Part shown: piece by piece, positions 1 to 64,000 of the stretch
Layout: every line of letters starts with the position of its first letter
Numbering within the stretch: position 1 is the stretch's first letter
Assembly (NCBI RefSeq): GCF_024582815.1
Contig: NZ_CP102099.1
Span: 2,046,001-2,110,000 of the forward strand
DNA length: 64,000 nucleotides
Source of the DNA: Acinetobacter colistiniresistens
Lineage (GTDB): Bacteria > Pseudomonadota > Gammaproteobacteria > Pseudomonadales > Moraxellaceae
Direction of reading: 5' to 3'
Notes under the pieces: generated by a model
What the model saw: the letters and a program-made list of their open reading frames with translations, nothing else
The model's database searches: none
What the model was told of the DNA's origin: nothing
Program-made: the position numbers and the translations under genes

Positions 1-1562
1 CCCTTCAGTTCAGGTGTGATATAACGCTCAGCATTTTTCAGCGTTTGACGGCGAATATAATCGGCAGGCGCCTGTTCTGCTTGTGCACGGGTCAACTCGA
101 TATAGTAACCACTGACACGGTTATAACCAATTTTTAAGGTATTAATTCCTGTACGTTCACGCTCTTTGATTTCTAAGTCAATTAGAAATTGTCCAGCATG
201 ATCACGAATTTTGCGCAATTCATCCAGCTCATCATCATAGCCTTCTGCAATAACATTACCATCACGCAATAGCACGGGTGGATGTTCAACAATGGCAGCC
301 ATTAAATGTTGATGCAGGCTCTTAAAATCACCCAGTTCTTCATCTAATTGTGTTAACAGTTTAGATTGCTCTGTTTTTAATACAGGATCAAGGGCATGAC
401 GTAAGAATGGAATTTGTGCACATGCCTGACGCAATTGTACTAAATCACGTGGACGTGCACTCCCCAGAGCGACACGACTGAGTACACGTTCAATATCACC
501 AATCTCTTTGAGCACCAAGCGCACAGGTGATTCGTGATAGCCTTTTAATAATTGCTCGGTTGCATCAAGACGCGCATCCAAAACGGCGGTATCACGAATC
601 GGTTGCATCAAGGTTCGACTGAGTAAGCGTCCCCCCATTGCGGTTTGGCAATCATTAATCAACTGGAATAAAGATGTGCCATGTTCAAACAAGGGCTCAA
701 TAATCTCTAAGTTGCGACGGGTGATTGGATCAAGTGCAATAAAGTCGGTACTTTGCTCAATTTGAATGGAACGGATATGTGGTAAGGCCGTTTTTTGAGT
801 TTCTTTGGCATAGTGAATCAGTGCTGCGGCAGCGGCTTTTGCCAGTGGAAGTGGGTCTAAGCCAAATCCAGATAAAGTCGATACACTAAACTGATCGCAC
901 AAGGTCTTTTGGGCATTATTTAAATTGAAATCGACATTCGGACGTTTAGTGATTGGGCAGTTCAGATTTTTCTTAATTTGCTCAATAATATTCTGATCCA
1001 CCAGATCTTCATCGATCAGAATTTCACTTGGCATTAAACGCGCCAGTTCAATGGCCAATTGTTCAGGTTTATAGTCTTGTTGTTGGACTTTAAAGATGCC
1101 TGCACTCAAGTCGAGTAAGGCGAAACCAATTTGATTTTGTTGAATACAGAGCGCAACCAGATTCGACGATTGGTAACTTCCCAATAAAGCATCATCGGTT
1201 AATGTGCCTGGTGTTAAGATACGGACTACTTTACGCTCAACTGGACCTTTGCCTGTGACCTCACCAACTTGTTCGCAGATGGCGACAGTACGGCCAGCTT
1301 TGACTAAACGAGCCAGATAGCCCTCTGCTGCATGATAAGGTACACCCGCCATTGGAATTGGCTGACCACTGGCTTTGCCACGGTGGGTCAGGGTAATACC
1401 TAAAAGTTTGGCTGCTAAATGTGCATCTTCAAAGAAAAGCTCATAAAAATCGCCCATACGGTAGAACAGCAATGCATGTTGATAGTCTGTTTTGACTTTG
1501 AGATATTGCTGCATCATCGGCGTATGTGATGAAAGATCAGTCATGATTTCAGCGCTATTCAT
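1..1562 (-). CDS. mutS: DNA mismatch repair protein MutS (partial, C-terminus outside window)
   Basis: MutS binds mismatched base pairs and small loops in new DNA and recruits MutL. The reverse strand reads about 520 codons without a stop from ATG at 1562 and runs off the left edge. The mispair-contact motif F-Y-E sits at residues 39-41 within MGDFYELF, followed by the connector and core/lever domains. E. coli MutS has about 850 residues, so the Walker A ATPase and the dimerisation region lie outside the window. An alternative ATG at 1544 would drop six residues and gives a start closer to other MutS proteins. No neighbour lies close upstream, so it is probably transcribed alone from the 430-base gap to its right. 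Confidence 0.97.
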
Positions 1563-1992
1563 GCGTATTAAACTCTTTAAAAATCAATAATATTTACTTT
1601 TGGTGATTGAACCAATTTCAGTTTTTGTGAATATGGATGCCACTCAAATAATGATGACAACTAAATAAACGTAGAGAATTGCATCCATAGTATAAAGCGG
1701 CTTCAAGCCTTTCTAGTGATGCAATGGTAACAAATTTGAGTTATTGAAAAAAAGGGTGGTGAAATGAGAGTATGTATATTCAATGTACAGTTAGCCATTT
1801 ACGATAAAATCATAGATTTTGAATGGTAGGGTTTTACATGAAAACTTTTTCTTTTTAAATGCTTATGATGCATAGTCAAAGATTTAATATGATTTTACTT
1901 CGATGCAAAATTAAGTGGAATAAGTTAACAGCCGGAGTCTTGAGCCGCTATCATTGTCTTGATAATTACAGTATTAAACTGAGTACTTAATA
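1563..1992. other. intergenic region between mutS and the DUF4424-like gene
   Basis: About 430 bases separate two divergent genes and must hold both promoters. It is AT-rich, with no convincing ORF, tRNA or terminator. I could not fix a clear -35/-10 pair on either strand. Confidence 0.6.
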
Positions 1993-2937
1993 ATGAAAAA
2001 TATTTTATTTATTTCTGCTATTTTGATTCAGCTACCAAGCTATAGTCTCGCTAATGACTCAACCGGTTATGTCGGTACGGGTGGAGTGTCCTATATTAAA
2101 AATGCGCAGATTGCGATGCAAAGTGAAGAGCTATTTATTAGTAAAAAGCTGATTAAGGTGGATTATCTGTATAAAAATTTAAGTTCTCAAGATGTGACGG
2201 AAACCATTTTATTTCCCTTACCGCGTATTGATAACTTCTTTGAAGCGGATTTTGCCCATACCGAAGCATTGTTAAAAAGCTTTAAAATTATTGTTGATGG
2301 TAAAAATATAAAACCAGAAATGCATGTGCGCACCTTTATCCAAAAGGATGAAAAGTCGCCGCTGATTGATGCAACAGATCTATTTAAACAATGTGGTTTT
2401 AGCCAAATAGAGATGCTTAATCCCTGGGTTCGCAACAATGATGACTCTGCCTATTATGTAGATAAATTAAAGCAATGTAAGCAGCCAAAAATGCAGAAAA
2501 TTTTGGCGAATTTTAAAAAAGATGATGAAATTCCATGGTCATCTCAAGTGATTTATAGTTGGAAGCAAACCTTTAAAGCCAATGCATTGACCAAAATTCA
2601 GCATCAATATCAACCTTTGGTGGGCGGGTCTGTGGGTCTCACACCAGACGAAGATAGCCAGCAATTTTGCATAGATAAACAGTTTAAGCAGGGCCTTAAA
2701 AAAGCACAGGCAGAACATTCGCCGTTTAGTGCGTTAGGTTATATTTTGACGACAGGTGCTAACTGGGCAAAGCCTATTGAAAACTTTAAGTTAACGATTG
2801 AGCGTGATAAAGACGAACTGGTTTCATTTTGTTGGGATGGCAAAGTTAACAAAATTAGTCCGACTCAATTTCAAATGAGCAAAACCAAGTTTGTACCAAA
2901 ACAAGATTTAGACGTTATTTTTGTTCATCTCCCATAA
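1993..2937 (+). CDS. DUF4424-like secreted protein
   Basis: A 314-residue protein with a clear N-terminal signal peptide (hydrophobic stretch at residues 3-19, likely cut after SLA at 20), so probably periplasmic. The segment after the signal (GTGGVSYIKNAQIAMQSEELFIS, then a region ending FPLPRID) resembles the DUF4424 family, which has no assigned biochemical role. There are five cysteines in the mature part, which could form disulfides. The gene stands alone and is followed by a long inverted repeat that precedes the next gene. The family assignment is from pattern memory; no function is proposed. Confidence 0.75.
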   Translation: MKNILFISAILIQLPSYSLANDSTGYVGTGGVSYIKNAQIAMQSEELFISKKLIKVDYLYKNLSSQDVTETILFPLPRIDNFFEADFAHTEALLKSFKIIVDGKNIKPEMHVRTFIQKDEKSPLIDATDLFKQCGFSQIEMLNPWVRNNDDSAYYVDKLKQCKQPKMQKILANFKKDDEIPWSSQVIYSWKQTFKANALTKIQHQYQPLVGGSVGLTPDEDSQQFCIDKQFKQGLKKAQAEHSPFSALGYILTTGANWAKPIENFKLTIERDKDELVSFCWDGKVNKISPTQFQMSKTKFVPKQDLDVIFVHLP

Positions 2938-2973
2938 ACCCATACAAACTTTAATCTGTATAAAATTGCATCA

Positions 2974-3018
2974 CTTGTTATTGTGTGTCATAACCTAACT
3001 ATGGCGCACAATAACAAG
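2974..3018 (+). promoter_or_regulatory. 45-nt inverted repeat upstream of the SDR gene
   Basis: Two 19-base arms (2974-2992 and 3000-3018) are separated by 7 bases. Only two positions differ between the arms, and both would be G-U pairs in RNA. The right arm ends just before the AGGATG ribosome-binding region of the SDR gene (ATG at 3029), and there is no T-run. It is therefore more likely a 5'-UTR hairpin or protein-binding palindrome than a terminator. Confidence 0.6.
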
Positions 3019-3028
3019 AGGATGCCGT

Positions 3029-3826
3029 ATGTTGCTCAAGGGAAAAGTAGCAGTAATTTTTGGAGGCAGCGGTGCAATTGGCACTGCGATTGCGCGGGTT
3101 TTTCTTCGTGAAGGAGCACATGTTTATTTATGCGCAAGAGATTTAAATAAACTACAAAACATTGCGACACAACTGCAAAAACATAAAGGTGTGGTACATA
3201 CCGTTAGTGTTGATGTGCTAGATAGCCAAGTAACCAGTGAGGCAGTTGCTCAAATTGCCCAAGCGACGGATGGACTCGATATCGTCATTAATGCGACCAG
3301 TTTTATACATAATCAGGGTAAAGAACTTTTGGAGTTAAACCTTGATGAGTTCGTTGGGGGAATAAATCCATTTCTAACGGCGCAGTTTAATATATCGAAA
3401 GCTGTGGTTCCTTATATGGGCGGTAAGCGCGGCGGAACCATCATTTCAATTGTGGCACCATCAGCTCGGATGGCAATACCGGGACATTTAGGACATATTG
3501 TGGGCTGTGCTGGAATTGAAGCGTTTATTAAGGCGCTTGCCAGTGAGTTAGGTTCTAAAAATATACGGGTACTCGGTGTGCGCTCGCATGCAATTGTTGA
3601 TGCGGTTCAAGCGGGTTCTTATACACGTGAATTGTTTGAGTCTAAAGCACAGGCCATGGGGCTCAGCATAGGGCAATGGCTTGAAGGTGCTGCTCAAGGC
3701 ACCATGCTAAAGCGACTACCGACACTTTCACAAGTTGCAGAAACCGTTGCTTTCCTTGCCTCGGAACATGCGAACTCAATGACCGCAACGGTTGTAAACA
3801 TGACTGCTGGTGCAATAATTGATTAA
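3029..3826 (+). CDS. SDR-family protein with altered catalytic residues
   Basis: A 265-residue protein with a short-chain dehydrogenase fold. The nucleotide-binding motif GGSGAIG is at residues 12-18, and INAT near 88-91 replaces the usual NNAG. When the helix ending in ALASEL (about 169-174) is used as anchor, the canonical Y-x3-K becomes H156-x3-C160. The catalytic serine position also appears to be missing. It may bind NAD(P) without doing standard SDR chemistry, or use other residues. AGGATG precedes ATG 3029 at good spacing. It lies alone between the DUF4424-like gene and a LysR gene, and the substrate is unknown. Confidence 0.8.
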   Translation: MLLKGKVAVIFGGSGAIGTAIARVFLREGAHVYLCARDLNKLQNIATQLQKHKGVVHTVSVDVLDSQVTSEAVAQIAQATDGLDIVINATSFIHNQGKELLELNLDEFVGGINPFLTAQFNISKAVVPYMGGKRGGTIISIVAPSARMAIPGHLGHIVGCAGIEAFIKALASELGSKNIRVLGVRSHAIVDAVQAGSYTRELFESKAQAMGLSIGQWLEGAAQGTMLKRLPTLSQVAETVAFLASEHANSMTATVVNMTAGAIID

Positions 3827-3985
3827 AAATAAATATTATATTTTGTTTTATTTCAAACGATTAAATGAGTATTTGTTGCTCTGATGCTAGGCGGCTTGCA
3901 TAAAAAACTGCTGATGTTGCTAGCTTAATTATGGAAATACCTTTCATACTATAAAAGAGAGGAGTTTTTTAAGACAGGATGAAAC

Positions 3986-4897
3986 GTGAATTTAAAGAAT
4001 CTGGAAGCATTTTACTGGGTGGTGACGCTGAATAGTTTTAATAAGGCAGCGACAAAATTACAGACCACTCAGCCAGCAGTTTCACAAAAAATCACTGCCA
4101 TTGAAAATGACCTTGGATTTAAAGTTTTAGATCGAAGTTTTCGCCAACTGAAACCCACGCATAAGGGCATGACCTTATTTAAATATGCTGAAAAATTGAT
4201 GCGTTTAGAAACTGAACTCATCGCAGAATTAACTGAAAATCAGCATTTGACTGGCATAATTCGTTTAGGCGTTTCGGAAACTATTGTCTACACATGGTTG
4301 GTCGAATATATCGAGAAAGTTCAGCAAGAATTTCCCAAAGTTTCGGTGGAAATTGTGGTTGATCTGACCCCGAATTTACAAGAAGGTGTACGCACAGGCG
4401 ATCTTGACATGGCTTTTTTACTCGGACCAACATTGGCTTTTGAGTGTATCGAACAGGCGCTTTGTGATTTTGAACTCAGCTTTTTGGCTTCGCCGTCATT
4501 TAAGGGTGGGGTTGGGCAAATGTCATTGAAAACCTTGATGTCGCATACGATCTTAACCTATCCAAAAATAACTTATCCCTATAAAGAACTTAAAGCAAAA
4601 ATGAAGGAACAGGGGCTGGATGAGCCGCTTTCGATCACCAGTTATTCTTTAGCCACACTGTTACGTTTGGCTGAGCAAGGTTTGGGAATCGCTGTGGTGC
4701 CGACCTTAACCGCTTTAAAAGAAATTACCGATGGTCGATTAGAAATATTAAATACGCCAATTCAGTTAAAGACCTTTCACTTTACCTCGATTTATATTCA
4801 AGGCAGTGATGTTGCTTTAAAAGAGAAATTAACCGATGTCGCCGTGATGGTCTCAGAAAGTGCGATGCAAAGGCTGAATCAACACATCAAAAAATAG
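3986..4897 (+). CDS. LysR-family transcriptional regulator
   Basis: A 303-residue LysR-type regulator. The winged helix-turn-helix occupies about residues 1-60 (LEAFYWVVTLNSFNKAATKL, then QPAVSQKI), and the rest is a periplasmic-binding-like effector domain. It is read in the same direction as the permease/pxp operon that starts 360 bases downstream, so control of that operon is a reasonable guess but not shown. The ligand is unknown. The start at 3986 fits the usual LysR N-terminus (MNLKNLEAFYWV). Confidence 0.9.
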   Translation: MNLKNLEAFYWVVTLNSFNKAATKLQTTQPAVSQKITAIENDLGFKVLDRSFRQLKPTHKGMTLFKYAEKLMRLETELIAELTENQHLTGIIRLGVSETIVYTWLVEYIEKVQQEFPKVSVEIVVDLTPNLQEGVRTGDLDMAFLLGPTLAFECIEQALCDFELSFLASPSFKGGVGQMSLKTLMSHTILTYPKITYPYKELKAKMKEQGLDEPLSITSYSLATLLRLAEQGLGIAVVPTLTALKEITDGRLEILNTPIQLKTFHFTSIYIQGSDVALKEKLTDVAVMVSESAMQRLNQHIKK

Positions 4898-5257
4898 AAG
4901 CTGCTTCACTTACTTTACAGTGTATTGCTTTGCTCTAGAACAAGGTCATTTGTTGGATAAGCCATAAAAGCAGCTTATGGAATGTGATAAGTAAAATTTA
5001 TATTGAACAATATTAAAAATAAAAAATAATAAATTCATATTCTTACTTTAAATTTTTCTGTAAAAGTCGTATTGTCCAGCTGGCTTGCTTATGTTCTTAT
5101 TCTAAATGGAAGATTTGATTACCCATCACGTTGTGGGAGAACAGGGAATCTTTTTGATTTAAAAGGATTAAAGCAGATCGTTTGTAAATAAAATGATGCT
5201 CTTGGATCAAGTTAAAAATCGCGTTATTGAGCTCAAATGGATGAGGAACGCATAAAT
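4898..5257. other. intergenic region upstream of the pxp operon
   Basis: About 360 AT-rich bases that should contain the promoter of the permease-pxp-carboxylase operon. I see no ORF or RNA gene. Possible LysR boxes are too weak to call. Confidence 0.5.
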
Positions 5258-6490
5258 ATGTCTTTACTGAAGTCTTCTTTTCTATCCGATCGCCAATGGG
5301 CCATCGTCGCCTCAATATTTATGATGGCAACTTCGGCAATGGGGCCTGGATTTTTAACCCAAACCGCTGTATTTACGGTGAAGTTAGGTGCCGCATTTGG
5401 GTTTGCCATTTTAGTTTCAATTTTGATTGATTATGTGGTGCAACAAAACATTTGGCGTGTAGTGACCCTCACGCAAATGCGTGCATCCGATATTGCCAAT
5501 AAGGCTTTACCGGGCAGTGGTTATCTGCTCGCGTTTCTGGTGATTCTAGGCGGTTTCTTCTTTAGCATCGGAAATATTGCAGGCGCGGCATTAGGTCTCA
5601 ATGCGCTATTTGGTTTGGATACCAAGTGGGGCGGTATCCTCAGTGGTGCCTTGGCGATTTTGATTTTTGCCTCAAGAAAAGCCACGCTTGCGATGGATAA
5701 AAGTATGATCGTATTGGGATTGCTGAAAATCATCCTGATCATCATTGTGGCTGTGATTGTAATGCCACCAGTTGGACAAGCGGTACAGCAAACCTTTGCA
5801 CCAGACCAAATTGATTTTGCCATTATTACCACCATTGTCGGTGGTACGGTTGGGGGGTATATCTGCTATGCAGGTGCACACCGTTTACTGGATAAAGGCG
5901 CAGTTGGTCCCGAAAATATCGATGAAGTGGCCAAAGCTGCAACCAAAGGTATTGTGGTGGTTGGCATCATGCGCTATGTGCTGTTTCTAGCATTCTTGGG
6001 TGTGGTGGTCAGTGGAGCAAGTATTGATCTCGCCAGTCATAATGCCAATCCTGCCGCACAGGCATTCCAGTACGCTGCGGGGACATTCGGTTATAAATTA
6101 TTTGGCCTGATCTTCTGGGCAGCAGGGATCAGTAGCACCATTGGTGCAGCCTATACCTCGGTTTCATTCTTCACTGCATTTAAAAAGAACTTAACGCCAA
6201 AGCAAAGCAATTACACCACGATTAGCTTCATTGCCTTGGCCTTATTCCTGTATGTGGTATTAGGTGCAACGCCAGCCGGTCTATTGATTTTTGTTGGTGG
6301 GTTTAATGGTTTAGTTCTACCAATCGGACTTACCATTTTTGTCTATGTTGCGGCTTGCCGTAGAGACTTGATGAGCAATTATAATTATCCAAAATGGTTA
6401 ATTATTCTGGGTGCGTTAACCTGTGTATTGACGTGGTGGATGGGCTATATGTCGTTTACAACCGTGTTTAACTATTTGACTAAACTGTAA
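5258..6490 (+). CDS. NRAMP-family permease of the pxp operon
   Basis: A membrane protein of about 410 residues with roughly eleven hydrophobic segments and an NRAMP-like first helix (SAMGPGFLTQTAVFT). NRAMP proteins usually carry divalent metals. Members next to pxp/ycs genes, as in Bacillus ycsG, are suspected to carry an organic or metal-bound substrate of that pathway. An in-frame ATG at 5237 exists, but GAGGAA lies between it and ATG 5258 at good spacing, so 5258 is preferred. It is the first gene of an operon with pxpA 35 bases downstream. Metal versus 5-oxoproline as substrate cannot be decided from sequence. Confidence 0.87.
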   Translation: MSLLKSSFLSDRQWAIVASIFMMATSAMGPGFLTQTAVFTVKLGAAFGFAILVSILIDYVVQQNIWRVVTLTQMRASDIANKALPGSGYLLAFLVILGGFFFSIGNIAGAALGLNALFGLDTKWGGILSGALAILIFASRKATLAMDKSMIVLGLLKIILIIIVAVIVMPPVGQAVQQTFAPDQIDFAIITTIVGGTVGGYICYAGAHRLLDKGAVGPENIDEVAKAATKGIVVVGIMRYVLFLAFLGVVVSGASIDLASHNANPAAQAFQYAAGTFGYKLFGLIFWAAGISSTIGAAYTSVSFFTAFKKNLTPKQSNYTTISFIALALFLYVVLGATPAGLLIFVGGFNGLVLPIGLTIFVYVAACRRDLMSNYNYPKWLIILGALTCVLTWWMGYMSFTTVFNYLTKL

Positions 6491-6525
6491 GCCAGATGAT
6501 CGTGAATTGATAAAGGAATGATGCC

Positions 6526-7290
6526 ATGTTTGTAGATTTAAATAGTGATTTGGGCGAAAGCTTTGGTTCATGGAAAATGGGCAATGATGATCAGATTTTA
6601 CCTGTGGTGACCAGTGCCAATATTGCATGTGGTTTTCATGCAGGAGACCCGCTTGGCATTTTAAAAACAGTGCGTAAAGCCGTTGAACTGGGTGTAACGA
6701 TCGGTGCACATGTGTCTTATCCAGATCTAGTTGGTTTTGGTCGCCGTAATATGGATGTGTCACGTGACGAATTGATTGCTGATGTGCTGTACCAAATTTC
6801 AGCGCTGGATGGTTTAGCAAAAGTGGCAGGTTCAAAAGTGCAATATGTTAAACCGCATGGTGCACTCTACAACACCATTGCCCATGATCAAGCTCAGGCA
6901 GCCGCAGTGATTGATGCGATTAAAATGTATCATCCTGAACTGGTTCTAGTGGCTTTGGCAGGTTCAAACTTGGTCGAGCAGGCACGTGCTGCGGGTTTAA
7001 ACGTGGTGTCGGAAGCATTTGCAGATCGTGCTTACAACAGCGATGGTTCACTGGTGTCTCGTCGTTTAGACGGTGCAGTTTTACACGACTCAGCATTTGT
7101 GGCCAGTCGTGTGGTGTCCATGCTGAAAAATGGTGGAGTAGAGTCAATTGATGGTGTATTTACTCCCATTCAGGCTGACACCATTTGCCTACATGGTGAC
7201 ACCGATGGCGCTTTAGAAATGTCAGCAGCGATTAAAGCCGAACTACTAAAACACAAGATTGAAATCCGCCCGTTTGTAAATAAAGTATAA
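6526..7290 (+). CDS. pxpA: 5-oxoprolinase subunit PxpA (LamB/YcsF family)
   Basis: A 254-residue LamB/YcsF protein with the family N-terminus [12 protein letters not shown] and the segment [12 protein letters not shown], which carry the conserved acidic and histidine residues. In E. coli and Bacillus, PxpA works with PxpB and PxpC to open 5-oxoproline (pyroglutamate) to glutamate using ATP. An AAGGAATG ribosome-binding site precedes ATG 6526. The downstream DUF1445 gene starts within about a dozen bases of the stop. Length and motifs are complete. Confidence 0.95.
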
Positions 7291-7301
7291 GGATGAGCAC
7301 C

Positions 7302-8108
7302 ATGTATAAGGATATTAAAGTCGACCCAGCTCAGCTTGAAGCCGCTTTAGGTGCACGCTTAAAAATCCGTGCTGGTTTTGATCAGCCGACAGCAGGCATG
7401 GCTGCGGGTATGACGCAGGTGAATATGATTTCGGTACCGAAAGCGTGGGCCTATGACTTTTTGCTCTATGCACATCGTAATCCGCAAAGCTGTCCAGTGT
7501 TGGATGTGCTCGAAGAAGGCATCTATGCAACCAAGCTTGCTGCAGACTCAGATATTAGAACCGATTTCCCGCGTTATCGCATTTGGAAAGAGGGCGAAAT
7601 GGTCGATGAAGTGACCGATGCGAGCGAGATTTATCATGCACATCCTGATTTGGTGACTTTCTTGATTGGTTGTAGTTTTTCTTTTGAAACTGCTCTGCAA
7701 GAAGCGGGGATTGAGGTACGACATATTCAGGATAAGACCAATGTGCCAATGTATCTAAGTAATATTCAGTGCCAGCCCGCAGGGCGTATTTCAGGCAATA
7801 TGGTGGTTTCCATGCGACCTATTCCGTCACATCAAATTAGTGAAGCGGTAAAAATTACAGCGAGTATGCCGAGTGTGCATGGCGCACCCGTACATATTGG
7901 ATATCCTGAAGGCTTGGGCATTCGGGATCTAAATCAGCCTGATTTTGGTGAAGCCTCCCGGATCGAAGCAGGTGAAATCCCCGTGTTTTGGGCCTGTGGA
8001 GTCACTCCACAAGCGGCAGTCATGAACTCTAAAATTCCTTTTGCAATTAGCCATGCACCCGGCCATATGTTGATTACCGACATTCCTGACCGCGCGTGGA
8101 TGGGCTAA
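7302..8108 (+). CDS. DUF1445 / putative hydro-lyase (YcsI-like)
   Basis: A protein of about 268 residues belonging to the DUF1445 family, often annotated as putative hydro-lyase and related to D-glutamate cyclase. The family pattern is seen in [19 protein letters not shown] near the start and in [11 protein letters not shown] near the end. Homologues sit in ycs/pxp operons, which suits a role in cyclic or D-glutamate metabolism. An ATG at 7293 overlaps the AAGGA ribosome-binding site. ATG 7302, 8 bases after AAGGA, is the better start. The exact reaction here is inferred. Confidence 0.88.
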
Positions 8109-8141
8109 TTGGACTAAGCAACCATTAAAAAGGATAAGCCA

Positions 8142-9728
8142 ATGCGTTTTTTATCAGTTAACGTTGATTGTTTTCTGATTGAGCTTACAAGCCTAGAAGA
8201 AACTTTGGCCTTGTACAATACATTGCAAAACAGGCCATTAAATGGAATTAAAGACCTAGTCCCTGCTGCCAAAACAATTTTGGTTTTTTTCAACGAGATC
8301 GAAACCAACTTTAAGACGCTGGTTGCTTCAATTCAGAGCCTCAAAGTTGATGCTGGATTTGAGCGTAGTGGTCAAGAAGTGATAGTCCCGATTCGTTACG
8401 ATGGTGAAGACCTTGCACAGGTGGCTGAGTTGCAAGGGCTGTCTGTTGTTGATGTGATTAGAAAACATCAGCAAAGCATGTGGAATGTTGCTTTTATTGG
8501 TTTTGCGCCGGGCTTTGCTTATATGAGCAGTCCTGACCGACCTTTTACCGATATTCCACGCTTAACGGTTCCGCGTAAAAAAATACCTGCAGGCTCGTTA
8601 GGCTTGGCTGGGAGATATTCTGGTATTTATCCGAAAGACAGTCCGGGTGGCTGGCAACTGATTGGTACTACTTCAGAAAAAATGTGGGATTTAGAGCGTC
8701 AAAATCCAGCGCTCTTGTTGCCGGGCATGACGGTACATTTTAAAGATGTCACGCATCGTCCGACAACGGTGAATATACCGCAGCAAATCACGCGTACGGT
8801 TGAACCGAAACAATCGGTGCCATTGTTTAGCATCACTGCACCCAGTTTACAGATGCTTATTCAAGATGAAGGACGTTTTAACCAGACCAAGCTAGGGGTG
8901 GGTATTGCAGGAGCAATGGACGTATCTGCGATGCACAGTGCCAATCGTCTTGTAGGGAATCCAACTGATACGCCCGTGATTGAGGTTTTAAATGGTGGCT
9001 TAAAGGCCAAACTGCAGCATGCCGCCGTAATTGCAGTGACAGGCGCCATCTCAAATATCCGTGTGAAATTTGCCGACGGTCAAACTGCAGATTTTGCCAG
9101 TTATCAGCTCATTGATCTGGATGACGGTGATGAGTTTCACATTCAGCCGCCTACAGCGGGGCTGAGAAACTATCTTGCCGTTCGTGGTGGCATTGAGGTT
9201 CAACCTGTTTTAGACAGTGCTTCATTTGATAGTTTGGCGGTGTTAGGGCCAGAACCGCTAAAACTTGGTGATACCATTTATCAGGGGCGGGTCAAAGTCA
9301 CCAATATCAGCATTAACGAAGTGGCTCAACTAAATCTGCCCAAAGTCGGTGATCTGGTTGAGCTCGATATTGTGATGGGCCCACGCACTGATTGGTTTGA
9401 ACCAGACAGTATAGACCTACTCTGTCAGCAGGAATGGCTGGTGACCAATGAAAGCAATCGCGTTGGACTTAGACTGTCAGGTGCTGAACCTTTAACTCGC
9501 AAAATTAGCCATGAACTGGAAAGTGAAGGTGCGTGCATTGGCGCTTTGCAGATTCCACCCAGTGGTCAACCAGTTTTGTTTATGAATGATCACCCTTTAA
9601 CGGGTGGATATCCCGTCATTGCTGCGGTTGCGAAACACCATTGGAACTTGGTGGCACAGATTCCCGCGGGTTGCCGTATCCAATTTAAAAAAATTGCTGA
9701 ATTGACAGATTTTGAGAATAAAAGATGA
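8142..9728 (+). CDS. pxpB/pxpC: fused 5-oxoprolinase subunits B and C (PxpB-PxpC)
   Basis: A 528-residue natural fusion. Residues about 1-205 are the PxpB/KipI (AHS1) domain, with GFAPGFAYM at 120-128 and SPGGWQLIG at 167-175. A linker of about 20 residues leads to the PxpC/KipA (AHS2) domain from about 228 (LFSITAPSLQMLIQDEGR) to the C-terminus. In most bacteria these are two genes. The same two domains form the carboxyltransferase part of urea carboxylase. The gene ends in an ATGA overlap with the biotin carboxylase gene, so the two products are translationally coupled and probably work together. Confidence 0.93.
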   Translation: MRFLSVNVDCFLIELTSLEETLALYNTLQNRPLNGIKDLVPAAKTILVFFNEIETNFKTLVASIQSLKVDAGFERSGQEVIVPIRYDGEDLAQVAELQGLSVVDVIRKHQQSMWNVAFIGFAPGFAYMSSPDRPFTDIPRLTVPRKKIPAGSLGLAGRYSGIYPKDSPGGWQLIGTTSEKMWDLERQNPALLLPGMTVHFKDVTHRPTTVNIPQQITRTVEPKQSVPLFSITAPSLQMLIQDEGRFNQTKLGVGIAGAMDVSAMHSANRLVGNPTDTPVIEVLNGGLKAKLQHAAVIAVTGAISNIRVKFADGQTADFASYQLIDLDDGDEFHIQPPTAGLRNYLAVRGGIEVQPVLDSASFDSLAVLGPEPLKLGDTIYQGRVKVTNISINEVAQLNLPKVGDLVELDIVMGPRTDWFEPDSIDLLCQQEWLVTNESNRVGLRLSGAEPLTRKISHELESEGACIGALQIPPSGQPVLFMNDHPLTGGYPVIAAVAKHHWNLVAQIPAGCRIQFKKIAELTDFENKR

Positions 9729-11446
9729 AAACTGAAAAATTATTGATTGCCAATCGTGGTGAAATTGCCATCCGGATTATTCATGCTTGCCGTGATATAG
9801 GCATTGCATCGGTCGCGCTATATGCCGATGACGACATTGGCAGTATGCATGTCGAGCTTGCCGATGAGGCTTGGGGTTTGGCTGGTGCGACTGCCAGTGA
9901 AACCTATTTAAATATTACGGCCATTATCGAGATTGCAAAAAAATCCCAAGCAACGATGGTGCATCCGGGTTATGGCTTTTTATCTGAGCGTGCCGAATTT
10001 GCCCAAGCGGTGCTTGATGCAGGCTTAAAATGGGTGGGGCCTTCACCAAACGCGATTGAAAAACTGGGTGATAAAATTGAAGCGCGTAAAATAGCAGCTT
10101 CGGTGGGTGCACCTTTGGTTCACGGGACGCAAGACCCGCTCAACAATGCTGATGAAGCTTTGGATTTTGCCAAACAGTTTGGTTTGCCGATTGCGATTAA
10201 AGCTGCATTTGGTGGTGGCGGTCGAGGTTTAAAAGTGGCTTGGAAACTTGAAGAAGTCAAAGAGCTGTATGATTCGGCGGTACGTGAGGCCAAAGCTGCT
10301 TTTGGTCGTGGTGAATGTTTTGTCGAGCAATATCTGAATCAACCCCGTCATATTGAAGCTCAAGTGATTGCCGATCAACATGGCAATATTGTGGTGCTGG
10401 GGACACGTGATTGTTCATTGCAACGCCGTAACCAGAAGTTAGTCGAAGAAGCACCAGCACCCTTTATTAGTGATGAGACTTACCAACAAATTTTACACTC
10501 GGCAAAAAACATTTGTCAGGCAGCAAACTATGTCGGCGCAGGCACAGTTGAATATTTACTCAGCAGAGATGGCAAGCTGTCATTTTTAGAGGTAAACACC
10601 CGTTTGCAAGTTGAGCATCCTGTTACTGAAGAAACCGCAAACGTGGATTTAGTGGTAGAACAAATCCGTGTTGCACAAGGCCATGAACTTTCGATTAAAG
10701 CGACACCCAAAGTTCAAGGTCATGCCATTGAGTTTCGTATCAATGCCGAAGACCCAGCACGCGGTTTTATTCCTGCTTTTGGGGTATTGAGCTTGTTTGA
10801 AGCACCGTTTGGTCATGGTGTGCGAGTCGATACAGGCGTTCGCACGGGTTCATTGGTCTCCAGTCATTTTGACTCACTCATGGCAAAACTGATTGTGACT
10901 GGCCCAAGTCGTGAGGTTGCGATTGCTCGTGCCAGACGTGCCTTAAAGCAATTTAAAATTGAAGGGGTTGCTTCGGTTCTAGACTTTCATCGTGCGATAC
11001 TCAATGAACCTGACTTTACAGATGAATTTAATGTACATACCCGCTGGATCGAAAATGACTTTAAACAAGAATTAAAGCCAAGCAAGCGCGGTATTCCAAA
11101 CCATCAACAACCGATGTTGCTCAGTTATATTGAAATTGATGGCAAATTACATCGTTTAGGCTTACCAGCAGGTATGTTTGCACAAGGTTCAGTAACAACG
11201 ACAACGCCAGTACAATCTGCCGAGCCAGAAATACGAGCTGAGCATTTACTTGCACCCATTCATGGGGTAATTAGCGCTTGGAAAGTTGCGCAGGGTGAGC
11301 AGGTTACAGAAGGACAAGTGGTGGCCATTATGGAAGCCATGAAAATGGAAGTCCCTGTGTTGGCACATCGCAGTGGCATAATAAAAAGCATGGTAGAGCA
11401 GGGAAGTACCAATCAAGCGGAATCAATTATTGGCATGATTGAGTGA
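9725..11446 (+). CDS. biotin carboxylase with C-terminal biotinyl domain
   Basis: A 573-residue AccC-like protein. The biotin carboxylase N-domain starts at LLIANRGEIA, the ATP-grasp glycine loop is at 161-170 (AFGGGGRGLK), and a C-terminal biotinyl domain has EAMKM with the target lysine at K540. Housekeeping AccC is about 450 residues and lacks a biotinyl domain, so this is a dedicated carboxylase subunit. It overlaps the PxpB-PxpC gene by 4 bases. Together they reproduce the domain set of urea carboxylase (BC, AHS2/AHS1, BCCP) on two chains. The substrate is unknown. A bidirectional terminator follows. Confidence 0.92.
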   Translation: MKTEKLLIANRGEIAIRIIHACRDIGIASVALYADDDIGSMHVELADEAWGLAGATASETYLNITAIIEIAKKSQATMVHPGYGFLSERAEFAQAVLDAGLKWVGPSPNAIEKLGDKIEARKIAASVGAPLVHGTQDPLNNADEALDFAKQFGLPIAIKAAFGGGGRGLKVAWKLEEVKELYDSAVREAKAAFGRGECFVEQYLNQPRHIEAQVIADQHGNIVVLGTRDCSLQRRNQKLVEEAPAPFISDETYQQILHSAKNICQAANYVGAGTVEYLLSRDGKLSFLEVNTRLQVEHPVTEETANVDLVVEQIRVAQGHELSIKATPKVQGHAIEFRINAEDPARGFIPAFGVLSLFEAPFGHGVRVDTGVRTGSLVSSHFDSLMAKLIVTGPSREVAIARARRALKQFKIEGVASVLDFHRAILNEPDFTDEFNVHTRWIENDFKQELKPSKRGIPNHQQPMLLSYIEIDGKLHRLGLPAGMFAQGSVTTTTPVQSAEPEIRAEHLLAPIHGVISAWKVAQGEQVTEGQVVAIMEAMKMEVPVLAHRSGIIKSMVEQGSTNQAESIIGMIE

Positions 11447-11492
11447 GGCTTGAAACAGGTCTTTATTGCTGAAATTGAAGTATAGAACGTAT

Positions 11493-11523
11493 AAAAAAAG
11501 AGGCAATGATTTGCCTCTTTTTT
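11493..11523. terminator. bidirectional terminator between the carboxylase and pgaD
   Basis: AAAAAAAGAGGCAA (11493-11506) pairs with TTGCCTCTTTTTT (11511-11523) around a short loop. Runs of A before and T after allow termination on both strands, which suits the convergent genes. Confidence 0.9.
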
Positions 11524-11543
11524 ATTTCATAACGAATGAAGAT

Positions 11544-12017
11544 TTATTTAAGTTCGTAATCAGCTAACAGACCTTTATGATCGTAGTGCAGTACAATATT
11601 TTTGGAATTCTGAATTTTTGCTAAATCATCCATTGGAATGAAAAAGCATTCTGCCAATAAAGATGGACTAACATTGTTGATTGTGGTCTTTTCAGTCTTG
11701 CGGTAGCGTAACCAATTATAGCTTGCCCATAACAATAAAGAGGTACAGCACATCGCAACGATCAGTGTTAACCAAAAGAAATTATGGATCTGTACGCTGA
11801 TCTGTTCTGCAAAAATATAATTTTTAATTAATTTACCTTGGTATAGCCATAAAAATATTACCAATAAGGGTAAAAACAGCAGTGTCCAGAGTGCCCAACC
11901 GATGCCTTGAAGTAAATAGTGTGCGCCTTTGTTTTTTACATATTGCTGTTGGTCAATATATTCAGGAATATCGAGTTGTGATTCATCAACAACAATATTT
12001 GAATGGAGGGGTTTCAT
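11544..12017 (-). CDS. pgaD: PNAG biosynthesis protein PgaD
   Basis: A 157-residue PgaD-like inner-membrane protein with two hydrophobic helices (GIGWALWTLLFLPLLVIFLWLY and a second around the middle). In E. coli PgaD forms the c-di-GMP-responsive synthase of poly-beta-1,6-N-acetylglucosamine with PgaC. Its ATG overlaps the pgaC stop (ATGA at 12014-12017), the usual pga arrangement. Because pgaC is cut and upstream pga genes are absent, this gene is probably an orphan without function, although its own frame is intact. Confidence 0.88.
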   Translation of the reverse strand: MKPLHSNIVVDESQLDIPEYIDQQQYVKNKGAHYLLQGIGWALWTLLFLPLLVIFLWLYQGKLIKNYIFAEQISVQIHNFFWLTLIVAMCCTSLLLWASYNWLRYRKTEKTTINNVSPSLLAECFFIPMDDLAKIQNSKNIVLHYDHKGLLADYELK

Positions 12018-12533
12018 TCGGATTCTCCTCTAAACCCACGATCAGGGCTGACCCATCTCGCTCTTTTTTTAGGTGTAAATAAGGCTTTCGGGACAGCAAC
12101 CACTGTTGTTGCTGCACTGAGTACCCAGAAAAATAGTGGGTACCAAATCACCCAGAAATAATTTCTCAAGAAACGATTAGCGTCATATCGTTTGTCGATG
12201 AATAAGCTGACAAAAAACTGAATCAGACAGGTGACCGCTAAAATGACGCCGTACCACTGTGGAAATAAGGATTTAATCTGCCATGTTGGGGACAGCGGAA
12301 CGACTAATCCAAGGAAAAACAGGAGAATGATCAGAAAAATGACGTATGCCCAAATCATACTGGTAATTGCTTCAAGCGCGACAGGCCACATTTTGAGTGC
12401 TGAAACTTTAAAAAGCTTGGGAAGGTAGGTTTTGATGACTTCAACGCCACCTTGAGCCCAGCGCAATCTTTGTTTCCATAACCCTTTAAAGGTTTCAGGC
12501 ATATAGATGTAACACAGTGCATTTGGAACATAG
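12014..12533 (-). pseudogene. pgaC: pgaC, 3' fragment truncated by an IS3-family element
   Basis: About 172 codons of the C-terminal part of the PNAG glycosyltransferase PgaC remain. The frame runs from the IS edge at 12533 (YVPNALCYIYMPETF) through the Q-x-x-R-W catalytic motif (QRLRWAQGG) and three membrane helices. E. coli PgaC is about 440 residues, so the N-terminal helices and the donor-binding GT2 half with its catalytic aspartates are missing. They are not present on the other side of the IS either: translating 13843 onward on this strand gives nothing like PgaC. The gene cannot make an active synthase. Confidence 0.92.
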
Positions 12534-12583
12534 TGAACCGTACCGGGTTTGTCGGAGACTCAATATTCTGAGAGACTATTCCG

Positions 12584-12901
12584 ATGAAAAAACCAAACTA
12601 TACCCCCGAAATTAGAGAAAGAGCGGTTCAATTACTAATTGAATCTGAAAAAGATTATCCATCGAATTGGGCAGCAGTTTCCGCAATTGCTCCTAAAATT
12701 GGCTGTACTCCTGAAACACTTCGTGTTTGGTATCAAAAATACTTAGATCAACAAAATCCCGCCAAAGTACAACAGGTATCTGACCAAGAAAAAATGAAGC
12801 AAATGGAACGTGAAATTAAAGAATTAAAACGTGCCAATGAAATTCTACGTAAAGCAGCCGCTTTTTTCGCCCAGGCGGAGCTCGACCGCCCACACAAATA
12901 A
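12584..12901 (+). CDS. IS3-family transposase OrfA
   Basis: A 105-residue helix-turn-helix protein (residues about 5-55: YTPEIRERAVQLL, then TLRVWYQKY) followed by a leucine-zipper-like coiled coil (QEKMKQMEREIKELKRANEIL). It binds the inverted repeats and helps OrfB. A slippery heptamer TTTTTTC at 12862-12868 is in the right phase for -1 frameshifting. The -1 frame stays open into orfB, so an OrfAB fusion transposase can be made, as in other IS3 elements. Its stop overlaps the orfB ATG by one base. Confidence 0.93.
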   Translation: MKKPNYTPEIRERAVQLLIESEKDYPSNWAAVSAIAPKIGCTPETLRVWYQKYLDQQNPAKVQQVSDQEKMKQMEREIKELKRANEILRKAAAFFAQAELDRPHK

Positions 12902-13803
12902 TGGTGGATTTTATCCATAACAATAAGGCGTTATATGGTGTTGAAGCGATTTGTAGAATTTTACCGATTGCAGCTTCGACCTATTATCGGGCTTTAGATT
13001 TCGTTGATAACCCAGAACATCGAGCGAAACGTGCTCTGCATGATTTACATCATGCAGAGCAAATCAAACGTATTTGGAAAGAAAGTTCAGGTCGATATGG
13101 TGTACGTAAAGTTTGGCAAAAATTGAAACGTGAGGGTTATGTTATTGCACGTTGTACAGTTGCTCGATTGATGCAAAAGCTAGGTATACAAGGTGTTTGG
13201 CGTGGTAAGAATAAACAAACCACCCGTAGCCGAGATGATCAAAAACGAGCAGATGATTTAGTGAAACGGAATTTTAGTGCTGATCGACCTGACCAATTAT
13301 GGGTCAGTGACTTTACGTATATTCAAACACATTCAGGCTGGGTCTATACCGCCTTTATTATTGATGTGTTCTCACGAGCAATTGTTGGATGGAAAGTATC
13401 TACACGGATGAATACAGATATGGTGCTCGATGCATTGGAGCAAGCATTGCACGATCGAGGCATGCCAAAGAATGTGATTCATCATTCCGATAGAGGTGTT
13501 CAATATCTTTCTATTCGCTATACCAATCGTTTAGATGCTGCAAATTTACGAGCATCAGTCGGTACGACAGGTGATTCATACGATAATGCTCTGGCTGAAA
13601 CGGTGAATGGCTTATACAAAACAGAGGTGATTGAATATTTAAAAGCAGATTGGCAAGGTTTAGCAGATGTACAACTTGCGACACTAAACTGGGTAGATTG
13701 GTTCAATAAAAAGCGTGTACACAGTGCACTGGGTTATGTATCGCCTTTTGAGTTTGAAGCAATGTACTATGATAAGATTAACCCGTTAGGTCAGGTGGCC
13801 TAA
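12901..13803 (+). CDS. IS3-family transposase OrfB (DDE integrase)
   Basis: A 300-residue transposase with an HTH_21-like N-terminal part and an rve integrase core. The catalytic triad is visible: D in WVSDFTYI, D in HHSDRGVQY and E in ALAETVNGLYKTE. Independent initiation at ATG 12901 is possible, but the active enzyme is expected to be the OrfAB frameshift fusion. The frame is intact in this copy, unlike copy 2, so copy 1 could supply transposase to both. Confidence 0.95.
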   Translation: MVDFIHNNKALYGVEAICRILPIAASTYYRALDFVDNPEHRAKRALHDLHHAEQIKRIWKESSGRYGVRKVWQKLKREGYVIARCTVARLMQKLGIQGVWRGKNKQTTRSRDDQKRADDLVKRNFSADRPDQLWVSDFTYIQTHSGWVYTAFIIDVFSRAIVGWKVSTRMNTDMVLDALEQALHDRGMPKNVIHHSDRGVQYLSIRYTNRLDAANLRASVGTTGDSYDNALAETVNGLYKTEVIEYLKADWQGLADVQLATLNWVDWFNKKRVHSALGYVSPFEFEAMYYDKINPLGQVA

Positions 13804-13944
13804 CTTAAATAAAAAAGTCTCCGACAAACCCGGTACGGTTCATAAGTTTGTCTTGAATAATATTTACACTTTTCTTTTACAGAGTCTTGCAGACATTTCT
13901 TAAATTTGTAATCCTTGTTCAAAGGGTGTCTAGTTGAACTTAGG

Positions 13945-13993
13945 CAGGTGTTTGTTGTAGTCGGGCCGCTACAACTTAATTAAAGAGCACCTG
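13945..13993 (+). promoter_or_regulatory. hairpin covering the ribosome-binding region of the 65-aa ORF
   Basis: An inner stem GTTGTAG (13954-13960) pairs with CTACAAC (13969-13975), with CGG/CCG continuing the stem inside. An outer stem pairs CAGGTG (13945-13950) with CACCTG (13988-13993), which ends one base before the ATG at 13995. The structure could hide the AAGAG ribosome-binding bases. Regulation is inferred from position only. Confidence 0.4.
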
Positions 13994-13994
13994 T

Positions 13995-14192
13995 ATGTTT
14001 AATCTAAAGATTTTTGACACAATCTCTACGGAAGTATTGACTTTAAAAAGTGATCTTGAACTGAATACAGAAATTCAACTGATCACAAAATATAAAAGTT
14101 CGCACTCCGAAGCCTATAAAAAAGCCATCGTTTTAATATTTAAAGAACGAGGTTATTCAAGCTTGGAAATAGGGCAACTATTAGGTTCCTGA
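13995..14192 (+). CDS. small hypothetical protein with HTH-like C-terminus
   Basis: A 65-residue protein of unknown function. The second half (SEAYKKAIVLIFKERGYSSLEIGQLLGS) reads like a helix-turn-helix of the resolvase/sigma type, but it is too short to be sure. AAGAG lies 7 bases before ATG 13995 and is partly covered by a hairpin. The gene sits right of IS copy 1, at the apparent deletion junction, so its left-hand neighbours may once have been different. Confidence 0.5.
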   Translation: MFNLKIFDTISTEVLTLKSDLELNTEIQLITKYKSSHSEAYKKAIVLIFKERGYSSLEIGQLLGS

Positions 14193-14350
14193 TTCTTAGA
14201 TTTGTTTATTAAATCAAGATCACAGAAACGATACATTGCTAACTATATGTATTTATTTGAAATATAGTCAGTTCTGGAAAATTGTTTAGCGGATATAACA
14301 GTATTGTTTAGTCAATATGCTATATTCCTTCAATTTTTTGGGTTGCTGAT

Positions 14351-14947
14351 ATGAATATAGAGCAAGGTAATTTAAACCTATTTCATTTTATAAATGCCTC
14401 TGAAAACGCGTCTGAATTTACAATAAAGCTTGCGATATTTGTTGCTAATGATTTGTTATATTTAGTGGTTTTAGGTTTTTTGATTGCTTGGCTAAAAGGG
14501 AGTTTTGCTGTTAAAAAGCAAATTGTTAAAGCGACAATTTTTACTTTAATTGCTTTTATTGTTAGTCAGATCATCTCGAACTATTTTTATTATCCTCGTC
14601 CTTTTGTTGCAGAGATTGGACGGACGATTATAGAACATGCGCCGAGTGGATCATTCCCAAGTGATCATATGCTATTTTTTAGCACCATCGCTTTCTCATA
14701 TCTATTTTCTCAGCAAAAGCGTATCGGTTATATCTTCTTAATTCTTGCATGGTTTGTGGCGTGGTCTCGTGTTTATTTAGGGGTTCATTATCCTTTGGAC
14801 ATGATCGGGGCATTTACGCTTGCACTGTTACTCAATTTGGTCGGCATCTCGATCTGGCAGAAATATGGAAATTACTTGGTGAGTTGGATTTTAAAAGTTT
14901 ACCAATATGCATTCTCAAAATTTATCAAAAAGGGATATATACGCTAA
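14351..14947 (+). CDS. PAP2-family phosphatase (undecaprenyl-diphosphatase-like)
   Basis: A 198-residue integral membrane PAP2 phosphatase. Motifs: YPRPF in the first signature, SGSFPSDH in the second (catalytic-site His), and SRVYLGVHYPLDM in the third (nucleophile His with Arg and Asp). The first signature lacks the usual lysine. Membrane segments alternate as in BcrC/YbjG proteins, which recycle undecaprenyl diphosphate on the periplasmic side. Substrate choice among lipid phosphates cannot be read from sequence. A hairpin terminator lies about 75 bases downstream. Confidence 0.87.
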   Translation: MNIEQGNLNLFHFINASENASEFTIKLAIFVANDLLYLVVLGFLIAWLKGSFAVKKQIVKATIFTLIAFIVSQIISNYFYYPRPFVAEIGRTIIEHAPSGSFPSDHMLFFSTIAFSYLFSQQKRIGYIFLILAWFVAWSRVYLGVHYPLDMIGAFTLALLLNLVGISIWQKYGNYLVSWILKVYQYAFSKFIKKGYIR

Positions 14948-14986
14948 CGATTCAGTTTCAATTAAGCTAAGTGTTTTAATCTAAAA

Positions 14987-15003
14987 CTACGGTTTAACCG
15001 TAG
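14987..15003. repeat. short perfect palindrome
   Basis: CTACGGTT and AACCGTAG flank a single T. It lies between the PAP2 gene and its terminator and may be part of the transcript end structure. Confidence 0.5.
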
Positions 15004-15022
15004 CAAGCAAAGCAATACTTTA

Positions 15023-15051
15023 GCCACATTCTCCAGATGTGGCTTTTTTTT
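15023..15051 (+). terminator. rho-independent terminator after the PAP2 gene
   Basis: GCCACAT (15023-15029) pairs with ATGTGGC (15037-15043) and is followed by eight T residues. Confidence 0.88.
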
Positions 15052-15165
15052 GACGATTTAAACAAGTCAGTTAGATAATTTCAGATGGGCACAATTCTTT
15101 AGCTGTGGGTATGGCTAGTTCATGTATCAATAATATTGACTCAAAATTTAATCAGGAAAGTTTAG

Positions 15166-15411
15166 GCGCAGTTTCCTTCATTAATATCCGAACACGTGCT
15201 TGGATTAGCATCAAGATGGGGACTAATGCCATCTCAAAATATGCCGCATGATTCGGAAATAGCAACTTATACTAATCCTTTATATTTGGGTATTGAGGTG
15301 GTGCAAAGAATATATTTGGAAGCTGCTAATTTTTCACAGGTAAAGTGGGATGTTGTACCAGTGTTTATTTGGCCAGTCGTCATTTTGTCTTTAGCAGCAT
15401 GGCTGTTTTGA
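15166..15411 (+). pseudogene. possible remnant of a membrane-protein gene
   Basis: An open frame from the codon after TAG (15163-15165) to TGA at 15411 encodes about 81 residues, ending in a hydrophobic tail (VPVFIWPVVILSLAAWLF). There is no good ATG with a ribosome-binding site; GTG 15196 is a forced start. An overlapping frame with ATG GCT AGT just upstream could be the former 5' end after a frameshift. I do not recognise the family. It may be a relic or spurious. Confidence 0.3.
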
Positions 15412-15625
15412 AATCACTTGTCCCAAGATCTGTAGAGATGGAGATGATCAATTGTATTTAATCCAGCTAGATAAATTAAACTCGATACTTTCATGGATTG
15501 GAAAAAATCTTATATGATTTTGTAAAATATTTAGCTTAGATCATTCTAAGCATTAATCGTGTTGCTTAGTGTAAAAATGTAATAAAAATCAAGTATACTT
15601 CTCCAAACATTTTTATCAGATTGCT

Positions 15626-15967
15626 ATGAATTTAAAAATATTAAGCCTATGTTTTATAGCAACTTTTTTAGGGGTGGGCTGTGGCGAGCAACCGAATAAA
15701 ATTGCAGAATACTCAGAGGCGAGAAAACAATTTGATTTGATTGATCAGAAAATCAATGCACTCATGGATATCTTAGATAGCCCTCAGACAGAGCGAGCAA
15801 AACTGTTACAAGTCTTGTGCCATGATTATCCTGAGATATTTGAGAAGCAATACATCCCTGCATTATTGAAACTGGCATCCAAAGAATACACCGAGAAACA
15901 GTTAAGGAACGAACTGGAACTCGTTATGTCCTATTATGAACATAAATTACTGATCCGCTGCGAATAA
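15626..15967 (+). CDS. small lipoprotein of unknown function
   Basis: A 113-residue protein with a lipoprotein signal: MNLKILSLCFIATFLGVGC, lipid-modified cysteine at residue 19 followed by glycine. The mature part is helical and charged (ARKQFDLIDQKINALMDIL) with two further cysteines near the middle and end. No family is recognised. A glycine at +2 favours sorting to the outer membrane. The gene stands alone, and no T-rich terminator follows. Confidence 0.75.
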   Translation: MNLKILSLCFIATFLGVGCGEQPNKIAEYSEARKQFDLIDQKINALMDILDSPQTERAKLLQVLCHDYPEIFEKQYIPALLKLASKEYTEKQLRNELELVMSYYEHKLLIRCE

Positions 15968-16040
15968 TGCATGTTTTGTGTATTAGGCACTGTGCTTGAT
16001 GCAATTCTGTCTTTATAAATAGACAAATAACAAATAAGTC

Positions 16041-16064
16041 ACCCCTTAACCTGAGTGCTAAGGG
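16041..16064. repeat. hairpin between the lipoprotein and pirin genes
   Basis: CCCCTTA pairs with TAAGGGG around a 10-base loop. There is no T-run on either strand, so it is a weak candidate for transcript-end structure between convergent genes. Confidence 0.45.
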
Positions 16065-16095
16065 GGACTAGAGGAGTACAGGAATTCCGCTATTC

Positions 16096-16731
16096 CTATA
16101 GCATCGTTGGAACTTCTTCTGGGCGCATATCGAAGATCAGCACTTCCGCATGCTCTCCGTTGCGAAAAGACAAGGTTCCACCTTCTCGGATACGGGCTGC
16201 ATCACCCGCATTGAATGTGTGACCATTGATCTCTAAGTGACCTTTAGCAACATGAAGATAGACATAGCGACCTTCAGGAATATTGAATTCAGCACTTTCA
16301 TCACCATCGAATAGACCAGAATAAATATTGATATCCTGTTTAATAGTTAATGTCTTATCACCACCTTTGGGTGAAATCATCAAGTGCAGTTTGCCGCGTT
16401 TATCTTCAGGTGAAATATGTAATTGTTGATAGCTTTGTTCAGTATTCGCTTCATTGGGTACTACCCAAATTTGTAAGAAGTGAACCTCTTCTTGTGCAGA
16501 GTGGTTGTATTCACTGTGGGCTACACCACGGCCTGCACTCATCAATTGAATATCACCAGGAACAATGACTGACCCTGTCCCCATTGAATCTTTGTGCTCC
16601 AATGAACCCTCTAATACATAGGAAATAATTTCCATATTGCGGTGAGGGTGTGTCCCAAAGCCTTTAGAAGGGGCAACGATATCTTCATTGATTACCAGCA
16701 AATCAGAAAAGCCAACTTGGGGACAATTGAT
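16096..16731 (-). pseudogene. pirin-family gene, 5'-truncated
   Basis: The reading frame encodes about 200 residues of a bicupin pirin (quercetin 2,3-dioxygenase-like). Metal ligands are kept: H-x-H in GTHPHRNME, and H and E in VAHSEYNH. Homologues have about 35-40 more N-terminal residues ending DPQQ(V/M)GFSDLLVINED. Here the match begins at about PQVGFSDLLV and the upstream sequence is unrelated, reaching a TGA with no ATG in frame. The only starts are TTG/CTG codons without a ribosome-binding site. It is probably non-functional or very poorly expressed. Confidence 0.75.
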
Positions 16732-16839
16732 TGCATTGCTACCGTTCCCTCCATGTAAGTGGGATAATCATGAAACAAGAGGCGAATTATTTGATGTGAA
16801 TGCCTTACTTGTAGGGTGAAGTATTGCAAAGGAACTCAA

Positions 16840-17469
16840 ATGAGCAAAAATTATTGGGAAGAGGTATATCAATCTAAACAAGCCGATCAGGTTAGCTGGT
16901 ATCAGCAATATGATCATAAAACACTAGCACTGATCCGATCTCAGAATCTATTACCTGATGTAAAACTTATTGATGTTGGAAGTGGGGCATCCCTATTAAT
17001 TGATCAGCTGATCGAGGCAGGCTATAAAAATATACATGTGCTTGATTTATCCGAAACAGCCTTGAAGACAACACAAGCCAGATTAATTGAGAAGAATTTG
17101 GATAGCAGTCAAATTCATTGGCTCGTTGCAGATGTTTGTACAGTTGGTCTGGCTGCTCAGTTTTTCGATGTATGGCATGATCGGGCTGTATTTCATTTTA
17201 TGGTGACTGAAGAGCAACAAGCGCAATATCTAAAAAATGTACGGCATGCCTTGAAGCCAAGCGGATTGATGATTCTGTCTACGTTTGCCGAAGATGGCCC
17301 AACACAATGTAGTGGTTTAGCAGTAGAGCGCTATAATGTTGAAAAGTTAGTGCAGAGACTTGGCAGCGATTTTAGCCTATTGCATCAGGTGCTTGAAACA
17401 CATATTACCCCTTGGGGTGCAGAACAAAAATTTCTAAATACTATGTGGCAGTTTAAAGGCCAAAATTAA
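16840..17469 (+). CDS. class I SAM-dependent methyltransferase
   Basis: A 209-residue Rossmann-fold methyltransferase. Motif I is KLIDVGSGASLLIDQLI, motif II ends in VLDLSE, and motif post-I/IV is around VWHDRAVFHFM. The substrate is unknown; close relatives are annotated only as methyltransferase domain proteins, sometimes TehB/thiopurine-like. A GTG at 16816 is in frame, but AAAGGA at 16828-16833 lies 6 bases before ATG 16840, so 16840 is preferred. It is transcribed away from the truncated pirin. Confidence 0.85.
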   Translation: MSKNYWEEVYQSKQADQVSWYQQYDHKTLALIRSQNLLPDVKLIDVGSGASLLIDQLIEAGYKNIHVLDLSETALKTTQARLIEKNLDSSQIHWLVADVCTVGLAAQFFDVWHDRAVFHFMVTEEQQAQYLKNVRHALKPSGLMILSTFAEDGPTQCSGLAVERYNVEKLVQRLGSDFSLLHQVLETHITPWGAEQKFLNTMWQFKGQN

Positions 17470-17864
17470 ACTGAGGATAGTCCGAGTTGATCAGCGGCAG
17501 GCAGTTATAAGCATGCCTTGTGTCGTCATATTTGGTTTAATGCTGGAATTCGGATGCGCTCATTTTGTCCTGAGCCTCTTGTAAATGGCTGAAAATTTCA
17601 TTGAGAGTTAAGCAACGTATTAATTCCTAGATATTGGAACTCAGACAGATGCCAGATGAATCATTTTGATACGTTTACCTGTGAACTGTAACTGCTTGGT
17701 TAATTAAATATTAACGAAATTTATAATTTCAAGGTCAATTTCAATAGGTTAGTGATTTAAAAAATAAAAAGATAATACTTATAACTCTTGTTACAACCAT
17801 TTAGTCGACAATTTATTGAAAATTTCCCATAGTCCTATGAACTATACATATTGGGAGAACTGTT
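17470..17864. other. intergenic region without recognisable gene
   Basis: About 395 AT-rich bases. I see no ORF with a ribosome-binding site, RNA gene or clear terminator. The right end should contain the promoter of the 75-aa gene. Confidence 0.5.
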
Positions 17865-18092
17865 ATGGATAAGATTACAGTCATCGTCAAGGACCAAGAA
17901 GAAAACGAATCGATTGTCGTTGCGCAGCTCAATGATTTAGAAGATCAAGATATTCCTTTTTTTAAACGGGTTGAACATATTGAAGTAGAAGGAAATATCA
18001 TTTTTCCAAATATTGACCTATTGTTTGAAAGCAATGCAGATGGAAAAATATATAGATTAGTTGCACCTGTGAATGATAAAAGATTTATTTGA
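17865..18092 (+). CDS. small acidic hypothetical protein
   Basis: A 75-residue acidic protein (MDKITVIVKDQEENESIVVAQLNDLEDQDIPFFKRVEHIEVEGNI). It looks like a small beta-rich cytosolic protein with no signal or membrane segment. TTGGGAGAAC precedes the ATG, giving a good GGGAG ribosome-binding site, and a T-tailed hairpin follows, so it is probably a real single-gene transcript. No family is recognised. Confidence 0.65.
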   Translation: MDKITVIVKDQEENESIVVAQLNDLEDQDIPFFKRVEHIEVEGNIIFPNIDLLFESNADGKIYRLVAPVNDKRFI

Positions 18093-18123
18093 ACTTAATC
18101 CTGTTATTCAATGCGATAAAAAG

Positions 18124-18158
18124 ACCCACTTATGCTGAATGTCTAAGCGGGTTTTTTT
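18124..18158 (+). terminator. terminator after the 75-aa gene
   Basis: ACCCACTTA (18124-18132) pairs with TAAGCGGGT (18144-18152) with one mismatch, followed by a run of T. Confidence 0.75.
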
Positions 18159-18288
18159 ATTTGGATCATTTAAGAAACACTTGCAGAATACATTTAGCGT
18201 GGGAGAGAAATGCTAAAGAGCTTGCAGATTTATTGTCGTTATACAAGCGCTTTATATCGCTAGCGTCATATGAAATTTATCAATGTTG

Positions 18289-18522
18289 TCACGAGTGAAT
18301 AGGATTCAAGCCTTTAACAATGTCATTAAATGCCGAACCATTGAGCCAAAAAGATTTCTTTAGAAAAAGGGTGGTCATAATACTCTCTGCTGCTTCACTA
18401 TTTTGGTTGTCGCAAAATAGACCATAGCTTTCACCTAGCACAGTGTTGTTCTCGATCAGGCGAATAAAGAAAGCATGTTGTTCGTCAGCATAACCTAGAA
18501 TAGCATCACGTTGATTGTTCAT
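18289..18522 (-). CDS. small hypothetical protein
   Basis: A 77-residue protein (MNNQRDAILGYADEQHAFFIRLIENNTVLGES) with no signal peptide or membrane segment. AGACATGAAAA before the ATG gives only a weak ribosome-binding site. No family is recognised. It is convergent with the preceding small gene and divergent from umuD. Confidence 0.55.
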   Translation of the reverse strand: MNNQRDAILGYADEQHAFFIRLIENNTVLGESYGLFCDNQNSEAAESIMTTLFLKKSFWLNGSAFNDIVKGLNPIHS

Positions 18523-18746
18523 TTTTCATGTCTCCACATCAAAAATATTTGAATAAAACCTAACTGCTGAGAGATCAAATATATTAGTGAATTAGATCAA
18601 CAACTTAACATTTAAATATTGCATTAAAAAACTATAAGTTATTCATTTAAAACATTAATTTTGATTTGTCCTACATCCGTGTCTAAGTGAAACAAGTCAA
18701 AATCTGATCTATGGAATTTATTGTTATGCAAAATTTATTGTACGTC

Positions 18747-18773
18747 AACTTGAATTTGTAACTTTTTCAAGTT
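18747..18773 (+). promoter_or_regulatory. palindromic operator of umuDC
   Basis: AACTTGAA (18747-18754) and TTCAAGTT (18766-18773) form perfect 8-base arms around 11 bases. The core closely resembles the UmuDAb DNA-damage-response palindrome described for Acinetobacter (TTGAA..., GTAACTTT, TTCAA). A TTGAAT -35 (18750-18755) and TTAAAT -10 (18772-18777) overlap it, so a bound repressor would block the promoter. Confidence 0.75.
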
Positions 18774-18814
18774 AAATTATTTGCAAGTACTTTAAACTTG
18801 GGTAAGGGGGAGTT

Positions 18815-19426
18815 ATGTCTAAAAAAACTGAATTTGAGCATGGCGGTGCCAGAAGCAATGCAGGGCGTAAGGCAAAATTCAGCGAGCCAACCAAAGTGAT
18901 TCGTGTTCCTGAGTCCCAAGTTGATTTCATCAAAAACTGGTTACTGAATAATGTCAAAACCGATGCGCGTACCGATTTAACGAGTTCGATGAAAATCCAA
19001 AATGTGCAGGCTAAGAATGACCGAATTTATCATATTCCGCTGGCAACGGAACGTGTTGCTGCTGGTTTTCCTTCGCCTGCCCAAGATCATGTTGAACAAG
19101 CACTGGATTTAAATGAATTTTTAATTCGTAACGAAAATTCGACTTTTATTGTCAAAGCTAATTCACTGTCAATGTTGGATGCAGGGATTGATATTGATGA
19201 TCCTCTGGTGGTAGATCGCAGCCTTGCTGCTAAGTCCGGAGATATTGTGATTGCCTTGATTGACAATGACTTTACTGTCAAACGGTTAATGGTTGACCAT
19301 CACTTTAGTCCACCTAAAGTCTGGCTGAAAGCCGAAAATCCTGATTATCAGAATATTTATATTACAGAGGGGCAAGAGCTACTGATCTGGGGCGTTGTGA
19401 CCTATAACTTAAAGCCAATGAGGTAA
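18815..19426 (+). CDS. umuD: UmuD-type autoproteolytic protein with N-terminal extension
   Basis: A 203-residue S24/LexA-fold protein, longer than E. coli UmuD (139). The extra N-terminus ([14 protein letters not shown], then [16 protein letters not shown]) is the Acinetobacter-type extension that in UmuDAb binds DNA. The cleavage site is A83-G84 before FPSPAQD, with catalytic Ser119 (in NSLSM) and Lys156 (in FTVKRL). After DNA damage it should cleave itself and assemble with UmuC as polymerase V. GGGGGAG precedes ATG 18815. umuC follows after 4 bases. It could regulate its own promoter, in addition to its polymerase role. Confidence 0.92.
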
Positions 19427-19430
19427 CTCA

Positions 19431-20729
19431 ATGAGCCTGCCACAACGTATTTTTGCTTTGATTGATGTGAATAACTGTTATGTCAGTTGTGAACGTGTGT
19501 TTAATCCAAAGCTGGAAAATCGTCCTGTGGTCGTTCTGTCAAATAACGATGGCTGTGTGGTTTCTCGTTCTTATGAAGCAAAGCAGCTCGGCATTCGAAT
19601 GGCTGTTCCTTTTTTTCAGATTGAAGAGATTATTGGTCAGCATCAAGTACAGGTCTTTTCCAGTAATTATGCTTTGTATGCGGAAATGTCACGCCGTTTC
19701 ATGAATATCTTAGGCAGTTTTGTAGATCCGTGCGAACAGGAAGTGTATTCGATTGATGAATGCTTTTTAGAGTTGACAGCTTATCAACACAGTTATGATT
19801 TAACCCAATACGCTCACAAGATTCTAGATACCGTCAAAAACTGGTTAGGTCTACCATGCTGTATCGGGATCGGTTATTCCAAAACCCAAGCCAAACTTGC
19901 TAATCATTTAGCTAAAAGTCATAGCTGTTTTAACAGTGTGTGTAATATCGTGGCTGAAGACCCGTGCGTGATTGAAGACTTGTTACAGCAGATACCAGCG
20001 GGCGAAGTGTGGGGCGTTGGGCGGAAGATCCGACAGCGCTTAGAAAAAATGAATATTTGTTCGGTGATGGACTTGGTTCAAGCTGATCCGAAAATGTTGG
20101 GCAAGTATTTTTCTGTAGTGATGGAAAATACTGTCAAAGAATTACAGGGCATGGCCTGTTTAGAGATTGAGGATGTAGTGAGTGATCGACGGCAAGTGTT
20201 AAGTAGTCGCTCATTTGGCCAGCCGATACAAGATAAAAATGACTTAAGTGGCGCACTCACTGAATTTAGTTTACGTGCAGTTGAGCGGTTAAGGCAGCAA
20301 AAACTACTGTGCAAAGCCATTGGGGTCAGTATTCGAACCAATCGTTTTAACAAAGAGCAATATTATCGCCCTTATACGGTGGTGTATCTATCTGACTATA
20401 GCGATGACCGTTTAGAGATTATCAAGGCAGTACAGCAGGGACTTGACCGTATTTATCAAGGCGGACATCGTTATAAAAAAGCGGAAGTGATTTTGCTGGA
20501 TATTATTCCACAACATAGCCATGCTGTAGATTTATTTCACGATACTGATGAAGTGATTGCTCGGCGTAAGCTTTCCGTGGCCTTCGATGACATTAATGAG
20601 AAATTTGGACGGGATACCATGAAGCTGGGGCGCTTGATCACTCCACATGGGCGAGCATGGCAGATGACGCAAAAGCATAAATCACCGAGTTATTTGACCC
20701 AATGGGATCAGGTTTTAAAAGTTAGATAG
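19431..20729 (+). CDS. umuC: Y-family DNA polymerase V catalytic subunit UmuC
   Basis: A 432-residue translesion polymerase. Motifs: [17 protein letters not shown] with the first metal-binding aspartate, the steric-gate region, and [12 protein letters not shown] with the catalytic S-I-D-E. The helix-hairpin-helix/thumb is near [13 protein letters not shown], and the little-finger and C-terminal UmuC domain complete a normal-length protein. It starts 4 bases after the umuD stop and is co-transcribed from the palindromic promoter. It bypasses lesions at the cost of mutations. Confidence 0.96.
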
Positions 20730-20898
20730 CATCCGTATGTATCGGAGATCATGACTAAGCCCTTATTTACTGATGGTGGTGAGCATAATAAATCATTGAT
20801 CACGGTCACATTTTTACACTAAAAATATGAGTTGATAATGTGAGCTGATGTTTTAAGATGAATAGCACTTCAATATTTTGGGGATAATTTATTTGGAT

Positions 20899-21807
20899 AT
20901 GATGACGTCTGTTGAACGAAATAGGGATATTGATCAGCTGATTCAAGCGGTTTCAGATTTGGCTGTACAACAAGGCGATCATATTTCTGCGATACCTCAA
21001 CTTTCTTTTCATCATCGAATGCATCCAACCGACAGCACCCATTGTATTTACAATTTGGGTGTTGGTATGATTTTACAGGGACAAAAAGAGGTGGTGATTG
21101 GTGATGAGCATTATCTTTGTCGTGAAGGGCAGAGTATCTTGACCACTATTGATTTGCCCGTAACCTCACATGTTGTAAAGGCTTCTCCACAGCAACCATT
21201 TTTAGCGCTCTTATTATTACTTGATCTGCAACTGGTCAATCAAATGGTGGCAGACATGCCTGTAGAGGCTTTAAGCGTATCAGATGAGAGCCAGCATTCT
21301 TTTTCGGTGCAAGTTGCAGATCCTTCCTTAATTGATGCCTTTTTGAGGCTGGTTCGTGTTTTAGATGAACCTTTGATGTTGCCGCATTTAGCTCCTTTAA
21401 TTCAAAAAGAAATCATTGTCCGAGTGTTGAATGGCCCACACGGTCGGTACTTACGTCAGTTAGTGAAATCAGGTTCGGCAAATCAGAAAATTCATCAGGT
21501 GGTGAGTTGGTTAAAGCATCATTATGTGCAACCTATGCGGATGGATGATTTAGCGGATAAGGCCTTTATGAGTCCTTCAACTTTTAGGCAACATTTCCGT
21601 GCAGTGACGGGCATGAGTCCATTGCAATACCAAAAGCAGTTACGGTTACAGGAAGCGCGGCATTTGATGTTTAACCAAAATGTTGATGCAGGACGAGCTG
21701 CTGGGTTAGTGGGATATGAAAGTGCGTCTCAGTTTAGTCGAGAATATAGCCGTTTATTTGGCGAGTCACCGCAGCGGGACATTCAACGCATGCGACAAGG
21801 TTTATAA
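20899..21807 (+). CDS. AraC-family regulator (first of a tandem pair)
   Basis: A regulator of about 302 residues. The N-terminal AraC_N cupin-like domain (about 1-170) contains YNLGVGMILQGQKEVVIGDE, and the C-terminal double HTH (about 205-300) contains MDDLADKAFMSPSTFRQHFRAVTGMSPLQYQKQLRLQEAR. The longer frame from TTG 20878 lacks support; ATG 20899 (or 20902) aligns with the paralogue. The next gene is a paralogue with the same architecture. It probably controls the hydrolase or oxidoreductase genes downstream, but that is inference. Confidence 0.88.
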   Translation: MMTSVERNRDIDQLIQAVSDLAVQQGDHISAIPQLSFHHRMHPTDSTHCIYNLGVGMILQGQKEVVIGDEHYLCREGQSILTTIDLPVTSHVVKASPQQPFLALLLLLDLQLVNQMVADMPVEALSVSDESQHSFSVQVADPSLIDAFLRLVRVLDEPLMLPHLAPLIQKEIIVRVLNGPHGRYLRQLVKSGSANQKIHQVVSWLKHHYVQPMRMDDLADKAFMSPSTFRQHFRAVTGMSPLQYQKQLRLQEARHLMFNQNVDAGRAAGLVGYESASQFSREYSRLFGESPQRDIQRMRQGL

Positions 21808-21882
21808 TTATTTATTTAAAAGAGATTGTACTTATTTTCATATTTCATATGAGCTCAGATGTGCGAAGAGGTAGGTGATGCG

Positions 21883-22761
21883 ATGTATGCGTCAGATCAA
21901 ACCAAAGAACAAATTAAAGTATTAGCCAATAAAGTTGATGGACTCGTTCAAATTGAAGATTTCCAAACTGAGATTGCAGGTTTTTCTTTACATCGGCGTA
22001 TAGCCAAACAGTCTATCCATTGTATTTATGGACTCGGTCTAGGCATTGTCTTGCAAGGGCAAAAAGAGGTGCTGATTCGCGATAATGTGTATCGCTATGG
22101 GGCAGGTCAAACCATGCTCACCACCATTGATTTACCCGCGATTAGTCGAGTGACGCAAGCCTCGTATAATCAACCTTTTTTGGGGATGATGCTGTCATTA
22201 GATTTAAACCTGATTATTGAAACCGTACAGGTATTAGATGACAAGATTAAACTTAAAAACCTGCCTGCATTTTCAATCGAAAACCTTGATCTTGCATTGG
22301 TCAATGCATTGACACGTTTAGTCGATTTGATTGAAGAACCGAAGATGATTGATCAACTTGCGCCCATCATCAAGCAAGAAATTGTACTCCGTTTACTGGT
22401 TGGACAACACGGTGTTTATTTACGTAATTTGGTCAAGGCAAGTGTGTCAGATCAACATGTTTTCAACGTGATCCATTGGCTAAGAAATAATTTTCTGCAA
22501 GAAAACTGTATACAAGATGCTTTTGAGCAAGCACATATGAGTGCAGCGACATTCAGAAATCATTTCAGAGACATTACGGGTATGACGCCGCTGCAATATC
22601 AAAAACAATTGAAATTACAAGAGGCTAGAAAACTAGTGTTATCACAATCCATGAATATACAGCAGATTGCTGATCGGGTTGGTTATGAAAGTCAGTCACA
22701 ATTTATTCGAGAATATTCACGCTTATTTGGTAATACGCCAAGTCGAGATCTACCACAGTAA
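21883..22761 (+). CDS. AraC-family regulator (second of a tandem pair)
   Basis: A 292-residue paralogue of the preceding AraC protein. It has the same AraC_N domain (IYGLGLGIVLQGQKEVLIRDN) and C-terminal HTH (AHMSAATFRNHFRDITGMTPLQYQKQLKLQEARKL). The pair probably arose by tandem duplication with strong divergence of the ligand domain. ATG 21859 is possible, but ATG 21883 gives an N-terminus matching the paralogue. It lies 120 bases before the alpha/beta hydrolase gene. Confidence 0.88.
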   Translation: MYASDQTKEQIKVLANKVDGLVQIEDFQTEIAGFSLHRRIAKQSIHCIYGLGLGIVLQGQKEVLIRDNVYRYGAGQTMLTTIDLPAISRVTQASYNQPFLGMMLSLDLNLIIETVQVLDDKIKLKNLPAFSIENLDLALVNALTRLVDLIEEPKMIDQLAPIIKQEIVLRLLVGQHGVYLRNLVKASVSDQHVFNVIHWLRNNFLQENCIQDAFEQAHMSAATFRNHFRDITGMTPLQYQKQLKLQEARKLVLSQSMNIQQIADRVGYESQSQFIREYSRLFGNTPSRDLPQ

Positions 22762-22881
22762 AACCTCAGAATAGGCAAACTATTTTCAAAAATAGGCAAC
22801 TTTGATTGTACGTCGTCTCTAAAATGGGATGATCAGCAAAGAGAACTTTGCTTACTCTTTCCTATATTCAGAGGTGATGAA

Positions 22882-23796
22882 ATGGAAGCAGTCAAAATCA
22901 AAAATACCTATTGGGATATTGCCGCAGATTTATATTTTCCACCTACTTTTGATCAAACTAAAAAATATCCAGCAATTATAAGTGCACATCCAATTGGTAG
23001 TTGCAAAGAGCAGACCTCGGGCAATGTTTATGGGGGAGCACTCGCTAAAGCGGGTTTTGTGGTGATCGCATTTGATGCCAGTTTTCAGGGAGAAAGTGGA
23101 GGAGAAGCTCGTTATATCGAAGATCCGTCGTTACGTGTTGAAGATTTTCGCGTTGTGGCAGATTATCTGGTTACGCTGGATTATGTCGATGAAAATCGAA
23201 TTGGTGTTTTAGGTATTTGTGGTGGCGGTGGGTACTCGATCAACGCAGCCATGACAGAACGTCGGATTAAAGCGGTAGGGACAATTACGGGTGCAAACTA
23301 TGGACGTGTAATGCGCGAAGCAAGTGGTGGTAATCCGATTGCATTTTTAGAGGCGATTGCAGCTCAGCGTACAGCGGAGGCAAGAGGTGCTGCACTTCGG
23401 GTGGATCAAGGCTTGTATCCAACGGTTGAAGCAGCCAAAGCGGATCATGCCGATATTGATCCGTTAGAAGCGACGGAGTATTACCGTACTGCACGGGGCG
23501 AAAAGCCAAATGGTGTGAATAAAACGCTGTTCTCTCACAACGCTGTTGCTGTGGGTTGGGATGCATTTCATTTGGCAGAAATCTTATTGACTCAACCCCT
23601 GATGATTATTGTGGGGAGTAAGCCTGGAGGTTTTGGTGCCTATCGTGATGGTTTTGAAATTATCAATCGTGCTGCCTCAAAAAATAAAGAATTGGTGGTG
23701 GTTGAAGGTTGGTCTCATTATGACCTCTATGACAAAGCAGAGCCGGTCAAAATTGCTTTAGATAAGCTGATTCCATTCTATCAAGCCAATCTTTAA
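22882..23796 (+). CDS. alpha/beta hydrolase with cysteine nucleophile
   Basis: A 304-residue alpha/beta hydrolase of the YcjY/dienelactone-hydrolase-like type. The nucleophile elbow is GICGGGGY with Cys113 instead of the usual serine. The oxyanion loop is ISAHPIGSCKEQTSG, and the catalytic His is in EGWSHYDLYD near the C-terminus. Family members with a Cys nucleophile hydrolyse esters, lactones or thioesters; the substrate here is unknown. AGAGGTG precedes the ATG, and AraC regulators lie immediately upstream. Confidence 0.87.
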   Translation: MEAVKIKNTYWDIAADLYFPPTFDQTKKYPAIISAHPIGSCKEQTSGNVYGGALAKAGFVVIAFDASFQGESGGEARYIEDPSLRVEDFRVVADYLVTLDYVDENRIGVLGICGGGGYSINAAMTERRIKAVGTITGANYGRVMREASGGNPIAFLEAIAAQRTAEARGAALRVDQGLYPTVEAAKADHADIDPLEATEYYRTARGEKPNGVNKTLFSHNAVAVGWDAFHLAEILLTQPLMIIVGSKPGGFGAYRDGFEIINRAASKNKELVVVEGWSHYDLYDKAEPVKIALDKLIPFYQANL

Positions 23797-23885
23797 TTCT
23801 GGCTTGTTGTTCAAAAAACGGTGTTTTGAGTTGGTCGGGCGACTGATCAACTTTCTATTTTTGCAAAATTCTCTACTAGAGTTGA

Positions 23886-25040
23886 ATGGTGGTATGTTCA
23901 GTGAATTCTAAGTTATTCCAGTCTTTTCAATTAACTGCAGATTTGAACTTACGCAATCGAATCGTCATGGCGCCAATGACAACTTGGTCAGCAAATAGAG
24001 ATAGTACGATTTCAGCTCAGGAACTTGAGTACATGCGTAAGCGTGTGAAAGATGTAGGCTTGGTGATCACAGGCTGTACACATGTGCAAGAAAGTGGGAT
24101 TGGCTTTACCCGCGAGTTTGCTGGTTTTGATGATCGCTTTATACCGAGTCTGACCCAATTGGCTCAAGCAGCTAAAAGTGGCGGAGCACCTGCAATCCTA
24201 CAAGTTTTTCATGCTGGTATGAAAGCGATTCCAAACTTGATTCCTCATGCAGATATTGTCAGTGCGAGTAGCTTGGCAATTACTTCGGGACCGTTTAAAA
24301 CTGAACAACTTTCCAGTCGGGCATTATCTCACGATGAAGTTTTGCAATTGATCCATGATTTTGGTGAAGCAACGCGTCGAGCGATTGATGCTGGATTTGA
24401 TGGGATTGAACTGCATGGTGCACATGGCTTTATCATTCAAAACTTTTTTTCACCTTTATATAACCAACGTGATGATGCATGGGGCGGTTCATTAGAAAAG
24501 AGGATGGCATTTCCTCTAGCAGTGGTAGCGGAGGTGCAACGTGTTATTCAACAACATGCACAGCGCCCTTTTGCATTGGGCTATCGTATTTCGGTTGAAG
24601 AGTATGAAGACAATGCTTTGTCTATTGCAGACAGTCTGGCGTTGATTGACCAATTAATTGCAGCTGATATTGATTATTTACATGTGTCTTTAGTCGATGT
24701 GCTTCATTCGATGCCTAAGCATGATCTTCAACAACAGCTTAGCATCCACCATGTATTAAAGCGGGTGGCAGATCGAATTCCTGTGATTGCGGCAGGTTTG
24801 TTACGTACACCTCAACAGGCTGAACAAGCTTTAGGTCTAGGTTTGCCGCTTATAGCGATTGGTAAGGCTTTGGTGATGAATCCAAATTGGGTGGCGTTGG
24901 CACAGCATGGACAATTCGATAATATTACACTTGAATTGAATCCTATTGATGTGCCTGAACTAAGTATTCCCGATCTGCTATGGCAGGAAATACAAGAAAG
25001 AGAAGGTTGGTTTAAACTACGTCGCACTGAAACGATTTAA
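23886..25040 (+). CDS. old-yellow-enzyme-family NADH:flavin oxidoreductase
   Basis: A 384-residue FMN-binding TIM-barrel enzyme. The N-terminal LRNRIVMAPMTTWSA, the substrate-pocket motif HGAHGFIIQNFFSPLYNQRDDAWGGS and the phosphate-binding end (GLPLIAIGKALVMNP) are all present. Such enzymes reduce activated C=C bonds or nitro groups with NAD(P)H. GTG 23901 (MNSKLF) has GGTGG 8 bases upstream and may be the true start. The gene lies downstream of the hydrolase and may be co-expressed with it. Confidence 0.9.
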   Translation: MVVCSVNSKLFQSFQLTADLNLRNRIVMAPMTTWSANRDSTISAQELEYMRKRVKDVGLVITGCTHVQESGIGFTREFAGFDDRFIPSLTQLAQAAKSGGAPAILQVFHAGMKAIPNLIPHADIVSASSLAITSGPFKTEQLSSRALSHDEVLQLIHDFGEATRRAIDAGFDGIELHGAHGFIIQNFFSPLYNQRDDAWGGSLEKRMAFPLAVVAEVQRVIQQHAQRPFALGYRISVEEYEDNALSIADSLALIDQLIAADIDYLHVSLVDVLHSMPKHDLQQQLSIHHVLKRVADRIPVIAAGLLRTPQQAEQALGLGLPLIAIGKALVMNPNWVALAQHGQFDNITLELNPIDVPELSIPDLLWQEIQEREGWFKLRRTETI

Positions 25041-25167
25041 GCCATGAGTGAGGATCAGACGATGATTGCAGAAAACACTTATGATGTTATAACAAGCTAA
25101 ATTTTGTTGATGAAGCCGTAAAACAGTTAACAGCGTTCTTTAGCGCCAAGCTTTAATATAACGCGAT

Positions 25168-25198
25168 AAAAAAGACAGGCGCTTGGCCTGTCTTTTTT
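25168..25198. terminator. bidirectional terminator
   Basis: AAAAAAGACAGGC (25168-25180) pairs perfectly with GCCTGTCTTTTTT (25186-25198) around GCTTG. It separates the convergent oxidoreductase and LysR genes. Confidence 0.93.
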
Positions 25199-25220
25199 AT
25201 CTCTGTAGGCTTTGAAGCGG

Positions 25221-26126
25221 TTATGCATACAGTTGTTGCGGTAATTTTTTCACGAGTTGATCAATCGCCAAACGGGTTTTAAGGGGCATGAAGGGCAGAG
25301 TAGGCCAAAGGACGTGGATTGGAAAGTCAACACTGGAGAAATTTGCCAATACCTGAATTAAGGTCCCTTGTTGCAGCTCGTAATGAATCAGCCAATCGGG
25401 TAGCCAAGCAATACCATGATGTGACAGGACCGTATTTTTAATCGCTTGCATGTCATTTAACAGCAATTTTGCTTGTGGTTTGATGGTATAGCTCTGTTTA
25501 TGTTCATCTTGAAGATGCCACTTGGGTTGCTGTCCTGAATAGGGATAAGCAATCGTCGTATGCTGTTGTAGATCATCGAGCTGATGTAAAGCACTCGACT
25601 TTTCAAGATACTGTGGTGTTGCACAGAGCAGCATGCGGTGATCCCCCAGTTTTCTTGCAACCAAATGATGACTATCGGGCAGCGTACCAATCCGAATGGC
25701 CAAGTCAAAGCCATCTTCCACCAGATCTATGGTTCGATCATTCAAAGAGAGTTCGATTTGCAAATCAGGATGTTGCTGTGCAAGTTCAACCATTAGCGGT
25801 GCGACATACAGTTGTCCAAACAGTACTGGGGCTGAAATTCTCAATAGCCCCGTCGCATTGATTTTTCCTTGATCTAATAAACTTTCAGCAGTATCGATTT
25901 CTGCGAGCGCACGATGGCTGTGTTCATAAAACAGAGCACCTTCCGTAGTTAGGCTCAGTGTACGAGTGGTGCGCTTAAACAAAGTCACGCCCAAGCGCTC
26001 TTCTAAGCGGGCGATACTCTTACTGACAGCTGAGCGAGTCAGATGCAATTGTTCAGCCGCGTTGCTAAAACTTCCTGCTTCAACCACGGTGACAAAGATT
26101 GAAATCGTATTGAGTTCAGTTTGCAT
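25221..26126 (-). CDS. LysR-family regulator divergent from azoR
   Basis: A 301-residue LysR protein. The N-terminal winged HTH reads ISIFVTVVEAGSFSNAAEQLHLTRSAVSKSIARLEERLG, typical of the CrgA/AaeR-like branch, followed by the effector-binding domain. It is transcribed away from azoR with 99 bases between the starts. This divergent arrangement and the LysR-type palindrome in the gap make azoR its likely target. The inducer is unknown, though quinones or electrophiles would fit the azoreductase. Confidence 0.9.
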   Translation of the reverse strand: MQTELNTISIFVTVVEAGSFSNAAEQLHLTRSAVSKSIARLEERLGVTLFKRTTRTLSLTTEGALFYEHSHRALAEIDTAESLLDQGKINATGLLRISAPVLFGQLYVAPLMVELAQQHPDLQIELSLNDRTIDLVEDGFDLAIRIGTLPDSHHLVARKLGDHRMLLCATPQYLEKSSALHQLDDLQQHTTIAYPYSGQQPKWHLQDEHKQSYTIKPQAKLLLNDMQAIKNTVLSHHGIAWLPDWLIHYELQQGTLIQVLANFSSVDFPIHVLWPTLPFMPLKTRLAIDQLVKKLPQQLYA

Positions 26127-26163
26127 TATTGTAGATTATTTGGAATCAATTGGTGGAAATAGT

Positions 26164-26178
26164 ATCACTACTGGTGAT
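26164..26178. promoter_or_regulatory. LysR-type T-N11-A palindrome between lysR and azoR
   Basis: ATCAC and GTGAT flank 5 bases, giving the classical T-N11-A LysR box. It lies about 50 bases before the azoR ATG. Confidence 0.6.
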
Positions 26179-26225
26179 TTAAATCTAATAGTAAGATAGC
26201 TCCATCAAAGATATGGAGAACAACG

Positions 26226-26822
26226 ATGGCGAAAGTGCTGGTATTAAAATCAAGTATTATGGGTGATCAATCACAAACTAGTCGTTTAGTCGATGTATTT
26301 TTACAAGAGCGTGCTGAGAAAGGGTTGCAGGATGAGGTTATCATTCGTGATTTAGCAGCACTTAACTTACCTGTACTTGATGCCGAAATTTTCCAAGCGT
26401 TACGCGGTGCTGAAAATGTTGCAGCACCGATTCAAAAAATTATCCAGTTATCAGATGAACTGATTGCTGAATTGAAGGCAACCGATTTATTGGTCATCGG
26501 TGCGCCCATGTATAACTTGAATGTTCCAACACAGTTAAAAAACTGGTTTGATTTAGTGGCTCGTGCCCGTCACACCTTCCGATATACTGAAACTTATCCG
26601 CAAGGTTTGGTGGAAGAGGTCAAAGCCATTGTGATGACCAGTCGTGGTGGAATCCATTTGGGGCAGGTAACGGATGCGGTGACGCCTTATCTCCAGTCTG
26701 TTTTAGGCTTGATGGGCATCCATGATGTGAATTTTGTCTATGCAGAAGGTCTGGATATGCCAGCGTTAAGAACAGATGCTTTAAAAGCCGCACAACAAAA
26801 GGCTCAGCAGGTTGCCATTTAA
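26226..26822 (+). CDS. azoR: FMN-dependent NADH-azoreductase
   Basis: A 198-residue flavodoxin-fold enzyme of the AzoR/acyl-carrier-phosphodiesterase-like family. Conserved parts are KSSIMGDQSQTSRL (FMN phosphate), IGAPMYNLNVPTQLKNWFD (FMN ring) and TSRGG. It reduces quinones and azo dyes by two-electron transfer and protects against quinone stress. GGAG at about 26214 precedes ATG 26226. A strong terminator follows. The divergent LysR gene probably regulates it. Confidence 0.93.
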   Translation: MAKVLVLKSSIMGDQSQTSRLVDVFLQERAEKGLQDEVIIRDLAALNLPVLDAEIFQALRGAENVAAPIQKIIQLSDELIAELKATDLLVIGAPMYNLNVPTQLKNWFDLVARARHTFRYTETYPQGLVEEVKAIVMTSRGGIHLGQVTDAVTPYLQSVLGLMGIHDVNFVYAEGLDMPALRTDALKAAQQKAQQVAI

Positions 26823-26861
26823 AAATTGATAAACCCTTTTACTGCTGCTTGATTGGCAGAA

Positions 26862-26895
26862 TCGGACAAACACGGTGCCGTTTGTCCGACTTTTT
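26862..26895 (+). terminator. terminator after azoR
   Basis: TCGGACAAAC (26862-26871) pairs with GTTTGTCCGA (26880-26889), followed by T residues. Confidence 0.9.
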
Positions 26896-26937
26896 CATAT
26901 CCATATAAAATGAGGTTGATCGGCATCAGAATGTGGT

Positions 26938-27302
26938 TTACTGAGTCCTAAATTTTTTCGACAGGCTAATTCTGGAGTTTGCATAATTTTTCACGATAAA
27001 GGCTGCGACACTTTTACGCGAGACGAATGTGTCTTTAAAATGCTTCTGGGGTTCTGTTGTTTCAGAGTCAATTTCATCTCCATTCATGAGTCACGCCGCA
27101 GGCAAAATAATCTAATTCAGATTAGAGACCTCTAATACATCCGTAGCTTTGCGATATCTTGACCCTGAACGGCCTGTTGCACTTGTTTCAAATTGAATAC
27201 ATCACCTGCGATAACTTTTGTATTGGTAGCTAGATTTGACGCTAATTTTCTTGTATCGCAGACAAATAAGGTTTGAGTGAGATCAGCTTGATTGACGAGC
27301 AT
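26938..27302 (-). pseudogene. relic of an NAD(P)H-binding oxidoreductase
   Basis: Two pieces of one former gene can be read on the minus strand. The first (27302 to 27132) encodes TLFVCDTRKLASNLATNTKVIAGDV, then LKQVQQAVQGQDI, which matches the middle of the N-terminal Rossmann domain of NmrA/YwnB-like NAD(P)-binding proteins. The second (27075 to 26938, another segment) encodes SRKSVAAFIVKNYANSRISLSKKF, like their C-terminus. The GxxGxxG start and the central part are gone, so a gene of about 210 codons has shrunk to 365 bases. The family call rests on pattern recognition only. Confidence 0.6.
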
Positions 27303-27551
27303 GTCAATTACTCATTTAGCCGGACGCTCCATGAATTAATATATTTCATTTGAGCTGCCTTCTGCATAGAAAATCCGTCTGTATAGCGTATTCTTACTGT
27401 TTTAGATGTCCTTATTGAAGCTTAAATATCCAAATAGACGTGACCTGGAATGCTCAGTTTTTACCTAATTTAATGAGCTTGACGGTTTTTTTAAGGAATC
27501 CATAAAAAAGCCTCATCGAAATGAGGCGGTATATTGTTGCGGTGAGTTTAA
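27303..27551. other. non-coding remainder upstream of the decayed oxidoreductase
   Basis: About 250 bases with no convincing gene. A short inverted repeat lies near 27500-27535 (AAAAAGCCTCAT, then ATGAGGC), which probably acts as the transcript end for the minus-strand hydrolase. Confidence 0.4.
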
Positions 27552-28673
27552 TTAACGAATGTCATGCCACCATTGTTTGAAGCTTTGATGCTCATTATCC
27601 AGTTCAACCAGCTCGCCAATCATGGGAGTGGCAAGGCGATATTTTCTGTTCTTTGAATATTCGACAATGCGGGTAATCGGTTCATCCCATGCATGCTTGG
27701 CCAAACTGAATTTTGAATGGTGCACAGGAATCATATTGCGTGCATTCAGTTCTTCAGTTGCTTGTGCTACCTCATCAGGATGGCAATGCACTGAACGCCA
27801 GGCCGCATCGTATTGTCCATTTTCCATCAAGGCCCAATCAAAGGGGCCATATTTCTGTCCAATCTCGATAAAGTGTTTGTCATAACCGCCATCGCCGGTA
27901 TAGAAAATCTTTTTATTGGGGGATTGGATCACGAACGATACCCAGAGATTTTTGCCGCCGTCAAATGCACGTCGAGAATCATGATGGGTGGTTTCGGTGA
28001 TAATAGTAATGCCATCATCAAATTCGATTTTGTCACCCCAATCTCTTTCGATTAGCTTTTCTTTGGGATAACCCCAGTACTCAAAGTGTTCGCCTACACC
28101 TAGACCTGTAATGACATATTTAACTTTATTTTTGAGTTTAAGTGTTGTTTCATAATCAAGATGGTCATAGTGATCATGCGAAATCAGTAGATAATCAATA
28201 TTAGGTAACTCTTCAACGGTATAAATATCAGTCCCTTTATAGGCACGTGTGCCCCAAGGAAAAGGAGAGGCTTTGCCGCTCATGACGGGATCAATCAAAA
28301 AGGTTTTGCCATGCAATTGCATAAATACGGATGAGTGTCCAAACCAGATGATGACATCCTGTTTAGGATTGAGGTTGAGTAGATTGGTTTTAATTGAAGG
28401 AATCGGATCAATTGGATTGCGATGAGGAATGGTTTTAATAAAGGTTTTGTAGAGTTCTACCGCAATACTTGAACCTTCACTCATTCCAGACTTTTCGATC
28501 AGGTTACGGAATTGGCCTTGTCGATAATTGGGAGAGTTCTCGATCAATTGGAGGCGTTTACCAGAAGGGATTTTGCCGAATAGAGGTTGTTGGGTATATA
28601 TGGCACTGCCAGCAATGAGCAGAACAACAGCGATCGCAAAAAGAATAAGCATAAATGGAGTCCACCTTTTCAT
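27552..28673 (-). CDS. MBL-fold hydrolase, NAPE-PLD/UlaG-like
   Basis: A 373-residue metallo-beta-lactamase-fold protein with an N-terminal membrane anchor (MLILFAIAVVLLIAGSAIY). The metal motif is SHDHYDHLD. Further ligands are in TGDGGYD and in PVHHSKF. The arrangement and the segment WFGHSSVFMQLHGKTFLIDPV are typical of the N-acylphosphatidylethanolamine phospholipase D-like group. A TTG upstream (28715) gives a longer frame, but ATG 28673 begins a sensible anchor sequence. Substrate is probably a phospholipid or phosphodiester; this is inference from family. Confidence 0.88.
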   Translation of the reverse strand: MKRWTPFMLILFAIAVVLLIAGSAIYTQQPLFGKIPSGKRLQLIENSPNYRQGQFRNLIEKSGMSEGSSIAVELYKTFIKTIPHRNPIDPIPSIKTNLLNLNPKQDVIIWFGHSSVFMQLHGKTFLIDPVMSGKASPFPWGTRAYKGTDIYTVEELPNIDYLLISHDHYDHLDYETTLKLKNKVKYVITGLGVGEHFEYWGYPKEKLIERDWGDKIEFDDGITIITETTHHDSRRAFDGGKNLWVSFVIQSPNKKIFYTGDGGYDKHFIEIGQKYGPFDWALMENGQYDAAWRSVHCHPDEVAQATEELNARNMIPVHHSKFSLAKHAWDEPITRIVEYSKNRKYRLATPMIGELVELDNEHQSFKQWWHDIR

Positions 28674-28931
28674 TTGAGCATTCGATACAACACTAATAAA
28701 AACTAAAAGCGACAAAATGATGAAATATGATCTAAAAGTCGACGAATGAAAACTTGCCTGTAGTGACTGAATTTTTGCCTAAACTAAGGAAACGTTTATT
28801 TTCGAGGCGAATTGAATTTGGATTGATGTGATTGAGCAAAAGGAAGTCATTTAGGCAGGGTTGGTTTATGTTAGACTAGCCAAGGTTACAGTGTTGCAAA
28901 TCACTGTGAATGAGGACAATGAGTAGTTAAC

Positions 28932-29570
28932 ATGATCGGGCAGCAAAGAAACATATTGGCAACTTTAGGAATAGATGTTTGGATTCCGAGAGAAGTCGTG
29001 TGTCAAAAAAATACTGTACCGAGTCTATGGCGAGATCAAGTGGTGGATGAAGCACCACAGCCTTCAGTACCGATGATTGCTCCTGTATCAGCTGTTCAAG
29101 ATCATGTCTTACCTGTATCGACGACAACTACAGTTGAAGCACCTCAGCCTGCAGAAATCATTGCTAAGCCTGTGGTCAAAGAGACAGTTGTTGAAAAAGA
29201 GCAGATTGTCATTACAGCGCAGATTCAATCATTAGAACTGCAAATGTATGTCTTAGAAAACAGTGCCATTTTATTAGAGAGCAGCCAGCTCAGCGATGGA
29301 CAACGCCAGCTTTGGCAAAATATTCAAAAGGCGAAACTCGGACAATATGCCGAATTGAAATGGCCTTTTCCCTTGGCTGCATTGCAAGAGAGCAGAGGGC
29401 TGTCGTCTTATATCCAAGGCTTTCTGGATGCCACTGCAAATAACAAAAAAATATTATGCTTAGGTCAGCTGGACTTTATTCAGCATTCCAATATATTACA
29501 TTTAGCGAGTTTAGAAGAAATGCTGGCTCAACCTCTATTGAAAAGGCGGTTGTGGCAGCTCATGCAATAA
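28932..29570 (+). CDS. hypothetical protein, candidate DNA polymerase III psi (HolD)-like
   Basis: A 212-residue protein in three parts. The N-terminus (MIGQQRNILATLGIDVWIPRE) resembles the start of HolD, where a short peptide of the form LQxLGIxxW binds chi. A Pro/Val-rich linker covers about 38-90 (TTTTVEAPQPAEIIAKPVV). A folded C-terminal domain covers about 95-212 and ends KRRLWQLMQ. E. coli HolD is only 137 residues. The ghrB start lies 18 bases downstream, suggesting an operon. The HolD idea rests on the N-terminal pattern alone and could be wrong. Confidence 0.55.
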   Translation: MIGQQRNILATLGIDVWIPREVVCQKNTVPSLWRDQVVDEAPQPSVPMIAPVSAVQDHVLPVSTTTTVEAPQPAEIIAKPVVKETVVEKEQIVITAQIQSLELQMYVLENSAILLESSQLSDGQRQLWQNIQKAKLGQYAELKWPFPLAALQESRGLSSYIQGFLDATANNKKILCLGQLDFIQHSNILHLASLEEMLAQPLLKRRLWQLMQ

Positions 29571-29587
29571 AGAACGGAAATCGAATC

Positions 29588-30553
29588 ATGAAGAAAGTCG
29601 TTGTATTCAGCCAAATAGATCAGGACGTTTTAGCGCAGTTACAGCAAGATTATCAGGTGGTGGTACTCAACCCGAAACTGGGCGATATCAATGAACAGAT
29701 TCGAACTGAAGTGGTAGACGCTGATGCCATGATTGGTGCAGGACGCTTACTCAATGAAAGCAATTTAGCTCCGGCCCAAAAACTCAAAATTATTTCGACC
29801 GTGTCGGTTGGTTACGATAACTACGATGTCGACTATCTCAATCAAAAGAAAATCTGGCTCGCGAATACACCGCATGTTTTAACTGAAACGACGGCTGATC
29901 TTGCCTTTACTTTGTTGCTCAGTGCCGCACGTCAAATTCCTTATCTAGATGCATGGACCAAACAAGGTCAATGGAAACGCACTGTTTCTACTGAACAATT
30001 TGGTGTGGATGTTTTTGGTAAAACCTTGGGTATTATTGGCTTGGGGAATATTGGGGCTGCCATTGCCCGCCGTGGTTTTTATGGTTTCAATATGAATATT
30101 TTGTACCATAACCGCCGTGAAAAGATTGAAGTGGCGCAAGCTTTGAATGCGCAGTATCGTGACTTAGACCAGCTCTTACAGCAGTCGGATTTTATTGTGG
30201 TGGCTGTTGATTTAAATCATGAATCAAAAGCACTGATTGGTGCAGAGCAGTTTGATTTAATGCAAAAACATGCCGTCTTCGTCAATATTGCACGGGGTTC
30301 TGTGGTTGATGAGAATGCCTTAGTCGACGCCTTGCAACAACACAAAATTTTTGCTGCTGGTTTAGATGTTTATGCCAAAGAACCGTTGCAAAGTTCTCCC
30401 TTATTCGAATTGGCAAATGCAGTCACAGTACCGCATCTAGGCTCAGCGACAGCTGAAACACGTCAGAAAATGGTGAAGCTAGCTTATCAAAACCTGATAG
30501 ATGCTTTAGAAGATCGTACGCCACGTTATCTGGTCAATCCAAAGTTTGAATAA
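29588..30553 (+). CDS. ghrB: 2-hydroxyacid dehydrogenase (GhrB/TkrA-like)
   Basis: A 321-residue D-2-hydroxyacid dehydrogenase. The NAD(P) loop is GIIGLGNIGAAIARRG, and the catalytic residues are Arg in NIARGSVVDE, Glu in VYAKEP and His in VPHLGSAT. These match glyoxylate/hydroxypyruvate/2-ketogluconate reductases. A longer frame from 29456 is an artefact that overlaps the upstream gene; ATG 29588 begins the normal MKKVVVFSQI N-terminus. It probably shares a transcript with the preceding gene. Confidence 0.92.
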   Translation: MKKVVVFSQIDQDVLAQLQQDYQVVVLNPKLGDINEQIRTEVVDADAMIGAGRLLNESNLAPAQKLKIISTVSVGYDNYDVDYLNQKKIWLANTPHVLTETTADLAFTLLLSAARQIPYLDAWTKQGQWKRTVSTEQFGVDVFGKTLGIIGLGNIGAAIARRGFYGFNMNILYHNRREKIEVAQALNAQYRDLDQLLQQSDFIVVAVDLNHESKALIGAEQFDLMQKHAVFVNIARGSVVDENALVDALQQHKIFAAGLDVYAKEPLQSSPLFELANAVTVPHLGSATAETRQKMVKLAYQNLIDALEDRTPRYLVNPKFE

Positions 30554-30664
30554 TTGCTTACAATGCTGAGCAATTGGTTGCTGCATTATTGCACTATCCC
30601 ATCTTTTTAAATTGATTAATATTGGTACACTTGCGCCCTTTGTGACTTCATCTTGGGGTGTCTG

Positions 30665-31252
30665 GTGTTCGAGAAATTAGCTGAACAAAGTTTGGGCTTA
30701 ATGGGCTGGGAAATTGATAATCATTGGGATTTAAATATTGACCAATGTGTGATGATTGCGGCGCCGCATACCAGCAATTGGGATGCGCTTTATGCCCGTT
30801 TGGCATTAAAGGCTTTGGGGGTTAATGTTCGACTTACCATCAAAGACAGTTATATGAAATTGCCATTTGGCCCCTTTGTCCGAGCTATGGGGGGGATTGG
30901 AATTGATCGTAGCGTGAAGCATGAAGGTCAAGCACGACCAAGCATGGTTCAACTGATGAGCGATTTATTTAAGATGCATCCCAAGTTGGTGATGTTGGTG
31001 ACTCCAGAAGGGACACGTGCCAAACAGGAACAATGGAAAACAGGTTTTTATCATGTTGCAATGACAGCAGGTGTACCGATTGCACTTGCCTATATGGACT
31101 ATGCCAAGAAAAAAACTGGTGTAGGTAAAATTGTCTATCCTACGGGCGATTATCAAAAAGATATGACTGAAATTATGTCTTTTTATGCGGAAATCAGCGC
31201 CAAATTTCCAGAAAAATTTAGTGTCGACCAGCGTTACATCGCGGCAGAGTGA
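30665..31252 (+). CDS. PlsC-like lysophospholipid acyltransferase
   Basis: A 195-residue acyltransferase with the catalytic H-x4-D motif (APHTSNWD), the glycerol-phosphate-binding EGTR motif, and the segment KDSYMKLPFGPFVRAMGGIGIDR. It lacks a strong N-terminal membrane helix, like other short soluble or peripheral 1-acylglycerol-3-phosphate acyltransferase-like proteins. The start is GTG 30665 with GGGGT 5-6 bases upstream; the in-frame TTG 30653 overlaps that site. The acyl acceptor is not known. A short terminator follows. Confidence 0.85.
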   Translation: MFEKLAEQSLGLMGWEIDNHWDLNIDQCVMIAAPHTSNWDALYARLALKALGVNVRLTIKDSYMKLPFGPFVRAMGGIGIDRSVKHEGQARPSMVQLMSDLFKMHPKLVMLVTPEGTRAKQEQWKTGFYHVAMTAGVPIALAYMDYAKKKTGVGKIVYPTGDYQKDMTEIMSFYAEISAKFPEKFSVDQRYIAAE

Positions 31253-31280
31253 TTCAAGCGCTTGCAAAAATCATAAAGTC

Positions 31281-31303
31281 AGGCAGGTTTTTCCTGCCTT
31301 TTA
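31281..31303 (+). terminator. terminator after the acyltransferase gene
   Basis: AGGCAGG (31281-31287) and CCTGCCT (31293-31299) pair around five T residues and are followed by T residues. Confidence 0.85.
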
Positions 31304-31377
31304 TAACACTTTGTTGCAAATTTCTCCTACTTTCAATGCTATATTGAATTTCTTTATTAAAATCATAGAGAAACCAC

Positions 31378-32820
31378 TTGAGATCGTTGCTGCTCGCCTG
31401 TGGCCTTTTCGCCACAACCCAACTCAGTCACACTGAAGTTTTTTTACCTTCGCAGGGCGTAGGGCAAGCAGAAGTGCCTGAAATTGGCAGTGGCATAGGT
31501 TTGCTCGATCAACAAAAAGAAAAATTTATTGGTGAAAAAGTTTATCGTGAAGTGCATCGTCAAATGCCAACAGTACAAGATGCATGGTTAGAAGATCAGT
31601 TCTTTCAGGTCTTTTCTGGGATCCTAAGCCAGACCCAACTTGGACAGCCAATTGGTTTAGTCATTATCAAAGATCCTCAAATTAATGCCTTTGCCGTACC
31701 TGGTGGTCTATTTGCATTGAATACTGGTTTAATTACCTCTGCCAAAAATATTGATGAGATTGCAGGCGTGATGGCGCATGAAATTGCACACGTTGCACAG
31801 CGACATTATAGCCGCTCTCAAGAAGCGTTTAAGGGGCAGGGTTTACTCGCATTAGCGGGAATTATCGTCGGTGCTGCCATTGCGTCTCAGGCAGATGGTA
31901 ATGCGGGTGCAGCGGTAATGATGGGGACACAAGCTGCATTGATGGATAAGCAGTTGAGTTATAGCCGTAATCAGGAACGCGAAGCGGATCGTATCGGGAT
32001 GCAGTTTATGTATGCTGCTGGTTATAACCCGCAAAGTATGGCCGATTATTTTGAAACAATGCATCGAGCGACCAGTCGGGTCAGCTTTTTACCGGACTTC
32101 TGGTTTACTCATCCTTTAACCACTGAACGGATGAGTGAGGCGCGTTTGCGTGCCAATCAACTACCTAAAGTGAAATCAAAAATTTATGATCTCGATTTTG
32201 AAATTTTAAAACTTTATACTTTGGTTGTTTCTAATCAGGCCACTGAAATTCAATTACAGGCATTGGCGAATCAAAACAATACCGCAGCGCAATTGGCGCT
32301 GAGCAAGTTTTATCTTGAACAAGGTGATTATAAGCAAGCACAAGCCAACTTGGATTTGGTGAAAGCGAAACTCAAGAACCATGTGCTGATTCCCTTGATT
32401 CAAACTGATATCTATCTAGGCCAAAATAAATTAGATCAAGCATATAGCAGCATTAACTCGATCCAGAAAGTTATGCCTGAAAATAGAGCTTTATCTTATA
32501 AGCTAGCAGAGGTGCTGATTCGCCAAGGGCAAATTGCACAGGCGCAGGCTTTGGTACAACGTTTTATCCATAAAAACCAACGTGACATTGAAGGCTGGCA
32601 GTTGCTGCAACAAGCCACCAATTTAGACAAAAGTTCACCCTTACAAGCCGTCAATGTGTTGGGTTATCGGGCAGAGGCTGAGTACTGGTCAGGTTATGAA
32701 GAAAATGCGATTAAGTCGATGTTGCATGCACAACGACTTGCGAAAGGAAATGTGGCGATGTCGGCTAAGATTGACGCACGGTTGAAACAGATGCAAGATG
32801 AGCGTCGTATGAAACTCTAA
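31378..32820 (+). CDS. bepA: M48-family periplasmic metalloprotease, BepA-like
   Basis: A 480-residue protein with a signal peptide (RSLLLACGLFATTQLSHTE), a zinc protease domain with H134-E-I-A-H138 (VMAHEIAHVAQRH) and a third ligand in QEREADRIG. A C-terminal TPR region lies at about 270-470. E. coli BepA (487 residues) degrades misfolded outer-membrane proteins such as LptD intermediates, and the domain order is the same. A TAG lies four codons upstream, so TTG 31378 is the first possible start, an unusual codon here. The gene stands alone after a terminator. Confidence 0.9.
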   Translation: MRSLLLACGLFATTQLSHTEVFLPSQGVGQAEVPEIGSGIGLLDQQKEKFIGEKVYREVHRQMPTVQDAWLEDQFFQVFSGILSQTQLGQPIGLVIIKDPQINAFAVPGGLFALNTGLITSAKNIDEIAGVMAHEIAHVAQRHYSRSQEAFKGQGLLALAGIIVGAAIASQADGNAGAAVMMGTQAALMDKQLSYSRNQEREADRIGMQFMYAAGYNPQSMADYFETMHRATSRVSFLPDFWFTHPLTTERMSEARLRANQLPKVKSKIYDLDFEILKLYTLVVSNQATEIQLQALANQNNTAAQLALSKFYLEQGDYKQAQANLDLVKAKLKNHVLIPLIQTDIYLGQNKLDQAYSSINSIQKVMPENRALSYKLAEVLIRQGQIAQAQALVQRFIHKNQRDIEGWQLLQQATNLDKSSPLQAVNVLGYRAEAEYWSGYEENAIKSMLHAQRLAKGNVAMSAKIDARLKQMQDERRMKL

Positions 32821-32850
32821 TATGCATTAAAACAATTAAAGGAAAGGCAC

Positions 32851-33216
32851 ATGATTCAAGGGCAATGTTTGTGTGGCGCTGTGCAGTATCAATATCATGG
32901 GGAAATTGAAAACAGCATTTTATGTTATTGCAGCGATTGCCAACGGGCACAAGGCTCTATTGCGGGCTGGAACAGTCCAGTCGAGCAAAGTAAATTTGAA
33001 CTGATTACTGGGCGTGAGCAGCTAAAAGAATATTTTCACACGCCAAATAAGGCGCGTGTATTTTGTCAAAACTGTGCCAGTCCACTCTATTCTTACCGCA
33101 AGGATTTGCCTGATGTGATTCGTTTACGACTTGGGACGGTGACCGAAGGAGAAGTTCCTGCACCTAAAGAAGAATTTTTTCTTGAGCATAAACCAAATTT
33201 TATTGAATTAAGATAA
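32851..33216 (+). CDS. GFA/CENP-V-domain protein
   Basis: A 121-residue zinc protein with the GFA (glutathione-dependent formaldehyde-activating) fold. Cysteine sets are CLCGAVQY, CYCSDCQRAQG and CQNCASPL, giving both zinc sites. Many family members have no proven formaldehyde function, so only the fold is claimed. GGAAAGG precedes ATG 32851. It follows bepA by 30 bases and may share its transcript. Confidence 0.88.
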   Translation: MIQGQCLCGAVQYQYHGEIENSILCYCSDCQRAQGSIAGWNSPVEQSKFELITGREQLKEYFHTPNKARVFCQNCASPLYSYRKDLPDVIRLRLGTVTEGEVPAPKEEFFLEHKPNFIELR

Positions 33217-33256
33217 GATGACGAGCGTAAGAAATCGCTGAGAAGTTAGAACATTT

Positions 33257-33616
33257 ATGAAGAAGATTTTAGTTTTTATTTTTGCGATAAGCAGTGTGGG
33301 GATCAGCTCAGCAGCATCGATTGAGCAGTATGCAAACTCAGTCGATAAAATTCGAGGCACATATGCACAGGATATTCGGAGTTTTTTACGAAGTCTAAAT
33401 CCACAAACTTCACAATTTAGCCCTGAGCAGCAAGCAAAGTATTGTCAGATTAATCAGCGTTATATTCAGGATATGTCCGATGCGATTGAAAAAAATCGAT
33501 CATCATTACCAGCGCAATATGCCAGCATGACTAAACAAGATGTAATCAAGCAGGTGGTTGAGTCAAAAGAAATGCAAATGCTTGCAAAATATAATGTTCA
33601 GTGTGATTTTAAATAA
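33257..33616 (+). CDS. small secreted protein of unknown function
   Basis: A 119-residue protein with a signal peptide (KKILVFIFAISSVGISSA, cut before ASIEQY). The mature part is helical and holds two cysteines (YCQIN and NVQCDFK) that could form a disulfide. No family is recognised. It follows the GFA gene by 40 bases. Periplasmic location is inferred from the signal. Confidence 0.72.
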   Translation: MKKILVFIFAISSVGISSAASIEQYANSVDKIRGTYAQDIRSFLRSLNPQTSQFSPEQQAKYCQINQRYIQDMSDAIEKNRSSLPAQYASMTKQDVIKQVVESKEMQMLAKYNVQCDFK

Positions 33617-33689
33617 TAAAAATACTTTGGGTTCATTGTTAAAATGAATCCAATTTAAAAAATAGGGGAATATAAAGGAGTTAAGCGGA

Positions 33690-34136
33690 TTAGCTTAATT
33701 TTGCTTTAATTTTAGCAGATACTTGTGCAGGATCGGCACGCCCGGCTATGATCGGACGTAGAGAATTCATCACCTTACCCATATCTTTCATGCTAGTAGC
33801 TTCTTGAGCAGCAATCGTTTGCTCAATGATAGAATCAAGTTCTTCCTCAGTCATAGCTGCTGGTAGAAATTGAGATATAATCTCAACTTCGGCTTGTTCT
33901 TTACTAGCTAAATCATCTCGACCAGCGCCAGAAAAGGCCTTGATCGATTCTTTACGTTGTTTAATTTGCTTTTCAATGACCGCAAGAACCTGAGCATCGT
34001 CAAGCTCTTTGCGCTCATCGACTTCGATTTGCTTAATTGCTGCCTGTACACCACGAATAACCGTTACTGTTGCCATATCTTTGGCACGCATTGAGTTTTT
34101 TAACACGTCAGTAATCTGGTTTTTTAAAGTATTCAT
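33690..34136 (-). CDS. yqeY: GatB/YqeY-domain protein
   Basis: A 148-residue YqeY protein, with the helical domain found at the C-terminus of GatB (LKNQITDVLKNSMRAKDMATVTVIRGVQAAIKQIEVDERK, then MGKVMNSLRPIIAGRADPAQVSAKIK). It probably interacts with tRNA, but its cell role is unproven. An in-frame TTG 34154 exists. ATG 34136 preceded by GAAGAGA is the better start. It follows rpsU by about 30 bases in the conserved rpsU-yqeY arrangement. Confidence 0.93.
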   Translation of the reverse strand: MNTLKNQITDVLKNSMRAKDMATVTVIRGVQAAIKQIEVDERKELDDAQVLAVIEKQIKQRKESIKAFSGAGRDDLASKEQAEVEIISQFLPAAMTEEELDSIIEQTIAAQEATSMKDMGKVMNSLRPIIAGRADPAQVSAKIKAKLS

Positions 34137-34165
34137 AGTCTCTTCAGCAGTCAATCACAAATTAA

Positions 34166-34381
34166 TTAGTAAAGGCGAGTAGTACGTACAGATTCGCGAG
34201 TCAATTTCTTTTGATAACGCTTAACTGCAGCAGCTTTTTTACGCTTACGTTCTTGAGTTGGTTTCTCATAGAATTCGCGCTTACGAACGTCAGCTAAAAC
34301 ACCCGCTTTTTCGCATGAACGTTTGAAACGACGGATAGCTACGTCTACTGGTTCGCCTTCTTTCAACTTAACTTGTGGCAT
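34166..34381 (-). CDS. rpsU: 30S ribosomal protein S21
   Basis: A 71-residue basic ribosomal protein ([29 protein letters not shown], then [15 protein letters not shown]), full length and typical of S21. It helps 30S subunits engage mRNA. AGAGGATTTTAC before the ATG supplies the ribosome-binding site. It is divergent from tsaD, as in many gamma-proteobacteria, and followed by yqeY. Confidence 0.98.
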
Positions 34382-34481
34382 GTAAAATCCTCTAAGATTA
34401 TGGATAAGATCTAACGCACGATTGCACTAGATCGCAAGTGAAGGTCAGTATTTTACTCATTTACAACTCAGATCACAAGTC

Positions 34482-34487
34482 TATAAT
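34482..34487 (+). promoter_or_regulatory. -10 element of the tsaD promoter
   Basis: A perfect TATAAT lies 40 bases before the tsaD ATG in the gap to the divergent rpsU gene. A -35 near TTACAA (34461-34466) has slightly short spacing. Confidence 0.5.
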
Positions 34488-34526
34488 AGCTTCGATATTA
34501 TTTTTGATCGTTGTAAAGGCAGTTTA

Positions 34527-35534
34527 ATGATTGTTTTGGGCTTAGAAACTTCGTGTGATGAAACTGGGTTAGCACTCTATGATAGCGAGCTCGGCTTACG
34601 TGGACAGGTTTTATATAGCCAGATTAAATTGCATGCGGAATATGGTGGCGTTGTCCCTGAGTTGGCATCACGCGATCATGTTCGAAAGATGATTCCTTTG
34701 ATTAATCAACTGCTTGAGCAAAGTGGTGTTAAAAAACAAGAGATTGATGCAGTTGCCTATACCCGTGGTCCTGGACTGATGGGTGCACTGATGACAGGTG
34801 CTTTATTTGGACGCACTTTGGCATTTGCATTTAATAAACCTGCGATTGGTGTGCATCATATGGAAGGTCATATGCTTGCTCCATTACTTTCCGAGACTCC
34901 ACCGGAATTTCCGTTTGTGGCTTTATTAGTCTCTGGTGGGCATACTCAATTAATGGCTGCCTATGGCATTGGTCAATATGAGTTATTGGGTGAGTCCATT
35001 GATGATGCGGCAGGTGAAGCCTTTGATAAAGTCGCAAAAATGATGAATTTACCTTATCCAGGTGGACCGAATATTGCGAAATTGGCGTTACAGGGCGATG
35101 CCAAAGCATTTGAATTCCCGAGACCAATCTTGCATCAAGGTTTGGATTTTTCTTTTAGTGGCCTTAAAACAGCGGTTTCTGTACAACTGAAAAAGTTAGG
35201 TGAAGAAAATCGCGATGCCGATGTGGCAGCTTCTTTTCAAGAGGCGGTTGTTGATACACTGGTTAAAAAATCAGTGAAGGCTTTAAAGCAAACAGGTTTA
35301 AAACGTTTGGTGATTGCAGGCGGCGTGAGTGCTAATCTAAGATTGCGCGAGCAATTAGAAACGTCACTGGCAAAGATCAAGGCTCAAGTTTATTATGCCG
35401 AGCCTGCATTGTGTACAGACAACGGCGCCATGATTGCCTTTGCTGGATATCAACGTTTAAAAGCTGGGCAACATGATGGTTTGGCGGTGACGACGACACC
35501 AAGATGGCCAATGACTGAGTTACAACCGACCTAA
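34527..35534 (+). CDS. tsaD: tRNA N6-adenosine threonylcarbamoyltransferase TsaD
   Basis: A 335-residue Kae1/TsaD ASKHA-fold enzyme. The metal-binding H111-x3-H115 is in HHMEGHML, and the nucleotide-binding parts are LETSCDETG at the start and VSGGHTQ in the middle. It transfers the threonylcarbamoyl group to A37 of ANN-decoding tRNAs with TsaB and TsaE. The next gene (P-loop kinase) begins 2 bases after its stop, so the essential tRNA-modification gene probably drives the following RNA-related cluster. Confidence 0.97.
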
Positions 35535-35535
35535 A

Positions 35536-35988
35536 ATGGAACTTATCATTTTTGTCGGTGGACAAGCTTCAGGTAAATCAACATTTTTTAAGCAATATTT
35601 CTCTGATACACATATTCGTCTCAATCTTGATATGTTGAAAACCAGACATCGTGAGAAAATATTGTTTAATGCCTGTTTAGAAGCAAAACAGAAAGTTGTT
35701 ATTGATAATACCAATCCGAGCAAACTAGATCGAAAGATATATGTTCAAGAAGCAAAAAATGCCCACTTTAAAGTGATTGCATACTATTTTGATAGTTGTT
35801 TGGATGATTTACTACTACGAAATGAACAGCGAGAAGGAAAAGCAAAAATTCCTCGAGTTGGGGTTATTTCAACTTTTAAAAAGTTAGAAATACCTGAGCT
35901 TAATGAGGGTTTTGATGAAATTTACAGCGTTTCAATTGATCAAGAAAATGACTTTAATATGAGCTTGCTGTATCAAAGAGAACAATAA
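35536..35988 (+). CDS. small P-loop kinase, polynucleotide-kinase-like
   Basis: A 150-residue P-loop NTPase with Walker A G8-x4-G13-K14-S15 (VGGQASGKST), the LNLDML segment and VIDNTNPSKLDR, which is like the T4 Pnk/PNKP kinase fold (DNTN...R). An arginine-rich lid follows (LLLRNEQREGK). It would transfer phosphate to a 5'-OH end of RNA or DNA, or to a small substrate. It lacks any phosphatase domain. It starts 2 bases after tsaD and overlaps the Thg1-like gene by one base, so it is translationally coupled. Substrate is inferred. Confidence 0.82.
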   Translation: MELIIFVGGQASGKSTFFKQYFSDTHIRLNLDMLKTRHREKILFNACLEAKQKVVIDNTNPSKLDRKIYVQEAKNAHFKVIAYYFDSCLDDLLLRNEQREGKAKIPRVGVISTFKKLEIPELNEGFDEIYSVSIDQENDFNMSLLYQREQ

Positions 35989-36770
35989 TGAGATTTGAAG
36001 ATTTAGATACAAGATTAAGAAAATATGAGACGGCTTACGATTTCTGTATCCCGCCTGAAAACTATATTGTGGTCAGGCTAGATGGTCGGGGGTTTACACG
36101 GCTAACCAAAGAGATCTGGCAATTTGAAGCGCCATTTGATGTACATTTTAGAGATTTAATGGTAGAAACCACAACCCATTTATTACAGTGTGGTTTTAAT
36201 ATCATTTATGGTTATACCCAGAGCGATGAAATTTCTCTTTTATTCCATTACCGCGATGAAAGTTTTAACCGTAAGGAACGTAAAATTCTTTCTATTTTAG
36301 CAGGTGAAGCCAGTGCAAAATTCTCTGTTCTGCATGGTCAAATTGCTACTTTTGATGCCCGAGTTTGTGTTTTACCCAATTCGCAATTAGTAGATGACTA
36401 TTTCCGTTGGAGACAAGAGGATGCTCATCGAAATGCATTAAATGCGCACTGCTATTGGATGTTAAGAAAATCGGGTCATGCCGTAGGTGAAGCAACGGAA
36501 CAAGTTAAAGGATTAAATCGTCAAGAAAAGCATGATTTACTCTTTTCACAACAGATTAATTTTAATGAACTCCCTGCATGGCAAAAGCGTGGTACCGGTG
36601 TTTATTGGAAAGACGTTGAAAAAACGGGGCTGAATCCGAAAACTGGTGAAATTACACAAACGACAAGAAGGCAGTTAGTTGCTGACTTTGAGTTGCCTTT
36701 AAATGAACTCTATAGTGAATTTATAGGTCAAAAATTTTTTGAAAATATTTTTATGAACAGTCGTTCATAA
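35988..36770 (+). CDS. Thg1-like 3'-5' RNA polymerase (tRNA-His guanylyltransferase family)
   Basis: A 260-residue Thg1-family protein. The palm-domain metal ligands are D32 in VVRLDGRGF and D80-E81 in YGYTQSDEIS. Further conserved parts are the segment ending AKFSVLHGQIATFDARV and the CYWMLRKSGH stretch. Thg1 enzymes add nucleotides in the 3'-5' direction; bacterial Thg1-like proteins can repair 5'-truncated tRNAs. Bacterial tRNA-His normally has G-1 encoded, so repair rather than G-1 addition is likely. It overlaps the kinase gene by one base. Confidence 0.9.
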   Translation: MRFEDLDTRLRKYETAYDFCIPPENYIVVRLDGRGFTRLTKEIWQFEAPFDVHFRDLMVETTTHLLQCGFNIIYGYTQSDEISLLFHYRDESFNRKERKILSILAGEASAKFSVLHGQIATFDARVCVLPNSQLVDDYFRWRQEDAHRNALNAHCYWMLRKSGHAVGEATEQVKGLNRQEKHDLLFSQQINFNELPAWQKRGTGVYWKDVEKTGLNPKTGEITQTTRRQLVADFELPLNELYSEFIGQKFFENIFMNSRS

Positions 36771-36782
36771 TGGAGTAGTAAG

Positions 36783-37286
36783 TTGAAAATTTCTTATATT
36801 TTTACATGTGGCCGATTAGAGTCTTTATTTAAGATTCTCTGCCTCACTCAAAAAGGTGAGGAGAAGGTTGCATCAAAAGAAAAAGTCATTGAACAATATA
36901 GAAAAGATATCGCTTTGGGGCGGCCATTTGAAGAAACTGAGCTTTATCAATTGATTGAGCAAAGTGAAGAAAAGATTGTGATTAACCGCTTGAGTAATAT
37001 TCTGCGCGAAAAACCTACTCAGCAGAAGGGTAGCTTTGATGCGGACGAATATAAGACCGGTGCATGGTCTGAGTTTAGTGATTATAAGCTGGCAGTTCGA
37101 TTCTCAAATGCGAAAACCGAGTTAAGTGAAAAGCACTTTGCGAAAACCGGTGAGTATATGACCAGTCGTGGTATCGCAAAATTGACAGGCTTTAATCCAA
37201 GCAATATTAAGAATATGCTGCATCATAAAAGAAGTGTGGTGAGAAAAATGCTCACAACCTTAGAGAAGTTAGCAAAAGAGTATTAA
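36783..37286 (+). CDS. hypothetical protein downstream of the Thg1-like gene, HTH-like C-terminus
   Basis: A 167-residue protein of unknown family. The central part is charged and helical (EKVIEQYRKDIALGRPFEETELYQLIEQSEEK). The C-terminus (YMTSRGIAKLTGFNPSNIKNMLHHKRSVVRKML) looks like a helix-turn-helix. TTG 36783 follows GGAG by 8 bases and is the best-supported start. It lies 12 bases after the Thg1-like gene, so it belongs to the same operon, perhaps as regulator or RNA-binding partner. Function is not recognised. Confidence 0.68.
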   Translation: MKISYIFTCGRLESLFKILCLTQKGEEKVASKEKVIEQYRKDIALGRPFEETELYQLIEQSEEKIVINRLSNILREKPTQQKGSFDADEYKTGAWSEFSDYKLAVRFSNAKTELSEKHFAKTGEYMTSRGIAKLTGFNPSNIKNMLHHKRSVVRKMLTTLEKLAKEY

Positions 37287-37303
37287 TCTTTAAACGCTCT
37301 GTC

Positions 37304-37331
37304 GGTGCAGAGAAATCGATTTTTCTGCACC
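37304..37331. repeat. 28-nt near-perfect palindrome after the kinase/Thg1 operon
   Basis: GGTGCAGA and TCTGCACC enclose AAATCGATTT, so all 14 positions pair if one G-U pair is allowed. It lacks a following T-run. It may end the transcript or serve as a protein-binding site. Confidence 0.6.
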
Positions 37332-37405
37332 TAGAATAATTAATAATGGTGGGTTAGCATCAAATTTTAGTTTGTATTCTCAATAATAAATAAAAAGGTA
37401 AAATA

Positions 37406-37729
37406 ATGTGGTCGGCTAAAGCAGCAACGATAATTGCATGGTTCAGTATCATTATTATTGCTGTGGCAGCAGTGTTTTCTATTTATGTTCTCAGTATCCC
37501 ATGTGCCTCTGATCGGATTTGTGAAATGCCACCTGTCCATCTATTTTTTTTCTTGGTATTAATCATCTCGGTGATCTGTAATTTTATCGGCATCATTTTG
37601 TCAATCATTGGATTAAAAAAACAAGAACCCATTAAAAAATCAGCCAAAGAGGCACTACGTTTTAATGGGAAAATGATTGTTTTTAGCTTTACAACTGCAA
37701 TGTTACTACTTTTGATTTTAATGGCTTAG
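37406..37729 (+). CDS. small membrane protein of unknown function
   Basis: A 107-residue protein with three hydrophobic segments (about 8-30, 46-70 and 86-106) and two cysteines in the first loop (PCASDRICEMP). AAAAGGTAAA precedes the ATG. No family is recognised. It is convergent with the EamA gene, only 8 bases away. Confidence 0.7.
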   Translation: MWSAKAATIIAWFSIIIIAVAAVFSIYVLSIPCASDRICEMPPVHLFFFLVLIISVICNFIGIILSIIGLKKQEPIKKSAKEALRFNGKMIVFSFTTAMLLLLILMA

Positions 37730-37737
37730 ACGAATTA

Positions 37738-38664
37738 CTAAGTCATTTGCTGTGAACGATCTGCTTTAGAGAGTACGGCCAGACAAACAAAAATCAGGGC
37801 CATACCGACCCAGCCAATGAGTGCTAATTGCTCACCTACCAAGAGAACTGCAAATAAAGCTGCAACCAAAGGTTCAAATAGCGTCAGTGTCGTTGCCGTA
37901 CTGGCTGAAATCGTTTTTAGGGCATAACCAAATAACAGATAACCGAGAAACATTGGAATCAGCATCATATAGGTGACAACATACAGATTCACAGGTTCGT
38001 CAAATAAGTTCGAACCCGTAAAAAATAGTGTCGGTAATAAAATTAAAGCACCAAAACCAAAAATTAATCCCATAGACGCTTTCGAGTCGACACCACGATC
38101 AATCATCTTTTTGGCAGCCCAAGAGTATAGAGAGTAAGTTAGTGCCGCGATCAGTCCAAGAATAATCCCAAGGGTTTTCTGGTCTGTTGCAATCGTTTGT
38201 GCCGTTGCTTGCGAGTGCGATTCACCAATCGAGAGCAAGAGGACACCAGCAACTCCGAAAATAAAGCTAATAAACCACTTTTTAGAGAGGGCTTTTTTAT
38301 CAAAGAACTTTTCTAGTAATGCAGTAAATAAAGGGGCTGAACCAATTGAAACCACCGTACCAATGGTAATCCCTGCCATACGCATTGACGAATAGAATGC
38401 CAATGGGTAAATCGCAACCGAGACCATGCCAATCAGTAGCAAAGGGGAGTAAGAGCGAATTTGTGGTAAATGGCTGCGGATATTTTTATAGGCCAATAAG
38501 GCCTGTAATAACCCACCACCTCCCATGGCGATTGCACCAATGGCTAAGGGGCTTAAATTGGGTGCATAAGAGGCGGCTGTGCCTGTAGTACCCCATAAAA
38601 TAGAAGCGACTAAAACTGCAATAAAGCCAGAATGAGAACTGAGATTGACAGAAGTACTCTTCAC
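37738..38664 (-). CDS. EamA/DMT-family transporter
   Basis: A 308-residue drug/metabolite transporter with ten hydrophobic segments in two EamA repeats (LVASILWGTTGTAASYA at the start of the first, LGLIAALTYSLYSWAAKKM at the start of the second). Such proteins export amino acids or small metabolites. It begins with GTG 38664, which overlaps the TGA stop of the upstream TetR gene (GTGA), so it is translationally coupled and very likely the target of that regulator. Confidence 0.9.
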   Translation of the reverse strand: MKSTSVNLSSHSGFIAVLVASILWGTTGTAASYAPNLSPLAIGAIAMGGGGLLQALLAYKNIRSHLPQIRSYSPLLLIGMVSVAIYPLAFYSSMRMAGITIGTVVSIGSAPLFTALLEKFFDKKALSKKWFISFIFGVAGVLLLSIGESHSQATAQTIATDQKTLGIILGLIAALTYSLYSWAAKKMIDRGVDSKASMGLIFGFGALILLPTLFFTGSNLFDEPVNLYVVTYMMLIPMFLGYLLFGYALKTISASTATTLTLFEPLVAALFAVLLVGEQLALIGWVGMALIFVCLAVLSKADRSQQMT

Positions 38665-39239
38665 TTTGCAACCTCTTGTTCTAAGAGGTTGTGAACCATG
38701 TGTTTAGCGGCAAATACTTTGTCACTGGCACTTTCTAAACCGGCACGGGCAATTGAACCTTCCAAGATAAATGAAAGCAGCAGTGCCAGCTCATTTACCC
38801 GCTGTGGGGTGATACTGAGTTGCTGCAAATGACCCGCTAAAATCGCTTCAATTTCATCTTTATGCTGCTTAACCGCCAAACGTTCAGGACTATGTGCGGG
38901 AAATTCGGCGGCTGCATTGAGTAAGCCACAACCACGGAAGCCTTTTTCATAGGCAAATTCGGCATGATCTTGATAAGCATCAAAAACCGCCAAAATACCC
39001 TCAATTGGGGTTTGGATTTGCACTTTTCTTTTTTCATACAAATACAGCCATTCCTGATGACGGGCTTCGATATAACAGGTGATTAAGTCTGATTTAGTCG
39101 CAAAGTTATTGTACAGCGACATTTTGGCGACATTGGCTTTCTCTGTAATGCTGTTGATGCCTGTGTTACTGATGCCATCGTTATAAAACAGGGTTGCTGC
39201 TGCATCCAGAATTTTTTGTTTTGCTGATTTTGAGCTCAT
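38661..39239 (-). CDS. TetR-family repressor coupled to the EamA transporter
   Basis: A 192-residue TetR regulator. The HTH is at about residues 8-55 (KILDAAATLFYNDGISNTGINSITEKANVAKMSLYNNFATK), and the C-terminal part is like the TetR_C_36/LmrA-YxaF group. It is first in a two-gene operon with EamA, probably autoregulated. The likely operator is upstream near 39240-39275, where TATACCGACCTACC is the only notable sequence. The inducer is unknown. Confidence 0.88.
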   Translation of the reverse strand: MSSKSAKQKILDAAATLFYNDGISNTGINSITEKANVAKMSLYNNFATKSDLITCYIEARHQEWLYLYEKRKVQIQTPIEGILAVFDAYQDHAEFAYEKGFRGCGLLNAAAEFPAHSPERLAVKQHKDEIEAILAGHLQQLSITPQRVNELALLLSFILEGSIARAGLESASDKVFAAKHMVHNLLEQEVAK

Positions 39240-39389
39240 AAGAAAATATATTTATGTATACCGACCTACCTAATTTTATGGGAAAGTAAATTATTTGCAA
39301 GCAAAAGTTTATGCGTTCTATTTATTTAAGTTGGATTGATAAAAGGAAATCGATTAAAGCGTATGGGTCAGGCTTTAATCGATCAGGAT

Positions 39390-39932
39390 TTATTGAAGAT
39401 TCTTTTTACTGTGGATAAAAGCCAATCCATACACAGGCCATTTCTTCTCGGATTTTAGATTGTTGACCAGCCATGCAACCAGCACCAATGCAATTGAGCC
39501 TAAGAGCACAGGGAAGAATAAGAAATTCCAATGATATTGAATGGTATCTGCCGTCAGTAAAATTACCAATGGATTTGCGCCAGCGGGTGGATGCACACAG
39601 CGCAAAATTTGCATGGCTGCGATGGCACAGCCAACAGACAGCGCAATGCTCAGTGTCGAGACACCAAACACTTTAAGAAACAGTAGGCCAATAAAAGCCG
39701 AGACAAAATGCCCCAAAATCACATTACGAGGTTGTGCTAAAGGCGATTGTGATACCGCATAGAGAATAACGCAGGTTGCACCGAATGGTGCCATGATAAA
39801 TAGATTGTGGGTGAGCTTACTAAGGAAAATTAAGATCAAGATACTCAATGTTCCACCGATGAGACTTCTTATGACATCAATGGATTGGGGCATGGGGGCG
39901 AGATGTTCTCTACCGTTGAATAAAGATAACAT
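39390..39932 (-). CDS. HPP-family membrane protein
   Basis: A 180-residue HPP-family protein with four hydrophobic segments and the name-giving motif (CVHPPAGANPLVIL). In some organisms HPP proteins transport nitrite in plastids or act as small channel-like proteins; the role here is unknown. A longer frame reaches 40040, but it crosses the operator. ATG 39932 gives the normal start (MLSLFNGREHLAPMPQS). It is divergent from a TetR gene with a 24-base palindrome between them. Confidence 0.85.
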   Translation of the reverse strand: MLSLFNGREHLAPMPQSIDVIRSLIGGTLSILILIFLSKLTHNLFIMAPFGATCVILYAVSQSPLAQPRNVILGHFVSAFIGLLFLKVFGVSTLSIALSVGCAIAAMQILRCVHPPAGANPLVILLTADTIQYHWNFLFFPVLLGSIALVLVAWLVNNLKSEKKWPVYGLAFIHSKKNLQ

Positions 39933-39982
39933 GGTGATCTCTATGCGGGGTTGCTTTACGGCGATAATAAAACTAAAATCAT

Positions 39983-40006
39983 AAATAGTACAGATCTGTA
40001 CTATTT
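39983..40006. promoter_or_regulatory. 24-bp perfect palindrome, TetR operator candidate
   Basis: A perfect palindrome whose half site is AAATAGTACAGA. It lies 17 bases before the TetR ATG and 50 bases before the HPP ATG, so bound repressor would control both divergent promoters. Confidence 0.85.
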
Positions 40007-40023
40007 TGATTGAGTAAATTTTT

Positions 40024-40584
40024 ATGTCAAAGTCAGCCAATAAAATTTTGCATACCGCAGAAAAATTATTTTATGAAAATAGTTTTGTTGGAGTGGGGGT
40101 TGACCTGATTCGAGACGAGTCTGGCTGTTCAAAAACCACCATGTACACCTATTTTAAAAATAAAAATCAATTGGTGAAATCCGTCTTAAAGGCGCGGGAT
40201 GAAAAGTTTAGAAACAGCCTGCTGGATTATGTTGCGGATGCAACAGGACGAGAGGCGTTGAGCAGGCTGATCGATTGGCATTTATTATGGTTTCAAGAAG
40301 ATAACTTTAAAGGTTGCTTGTTCGTAAGAGCGGTCGCTGAGTCGCATTTGGGCGATCAAGAGATCATCTCCGTGTCAAAACAACACAAAGTTTGGATTCG
40401 AAACTTAATCACAGCATATCTGCATGCTTATCCAAAAGCAGAGATGTTGATTGAAGTAAGCTATACCTTAATTGAAGGATTGATTAGTCGCTTTTTGGTG
40501 GAAGGTTATGATGCAAACGTAGCAGCGCAGATCAAGGCATCTATTCAGCAAATGATCGATGCATTTAATCCAACAGCAGATTAA
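40024..40584 (+). CDS. TetR-family regulator divergent from the HPP gene
   Basis: A 186-residue TetR protein. The HTH is at about 5-50 (ILHTAEKLFYENSFVGVGVDLIRDESGCSKTTMYTYFKNK). It ends at a perfect bidirectional terminator. The divergent HPP gene and the palindrome between them suggest it represses both. The effector is unknown. Confidence 0.9.
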   Translation: MSKSANKILHTAEKLFYENSFVGVGVDLIRDESGCSKTTMYTYFKNKNQLVKSVLKARDEKFRNSLLDYVADATGREALSRLIDWHLLWFQEDNFKGCLFVRAVAESHLGDQEIISVSKQHKVWIRNLITAYLHAYPKAEMLIEVSYTLIEGLISRFLVEGYDANVAAQIKASIQQMIDAFNPTAD

Positions 40585-40616
40585 ATGTTGTTCGTACTAT
40601 TATTCTTATCGTATAA

Positions 40617-40651
40617 CAGTAAGCCTTTGATCAAGTACCAAAGGCTTACTG
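40617..40651. terminator. bidirectional terminator after the TetR gene
   Basis: CAGTAAGCCTTTG (40617-40629) pairs with CAAAGGCTTACTG (40639-40651), followed by CTTTTT on the plus strand. It serves the two convergent genes. Confidence 0.88.
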
Positions 40652-40655
40652 CTTT

Positions 40656-41756
40656 TTATTGTTTAAATGCGTTCTGATCTTCTACATCCACATATTCGAT
40701 ATAACCACGACCTTGAACGGGTTTATTTAAATATTCCCCTGTGAAGGTATAAGCACTGGCATAACCAACACCATGACCATAACGGAATGGACTATCAATT
40801 TCCGCAGTGATCTCGAGAACCTTTTGATCAGCATCATCTTTGACTGACCAAGAGAACAGTTGCGGTAAACGCATTTTCTTGCCGCTCGGGGAAACATAAT
40901 CATCAACTTGATGGGCAATCACCTTAAATTCGACCTTGGTATAGATTTCTGCTGGTTGGTCGGTATGACGGACGTGCAGACTATAGGCCGCAGGTTGCCC
41001 CAGAATATCGGCTTTGGTGAGCAGTAACTGGGTGGTCTCGGTTAAATTAATAATTTGATAAGTGAAAAAGTCTAAAGGCAATTTATAGGGTTCAGGCAGG
41101 AGTTTTTTCACCACGCCATGTGCACCTGCTGCACGGGCATATTCATAAGTACATAAGCCTTCGGCAGGGGTGGTTTTACCTTGATACTCAAGCTGACCTT
41201 TAAAGTTCGCCAATAGACTAAAATGATCATAGATCGGGGTTTTAATAAACCATGAAATTTGGTCTGTGACATCCAAATCAAACTCAAAGCTGAGCCCATG
41301 ATAGCTGCCTTTGAGATGAATATTCGGTAATGTGCCTTGAATAGAAACTTCTTCGCCAAGTTCGATCAATGTGCCATTGTCTTGGATATTGGTTTCTTCT
41401 GGAATGATGTAGGCTTTTAACAGATGTTCATCTACAGCAGCCGTGCTAGAAAAGAAAGTTGCGGTTTTTCTCGGGTCACCCACAGTAATGTCATCATGGT
41501 CAAAAGCCAATGCGCCAGGCGTACCCAACAAAATCATAATATTTAAATAACGATGAGGTTCTGGGAGCAGTGGAAAGAAAACTCCATAATGCGTCCAGGT
41601 ATAAAATTTTTCTTCTGTACGTGGGCGGATAATTTCAGGTTCCGAAAACGGAAGGGTAGAATATTTGACGGCTTTATCGAGCGTACCTTGTGCAAGCAAT
41701 AAGCTTTTGCCCATGATTTTGCTGGTCAGGGAGGTTGGTGGCAATTGTTTCTTCAT
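40656..41756 (-). CDS. large hypothetical protein (DUF6670-like)
   Basis: A 366-residue soluble protein, rich in beta structure (FSWSVKDDADQKVLEITAEI, then YAYTFTGEYLN-like ends) with no signal peptide. I associate it with the DUF6670 group of Acinetobacter, from memory. It resembles lipocalin-like or AttH-like proteins in having long beta-hairpin runs, but I will not assign a function. AGGAAACCAG before ATG 41756 is a good ribosome-binding site; a TTG upstream (41774) is not needed. Confidence 0.72.
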   Translation of the reverse strand: MKKQLPPTSLTSKIMGKSLLLAQGTLDKAVKYSTLPFSEPEIIRPRTEEKFYTWTHYGVFFPLLPEPHRYLNIMILLGTPGALAFDHDDITVGDPRKTATFFSSTAAVDEHLLKAYIIPEETNIQDNGTLIELGEEVSIQGTLPNIHLKGSYHGLSFEFDLDVTDQISWFIKTPIYDHFSLLANFKGQLEYQGKTTPAEGLCTYEYARAAGAHGVVKKLLPEPYKLPLDFFTYQIINLTETTQLLLTKADILGQPAAYSLHVRHTDQPAEIYTKVEFKVIAHQVDDYVSPSGKKMRLPQLFSWSVKDDADQKVLEITAEIDSPFRYGHGVGYASAYTFTGEYLNKPVQGRGYIEYVDVEDQNAFKQ

Positions 41757-41857
41757 CTGGTTTCCTAGACTCAATCCATGCTGTGGAAGCTAGGGTATGA
41801 AAAACAATTGCCAGTGCTAAGCGGAAATGAGGACAAAACCACAGCTTTTGAGGACAA

Positions 41858-42748
41858 TTACGGACTTATTCTATTGGGTAATTTTTCTAGATTTTGTGAA
41901 CCAATCCAATGTTTTGAGAACTGGTAAGCAGCACGACCAGAGCGTTGGCCACGAGCCTGACACCACTTCAAACTTTCACCACGAACCAGATCGTTATAGT
42001 CCAAATTGGCCTTCACAATATAGTGTTCAACGATTGCTAAATAGAGTTGCTGATCCATTGGGTAGAAAGACAACCATAGGCCAAAACGATCTGAAAGTGA
42101 AATTTTTTCCTCAATTGCTTCCTGCGGATGCAACTCGGTATATTGCGGTACATCGACTTTACGCACAGGGGTATTTTCATGCATAAATTCAGGTAGCAGG
42201 TGGCGGCGATTACTGGTGGCATAAATAATGAAGTTACTTGAACCTGATTGTAAAGAACCATCCAGCACACTTTTTAAGCTGCGGTAATTTTCATCTTCAG
42301 CATTAAAAGCCAGATCATCACAATAGACGATGAATTTTTCAGGACGATGTTCAATCAGCTTTTGAATCTTGGGTAAATCCGACAAATCATCGCGTTCAAT
42401 CTCAATCAAACGTAGCCCTTGAGCTGAATATTGAGTCAGTAGGGCACGTACAATCGATGATTTCCCTGTACCGCGAGAACCTGTCAGTAATACATCATTG
42501 GCTGGTAAACCATTCAGAAACTGCAGCGTATTTTGAATGATTTTGTCTTTTTGGCGCTCAATTCCTTTTAGATCTTCAAGGTGCATTTCTTTGGGCTGCT
42601 GTATTGCAACCAATTGTTGATTTTCCCAACGGAAAGCAATTGCAGAAAAATCAGTGGGTTGTTTTAGTGCAGGCAGCGTTTGCTGCAGCTGTGTTAATAC
42701 GCTGGATAAAGATTGAAGAATAGACTCGGGTAAATCAAGGATAGCCAT
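41858..42748 (-). CDS. DUF815-family ATPase
   Basis: A 296-residue AAA+-type ATPase of the DUF815 family. Walker A is LLTGSRGTGKSSIVRALL, Walker B is FIVYCDDLAF, and sensor-like YATSNRRHLLPE follows. Members are near-universal in gamma-proteobacteria, but their cell role is not settled. The protein stands alone, transcribed away from the patatin gene. The C-terminal helical part has QRSGRAAYQFSKHWI. Confidence 0.88.
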   Translation of the reverse strand: MAILDLPESILQSLSSVLTQLQQTLPALKQPTDFSAIAFRWENQQLVAIQQPKEMHLEDLKGIERQKDKIIQNTLQFLNGLPANDVLLTGSRGTGKSSIVRALLTQYSAQGLRLIEIERDDLSDLPKIQKLIEHRPEKFIVYCDDLAFNAEDENYRSLKSVLDGSLQSGSSNFIIYATSNRRHLLPEFMHENTPVRKVDVPQYTELHPQEAIEEKISLSDRFGLWLSFYPMDQQLYLAIVEHYIVKANLDYNDLVRGESLKWCQARGQRSGRAAYQFSKHWIGSQNLEKLPNRISP

Positions 42749-42922
42749 AAATATAAACCAAACTCAATGATGAATAGGGATACTATCACTGCTATTACGG
42801 AAATAAAGAAAATATCATCAGAAATATCGAAATAAATCGATTTTACCCTTGATTGTTGTTGCAGCTTTTTGCATTGTATAGGTGCAAGAATACAAAAAAT
42901 AAGCTGAAAATCGGGATTGCAA

Positions 42923-44431
42923 ATGTTCAATAGAGTTCAGGAAAAAAAGAATACATATCAGTCGTATAGAGTTGATGTGTTGCAAGAACGCTTACGACAT
43001 ACCAGCTCATATGATGAATGGAAAGACATTGCACTAAAACTGGATGAAGAGTCGGGCAAAGAGGCCTGGAAATATGACAATGAGTCGCCTTATTTTGATG
43101 CGGAAATACTCTCTAAACGCTATAACTTATTAAAAAAATATCGAACCCAGCATCGAACGCTTGATCTGATCTATGTATTAAGAGAAGGGCTGTCTTATGA
43201 CTTTGCTAATATTGGACATCCGATGCTATTTGCCGAAACCTATTTTGGCACGAAGAAAATTATTGAAAACTATGTTGAAGAAATGAGTGACTGTTTACGT
43301 TACTTGGCTTCGAGTGAATGTATTACGTTCCAGTTAAAAGAGAAAATTCAGTTTTTTGAGGAATGTCAAAAAGCCTATGGTCAACCTGCTTTAATGTTTT
43401 CTGGTGGTGCCACTTTGGGTTTATTTCATACCGGGGTCTGTAAGGCACTGTTAGAGCAAGACCTGATGCCGCAAGTTTTATCTGGCTCAAGTGCAGGCGC
43501 GATCATGACCGGCATGCTGGGAGTTTCCACACCCGATAAAGTGCCTGAATTGCTGCAAGGTGAACATTTTTTTAGTGATGCATTTAAGTTCAGAAAAATC
43601 AGTGAACTGGTTCGGGGTCGTGGCGGTGTTGCAGATGTGATGTATTTGAAAAAATTCCTGATGCAGAACTTGGGTGATGTCACCTTTGCCGAAGCATATA
43701 AACAGTCGAAACGCCATATTAATATTGTGATTGCACCATACAATACCGCACAAAACCCACGCATTATGAATGCATTAACTGCACCGAATGTATTGGTCTG
43801 GAGTGCGGTATTGGCTTCTTGTGCGGTGCCTGTATTATTTCCACCTGTGCATTTGACCAGTAAGCGCTATGATGGACAGCATACGCCGTATCTCGCCAAT
43901 ACCAAATGGGTGGATGGCAGTATGCGTAGTGATTTTCCGCAGGAGAAAATGGCTCGGCTATATAATATTAATTACACCATTGCCAGTCAGGTGAATCCAC
44001 ATATCGTGCCGTTTATGCAGAGTGATTCGGAAAGATTTCGTCGAGATGTATTGAGTTGGCCAGAAAGAATTATTCGCCATCAAGGTAAAACCATTGCGAT
44101 GGATGTCATGGATTTAACCCGCAGCTATATGGGGAGTTTTTTCCCGATTCGCCGTATGCTCGATCATGGCTATGGGATTTTAGGGCAACGCTACTATGGC
44201 GATGTCAATATTATTGCCAGATATGGGCTACGACACTATAGCTATATGCTAAAAAATCCGCGCCCGAAACTGTTTAAAGTATTGCAACAAGAAGGCGAAC
44301 GGGCAACTTGGCCGAAAATTGCCTCGATTGAAATCCATGCACGGATTGGTAAAACGATTGAGCATTGTTTAACATCATTGCGAAAGCAGGACGAAAAGCA
44401 GCAGAATGAGTTTTACTACGTGGATCTTTAA
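42923..44431 (+). CDS. patatin-like phospholipase with DUF3336 domain
   Basis: A 502-residue lipase. The N-terminal DUF3336 domain (about 1-140) is followed by a patatin domain. The oxyanion loop is FSGGATLGLFHTGV, the nucleophile motif is G-S-S-A-G in LSGSSAGAIMTG, and the catalytic aspartate is in VDGSMRSDFP. Relatives in yeast (Tgl3/Tgl4) are triacylglycerol lipases, and bacterial ones act on phospholipids. GGGA lies 6 bases before ATG 42923. Its last 26 bases overlap the kinase-like gene. Confidence 0.9.
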   Translation: MFNRVQEKKNTYQSYRVDVLQERLRHTSSYDEWKDIALKLDEESGKEAWKYDNESPYFDAEILSKRYNLLKKYRTQHRTLDLIYVLREGLSYDFANIGHPMLFAETYFGTKKIIENYVEEMSDCLRYLASSECITFQLKEKIQFFEECQKAYGQPALMFSGGATLGLFHTGVCKALLEQDLMPQVLSGSSAGAIMTGMLGVSTPDKVPELLQGEHFFSDAFKFRKISELVRGRGGVADVMYLKKFLMQNLGDVTFAEAYKQSKRHINIVIAPYNTAQNPRIMNALTAPNVLVWSAVLASCAVPVLFPPVHLTSKRYDGQHTPYLANTKWVDGSMRSDFPQEKMARLYNINYTIASQVNPHIVPFMQSDSERFRRDVLSWPERIIRHQGKTIAMDVMDLTRSYMGSFFPIRRMLDHGYGILGQRYYGDVNIIARYGLRHYSYMLKNPRPKLFKVLQQEGERATWPKIASIEIHARIGKTIEHCLTSLRKQDEKQQNEFYYVDL

Positions 44432-45230
44432 TCCCAACATTCAACTTGAAGATTTAAATTTAACAACAAAAGCGCAAAGCTATGCCTTTGGGCGGCGTGT
44501 CTATACTTTTCAAGTGGAGCAACAAGCTTTTTGGCTTAAATTTCATAAGCTGGGGACTCATTCGCTTCTAGAACAGGCTTTTCTGCAGGAACTCGTGTTC
44601 TATCAGCAATCTGCTCAGGCGCTGCAATTGTTTTTATTGCCCTATCAAGTGATTCAATTAAGCTATATTGCAACAGGCTTAGATCTTGGGGGAGCTGAGC
44701 AGGGGCTGTTAACTGTCAATTCAGATGCATTTTTTAGTGATATCACGGTAATCAATGATATTGAAGTAGTAAAACAAAAGATTATAAGTGCATTAGATGC
44801 ATTAGATGCCTTGCACCAAGCAGGCTGGATTCATGCTGACTTGAAGACTGAACATTTCCGTTTATATGAAGACACATGCCGGTTGATTGATTTTGAGCAA
44901 TCTTTTAGAGCGGAACAACCCATCCAGACTTTAGATGCAACGCCACATTATATGGCACCAGAGCTTTTTCACGGGGCAGGCAAAAGCATTCAAAGTGATC
45001 TTTATGCTTTGGGTATCATTGTGTATGAATGGTTGGCTCAATCACGATTAAAGGCAAAGACTTATCACGACTGGGCCGTTTTGCATTGCCAACAGCTACA
45101 TATTCAGCTTCCAACTGAATTTGAGGTTTTTCTTCCTTTATTGAAAGGGTTAACCCAAAAGCATGTTAAACAACGTTTTAATTCAGTCTTAGCGGCAAAA
45201 AACTGTCTAAACAACCTTGATTTGCCGTAA
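44406..45230 (+). CDS. protein-kinase-like protein overlapping the patatin gene
   Basis: A 274-residue protein with a protein-kinase fold. The ATP lysine is in AFWLKFHKLG. The catalytic loop is HADLKTEHF, so the usual H-R-D-L-K-P-E-N keeps its Asp and Lys but has His for the metal-binding Asn. The metal-binding DFG is DFE, and the APE motif is APELF. It may be an atypical kinase or weak pseudokinase. It starts 26 bases inside the patatin gene, so translation is coupled; it may phosphorylate a lipid-related target. This partnership is inference. Confidence 0.8.
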   Translation: MSFTTWIFNPNIQLEDLNLTTKAQSYAFGRRVYTFQVEQQAFWLKFHKLGTHSLLEQAFLQELVFYQQSAQALQLFLLPYQVIQLSYIATGLDLGGAEQGLLTVNSDAFFSDITVINDIEVVKQKIISALDALDALHQAGWIHADLKTEHFRLYEDTCRLIDFEQSFRAEQPIQTLDATPHYMAPELFHGAGKSIQSDLYALGIIVYEWLAQSRLKAKTYHDWAVLHCQQLHIQLPTEFEVFLPLLKGLTQKHVKQRFNSVLAAKNCLNNLDLP

Positions 45231-45336
45231 AAATAAACATCAATACGTGATTTGAATATTATGTGTTCAGTTGATTGATTTTTTTATACGAAAGACTTGT
45301 CATGCTGCATCTTTCTCACTAATATGCATACCCATC

Positions 45337-45421
45337 GGGGGCGTGGCGAAATTGGTAGACGCACTGGATTTAGGTTCCAGCGCCGCAAGGTGTAAGAGTT
45401 CGAGTCTCTTCGCCCCCACCA
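45337..45421 (+). tRNA. tRNA-Leu(UAG), copy 1
   Basis: An 85-nt tRNA with CCA encoded. Acceptor stem GGGGGCG/CGCCCCC, anticodon stem CTGGA/TCCAG, loop TTTAGGT with anticodon TAG, a long variable arm as in leucine tRNAs, and a normal T-arm. An identical copy follows 377 bases downstream. Confidence 0.97.
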
Positions 45422-45489
45422 TATTTAAAAAGCAAGTTTATCTTGCTTTTTTTATGGTTAAATCTAAGCGGATTTAATCATGTGGTTAT

Positions 45490-45563
45490 AGAGGATTGGT
45501 GTAATGGTAGCATGACGGTCTCCAAAACCGTTCGTCAAGGTTCGAGTCCTTGATCCTCTGCCA
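45490..45563 (+). tRNA. tRNA-Trp(CCA), copy 1
   Basis: A 74-nt tRNA with CCA encoded. Acceptor stem AGAGGAT/ATCCTCT, anticodon stem ACGGT/ACCGT, loop CTCCAAA with anticodon CCA, discriminator G as in tryptophan tRNAs. The D-stem (GTGT/GCAT) needs wobble pairs. It lies 68 bases after tRNA-Leu and is probably in the same transcript. Confidence 0.9.
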
Positions 45564-45569
45564 AATTTG

Positions 45570-45600
45570 AAAAGGGCCTTCGAGAGAAGGTCCTTTTTTT
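45570..45600 (+). terminator. terminator after tRNA-Trp copy 1
   Basis: AAAGGGCCTTC pairs with GAAGGTCCTTT (one G-U position) around GAGA and runs into T residues. Confidence 0.85.
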
Positions 45601-45713
45601 ATTTGTGTAATTTATCTGATCTGTATATTAAAAAGCATTAGCTTTCATAAACATAGTTTTTTATAAAAAGGGCTTGTCAGTCGCAGGGTTTATCTCTAAT
45701 ATACACACCCATC

Positions 45714-45798
45714 GGGGGCGTGGCGAAATTGGTAGACGCACTGGATTTAGGTTCCAGCGCCGCAAGGTGTAAGAGTTCGAGTCTCTTCGCCCCCACCA
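45714..45798 (+). tRNA. tRNA-Leu(UAG), copy 2
   Basis: Identical in sequence to copy 1 (45337-45421). Its upstream flank is related (ACACCCATCG), which supports a tandem duplication of the whole Leu-Trp unit. Confidence 0.97.
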
Positions 45799-45861
45799 TA
45801 TTTAAGAGAGTTTCCGACTTTCTTTATGATGAAGTCTGAAGGACTTTCATCATGCTGTTAT

Positions 45862-45935
45862 AGAGGATTGGTGTAATGGTAGCATGACGGTCTCCAAAAC
45901 CGTTCGTCAAGGTTCGAGTCCTTGATCCTCTGCCA
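45862..45935 (+). tRNA. tRNA-Trp(CCA), copy 2
   Basis: Identical to copy 1 (45490-45563), lying 63 bases after the second tRNA-Leu. The Leu-Trp spacer differs by 5 bases in length from the first unit. Confidence 0.9.
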
Positions 45936-45942
45936 AATGAAT

Positions 45943-45974
45943 AAAAAAGCCCTTGTGAAAACAAGGGCTTTTTT
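45943..45974 (+). terminator. terminator after tRNA-Trp copy 2
   Basis: AAAAAAGCCCTTGT (45943-45956) pairs with ACAAGGGCTTTTTT (45961-45974) around GAAA. Confidence 0.93.
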
Positions 45975-46357
45975 ATTGTCTGAAGTTTTGGATCTATATC
46001 GCTTTACTTATACTTTTGCATTCATTTTATTTGGTTGTATGAATCTATTTGTTGAGTGATTTGTTTAAAGTTGAGGATAGCTAGCTGCTTTTATCTTTCA
46101 AAAGTAGAGAAATAATTTTTCACATTGTCACTGTCAATAAATAAAATGCTAAAAAATAGTCCTTTTTGCTTAATTTTAAATTTTTGTGCCAATTAGTTTT
46201 TGAATAATAGAGTGATCAGCTTGGTTGTTGAGCATTTTAACGTATTCAAATTTGATTTCAGCTTGATGAAAGACGTTAAAAAAGACTGACATAAATAAAG
46301 CCAGCTCAGCCTTGAATAGGTTGTACTAGGGAAAATTGAATAATTAAGGAAGAGGCA
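45975..46357. other. intergenic region between the tRNA block and astA leader
   Basis: About 380 AT-rich bases. I see no convincing gene; a 63-codon minus-strand frame in it looks spurious. It should hold the promoter of the astA transcript. Confidence 0.5.
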
Positions 46358-46465
46358 ATGTCTGTATTGTGCATGGTTCAGCATAGAAAAAGTAATTTAG
46401 ATGGCCTTAGCCCACAAAATCATCCAAGCAGCCGTGGCTTGATTGTGATTCAAAAAAGGGGGTAA
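46358..46465 (+). CDS. 35-residue leader ORF before astA
   Basis: A short frame (MSVLCMVQHRKSNLDGL, ending IQKRG) has the strong ribosome-binding site GGAAGAGG 4 bases before its ATG and stops 5 bases before the astA ATG. Its end overlaps the AGGGGG ribosome-binding site of astA, so it could couple or attenuate astA translation. It contains two cysteines but no arginine run. No homologue is known to me. Confidence 0.4.
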   Translation: MSVLCMVQHRKSNLDGLSPQNHPSSRGLIVIQKRG

Positions 46466-46470
46466 GTCAT

Positions 46471-47508
46471 ATGATGCTGATTCGTTATATCCAGCAAAAA
46501 GATATCCATGATCTTTATCAACTGGCGCAAAAAGCTGGTTTTGGTTTAACCTCTTTGCAACCCGATATGGAAATACTGGCTGCACGGATAGATCGAGCAA
46601 TTAAGACGGTCGAAGGCAAATTAGACAAGTCGGAGCAGGGCTATTTATTTGCCTTAGAAGATACCACACTGCATAAAGTGGTGGGTGTATGTGGAATCGA
46701 GGTGGCCCTAGGTTTAAAAGAGCCTTGGTATAACTTTCACGTCGGTACGCAAGTGCACTCTTCAGAGCCATTAAATGTCTATAAATCATTACCGACCTTA
46801 TATTTAAGTAATAACCATACCAACTGTAGTGAGTTATGTACTTTATTTTTAGACCCTGATTATCGTTTAAATAAGAATGGCAAATTTTTATCCAAGGTTC
46901 GGTTCTTGTTTCTTTCGGCCTTTAGACAATATTTTGAAGAAACGATTGTGGCGGAGATGCGGGGCTTTTCGGATGAAAATGGCCGTTCACCCTTTTGGGA
47001 TGCAGTCGGGCATAAATTCTTTGATATGGAATTTAGCAAAGCCGATTATTTAAGTGGAACAGGCAAAAAGGCCTTCATCGCAGAGCTGATGCCGCGGCAT
47101 CCACTTTATGTCGATATGTTACCTGATGAGGCCAAGGCTGTGATTGCTGCAGTCCATCCCAATACGGTACCTGCCTATAATCTTTTGATTGAAGAAGGTC
47201 TGCGTTATAAGGGCTATGTCGATATCTTTGATGCAGGTGCAACTTTGCAAGCCGATATTGAAAACTTAAGAGCGATCAAAGACAGCCATGCGGTGACGGT
47301 AAAGATTGAGCCATCTGATCACATCATTCTAGGTAATGATCCTTATATCATTGCCAATGACGATTATAAAAATTTTCGCGCTCTCCTCATTTACAGCCAG
47401 CCAGATACAAACCAAGTGAAATTAGATCCTGAGCAGGCTCATCAGTTACATGTGAAAGAAGGAGCATCGGCACGGATGCTCAATATCAATATTCCAAAGA
47501 AAAATTGA
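46471..47508 (+). CDS. astA: arginine N-succinyltransferase
   Basis: A 345-residue AstA-family enzyme. The family parts LIRYIQQKDIHDLYQLA at the start, CTLFLDPDYRLNKNGKFLSKVRFLFL in the middle, and FWDAVGHKFFDMEFSKADYLSGTGKKAFIAELMPRHPLY are all present. It makes N2-succinylarginine from arginine and succinyl-CoA, the first step of the AST pathway. No astB, astC, astD or astE lies next to it, so it is a separated copy or a paralogue with another amine substrate. ATG 46471 follows AGGGGG. Confidence 0.92.
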   Translation: MMLIRYIQQKDIHDLYQLAQKAGFGLTSLQPDMEILAARIDRAIKTVEGKLDKSEQGYLFALEDTTLHKVVGVCGIEVALGLKEPWYNFHVGTQVHSSEPLNVYKSLPTLYLSNNHTNCSELCTLFLDPDYRLNKNGKFLSKVRFLFLSAFRQYFEETIVAEMRGFSDENGRSPFWDAVGHKFFDMEFSKADYLSGTGKKAFIAELMPRHPLYVDMLPDEAKAVIAAVHPNTVPAYNLLIEEGLRYKGYVDIFDAGATLQADIENLRAIKDSHAVTVKIEPSDHIILGNDPYIIANDDYKNFRALLIYSQPDTNQVKLDPEQAHQLHVKEGASARMLNINIPKKN

Positions 47509-47965
47509 GGCATTGTCGGTTGAAAATGAGAACAAGGATGAGGATATAATTCATCTACTTATCTCGTAATTTTATGCGCTAATTAGACCTATTTTGATTT
47601 GTTTGCATGCCGTGTGAGCAAATCAATCCAGTCTTAATTTGCACAAAATATTCACATTGTTAATTGAATATATTTCACGTTTAATTGCTGGTAAATTGAA
47701 CGGAAAAGCACGGCATGATCTTACAGTGTTTGAGGAATGAGATATGATGCTTTCGCCCAAATAACTTTTGACCAATAACAACAGGTTTTAGGGTGCATAT
47801 AAGGACTTTATGGAAAATAACAGATAAGCGAGGTGGCTGAGTTAAGCACTAAATTTAAAAATAATTTTATTGAGCAAAATGGAATTTTGATATTCAGGCA
47901 TTTTAAAAATATTTTAATTTTATTAGGCAATTATAACGGCTGTTATACATTGGAGTAAGGATTAC
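47509..47965. other. intergenic region upstream of cycA
   Basis: About 457 AT-rich bases between astA and cycA. No ORF with a ribosome-binding site, RNA gene or clear terminator is visible. The right part, with several TTTTAAAA-like runs, probably holds the cycA promoter. Confidence 0.5.
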
Positions 47966-49429
47966 ATGAGTCAGGATAAAGATAAGCAGCTTCTGGAAGG
48001 AGATCTGCTTGGTAGTCAACATATGACTCAGCAGGATGAAGAAAAATTACAACGCTCTTTAACCAATCGTCATATTCAGATGATTGCCATTGGCGGTGCA
48101 ATTGGTACGGGACTATTTATGGGCTCTGGTAAGACCCTAAGTGTTTCGGGTACCTCCATTATTTTAACTTATTTAATTATTGGCTTTTTCTTTTTCTTTG
48201 TGATGCGGGCGATGGGTGAACTGTTGCTGGCAAATACCAATTTTAAGACTTTTGCTGATTTTGCAACAGCGTATATCGGTCCGTGGGCTGGCTTTTTTCT
48301 CGGATGGTCGTATTGGTGCAACTGGATTATTACCGCAATTGCAGATGTGATTGTGATAGGAGGGTATATGCAGTTCTGGTATCCCGATGTTCCTGTCTGG
48401 ATTCCTGCTTTTACCTCCTTAGCCATTCTTACGATTCTGAATTTTGTTGCGGTTCGCATGTTTGGTGAGTTGGAGTTTTGGTTCTCATTGATCAAAATCG
48501 CCGCCATTATTATGTTTATTCTGGCAGGGATTTATTTAATCAGTACTGGTTTTACTTCGCCGAGTGGTGTCAAAGCGTCGATGAGTCATGTATTTGAAAC
48601 TCAGTCGATGTTCCCCTATGGGGTTACTGGCTTTTTAGCTGGTTTCCAGATTGCGATTTTTGCCTTTGTTGGTATTGAATTGGTTGGAACCACAGCGGCT
48701 GAAACCAAAGACCCACATAAGTCATTACCTAAAGCGATTAACTCGATTCCATTGCGTATTTTACTTTTCTATGTCGGTGCATTGGTTTGTATTATCGCAG
48801 TTACATCGTGGGCAAAAATTTCACCAGAAAAAAGCCCATTTGTGGAAATGTTTTCCTTGATTGGATTGCCGATTGCAGCAGGCTTGGTCAATTTTGTGGT
48901 GGCGACTTCTGCACTTTCTTCAGCGAATAGCGGTATTTTTGCGACCAGTCGAATGCTTTACGGTCTGGCTTTGGACAATGATGCACCAAAAAGTTTTAGT
49001 AAATTGTCGAAAAGAAAGGTGCCGATTTGCGGTCTGGTTTTTTCAATGACTTGTGTCACCATTGGAACCTCGATTTTATTTATTGTACCGAATGTCATGA
49101 CGGCGTTTACCATTATTTCAGCTCTGACGTCGATTCTATGTATTTTTACTTTTATGTTGATAATTTTGTCTTATATCTGCTATCGGAAAAAATTCCCAGA
49201 GTTGCATCAACAGTCTAAATTTAAAATGCCAGGTGGCTTGGTTATGGCATGGTTCACTATGTCATTTTTGGTGTTTACCATTGTGATCTTGGCTTTAGAT
49301 CACGATACACTGATTGCGCTGGCTTTTTCGCCCGTGTGGTTCATCGGCTTGCTGATTGCATATCGTCGTAAAAAGAAAAAAATGCTGCAACTGGATCTGT
49401 TAAAAGCAAGAGCGGTTGATTATGTTTAA
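47966..49429 (+). CDS. cycA: APC-family D-serine/D-alanine/glycine permease
   Basis: A 487-residue amino-acid permease with about twelve membrane helices. The N-terminus LTNRHIQMIAIGGAIGTGLFMGSGKT and the middle FAFVGIELVGTTAAETKDPHKSLPKAINSIP match E. coli CycA very closely. CycA imports glycine, D-alanine, D-serine and the drug cycloserine with protons. The protein is full length. TTGGAGTAAGG precedes the ATG. A terminator lies about 50 bases downstream. Confidence 0.9.
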   Translation: MSQDKDKQLLEGDLLGSQHMTQQDEEKLQRSLTNRHIQMIAIGGAIGTGLFMGSGKTLSVSGTSIILTYLIIGFFFFFVMRAMGELLLANTNFKTFADFATAYIGPWAGFFLGWSYWCNWIITAIADVIVIGGYMQFWYPDVPVWIPAFTSLAILTILNFVAVRMFGELEFWFSLIKIAAIIMFILAGIYLISTGFTSPSGVKASMSHVFETQSMFPYGVTGFLAGFQIAIFAFVGIELVGTTAAETKDPHKSLPKAINSIPLRILLFYVGALVCIIAVTSWAKISPEKSPFVEMFSLIGLPIAAGLVNFVVATSALSSANSGIFATSRMLYGLALDNDAPKSFSKLSKRKVPICGLVFSMTCVTIGTSILFIVPNVMTAFTIISALTSILCIFTFMLIILSYICYRKKFPELHQQSKFKMPGGLVMAWFTMSFLVFTIVILALDHDTLIALAFSPVWFIGLLIAYRRKKKKMLQLDLLKARAVDYV

Positions 49430-49477
49430 GTTAAGTTGATCCGTTGTCATCATAGATTGTTGGCTTTTAAATACGCA

Positions 49478-49502
49478 AGCAGAGTAAGGGCTCTGCTTTT
49501 TT
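49478..49502 (+). terminator. terminator after cycA
   Basis: AGCAGAG (49478-49484) pairs with CTCTGCT (49491-49497) and is followed by T residues. Confidence 0.85.
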
Positions 49503-49677
49503 ATTTCAATGCTAAAAACATTGATTTGAGTGCAGACCTATCTGTATGAATAAAAAGGATTCTTTCAAGCCAATCCATAAGGAGTGACAAAAAACGTCAT
49601 AAACAGACCATGTTGTATAGACAGAGGCGGATTAATATCGTTACAATGCCGTAAATTTAAGCAAAAAAATCTATAAA

Positions 49678-51182
49678 ATGTTGAACAATATCTATCAGGC
49701 CTTGGAAAGTTTGGGCCTTACTGCACAGAGACGTGCGATCCATATTCAGTTTTCCAATCAAAATTTAAATACTCAAGTGTTCCTGCAACGCATTGATGGT
49801 CAGCATCAACTGAATGCGGGTTTTAAAGCAGAATTAATTTGCTTATCGACCAATGCTACTATTCCGCTAAAACAATTTATTGGTAGCCAAGCCCAATTGA
49901 TACGGTGACTGATCAAGGTCAGCTGACTCGTGTCACAGGCATTATCACCCAAGCCCTGCAAGGGCAATCGGATGGTAGCCTCACGGTATATAAGCTGACT
50001 TTAGAAGACCCAACCGCACTGTGGAAACAACGCCGTAACAGTCGCGTGTTTATGAACAAGAGCGTGCCTGATGTGGTGCAAATTGTCTTCAAGGAGTGGC
50101 AGCAAAAGAGTCCCTTATTCGCTTCCAGTTTGACTTTGGATTTAAGCGGACTCAGTCAAGATTACGATATTCGTCCTTTTATTATGCAATATAATCAATC
50201 AGATGAAGCGTTTTTAACATCCTTGATGCGTAGCGAAGGGATTAACTGGCTAATTGACGAAGCTCAGCTTAAGGTAAGTAGTATCAATGAAAAAATCCAA
50301 CCACAAAAGCTACGTTTGATTGATGACAATAGCCAATACCAAGCGCTCGATCGTCGACAGATTCGTTACCACCGCAGCAGTGCCACTGAACAATACGACA
50401 GCATGACCAGTCTGGTGGGGCAACGCAGCTTACAACCGAGTAGCGTGCATGTACAGCGTTGGCAAGCCGATGCACTGGAACAGGAAGATGGTGCAGGCAG
50501 CGTACAAAGCACGCATAAACACAGTGCTCAATACGACAATGCCAGTTTAGGTCTGGAACAGGCATGGCACTTTTCACCGGCTTGGATGCAAGACCTGAAT
50601 GGTGAAGATGGTGCAACTGCATCGGGCAATGCACAGATTGAAAAGCTGAATCAGAATCTGGGTCAATATTACGATCTGCAATCCAAGCAATTTATCGCCG
50701 ATACTACCGTGCGCGATACCCATGTGGGTTACTGGTTTGAATTGGCTGAGCATCCTGAAATCGATCAACACGATGGCAGCGACAAAGAATTTCTGATTAC
50801 AGGTAAAAACTTCTATAACCAAAACAACTTGCCTAAAGACCTCAATCAGCAGATCAATCAATTATTAGCGCAAAGCAACTGGCAGCCAACCCAACAAAGT
50901 AACAATGAAGAACGCCAAGCCAATCAACTGACGCTACAACGCCGTAGCATTAAAATCGTACCCGAATTTAACCCATTACAACACCGTCCAGTCGCTTCAC
51001 CGCAGCGTGCCAAAGTGGTTGGGCCAAGTGGCGAAGAAATCCATGTGGATGAATGGGGACGGATTAAAGTCCGCTTCCTGTTTACCCGTAATGAAGACCA
51101 CAGCCATGATGGTGGTGCAGGTGCCAATGACAACGATACCGATTCAGCTTGGGTTGATGTACTCACGCCTTGGGCGACATAG
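49678..51182 (+). pseudogene. vgrG: orphan vgrG, frameshifted and 3'-truncated
   Basis: About 500 codons of a type VI secretion tip protein in two frames. Frame one (49678-49908) ends just after LKQFIGSQAQ. Frame two (49905-51182) continues with VTDQGQLTRVTGIIT. One A is missing from CCAAATTG near 49895-49897; restoring it would give QIDTVTDQGQ and a single frame. The protein stops at VDVLTPWAT, in the gp5/OB domain just before the beta-helix, so the spike, effector-binding end and any effector are absent. No other T6SS gene is nearby. Confidence 0.87.
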
Positions 51183-51190
51183 TAAAATTT

Positions 51191-51232
51191 ATGATTGAAA
51201 AATATATTGATCAGTGCAAAAAAGAAAAATAA
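51191..51232 (+). pseudogene. possible 3' end of a lost vgrG-linked gene
   Basis: Thirteen codons (MIEKYIDQCKKEK) then TAA lie between the vgrG break and the terminator. It is too short to be a gene, but it fits as the tail of an immunity or adaptor gene left after deletion. This is inference. Confidence 0.25.
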
Positions 51233-51250
51233 TTGTATGCTGATGAAATA

Positions 51251-51279
51251 AAAAAGCAGAGCCGAAGCTCTGCTTTTTT
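51251..51279. terminator. bidirectional terminator between vgrG and purB
   Basis: AAAAAGCAGAGC (51251-51262) pairs with GCTCTGCTTTTTT (51267-51279) around CGAA. It serves purB on the minus strand as well. Confidence 0.93.
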
Positions 51280-51292
51280 GAGTCAATCAGTT

Positions 51293-52690
<1,398 letters not shown>

Positions 52691-52701
52691 TTAAAGTTTA
52701 G

Positions 52702-52738
52702 CTCTCCCTTGCGGAACTTTAGTCGTTCCTCAGGAGAG
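52702..52738 (-). promoter_or_regulatory. stable hairpin in the hflD-purB gap (purB leader)
   Basis: On the minus strand, CTCTCC and GGAGAG close a stem with an inner GGAAC/GTTCC stem. It lies about 20 bases before the purB ATG and includes no T-run, so it is a leader or processing structure rather than a terminator. It does not match a riboswitch I know. Confidence 0.5.
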
Positions 52739-52789
52739 ATTTAGAGAGGTTGTAAAACGGTATAAAAATAAATTCGTTGTAGCATCGGT

Positions 52790-53521
52790 CTATACCACCT
52801 GATACTGCAAACGAGCGAGAGCTTGAATATCTTGTAATAACTTGCGTTTGCTAAAGATCATCGCCCAAGAGCTACCACCGAGCTGTTTCCATAAATGCGC
52901 CAACTGCAAGCCTGTAAACAGGCAAGCACGAATACGGTTGGTATGGTTGATGTCTTTAAAAGCTTCGGCATTGCCACGCACTAAAATACGTGGATTAATC
53001 TGTCCTGCGGTTTCAACATAGGTCTGTGCGAGATTGGCAATGATGCTTGGGTGTAGATAGTTATTATCGAAAAATGAGAGTTGCTTTAAGATTTTTTGTT
53101 GTGCGGTTTCGATGATTTTGACGTACTCGGGATTACTGTAGACTTTCTTTTCCAGTTGCAATAAGGCCATTGCATAGGACATTGGCAGTTTAGCGGTGGA
53201 CATTTTGGGAACACGAGATTTGGGTGACGTATTAAAAGGTTGGGTAATACAACCTTCTAATGTTTTTAAACCAAGTGAAATATCAGCAAGCTGGTTAAAG
53301 AAATCGAGGGTTTGCTTGGCATTATTGGCGGTCGGGCGGATATTCAGACTGGCTTTGATCAAGAGTTCAAAGTAAAAATTACCACTATCGCCAATACTTT
53401 GCTGACCTGCCATTGCGGTCATATGCGTAAGCTGGGTTGCTTGAAAGACCGCAGCCAATGCCAGAGCACGGTTCTGTCTAACATTCAACGCTTGAGTGTG
53501 CTGAAAGGGTAACTCGACCAT
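52790..53521 (-). CDS. hflD: lysogenisation regulator HflD homologue
   Basis: A 243-residue helical protein of the HflD/YcfC family ([23 protein letters not shown] at the start is typical). In E. coli it is membrane-associated and affects phage lambda CII; its ordinary role is not known. It lies between mnmA and purB as in E. coli, 18 bases after mnmA. The protein is a little longer than E. coli HflD (213 residues). Confidence 0.9.
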
Positions 53522-53539
53522 GCTTCGCTTCCAATTTCC

Positions 53540-54673
<1,134 letters not shown>

Positions 54674-54677
54674 CTAA

Positions 54678-55166
54678 TTAAGCGTCCAAATGAGAAGTTA
54701 ATGAGGGAGAGAAAGGGTGCTCGTAAATAAGCGATAAAGGATATTTTTTGCCAGCAAGGGCATCTTTAACAGCTTTTAAAACCAATGGACTACGTGCACG
54801 TGCGGATTCTTGCAGCTCATCCAGATTCATCCACACCGCAGCAACAATGCCTGTATCCAGTTGCGCATTTTCTTCAACTGCCGTGACATGGGCCAAGAAG
54901 CAAAAGCGGTAATAGGTGCGGTCAGGAAACATTGGCGGTGTATAGGTGTAGATCCCGAGCAGATGATCGATTTCGACATGATGACCTGTTTCTTCTAAGG
55001 TCTCACGGATTGCTGCTTCGATAATGGTTTCACCACATTCGACATGACCCGCAGGTTGATTAAACACGGTATGTACAAAGCCTTCGCTGTGTTCTTCAAC
55101 AAACAGAAAACGTCCGTCTTTTTCGACTACAGTGGCGACTGTGACATGAGGTGTCCAAGCGGTCAT
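54678..55166 (-). CDS. nudJ: NUDIX hydrolase, NudJ-like
   Basis: A 162-residue NUDIX protein. The NUDIX box is GHVECGETIIEAAIRETLEETGHHVEI. E. coli NudJ lies at the same place before mnmA and hydrolyses thiamine diphosphate analogues and nucleoside di- and triphosphates. An ATG at 55178 gives a four-residue extension; ATG 55166 (MTAWTPHVTVATVV) fits the family better. It is first in the nudJ-mnmA-hflD-purB operon. Confidence 0.9.
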   Translation of the reverse strand: MTAWTPHVTVATVVEKDGRFLFVEEHSEGFVHTVFNQPAGHVECGETIIEAAIRETLEETGHHVEIDHLLGIYTYTPPMFPDRTYYRFCFLAHVTAVEENAQLDTGIVAAVWMNLDELQESARARSPLVLKAVKDALAGKKYPLSLIYEHPFSPSLTSHLDA

Positions 55167-55178
55167 ACAAAGCACCAT

Positions 55179-55465
55179 GGTTTTAAAAAACGTATTCTAC
55201 AAAATTTGGCTGTTTTTGGCTATATAGGAAGGCTAATTCGCTAAAGTGGAAGAAAAATATTTGCCATCATGAGTGAGTATTTGTTGTGTTGAGAATCGAA
55301 AAGGAATTGCTTCAAAAAAACAGAATGTGCTAGTGTGTTTTTTGATCGCAAGGTAAAAATAATTATTCCGCCCAAGAACAGTAGCCTTGGTTTGGCCTTT
55401 CAATGATTTAGAAGTAGAACAGATAATTGATTAGATTCATATACATCACACGGAGTTGAAGTCAT
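55179..55465. other. intergenic region between nudJ and the formamidase gene
   Basis: About 290 bases between divergent genes. No clear ORF or RNA gene is seen. It should hold both promoters. Confidence 0.5.
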
Positions 55466-56274
55466 ATGCAACATATTAAAATTAAACCTGGTGTCGCTTT
55501 AGCAGAACAAGCAGAGATTGGTCATAATCGCTGGCATCCAGATATTCCTTTTTTAACATCGGTGAAACCCGGCGAAGAAATTCTGATTGAAAGTCTGGAT
55601 TTTTTAGATGCCCAAATCAAAGATACCGATGATGTCTCCGATGTGAAAAATGTGGATCTTACTCGAGCACATCCTTTGACAGGACCTTTTTATGTTGAAG
55701 GAGCTGAGCCGGGTGATTTATTGGTAATCGATCTACTGGATATACAGCCAATCTCTTCGGTTGGCTTTTCTGGAGTCTTTGCCAAGGAAAATGGCGGTGG
55801 GTTTTTAGCTGATTATTTTCCTGAAGCGGATAAAGCAATTTGGGATTTAAAAGGATTATTTGCAACCTCGCGTCATATTCCCGGTGTACGTATCGCAGGT
55901 TTAAAACATCCCGGATTGATGGGAACGCTTCCTTCGCATGAACTTTTAAAGGAATGGAACCGTCGAGAAGCGTTATTGGTGCCTAAAGGGCAGGCCAATC
56001 CACCCGATCCAAGAACTGCGGTGCTGAGAGGCGTGACAGGAGCAGAGTTTGATCGGATGGCTGCTGAAGCTGCCCGTACAGTGCCACCGCGTGAGCATGG
56101 GGGTAATACCGACATTAAAGATCTTGCTGCGGGCAGCCGTATTTATTTTCCTGTATATCAAAAAGGTGCCGGCTTCTCTATGGGAGATTTACACTTTTCA
56201 CAAGGTGATGGTGAAATCGGCTTCTGTGGTGCGATTGAACCGTACCGGGTTTGTCGGAGACTTTTTTATTTAAG

Positions 56275-57178
56275 TTAGGCCACCTGACCTAACGGGTTAA
56301 TCTTATCATAGTACATTGCTTCAAACTCAAAAGGCGATACATAACCCAGTGCACTGTGTACACGCTTTTTATTGAACCAATCTACCCAGTTTAGTGTCGC
56401 AAGTTGTACATCTGCTAAACCTTGCCAATCTGCTTTTAAATATTCAATCACCTCTGTTTTGTATAAGCCATTCACCGTTTCAGCCAGAGCATTATCGTAT
56501 GAATCACCTGTCGTACCGACTGATGCTCGTAAATTTGCAGCATCTAAACGATTGGTATAGCGAATAGAAAGATATTGAACACCTCTATCGGAATGATGAA
56601 TCACATTCTTTGGCATGCCTCGATCGTGCAATGCTTGCTCCAATGCATCGAGCACCATATCTGTATTCATCCGTGTAGATACTTTCCATCCAACAATTGC
56701 TCGTGAGAACACATCAATAATAAAGGCGGTATAGACCCAGCCTGAATGTGTTTGAATATACGTAAAGTCACTGACCCATAATTGGTCAGGTCGATCAGCA
56801 CTAAAATTCCGTTTCACTAAATCATCTGCTCGTTTTTGATCATCTCGGCTACGGGTGGTTTGTTTATTCTTACCACGCCAAACACCTTGTATACCTAGCT
56901 TTTGCATCAATCGAGCAACTGTACAACGATGCAATAACATAACCCTCACGTTTCAATTTTTGCCAAACTTTACGTACACCATATCGACCTGAACTTTCTT
57001 TCCAAATACGTTTGATTTGCTCTGCATGATGTAAATCATGCAGAGCACGTTTCGCTCGATGTTCTGGGTTATCAACGAAATCTAAAGCCCGATAATAGGT
57101 CGAAGCTGCAATCGGTAAAATTCTACAAATCGCTTCAACACCATATAACGCCTTATTGTTATGGATAAAATCCACCAT
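56275..57178 (-). pseudogene. IS3-family orfB of copy 2, frameshifted
   Basis: The orfB reading frame starts at 57178 (MVDFIHNNKALYGVEAICRILP) and shifts at 56929, where an extra A (plus strand) changes GCACG to GCATCG on the coding strand. After the shift the frame with the DDE residues continues to 56275. The active enzyme cannot be made from this copy alone, so mobility would need transposase from copy 1 or elsewhere. Confidence 0.9.
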
Positions 57179-57495
57179 TATTTGTGTGGGCGGTCGAGCT
57201 CCGCCTGGGCGAAAAAAGCGGCTGCTTTACGTAGAATTTCATTGGCACGTTTTAATTCTTTAATTTCACGTTCCATTTGCTTCATTTTTTCTTGGTCAGA
57301 TACCTGTTGTACTTTGGCGGGATTTTGTTGATCTAAGTATTTTTGATACCAAACACGAAGTGTTTCAGGAGTACAGCCAATTTTAGGAGCAATTGCGGAA
57401 ACTGCTGCCCAATTCGATGGATAATCTTTTTCAGATTCAATTAGTAATTGAACCGCTCTTTCTCTAATTTCGGGGGTATAGTTTGGTTTTTTCAT
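57178..57495 (-). CDS. IS3-family transposase OrfA (copy 2)
   Basis: A 105-residue protein identical to OrfA of copy 1, with the HTH and coiled-coil parts and the same TTTTTTC slippery site. Because orfB of this copy is frameshifted, a functional OrfAB fusion is not possible. Any OrfA made could bind ends or act as an inhibitor. Confidence 0.93.
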   Translation of the reverse strand: MKKPNYTPEIRERAVQLLIESEKDYPSNWAAVSAIAPKIGCTPETLRVWYQKYLDQQNPAKVQQVSDQEKMKQMEREIKELKRANEILRKAAAFFAQAELDRPHK

Positions 57496-57989
57496 CGGAA
57501 TAGTCTCTCAGAATATTGAGTCTCCGACAAACCCGGTACGGTTCAGATTGAAATGGATGGGGTAACCCGTGTTGGTTTTGATCTGATTAAAGGCGGAATG
57601 GAAAAATATAATATTGATTCACCGATCTTTGTTCCAAGTAATGTCAGACCTAATTACGATCAGTGGTTAACCTTTGAAGGCATCAGTGTTGAAAATGGGG
57701 TAAATCATTATTTGGATGCCACAGTTGCCTATCGTCAGGCTTGTTTAAAAGCGATTAAGTATCTTGAGAATTTTGGATTTACCGGATCTCAAGCCTATAT
57801 GTTGCTGACTGCTGCACCTGTTGAAGGGCGTATCGGTGGGATTGTGGATATTCCAAACTGCGCCTGTACAATTTCTTTACCAACCTCTATTTTTGAGAAG
57901 AATATTTTGCCGCAGGGTGCCTTAAACGAGAATAAGTTTTGGGGACGCCGTTAGTAATATGAATACCAGCGTATAAGAAGGATTTTAAG

Positions 57990-58286
57990 ATGCCACTGTA
58001 TGATTTTAGATGTGAACATTGTGAAGGGATTTTTGAGCAGAATGTCCCGATGGTCAGTATAGCAAGGGATAACACCTCCTGCCCATATTGTCAGCAATCC
58101 ATGTTATTAAAACCGATGATTACAGGGCATCAAAAGATTTCAGTCAAAAATAAATGGCGACCCTCATCCAGCGCCGAGCAATTGGCAGGACCCTTGGTTG
58201 GAGGACCTGGGACCAGCAAAAAAAGTGCTCGGACTTCAGTGTTGCATAACTGCCGAGGTGTGAATTGTTCTTTGTGTGAGCTTTGA
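57990..58286 (+). CDS. fmdB: FmdB-family zinc-ribbon protein
   Basis: A 98-residue protein. The N-terminal zinc ribbon is MPLYDFRCEHCEG with CPYCQQ, as in the FmdB regulatory family; the C-terminus adds C-x4-C-x2-C (HNCRGVNCSLCEL). FmdB proteins sit next to formamidase genes and are thought to regulate or assist them. It follows the disrupted fmdA by 35 bases, so it is now probably cut off from its promoter by the IS. Confidence 0.87.
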   Translation: MPLYDFRCEHCEGIFEQNVPMVSIARDNTSCPYCQQSMLLKPMITGHQKISVKNKWRPSSSAEQLAGPLVGGPGTSKKSARTSVLHNCRGVNCSLCEL

Positions 58287-58323
58287 TCGCTTGCTGGGAT
58301 TAGCGCTTAATTATTTATATTTG

Positions 58324-58354
58324 ATCAGCATTTAATAGAGTATTAAATGCTGAT
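58324..58354. terminator. bidirectional terminator between fmdB and the carbonic anhydrase gene
   Basis: ATCAGCATTTAATA (58324-58337) pairs perfectly with TATTAAATGCTGAT (58341-58354) around GAG. Both flanks are T/A-rich, suiting the convergent genes. Confidence 0.85.
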
Positions 58355-58361
58355 TTTCAAA

Positions 58362-58904
58362 TTAATGCTCTTGATTGAGATAATTATCCTTCACTTTCAC
58401 ATAATGACGTGCTGAGTAAGGTAAAAATTCCATTTCTTTTTCGGTCAATGCGCGAACTTGCTGAACTGGACTACCGACATAGAGATAACCACTTTTTAAC
58501 ACTTTGCGTGGAGGAACCAGACTGCCTGCGCCAATCATCACATCATCTTCAATTATCACATCATCTAATACCACGGTATTAATCCCGATTAAGACACGAT
58601 TGCCAATGCTACAGCCATGTAAAGTCACATGATGCCCAACTGTCACATCTTCACCAATCACCAGTGGAGAGCCATTCGGTTTAGATTGATTTTTATGGCT
58701 GACATGCAACATACAATGATCTTGTACATTGCTGTTTTTACCAATTTGAATTGAATTCACATCACCACGAATCACCGCAAAAGGCCAAACTGAAACATTC
58801 TCTGCTAATTTGACATCACCAATGACCACTGACATGCCATCGACGTAGCAGCTTGGATCAACATCAGGTTTTTGGTCTAGATAAGGGCGAATGTTATTTG
58901 GCAT
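58362..58904 (-). CDS. gamma-carbonic-anhydrase-family hexapeptide protein
   Basis: A 180-residue left-handed beta-helix protein with hexapeptide repeats (VIRGDVNSIQIGKNSNVQDHCMLHVSHK, then IGEDVTVGHHVTLHGCSIGNRVLIG). Metal-binding histidines are in the HVSHK and GHHVTLHGC parts, as in YrdA/PaaY proteins. Many are assumed carbonic anhydrases, but activity is unproven. A longer frame to 58952 has no ribosome-binding site; ATG 58904 gives the family N-terminus. Confidence 0.9.
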   Translation of the reverse strand: MPNNIRPYLDQKPDVDPSCYVDGMSVVIGDVKLAENVSVWPFAVIRGDVNSIQIGKNSNVQDHCMLHVSHKNQSKPNGSPLVIGEDVTVGHHVTLHGCSIGNRVLIGINTVVLDDVIIEDDVMIGAGSLVPPRKVLKSGYLYVGSPVQQVRALTEKEMEFLPYSARHYVKVKDNYLNQEH

Positions 58905-58994
58905 AGTTGCTTTCAATCGAAAATTTAAAGCCATTATAAAATAAAAAAGCATTCATACCCAAGGGCATGAATGCTGAATTAACTTAGTTTAAAA

Positions 58995-60143
58995 TTAAAA
59001 TAAGTTACTGAAAAACATTTTGATATGATCAAAGATACGTGCAAAGAAACCAGCTTCTTCAACAGGTTTTAATGCCACAAGTGGTTTTTCAGCAATCACT
59101 TTACCATCAAGGCTTGCGACTAATTTACCAACCACTTGACCTTTGGCTAAAGGTGCATTGAGTTTCGGTTGAACTACAAGCTGAGTCTTGATTTTGTCAG
59201 CTTGGCCTTTAGGCATAGTGACGTTGAAGTTTTCAGCTAAGCCAATTTGAACTTCATCTTGTTTACCAAACCATACTTTTGCTTTAGCAAGTACTTGGTT
59301 GGCAGGTTGAACGTTTGCCGTTTCAAAGTTGGCAAAGCCCCAAGCCAATAAAGTACGGGTTTGGCTGGCACGTTCATTCATGCTTGGTGTACCAAAGATC
59401 ACCGAGATTAAACGCATTGGACCACGTTTACTTGAGGTGGTTAAGCAGAAACCAGCTTCATTGGTATGACCTGTTTTTAAGCCATCAACACTTGGATCGG
59501 TATAAAGCAGGGCATTACGGTTACCTTGTTTAATCCCGTTAAAGGTAAATTCTTTTTCAGAATAGATTGGGTAGTACTTCGAGCTGTCTTTAATGATGTG
59601 CTGGGCAAGAATTGCCATATCTTTTGCAGTTGAATAATGACCTTCAGCTGGCATACCTGTTGAGTTGATAAAATGTGTATTTACCATACCCACACGTTTT
59701 GCTTCTTGATTCATCATGTGAGCAAAAGTGCCTTCGTTGCCCGCAACGTGTTCTGCCATTGCTTTTGATGCATCATTGCCTGATTGGATAATGATACCAC
59801 GTAGCATTTCCAAAACTGTCGCTGTGCCATTTAATGGAACATACATACATGATTCAGAACTGCTGCCACGACACCACGCAGATTCGTTCATGCGGACTTG
59901 TTCGTTTTCAGTCAATTCACCTTTTAAAAGCTTCTGCTCAATGATGTAGCTTGTCATCATTTTTGTCATTGAAGCAGGTGCAAGTTTTTCATTTTCATTT
60001 TTTGCAGCGAGAATCTGTCCGGTCTCGTAATCCATAAGTACATAGGATTTATTATTTAATTCTGGTGGAGCGGATAGGACAGTTGCTGCATATGAAAAGC
60101 TTGGCAAAAGGAGTAATGCAGCAAGAGCGCTTTTGTGAGTCAT
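58995..60143 (-). CDS. dacC: D-alanyl-D-alanine carboxypeptidase (PBP5/6 type)
   Basis: A 382-residue S11 peptidase with a signal peptide (HKSALAALLLLPSFSYA). Active-site motifs are S-M-T-K (APASMTKMM), S-G-N (QSGNDASKAM) and K-T-G (GLKTGHTNEAG). A PBP5_C domain and a C-terminal amphipathic anchor (FDHIKMFFSNLF) complete it. It trims the terminal D-Ala of peptidoglycan pentapeptides. ATG 60143 begins the signal peptide; longer upstream frames lack a ribosome-binding site. Confidence 0.94.
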   Translation of the reverse strand: MTHKSALAALLLLPSFSYAATVLSAPPELNNKSYVLMDYETGQILAAKNENEKLAPASMTKMMTSYIIEQKLLKGELTENEQVRMNESAWCRGSSSESCMYVPLNGTATVLEMLRGIIIQSGNDASKAMAEHVAGNEGTFAHMMNQEAKRVGMVNTHFINSTGMPAEGHYSTAKDMAILAQHIIKDSSKYYPIYSEKEFTFNGIKQGNRNALLYTDPSVDGLKTGHTNEAGFCLTTSSKRGPMRLISVIFGTPSMNERASQTRTLLAWGFANFETANVQPANQVLAKAKVWFGKQDEVQIGLAENFNVTMPKGQADKIKTQLVVQPKLNAPLAKGQVVGKLVASLDGKVIAEKPLVALKPVEEAGFFARIFDHIKMFFSNLF

Positions 60144-60201
60144 TCTAGGTGGTTCCAATATCTTGTATGAAGCAGACGAGCCTAGCATTTTAGGACAAAG
60201 C

Positions 60202-60235
60202 AAAGCCGACTTCTACGGGAGAAATCGGCTTTTTC
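60202..60235. terminator. hairpin between dacC and the MCR_0457-like gene
   Basis: AAAGCCGA (60202-60209) pairs with TCGGCTTT (60225-60232). It probably ends the transcript of the minus-strand gene to its right. Confidence 0.65.
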
Positions 60236-60270
60236 ATACAGTATTGTAACCTGACGCTTAATTGGTCGGA

Positions 60271-60675
60271 TTATTTCGAATAATAATTACGAACATCATC
60301 GCAAATTTGACGGTTGTCATTGTCAGAAGCAGCTTTGGCATCAGCACGCGCTTCTTTTAAGGCTTCTTGGAAATCTTTGCCTTTCACACGCTTGTTTAGG
60401 GTTTCGACAGCTTTAGCATCGTTATTTAAATAGGCTTTGACTAAATTGTCATAGGCTTTATTAAATTTTAAATCTTTGCCAATTAAACTTGGGCAAATTT
60501 CAGATAGGACATAGATTGCCGCAAGTTCTTGCTTGGTCACACTATCAGAGGTAGGTGTTACTTCAATCTTTTCTGCTTCAGCGGCTTTTTTATCTGCTGC
60601 AAAGGCTGTAGGAGCTAAAGCGCTCGAAGCGATGAGCAATGATAAACCTAGTGTTTTAAAAACATTTTTCTTCAT
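60271..60675 (-). CDS. small secreted protein, MCR_0457-like (paralogue 1)
   Basis: A 134-residue protein with a signal peptide (MKKNVFKTLGLSLLIASSALAPTAFA, cut before ADKK). The mature part has the motif SEICPSLIGKDLKF and a second cysteine in QICDDVRNYY, probably a disulfide pair. It is a paralogue of the 124-residue protein at 61488-61862. I associate both with the Moraxellaceae MCR_0457 family of unknown function, from memory. Periplasmic location is inferred. Confidence 0.8.
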   Translation of the reverse strand: MKKNVFKTLGLSLLIASSALAPTAFAADKKAAEAEKIEVTPTSDSVTKQELAAIYVLSEICPSLIGKDLKFNKAYDNLVKAYLNNDAKAVETLNKRVKGKDFQEALKEARADAKAASDNDNRQICDDVRNYYSK

Positions 60676-61000
60676 AAGAAATCAAACTCAAAACAAGACT
60701 TAAACAATTTGAATAACTTATAGCATAAAAGCATGTTAAAAAATGTATGTTTGCTGTAGGAAGCGTAGAGAAAGTGTGGCTTTCAATCTTCAAAATATAA
60801 AATTTGGTTAGTGTGATAAGGAGAGATACCCCTTTGGCTTGACATCCTTGTTTGTACATAACATGCTTAAAAAATAAGCTAAAGTGATTGGTCCGAGTGT
60901 GGCTAGTGGTATGCTTAAAGTCGCTTGAGCAGTAGCAAAAATGAGCAGGGTAAATAAAAGTACGAGAAAATAAAAAATTACATGGAAAAGGAGCTGGAAA
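60676..61000. other. intergenic region upstream of the VOC gene
   Basis: About 325 bases between divergent genes. A hydrophobic minus-strand frame (60808-61068) overlaps the VOC start and lacks a ribosome-binding site, so I do not call it. Both promoters should be here. Confidence 0.45.
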
Positions 61001-61363
61001 ATGAAGGCAAAATTCACTGGTGGTGTTGATATCGCCCTTAAACTTCCACCACACCAATTTGAAGCCACGGTTATATTTTATCGTGACGTAATTGGGCTTA
61101 AACAAATTACAGAAAAAGCACCTGATATTGGCTTTGAACTTGGTCCAGTCAAATTGTGGCTAGCGCCAGCGCCAGAAATGAGTCAAGCTGAGCTTTGGCT
61201 GGAATTGTTTACGGATAATTTTCCTGAGGCTGCTCAATATTTAAATACACAAGGGGTGACCCGTTGTGATGCAATTGAACCTTTGCCAGAAGGATTTCGA
61301 GGAGGGTGGATTACAAGCCCAGCCAATATTATTCATATGGTTCGAGAACCCGATGCTTGGTAA
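61001..61363 (+). CDS. VOC/glyoxalase-fold protein
   Basis: A 120-residue single-unit vicinal-oxygen-chelate protein (FEATVIFYRDVIGLKQI at the start, GWITSPANIIHMVREPD at the end, which is the usual last strand). Members include glyoxalase I, dioxygenases and antibiotic-resistance proteins; metal ligands are not clear here. AAGGAGCTGGAAA is a strong ribosome-binding site before ATG 61001. It lies between two paralogous secreted proteins. Confidence 0.82.
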   Translation: MKAKFTGGVDIALKLPPHQFEATVIFYRDVIGLKQITEKAPDIGFELGPVKLWLAPAPEMSQAELWLELFTDNFPEAAQYLNTQGVTRCDAIEPLPEGFRGGWITSPANIIHMVREPDAW

Positions 61364-61487
61364 TAATTTATATTGCTTAAATTTGAAAAAAATGTGCAGG
61401 GCGATTGAGGGGCTATTAGATGCGTTATACAGCTTGTGTGGTTTTAAACAGTTCTGTGTAAAACCACAGCAAAATCTTGAAAGCAGT

Positions 61488-61862
61488 TTAGCCTTCGAAA
61501 TTGAGTACGTCTTCACATACTGATTTTTGTTCAGCTTTGTCCACTTCTGAGGCAGCTTCGCGAGCTTCTTTGAGTAGGTTTTTAAATTCTCCATCTTTTT
61601 GTAGACTGTCTAAAGATGCAGATTTGTCTGAGTAATTACTTAAATATGACCCCAGCATTTTTTTGATGTTCTGGTCAAATTTAGCATTCTTGCCAATCAG
61701 ATTAGGGCACATTTCAATAAGGACTTGTGCATTGGCAATGTCATCTTTAATTAATGCATCCGCTTCTTTTGCTGAAACTGCTTCGTCTGCAAAAACAGCG
61801 GGTGCTGTTAAAAGTGTGAAACTTACCCCAAAAATTCGAATAAAATTAGATAAATGTCTCAT
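61488..61862 (-). CDS. small secreted protein, MCR_0457-like (paralogue 2)
   Basis: A 124-residue paralogue of the protein at 60271-60675. It has a signal peptide (IRIFGVSFTLLTAPAVFA) and the motif IEMCPNLIGKNAKF with a second cysteine in SVCEDVLNF. The shared pattern E-x-C-P-x-L-I-G-K and the C-terminal Cys suggest the same disulfide. The two genes lie in the same direction and are separated by the plus-strand VOC gene. Function unknown. Confidence 0.8.
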   Translation of the reverse strand: MRHLSNFIRIFGVSFTLLTAPAVFADEAVSAKEADALIKDDIANAQVLIEMCPNLIGKNAKFDQNIKKMLGSYLSNYSDKSASLDSLQKDGEFKNLLKEAREAASEVDKAEQKSVCEDVLNFEG

Positions 61863-61964
61863 GGCTGTATAAATTTCTAATACTATGAAGCCATAAATAT
61901 ATATAATTCAAGGAATAATTCAATTGAAAAAACTGCCTAGTAACATTGAAGAGATTTGATTTTA

Positions 61965-62735
61965 GTGAATATTTTGATCGCGAATGATGATGGTGTGTTT
62001 GCACCAGGATTACAGGCTTTAGCGCAAGCGTTAAAGCCATTAGGCCGAGTGGTTGTGGTCGCTCCTGAAAGTGAGCGAAGCGGTTACTCGAGTGCTTTGA
62101 CCTTAGACCGTCCCTTACGTCCTATCCAGATTTCTGAAGATGTCTGGGCAGTTAATGGAACACCTGCGGACTGTGTTTATTTATCAATGAACGGTCTTTT
62201 TGATTTTGAATTCGATCTGGTGGTCAGTGGCATCAACAGCGGGGCAAATCTGGGCGATGATGTTCTATATTCAGGTACGGTCGGAGCCGCTTTTGAAGGA
62301 CGGTTAATGAAACATCCTGCAATTGCCGTGTCATTGGCGGGCTCTAATGTTCGTGCTTATGAACATCCGCAGCACTATGCAGCAGCGGCGAAATGGGTCC
62401 ATGACTTTATTGCTAAAGGTCTGCCCGTGCTGCCACCACGTCACATCTTCAATATTAATATTCCGGATATTGAGCAGATTAAAGGGGCACAAGTCACCTA
62501 TCAGGGGCGCCGTGCACAATCAAAGCCGATTAGTAGTCATGTCGACCCACGTGGACGTCAAGTGTATTGGATTGGTTTAGCTGGAGAGGCAATTACTGAC
62601 CCACAAGCAGGATCAAGTGAAATCCAGTCCGATTTTTTTGCTGTTTCAAATGGCTATGTCAGTATTACACCGATCCAGATGGACGCAACCAACTATGCGG
62701 TACTTGAAAATTTACATGCTCATGTAAATGGTTAG
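61965..62735 (+). CDS. surE: 5'/3'-nucleotidase SurE
   Basis: A 256-residue SurE phosphatase. Metal ligands are in [12 protein letters not shown] (Asp-Asp), the serine in [12 protein letters not shown], and NGTPADCV and [22 protein letters not shown] follow. It removes phosphate from nucleotides and short polyphosphates in stationary-phase stress. The first codon is GTG 61965 (NILIANDDG); a TTG three codons earlier is possible. nlpD follows after a terminator, an order seen around rpoS in many gamma-proteobacteria. Confidence 0.95.
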
Positions 62736-62766
62736 CCCTATGAATGTTATAAGTTTGTGAATATAG

Positions 62767-62797
62767 AAAGTGAGAACTCGTTTTTTCTCACTTTTTT
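62767..62797 (+). terminator. terminator after surE
   Basis: AAAGTGAGAA (62767-62776) pairs with TTCTCACTTT (62785-62794), followed by T residues. Confidence 0.85.
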
Positions 62798-62833
62798 GAT
62801 ACTCTTAGGCGCAAAGTAAATAAGGTTTTTTCG

Positions 62834-63670
62834 ATGAGGGCGAAGATGCACTTAAACCATGTCTCGGTTTTTCTATCACAGAAGATGATTAAAACAATCG
62901 TTTTGTCTATGGCGGTTGCTACAGTGGCAGTTATGACAGGTTGTGCATCTAAACCGCAAGTAAATAGTGGAACACGTTATGTGCAAGCACCGAATTATTA
63001 TACTGTACGCTCGGGTGATACACTAAGTGCAATCTCAAACCGTTATGGTCTGAACTATTTGGATGTTGCTGCACTGAATGGAATTGCACCGCCTTATCGA
63101 ATTTATGTCAATCAGTCTTTACGTTTAAAAGGTTCTGTGGCGCAGCGTACAACCTCTACACAAGCCATGACACAAACGGCACCTATTCAACGTCAAAGTA
63201 TTAATTTGCCAACTCAGCAGCCAGTTGTGCCAAAAACACAACCTGTTATACCGAGACCCGTTGTTCCTGCTGTCCCAGTTAATCCATCAACAACTTTGGC
63301 TTCAAGTCTACGTTGGGTTAAACCATCGAATGGTCCAATCATTCAAACCTTTAATTTAGCGAGTAATGTGAAAGGGACGCGTTACGGTGGGAATGAAGGT
63401 GATCCAGTTTTTGCTGCAGCAAATGGACAAGTTGTATACGCCGCGGATGGGCTTAAAGAATATGGTAATCTGGTTTTGGTAAAGCATATTGATGGTTACA
63501 TCACCGCATATGCGCATAACAGTAAAATGTTAGTGAAGAGTGGTGACACAGTGACTGCGGGACAGAAAATCGCAGAAATGGGATCATCAGGTGCATCACG
63601 TGTCATGTTAGAGTTTCAAGTTCGTTTAGATGGTAAACCTGTGAATCCTGTCACAGTTTTACCAAATTAA
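62834..63670 (+). CDS. nlpD: NlpD-like LysM/LytM lipoprotein
   Basis: A 278-residue lipoprotein: an extended N-terminus, lipobox ending VMTGC, a LysM domain at about 55-100 (YYTVRSGDTLSAISNRYGLNYLDVAALNGI), a Pro/Gln-rich linker (about 103-155), and a LytM/M23 domain. The M23 zinc ligands are lost: GTRYGGNEGDPV replaces the HxxxD part, and MLEFQ replaces the final H-x-H. It should therefore act as an amidase activator for AmiC-type enzymes at the septum, as E. coli NlpD does. It follows surE. Confidence 0.93.
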   Translation: MRAKMHLNHVSVFLSQKMIKTIVLSMAVATVAVMTGCASKPQVNSGTRYVQAPNYYTVRSGDTLSAISNRYGLNYLDVAALNGIAPPYRIYVNQSLRLKGSVAQRTTSTQAMTQTAPIQRQSINLPTQQPVVPKTQPVIPRPVVPAVPVNPSTTLASSLRWVKPSNGPIIQTFNLASNVKGTRYGGNEGDPVFAAANGQVVYAADGLKEYGNLVLVKHIDGYITAYAHNSKMLVKSGDTVTAGQKIAEMGSSGASRVMLEFQVRLDGKPVNPVTVLPN

Positions 63671-63807
63671 CGTTAAGATTATTAATAATCATTCAATAAT
63701 TTATTAATAATCCTCTAGTGCATAAATAGACTTCCTTGTATACTGAATTGAGATTGCTTTCATTAGAACAATAAGCATATTAATAAATTAAGGTAAGAGG
63801 GAAGTCT

Positions 63808-64000
63808 ATGCTAGATCAATTGCGTGCAATGGGGGTTTTCGCCTGTGTTGTGGAAAGAAGCTCTTTCAGTGGTGCAGCACGAGAGTTAGGAATCACAACC
63901 AGCGCAGTTAGCCAACAAATCCGTTCTTTAGAGCAAGAAATGGATGTTACCTTACTTCATCGCTCAACTCGAAAACTGAGCCTTACAGAGGCTGGGCAAG
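63808..64000 (+). CDS. LysR-family regulator (partial, C-terminus outside window)
   Basis: The first 64 codons of a LysR protein (MLDQLRAMGVFACVVERSSFSGAARELGITTSAVSQQIRSLEQEM) with the whole N-terminal HTH. AGAGGGAAG precedes ATG 63808. The frame runs off the right edge without a stop. The effector domain, and so the target, cannot be seen. Confidence 0.93.
   Translation, partial: MLDQLRAMGVFACVVERSSFSGAARELGITTSAVSQQIRSLEQEMDVTLLHRSTRKLSLTEAGQ

Follow-up and report, generated by a model that had tools for sequence, protein, structure and literature searches.

A stretch of 64,000 nucleotides from Acinetobacter colistiniresistens, called the window hereafter, was used for the analysis. Four open reading frames (ORFs) of the window are relevant to the unit under study.

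34527-35534, + strand: tsaD-like ORF, flanking gene outside the unit, named from the preliminary description and from a reading of the protein.
35536-35988, + strand: gene K, stand-alone polynucleotide-kinase-like P-loop protein of 150 amino acids (Pfam AAA_33), first gene of the unit.
35988-36770, + strand: gene T, Thg1-like 3'-5' nucleotidyltransferase of 260 amino acids (Pfam Thg1 and Thg1C), second gene of the unit.
36783-37286, + strand: third ORF, 167 amino acids, possible C-terminal helix-turn-helix (HTH), a neighbour only; TTG start behind GGAG.

According to the ORF coordinates, a single base separates K from the stop of tsaD, and K and T overlap by one base; the tight packing behind tsaD and the one-base overlap of the first two genes were thus correctly placed in the preliminary description. 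Scanning of positions 34300-37500 identified 10 promoter-like sites (8.7 expected), none of them between tsaD and K, and six terminator-like sites (2.8 expected), five within tsaD, K or T and one past the third ORF. Elsewhere in the window a tRNA-Leu(tag)/tRNA-Trp(cca) pair occurs twice in tandem (45337-45935). A 154-amino-acid protein near tsaD is resembled by a 145-amino-acid protein encoded 3' of Thg1 in four Lachnospiraceae loci (L052, L056, L061 and L068), and both are read as candidate GatB/YqeY-like proteins.

Gene K matched Pfam AAA_33 (7.6e-11), and its nearest relatives by sequence profile were the kinase domains of PNKP. The P-loop fold of K was likewise nearest to the PNKP kinase, the result looked for in a polynucleotide 5'-OH kinase. 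K14, D32 and R99 were found to be invariant among 40 K sequences and to occupy the same positions in the PNKP alignment, in agreement with such an enzyme; we take these residues to be the Walker A lysine, the substrate-side aspartic acid and the lid arginine, respectively. Profile and fold together support the earlier reading of K as probably polynucleotide-kinase-like. The NCBIfam equivalog cut-offs were not reached by K, with 51.3 bits against 502.8 for PNK-3'Pase and 34 against 750 for bacter_Pnkp; the two models are 520 and 851 positions long, respectively, and the 150 residues of K correspond to the kinase domain alone. T4 Pnk, a true polynucleotide kinase, ranked no better against K by fold than zeta toxin or PFKFB, and gluconate kinase stood just above T4 Pnk in the Foldseek ranking of K; hence, fold alone cannot fix the substrate. 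A kinase activity of K on a protein or a small metabolite, with a pairing to T that is operonic only, is considered most improbable.

Gene T matched Pfam Thg1 (PF04446) at 4.1e-33 and 114.5 bits (cut-off 29.2), which places it in the Thg1 superfamily, and Thg1C (PF14413) at 1.3e-17 and 64.5 bits (cut-off 26.3). The best PDB chain was 5axk (2.3e-29), followed by 4kgk. Comparison of 25 T-family sequences revealed D32 and S79-D80-E81, among others, to be invariant, so that the acidic residues sought in a polymerase of this kind are present; D32 and S79-D80-E81 are, we assume, the metal-binding acidic residues assigned to polymerisation. The Thg1 and Thg1C domains and the retention of these residues bear out the Thg1-like 3'-5' polymerase predicted earlier. 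The best relatives of the window's Thg1 were 98% identical to it.

A total of 168 loci, the window excluded, were examined for the pairing of K and T. Scanning of the collection with T gave 98 pattern matches, of which 93 were relatives and the best 80 were used; the groups searched were non-random, later ones being picked from earlier matches and the groups of L018, L019 and L045 being picked as interesting-looking. A Thg1 with at least 200 bits to that of the window was present in 152 loci, which are partly non-independent, with identical rows among them. The 16 excluded loci comprised two without a match and 14 with weaker ones, including L271-L273 (Macro or RtcB context) and L222 (which has K). 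In 126 of the 152 loci a same-strand K lies upstream of T, at a distance of no more than 700 bases. K and T overlapped in 110 of 126 pairs measured under a slightly different rule, 87 of them by an identical 11 bases. The presence of K upstream of T in most loci, mostly with an overlap, indicates that K-T is a true two-gene unit. An adjacent K was absent from 26 of the 152 Thg1 loci (L032 and L080 are cut by the contig start, L040 has K in two frames, and in the rest T has no K next to it). A natural K-T fusion was considered for L040, where one ORF of 397 amino acids matched both proteins, and was rejected in favour of a frameshift, because the kinase match runs over two frames, the genome is metagenome-assembled and the next ORF contains unknown residues. 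In L070, some 16 bases separate the end of a PTH2-type peptidyl-tRNA hydrolase (5101-5718, + strand) from a Thg1 downstream that has no adjacent K.

The rows of the Thg1 tree span Pseudomonadota, Bacteroidota, Cyanobacteriota, Bacillota, Spirochaetota, Chloroflexota, Planctomycetota and Actinomycetota. PF04446, that is Thg1 of any kind, was found in 4 of 369 genomes of the window's class; in 7 of 395 genomes in the class and 3 of 199 in the family of the Tenacibaculum genome G176 (L019); in 12 of 242 genomes in the class and 44 of 182 in the family of the Nostoc genome G181 (L045), the latter family being the Nostocaceae of the counts below; and in 29 of 191 genomes in the order of the Hymenobacter genome G175 (L018). 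Thg1 is an accessory gene.

Analysis of 175 Acinetobacter genomes revealed Thg1 in 18 and the third gene in 30. The 10 genomes with both have them beside tsaD, and the other eight of the 18 carriers have K-T with neither tsaD nor the third gene within 1.5 kb and with no third-gene match genome-wide. The third gene occurs without Thg1 in 20 genomes, directly behind tsaD in 19 of them and as a 50% relative elsewhere in the twentieth. Altogether tsaD and the third gene stand together in 29 Acinetobacter genomes, and K-T is missing between them in 19. In seven of these 19 spacers (L103, L105, L110 and L125-L128) the kinase start scored higher than in any of 100 letter shuffles, traces which indicate that K-T was lost there; in the other 12 it did not. 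The third-gene end of the spacer was above shuffles in seven of 19, which may reflect only the leader of the third gene itself, and the middle part in none of the 19. In this Acinetobacter clade the tsaD-K-T-third arrangement is thus old, at least partly. The seven spacers with kinase traces also led to the rejection, for some of the clade at least, of the idea that K-T was inserted at a previously empty site behind tsaD.

Since it is kept beside tsaD in 19 genomes without K-T, the third gene is independent of K-T; in the window's genome it and tsaD adjoin K-T without being its partners. The third protein had no Pfam family over the cut-off, as the preliminary description had supposed, and its HTH-like label comes from a weak HTH_26 match (0.17) and a reading of the C-terminus. 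Its relatives number 32 proteins, and the four rows naming an organism are all Acinetobacter. The AlphaFold model was poor (pLDDT 68), and Foldseek found no match in the PDB at E <= 0.001. Together with the lack of a family, these results led to its rejection as a partner of K-T. The survey of three-gene co-occurrence proposed earlier gave a split outcome: K and T are linked across bacteria, and the link to the third gene is local. A three-gene unit tied to tsaD is unsupported, as the third gene occurs without K-T behind tsaD in 19 of 20 genomes and K-T lies elsewhere in 8 of 18.

Analysis of the surroundings of T revealed an RNA-repair marker within 4 kb in 33 of the 152 loci, 29 firm and four weak or partial, namely L021 and L322 (Pnkp-like ORFs of 100 and 106 amino acids) and L220 and L264 (RlaP-like, 52 and 78 bits). 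In the remaining 119 loci no marker repair gene was found within 4 kb of T. The window, which lies outside the 152, has no marker repair gene and no match to Hen1, Pnkp, RtcR or RtcB. Most gene names at the loci were given by similarity to a few reference proteins, and the references were verified by Pfam or NCBIfam.

The Nostocaceae set consisted of 40 of 44 matches (G690 and G181 were already among the loci, and G1614 and G1696 lie outside the set). Among these 40 loci K was found in 28, Hen1 in 17, Hen1 with Pnkp in 14 and all of Hen1, K, T and Pnkp in 12; the unbroken order Hen1-K-T-Pnkp was found in eight, one of them with Hen1 split over two ORFs. According to PMC4411300, pnkp and hen1 always share one operon, which places K-T within that operon. 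Hen1 and Pnkp genes are also beside T in L154, L158, L257, L259 and L262, and for L154 and L158, which were the two tested, both proteins scored over the NCBIfam cut-offs. The Deinococcus plasmid locus L221 has Hen1 with RlaP beside T. Where Hen1 and Pnkp are present and K is absent (L257, L262, L335 and L347), the kinase of Pnkp itself may replace K.

Other repair genes were also found near T. RtcR follows T in L040 (Thiothrix); in the two Neisseria loci L013 and L014 it is found 5.4 kb downstream, past the 4 kb limit and hence outside the 33. RtcB is near T in L040, L076 and L078, and an RNA ligase with an HD-kinase in L159. The RtcR, RtcB, RlaP, RNA_ligase and HD-kinase neighbours were over the Pfam cut-offs in the loci tested. 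The Pfam name RlaP presumably points to the body of work of Burroughs and Aravind 2016.

Several further arrangements were observed around Thg1 genes. In L013 (6734-12097) and in L014 a K-less Thg1 is followed by a helicase-like protein of 1787-1792 amino acids and then by RtcR; the L013 helicase-like protein has DEAD and UvrD helicase domains. L271 and L272 represent a Thg1 subfamily that has diverged (79 bits to that of the window) and is flanked by a Macro-domain gene on the upstream side and by RtcB on the downstream side, the neighbours being identified by Pfam in L271 and by similarity in L272. In five of the 40 Nostocaceae loci (L334 and L339-L342) K is preceded by a protein of about 300 amino acids and T is followed by a very large ORF; the three of these large ORFs inspected by eye start like serine/threonine kinases.

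Overall, our analysis suggests, with a probability of roughly 0.7, that K-T is a two-gene RNA 5'-end repair module, a gained-and-lost accessory trait in which K would phosphorylate a 5'-OH and T would rebuild the 5' nucleotides. The repair unit of the preliminary description persists in this form, as a conserved pair of PNK-type kinase and Thg1 located partly within RNA-repair operons, and its three-gene extent and its tie to tsaD do not. The substrate is most likely tRNA. The data show directly which families are involved, that they occur together and that repair genes lie near them in some loci; the trigger, the substrate and the order of steps are inferred, as follows. A nuclease, for example a metal-independent one, would leave a 5'-OH RNA end, onto which K would transfer a phosphate. 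T would then adenylylate the new 5'-phosphate using ATP, with the chemistry given for bacterial TLPs in PMC3701042, where truncated tRNA 5' ends are rebuilt in vitro by such proteins. Missing nucleotides would be added by T in the 3'-5' direction, templated by the other strand of the acceptor stem. For an internal break, the product may pass in some bacteria to a sealing system whose genes adjoin K-T (Pnkp/Hen1, RtcB or an RNA ligase); where the 5' terminus alone is lost, sealing would be unnecessary.

The ligase neighbours found in some loci (RtcB, Pnkp and RNA_ligase) would also suit a T that mainly 5'-adenylylates RNA and hands App-RNA to a ligase, with 3'-5' polymerisation secondary, and PMC2904730 raises this as one possibility. 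We consider it very unlikely: the acidic residues assigned to polymerisation are invariant in the 25 sequences, repair markers are missing within 4 kb in 119 of the 152 loci, and an adenylyltransferase activity is present in Pnkp itself, going by the title of a cited work.

Besides the repair genes, histidine-related genes were found within 4 kb of T in 12 of the 152 loci. Within the histidine operon, the order hisG-hisD-K-T-hisC-hisB occurs in Tenacibaculum (L019, L020 and L036, and L033 to the extent of its contig), and hisC-K-T-hisB in loci of the Hymenobacter type (L018, L267, L268 and L269). In three Nostocaceae loci (L045, L345 and L346) K-T lies behind hisS; in L166 the gene ahead of it encodes a HisRS-core protein. 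The latter protein (L166, 6245-6883, - strand), 213 amino acids long and adjoining K-T, consists of the HisRS catalytic core alone and is matched by 903 proteins; the 120 of these listed are 202-255 amino acids long, come from Massilia, Hahella, Undibacterium and others, and include the names 'ATP phosphoribosyltransferase regulatory subunit' and 'histidyl-tRNA synthetase'.

These contexts would fit a K-T specialised for tRNA-His, in which K rephosphorylates the end and T re-adds a lost G-1 opposite C73, with expression tied to histidine supply. In a tree built from 114 Thg1 proteins, which predates L345 and L346, the ten histidine rows set against 15 repair rows required four changes; no tree among 200 bootstraps had just one change, and the strongly supported branches alone force two. 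This count, which is in favour of such a specialisation, comes from a tree with unsettled bootstrap and long branches and leaves 89 unlabelled rows outside. The histidine loci are only 12 of 152, a pattern spotted post hoc with no significance computed, and 33 loci have general repair genes instead. A tRNA-His pattern was applied to 22 Thg1 genomes and a second pattern to 14 of these, one gene being read per genome. The tRNA-His gene was found in 15 of the 22 genomes and was not found by the patterns in seven. G-1 opposite C73 is encoded in all 14 readable Thg1 genomes, including that of the window, one Neisseria without K beside T and one Thiothrix with a split K. T is thus unneeded for ordinary tRNA-His maturation, in line with the earlier view that repair fits better. 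The tested TLPs also did not require the His anticodon, as stated in PMC6471195. Specialisation for tRNA-His is therefore considered unlikely, and the histidine contexts are taken as a lead toward tRNA-His as a frequent substrate of the repair module.

A broader and still doubtful possibility is that K-T supplies a nucleotide-replacement step beside healing and sealing. The pair would refill a break or a 5' terminus before ligation, as in the Hen1-K-T-Pnkp and Rtc contexts, or without ligation, and in several lineages it would have become coupled to hisS or the histidine operon because its most frequent target would be G-1, which is exposed on tRNA-His. If true, bacteria would replace lost RNA nucleotides, beyond rejoining cut ends. 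As recurrent contexts, the repair operons and the histidine genes give concrete hosts, partners and substrates to test.

Thg1 was found in 121 of 50,697 phage records, in all cases with less than 60% identity to that of the window (30-36% in the 40 rows listed), and no K match was found in the phage records. In a scan of viral contigs none of 33 pattern matches was a relative. Plasmid records contained Thg1 in 20 of 72,556; in the three plasmids inspected K was beside Thg1 in L221 (annotated as AAA ATPase) and L222 (unannotated) and not in L220. A phage or plasmid origin of K-T was rejected on these results. No PADLOC defence model was matched, K hitting AriA at E 0.0054 alone and T and the third protein giving no hit. 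Thg1 is near an annotated BREX gene on the Thiodictyon plasmid of L220 and near apparent type I restriction genes, judged by eye, in L025 (Cyclobacteriaceae).

The unit had been put forward as a little-described system, which it is not: the kinase-Thg1 gene neighbourhood and its RNA-repair role were published in 2010 by Anantharaman, Iyer and Aravind (PMC2904730), and that article also gives MACRO and RNA ligase neighbours of bacterial Thg1-PNK. Unlike the contexts found here, its main text does not contain 'histidine', 'his operon', 'RtcR', 'RtcB' or 'hisS'. No association between bacterial Thg1 and histidine operons or hisS, RtcR or the Hen1/Pnkp operon was found in print, in sources represented mostly by titles and the beginnings of abstracts and by text of PMC5852040 and PMC8131947, and no priority is claimed. 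Beyond what was found in print, this study adds the contexts of K-T in repair operons and among histidine genes.

Comparison with known systems revealed both shared and distinct features. Jumbo phage XacN1 encodes two tRNA-His guanylyltransferases, a PNKP and a Hen1 homologue in one genome; its Thg1 ORFs (126 and 585) are not adjacent by number to the PNKP and Hen1 ORFs (197 and 198), and the part of PMC5852040 available mentions no stand-alone kinase. The Rtc system (RtcR, RtcB), which has no match in the window, is near T in L040, L013, L014, L076 and L078. The Pnkp/Hen1 system shares a gene cluster with K-T in some loci; the window has neither a Hen1 nor a Pnkp match, and K has 150 amino acids against the 851 positions of the Pnkp model. 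BtTLP (4kgk) and 5axk are like T in homology over most of the length and in the conserved acidic residues.
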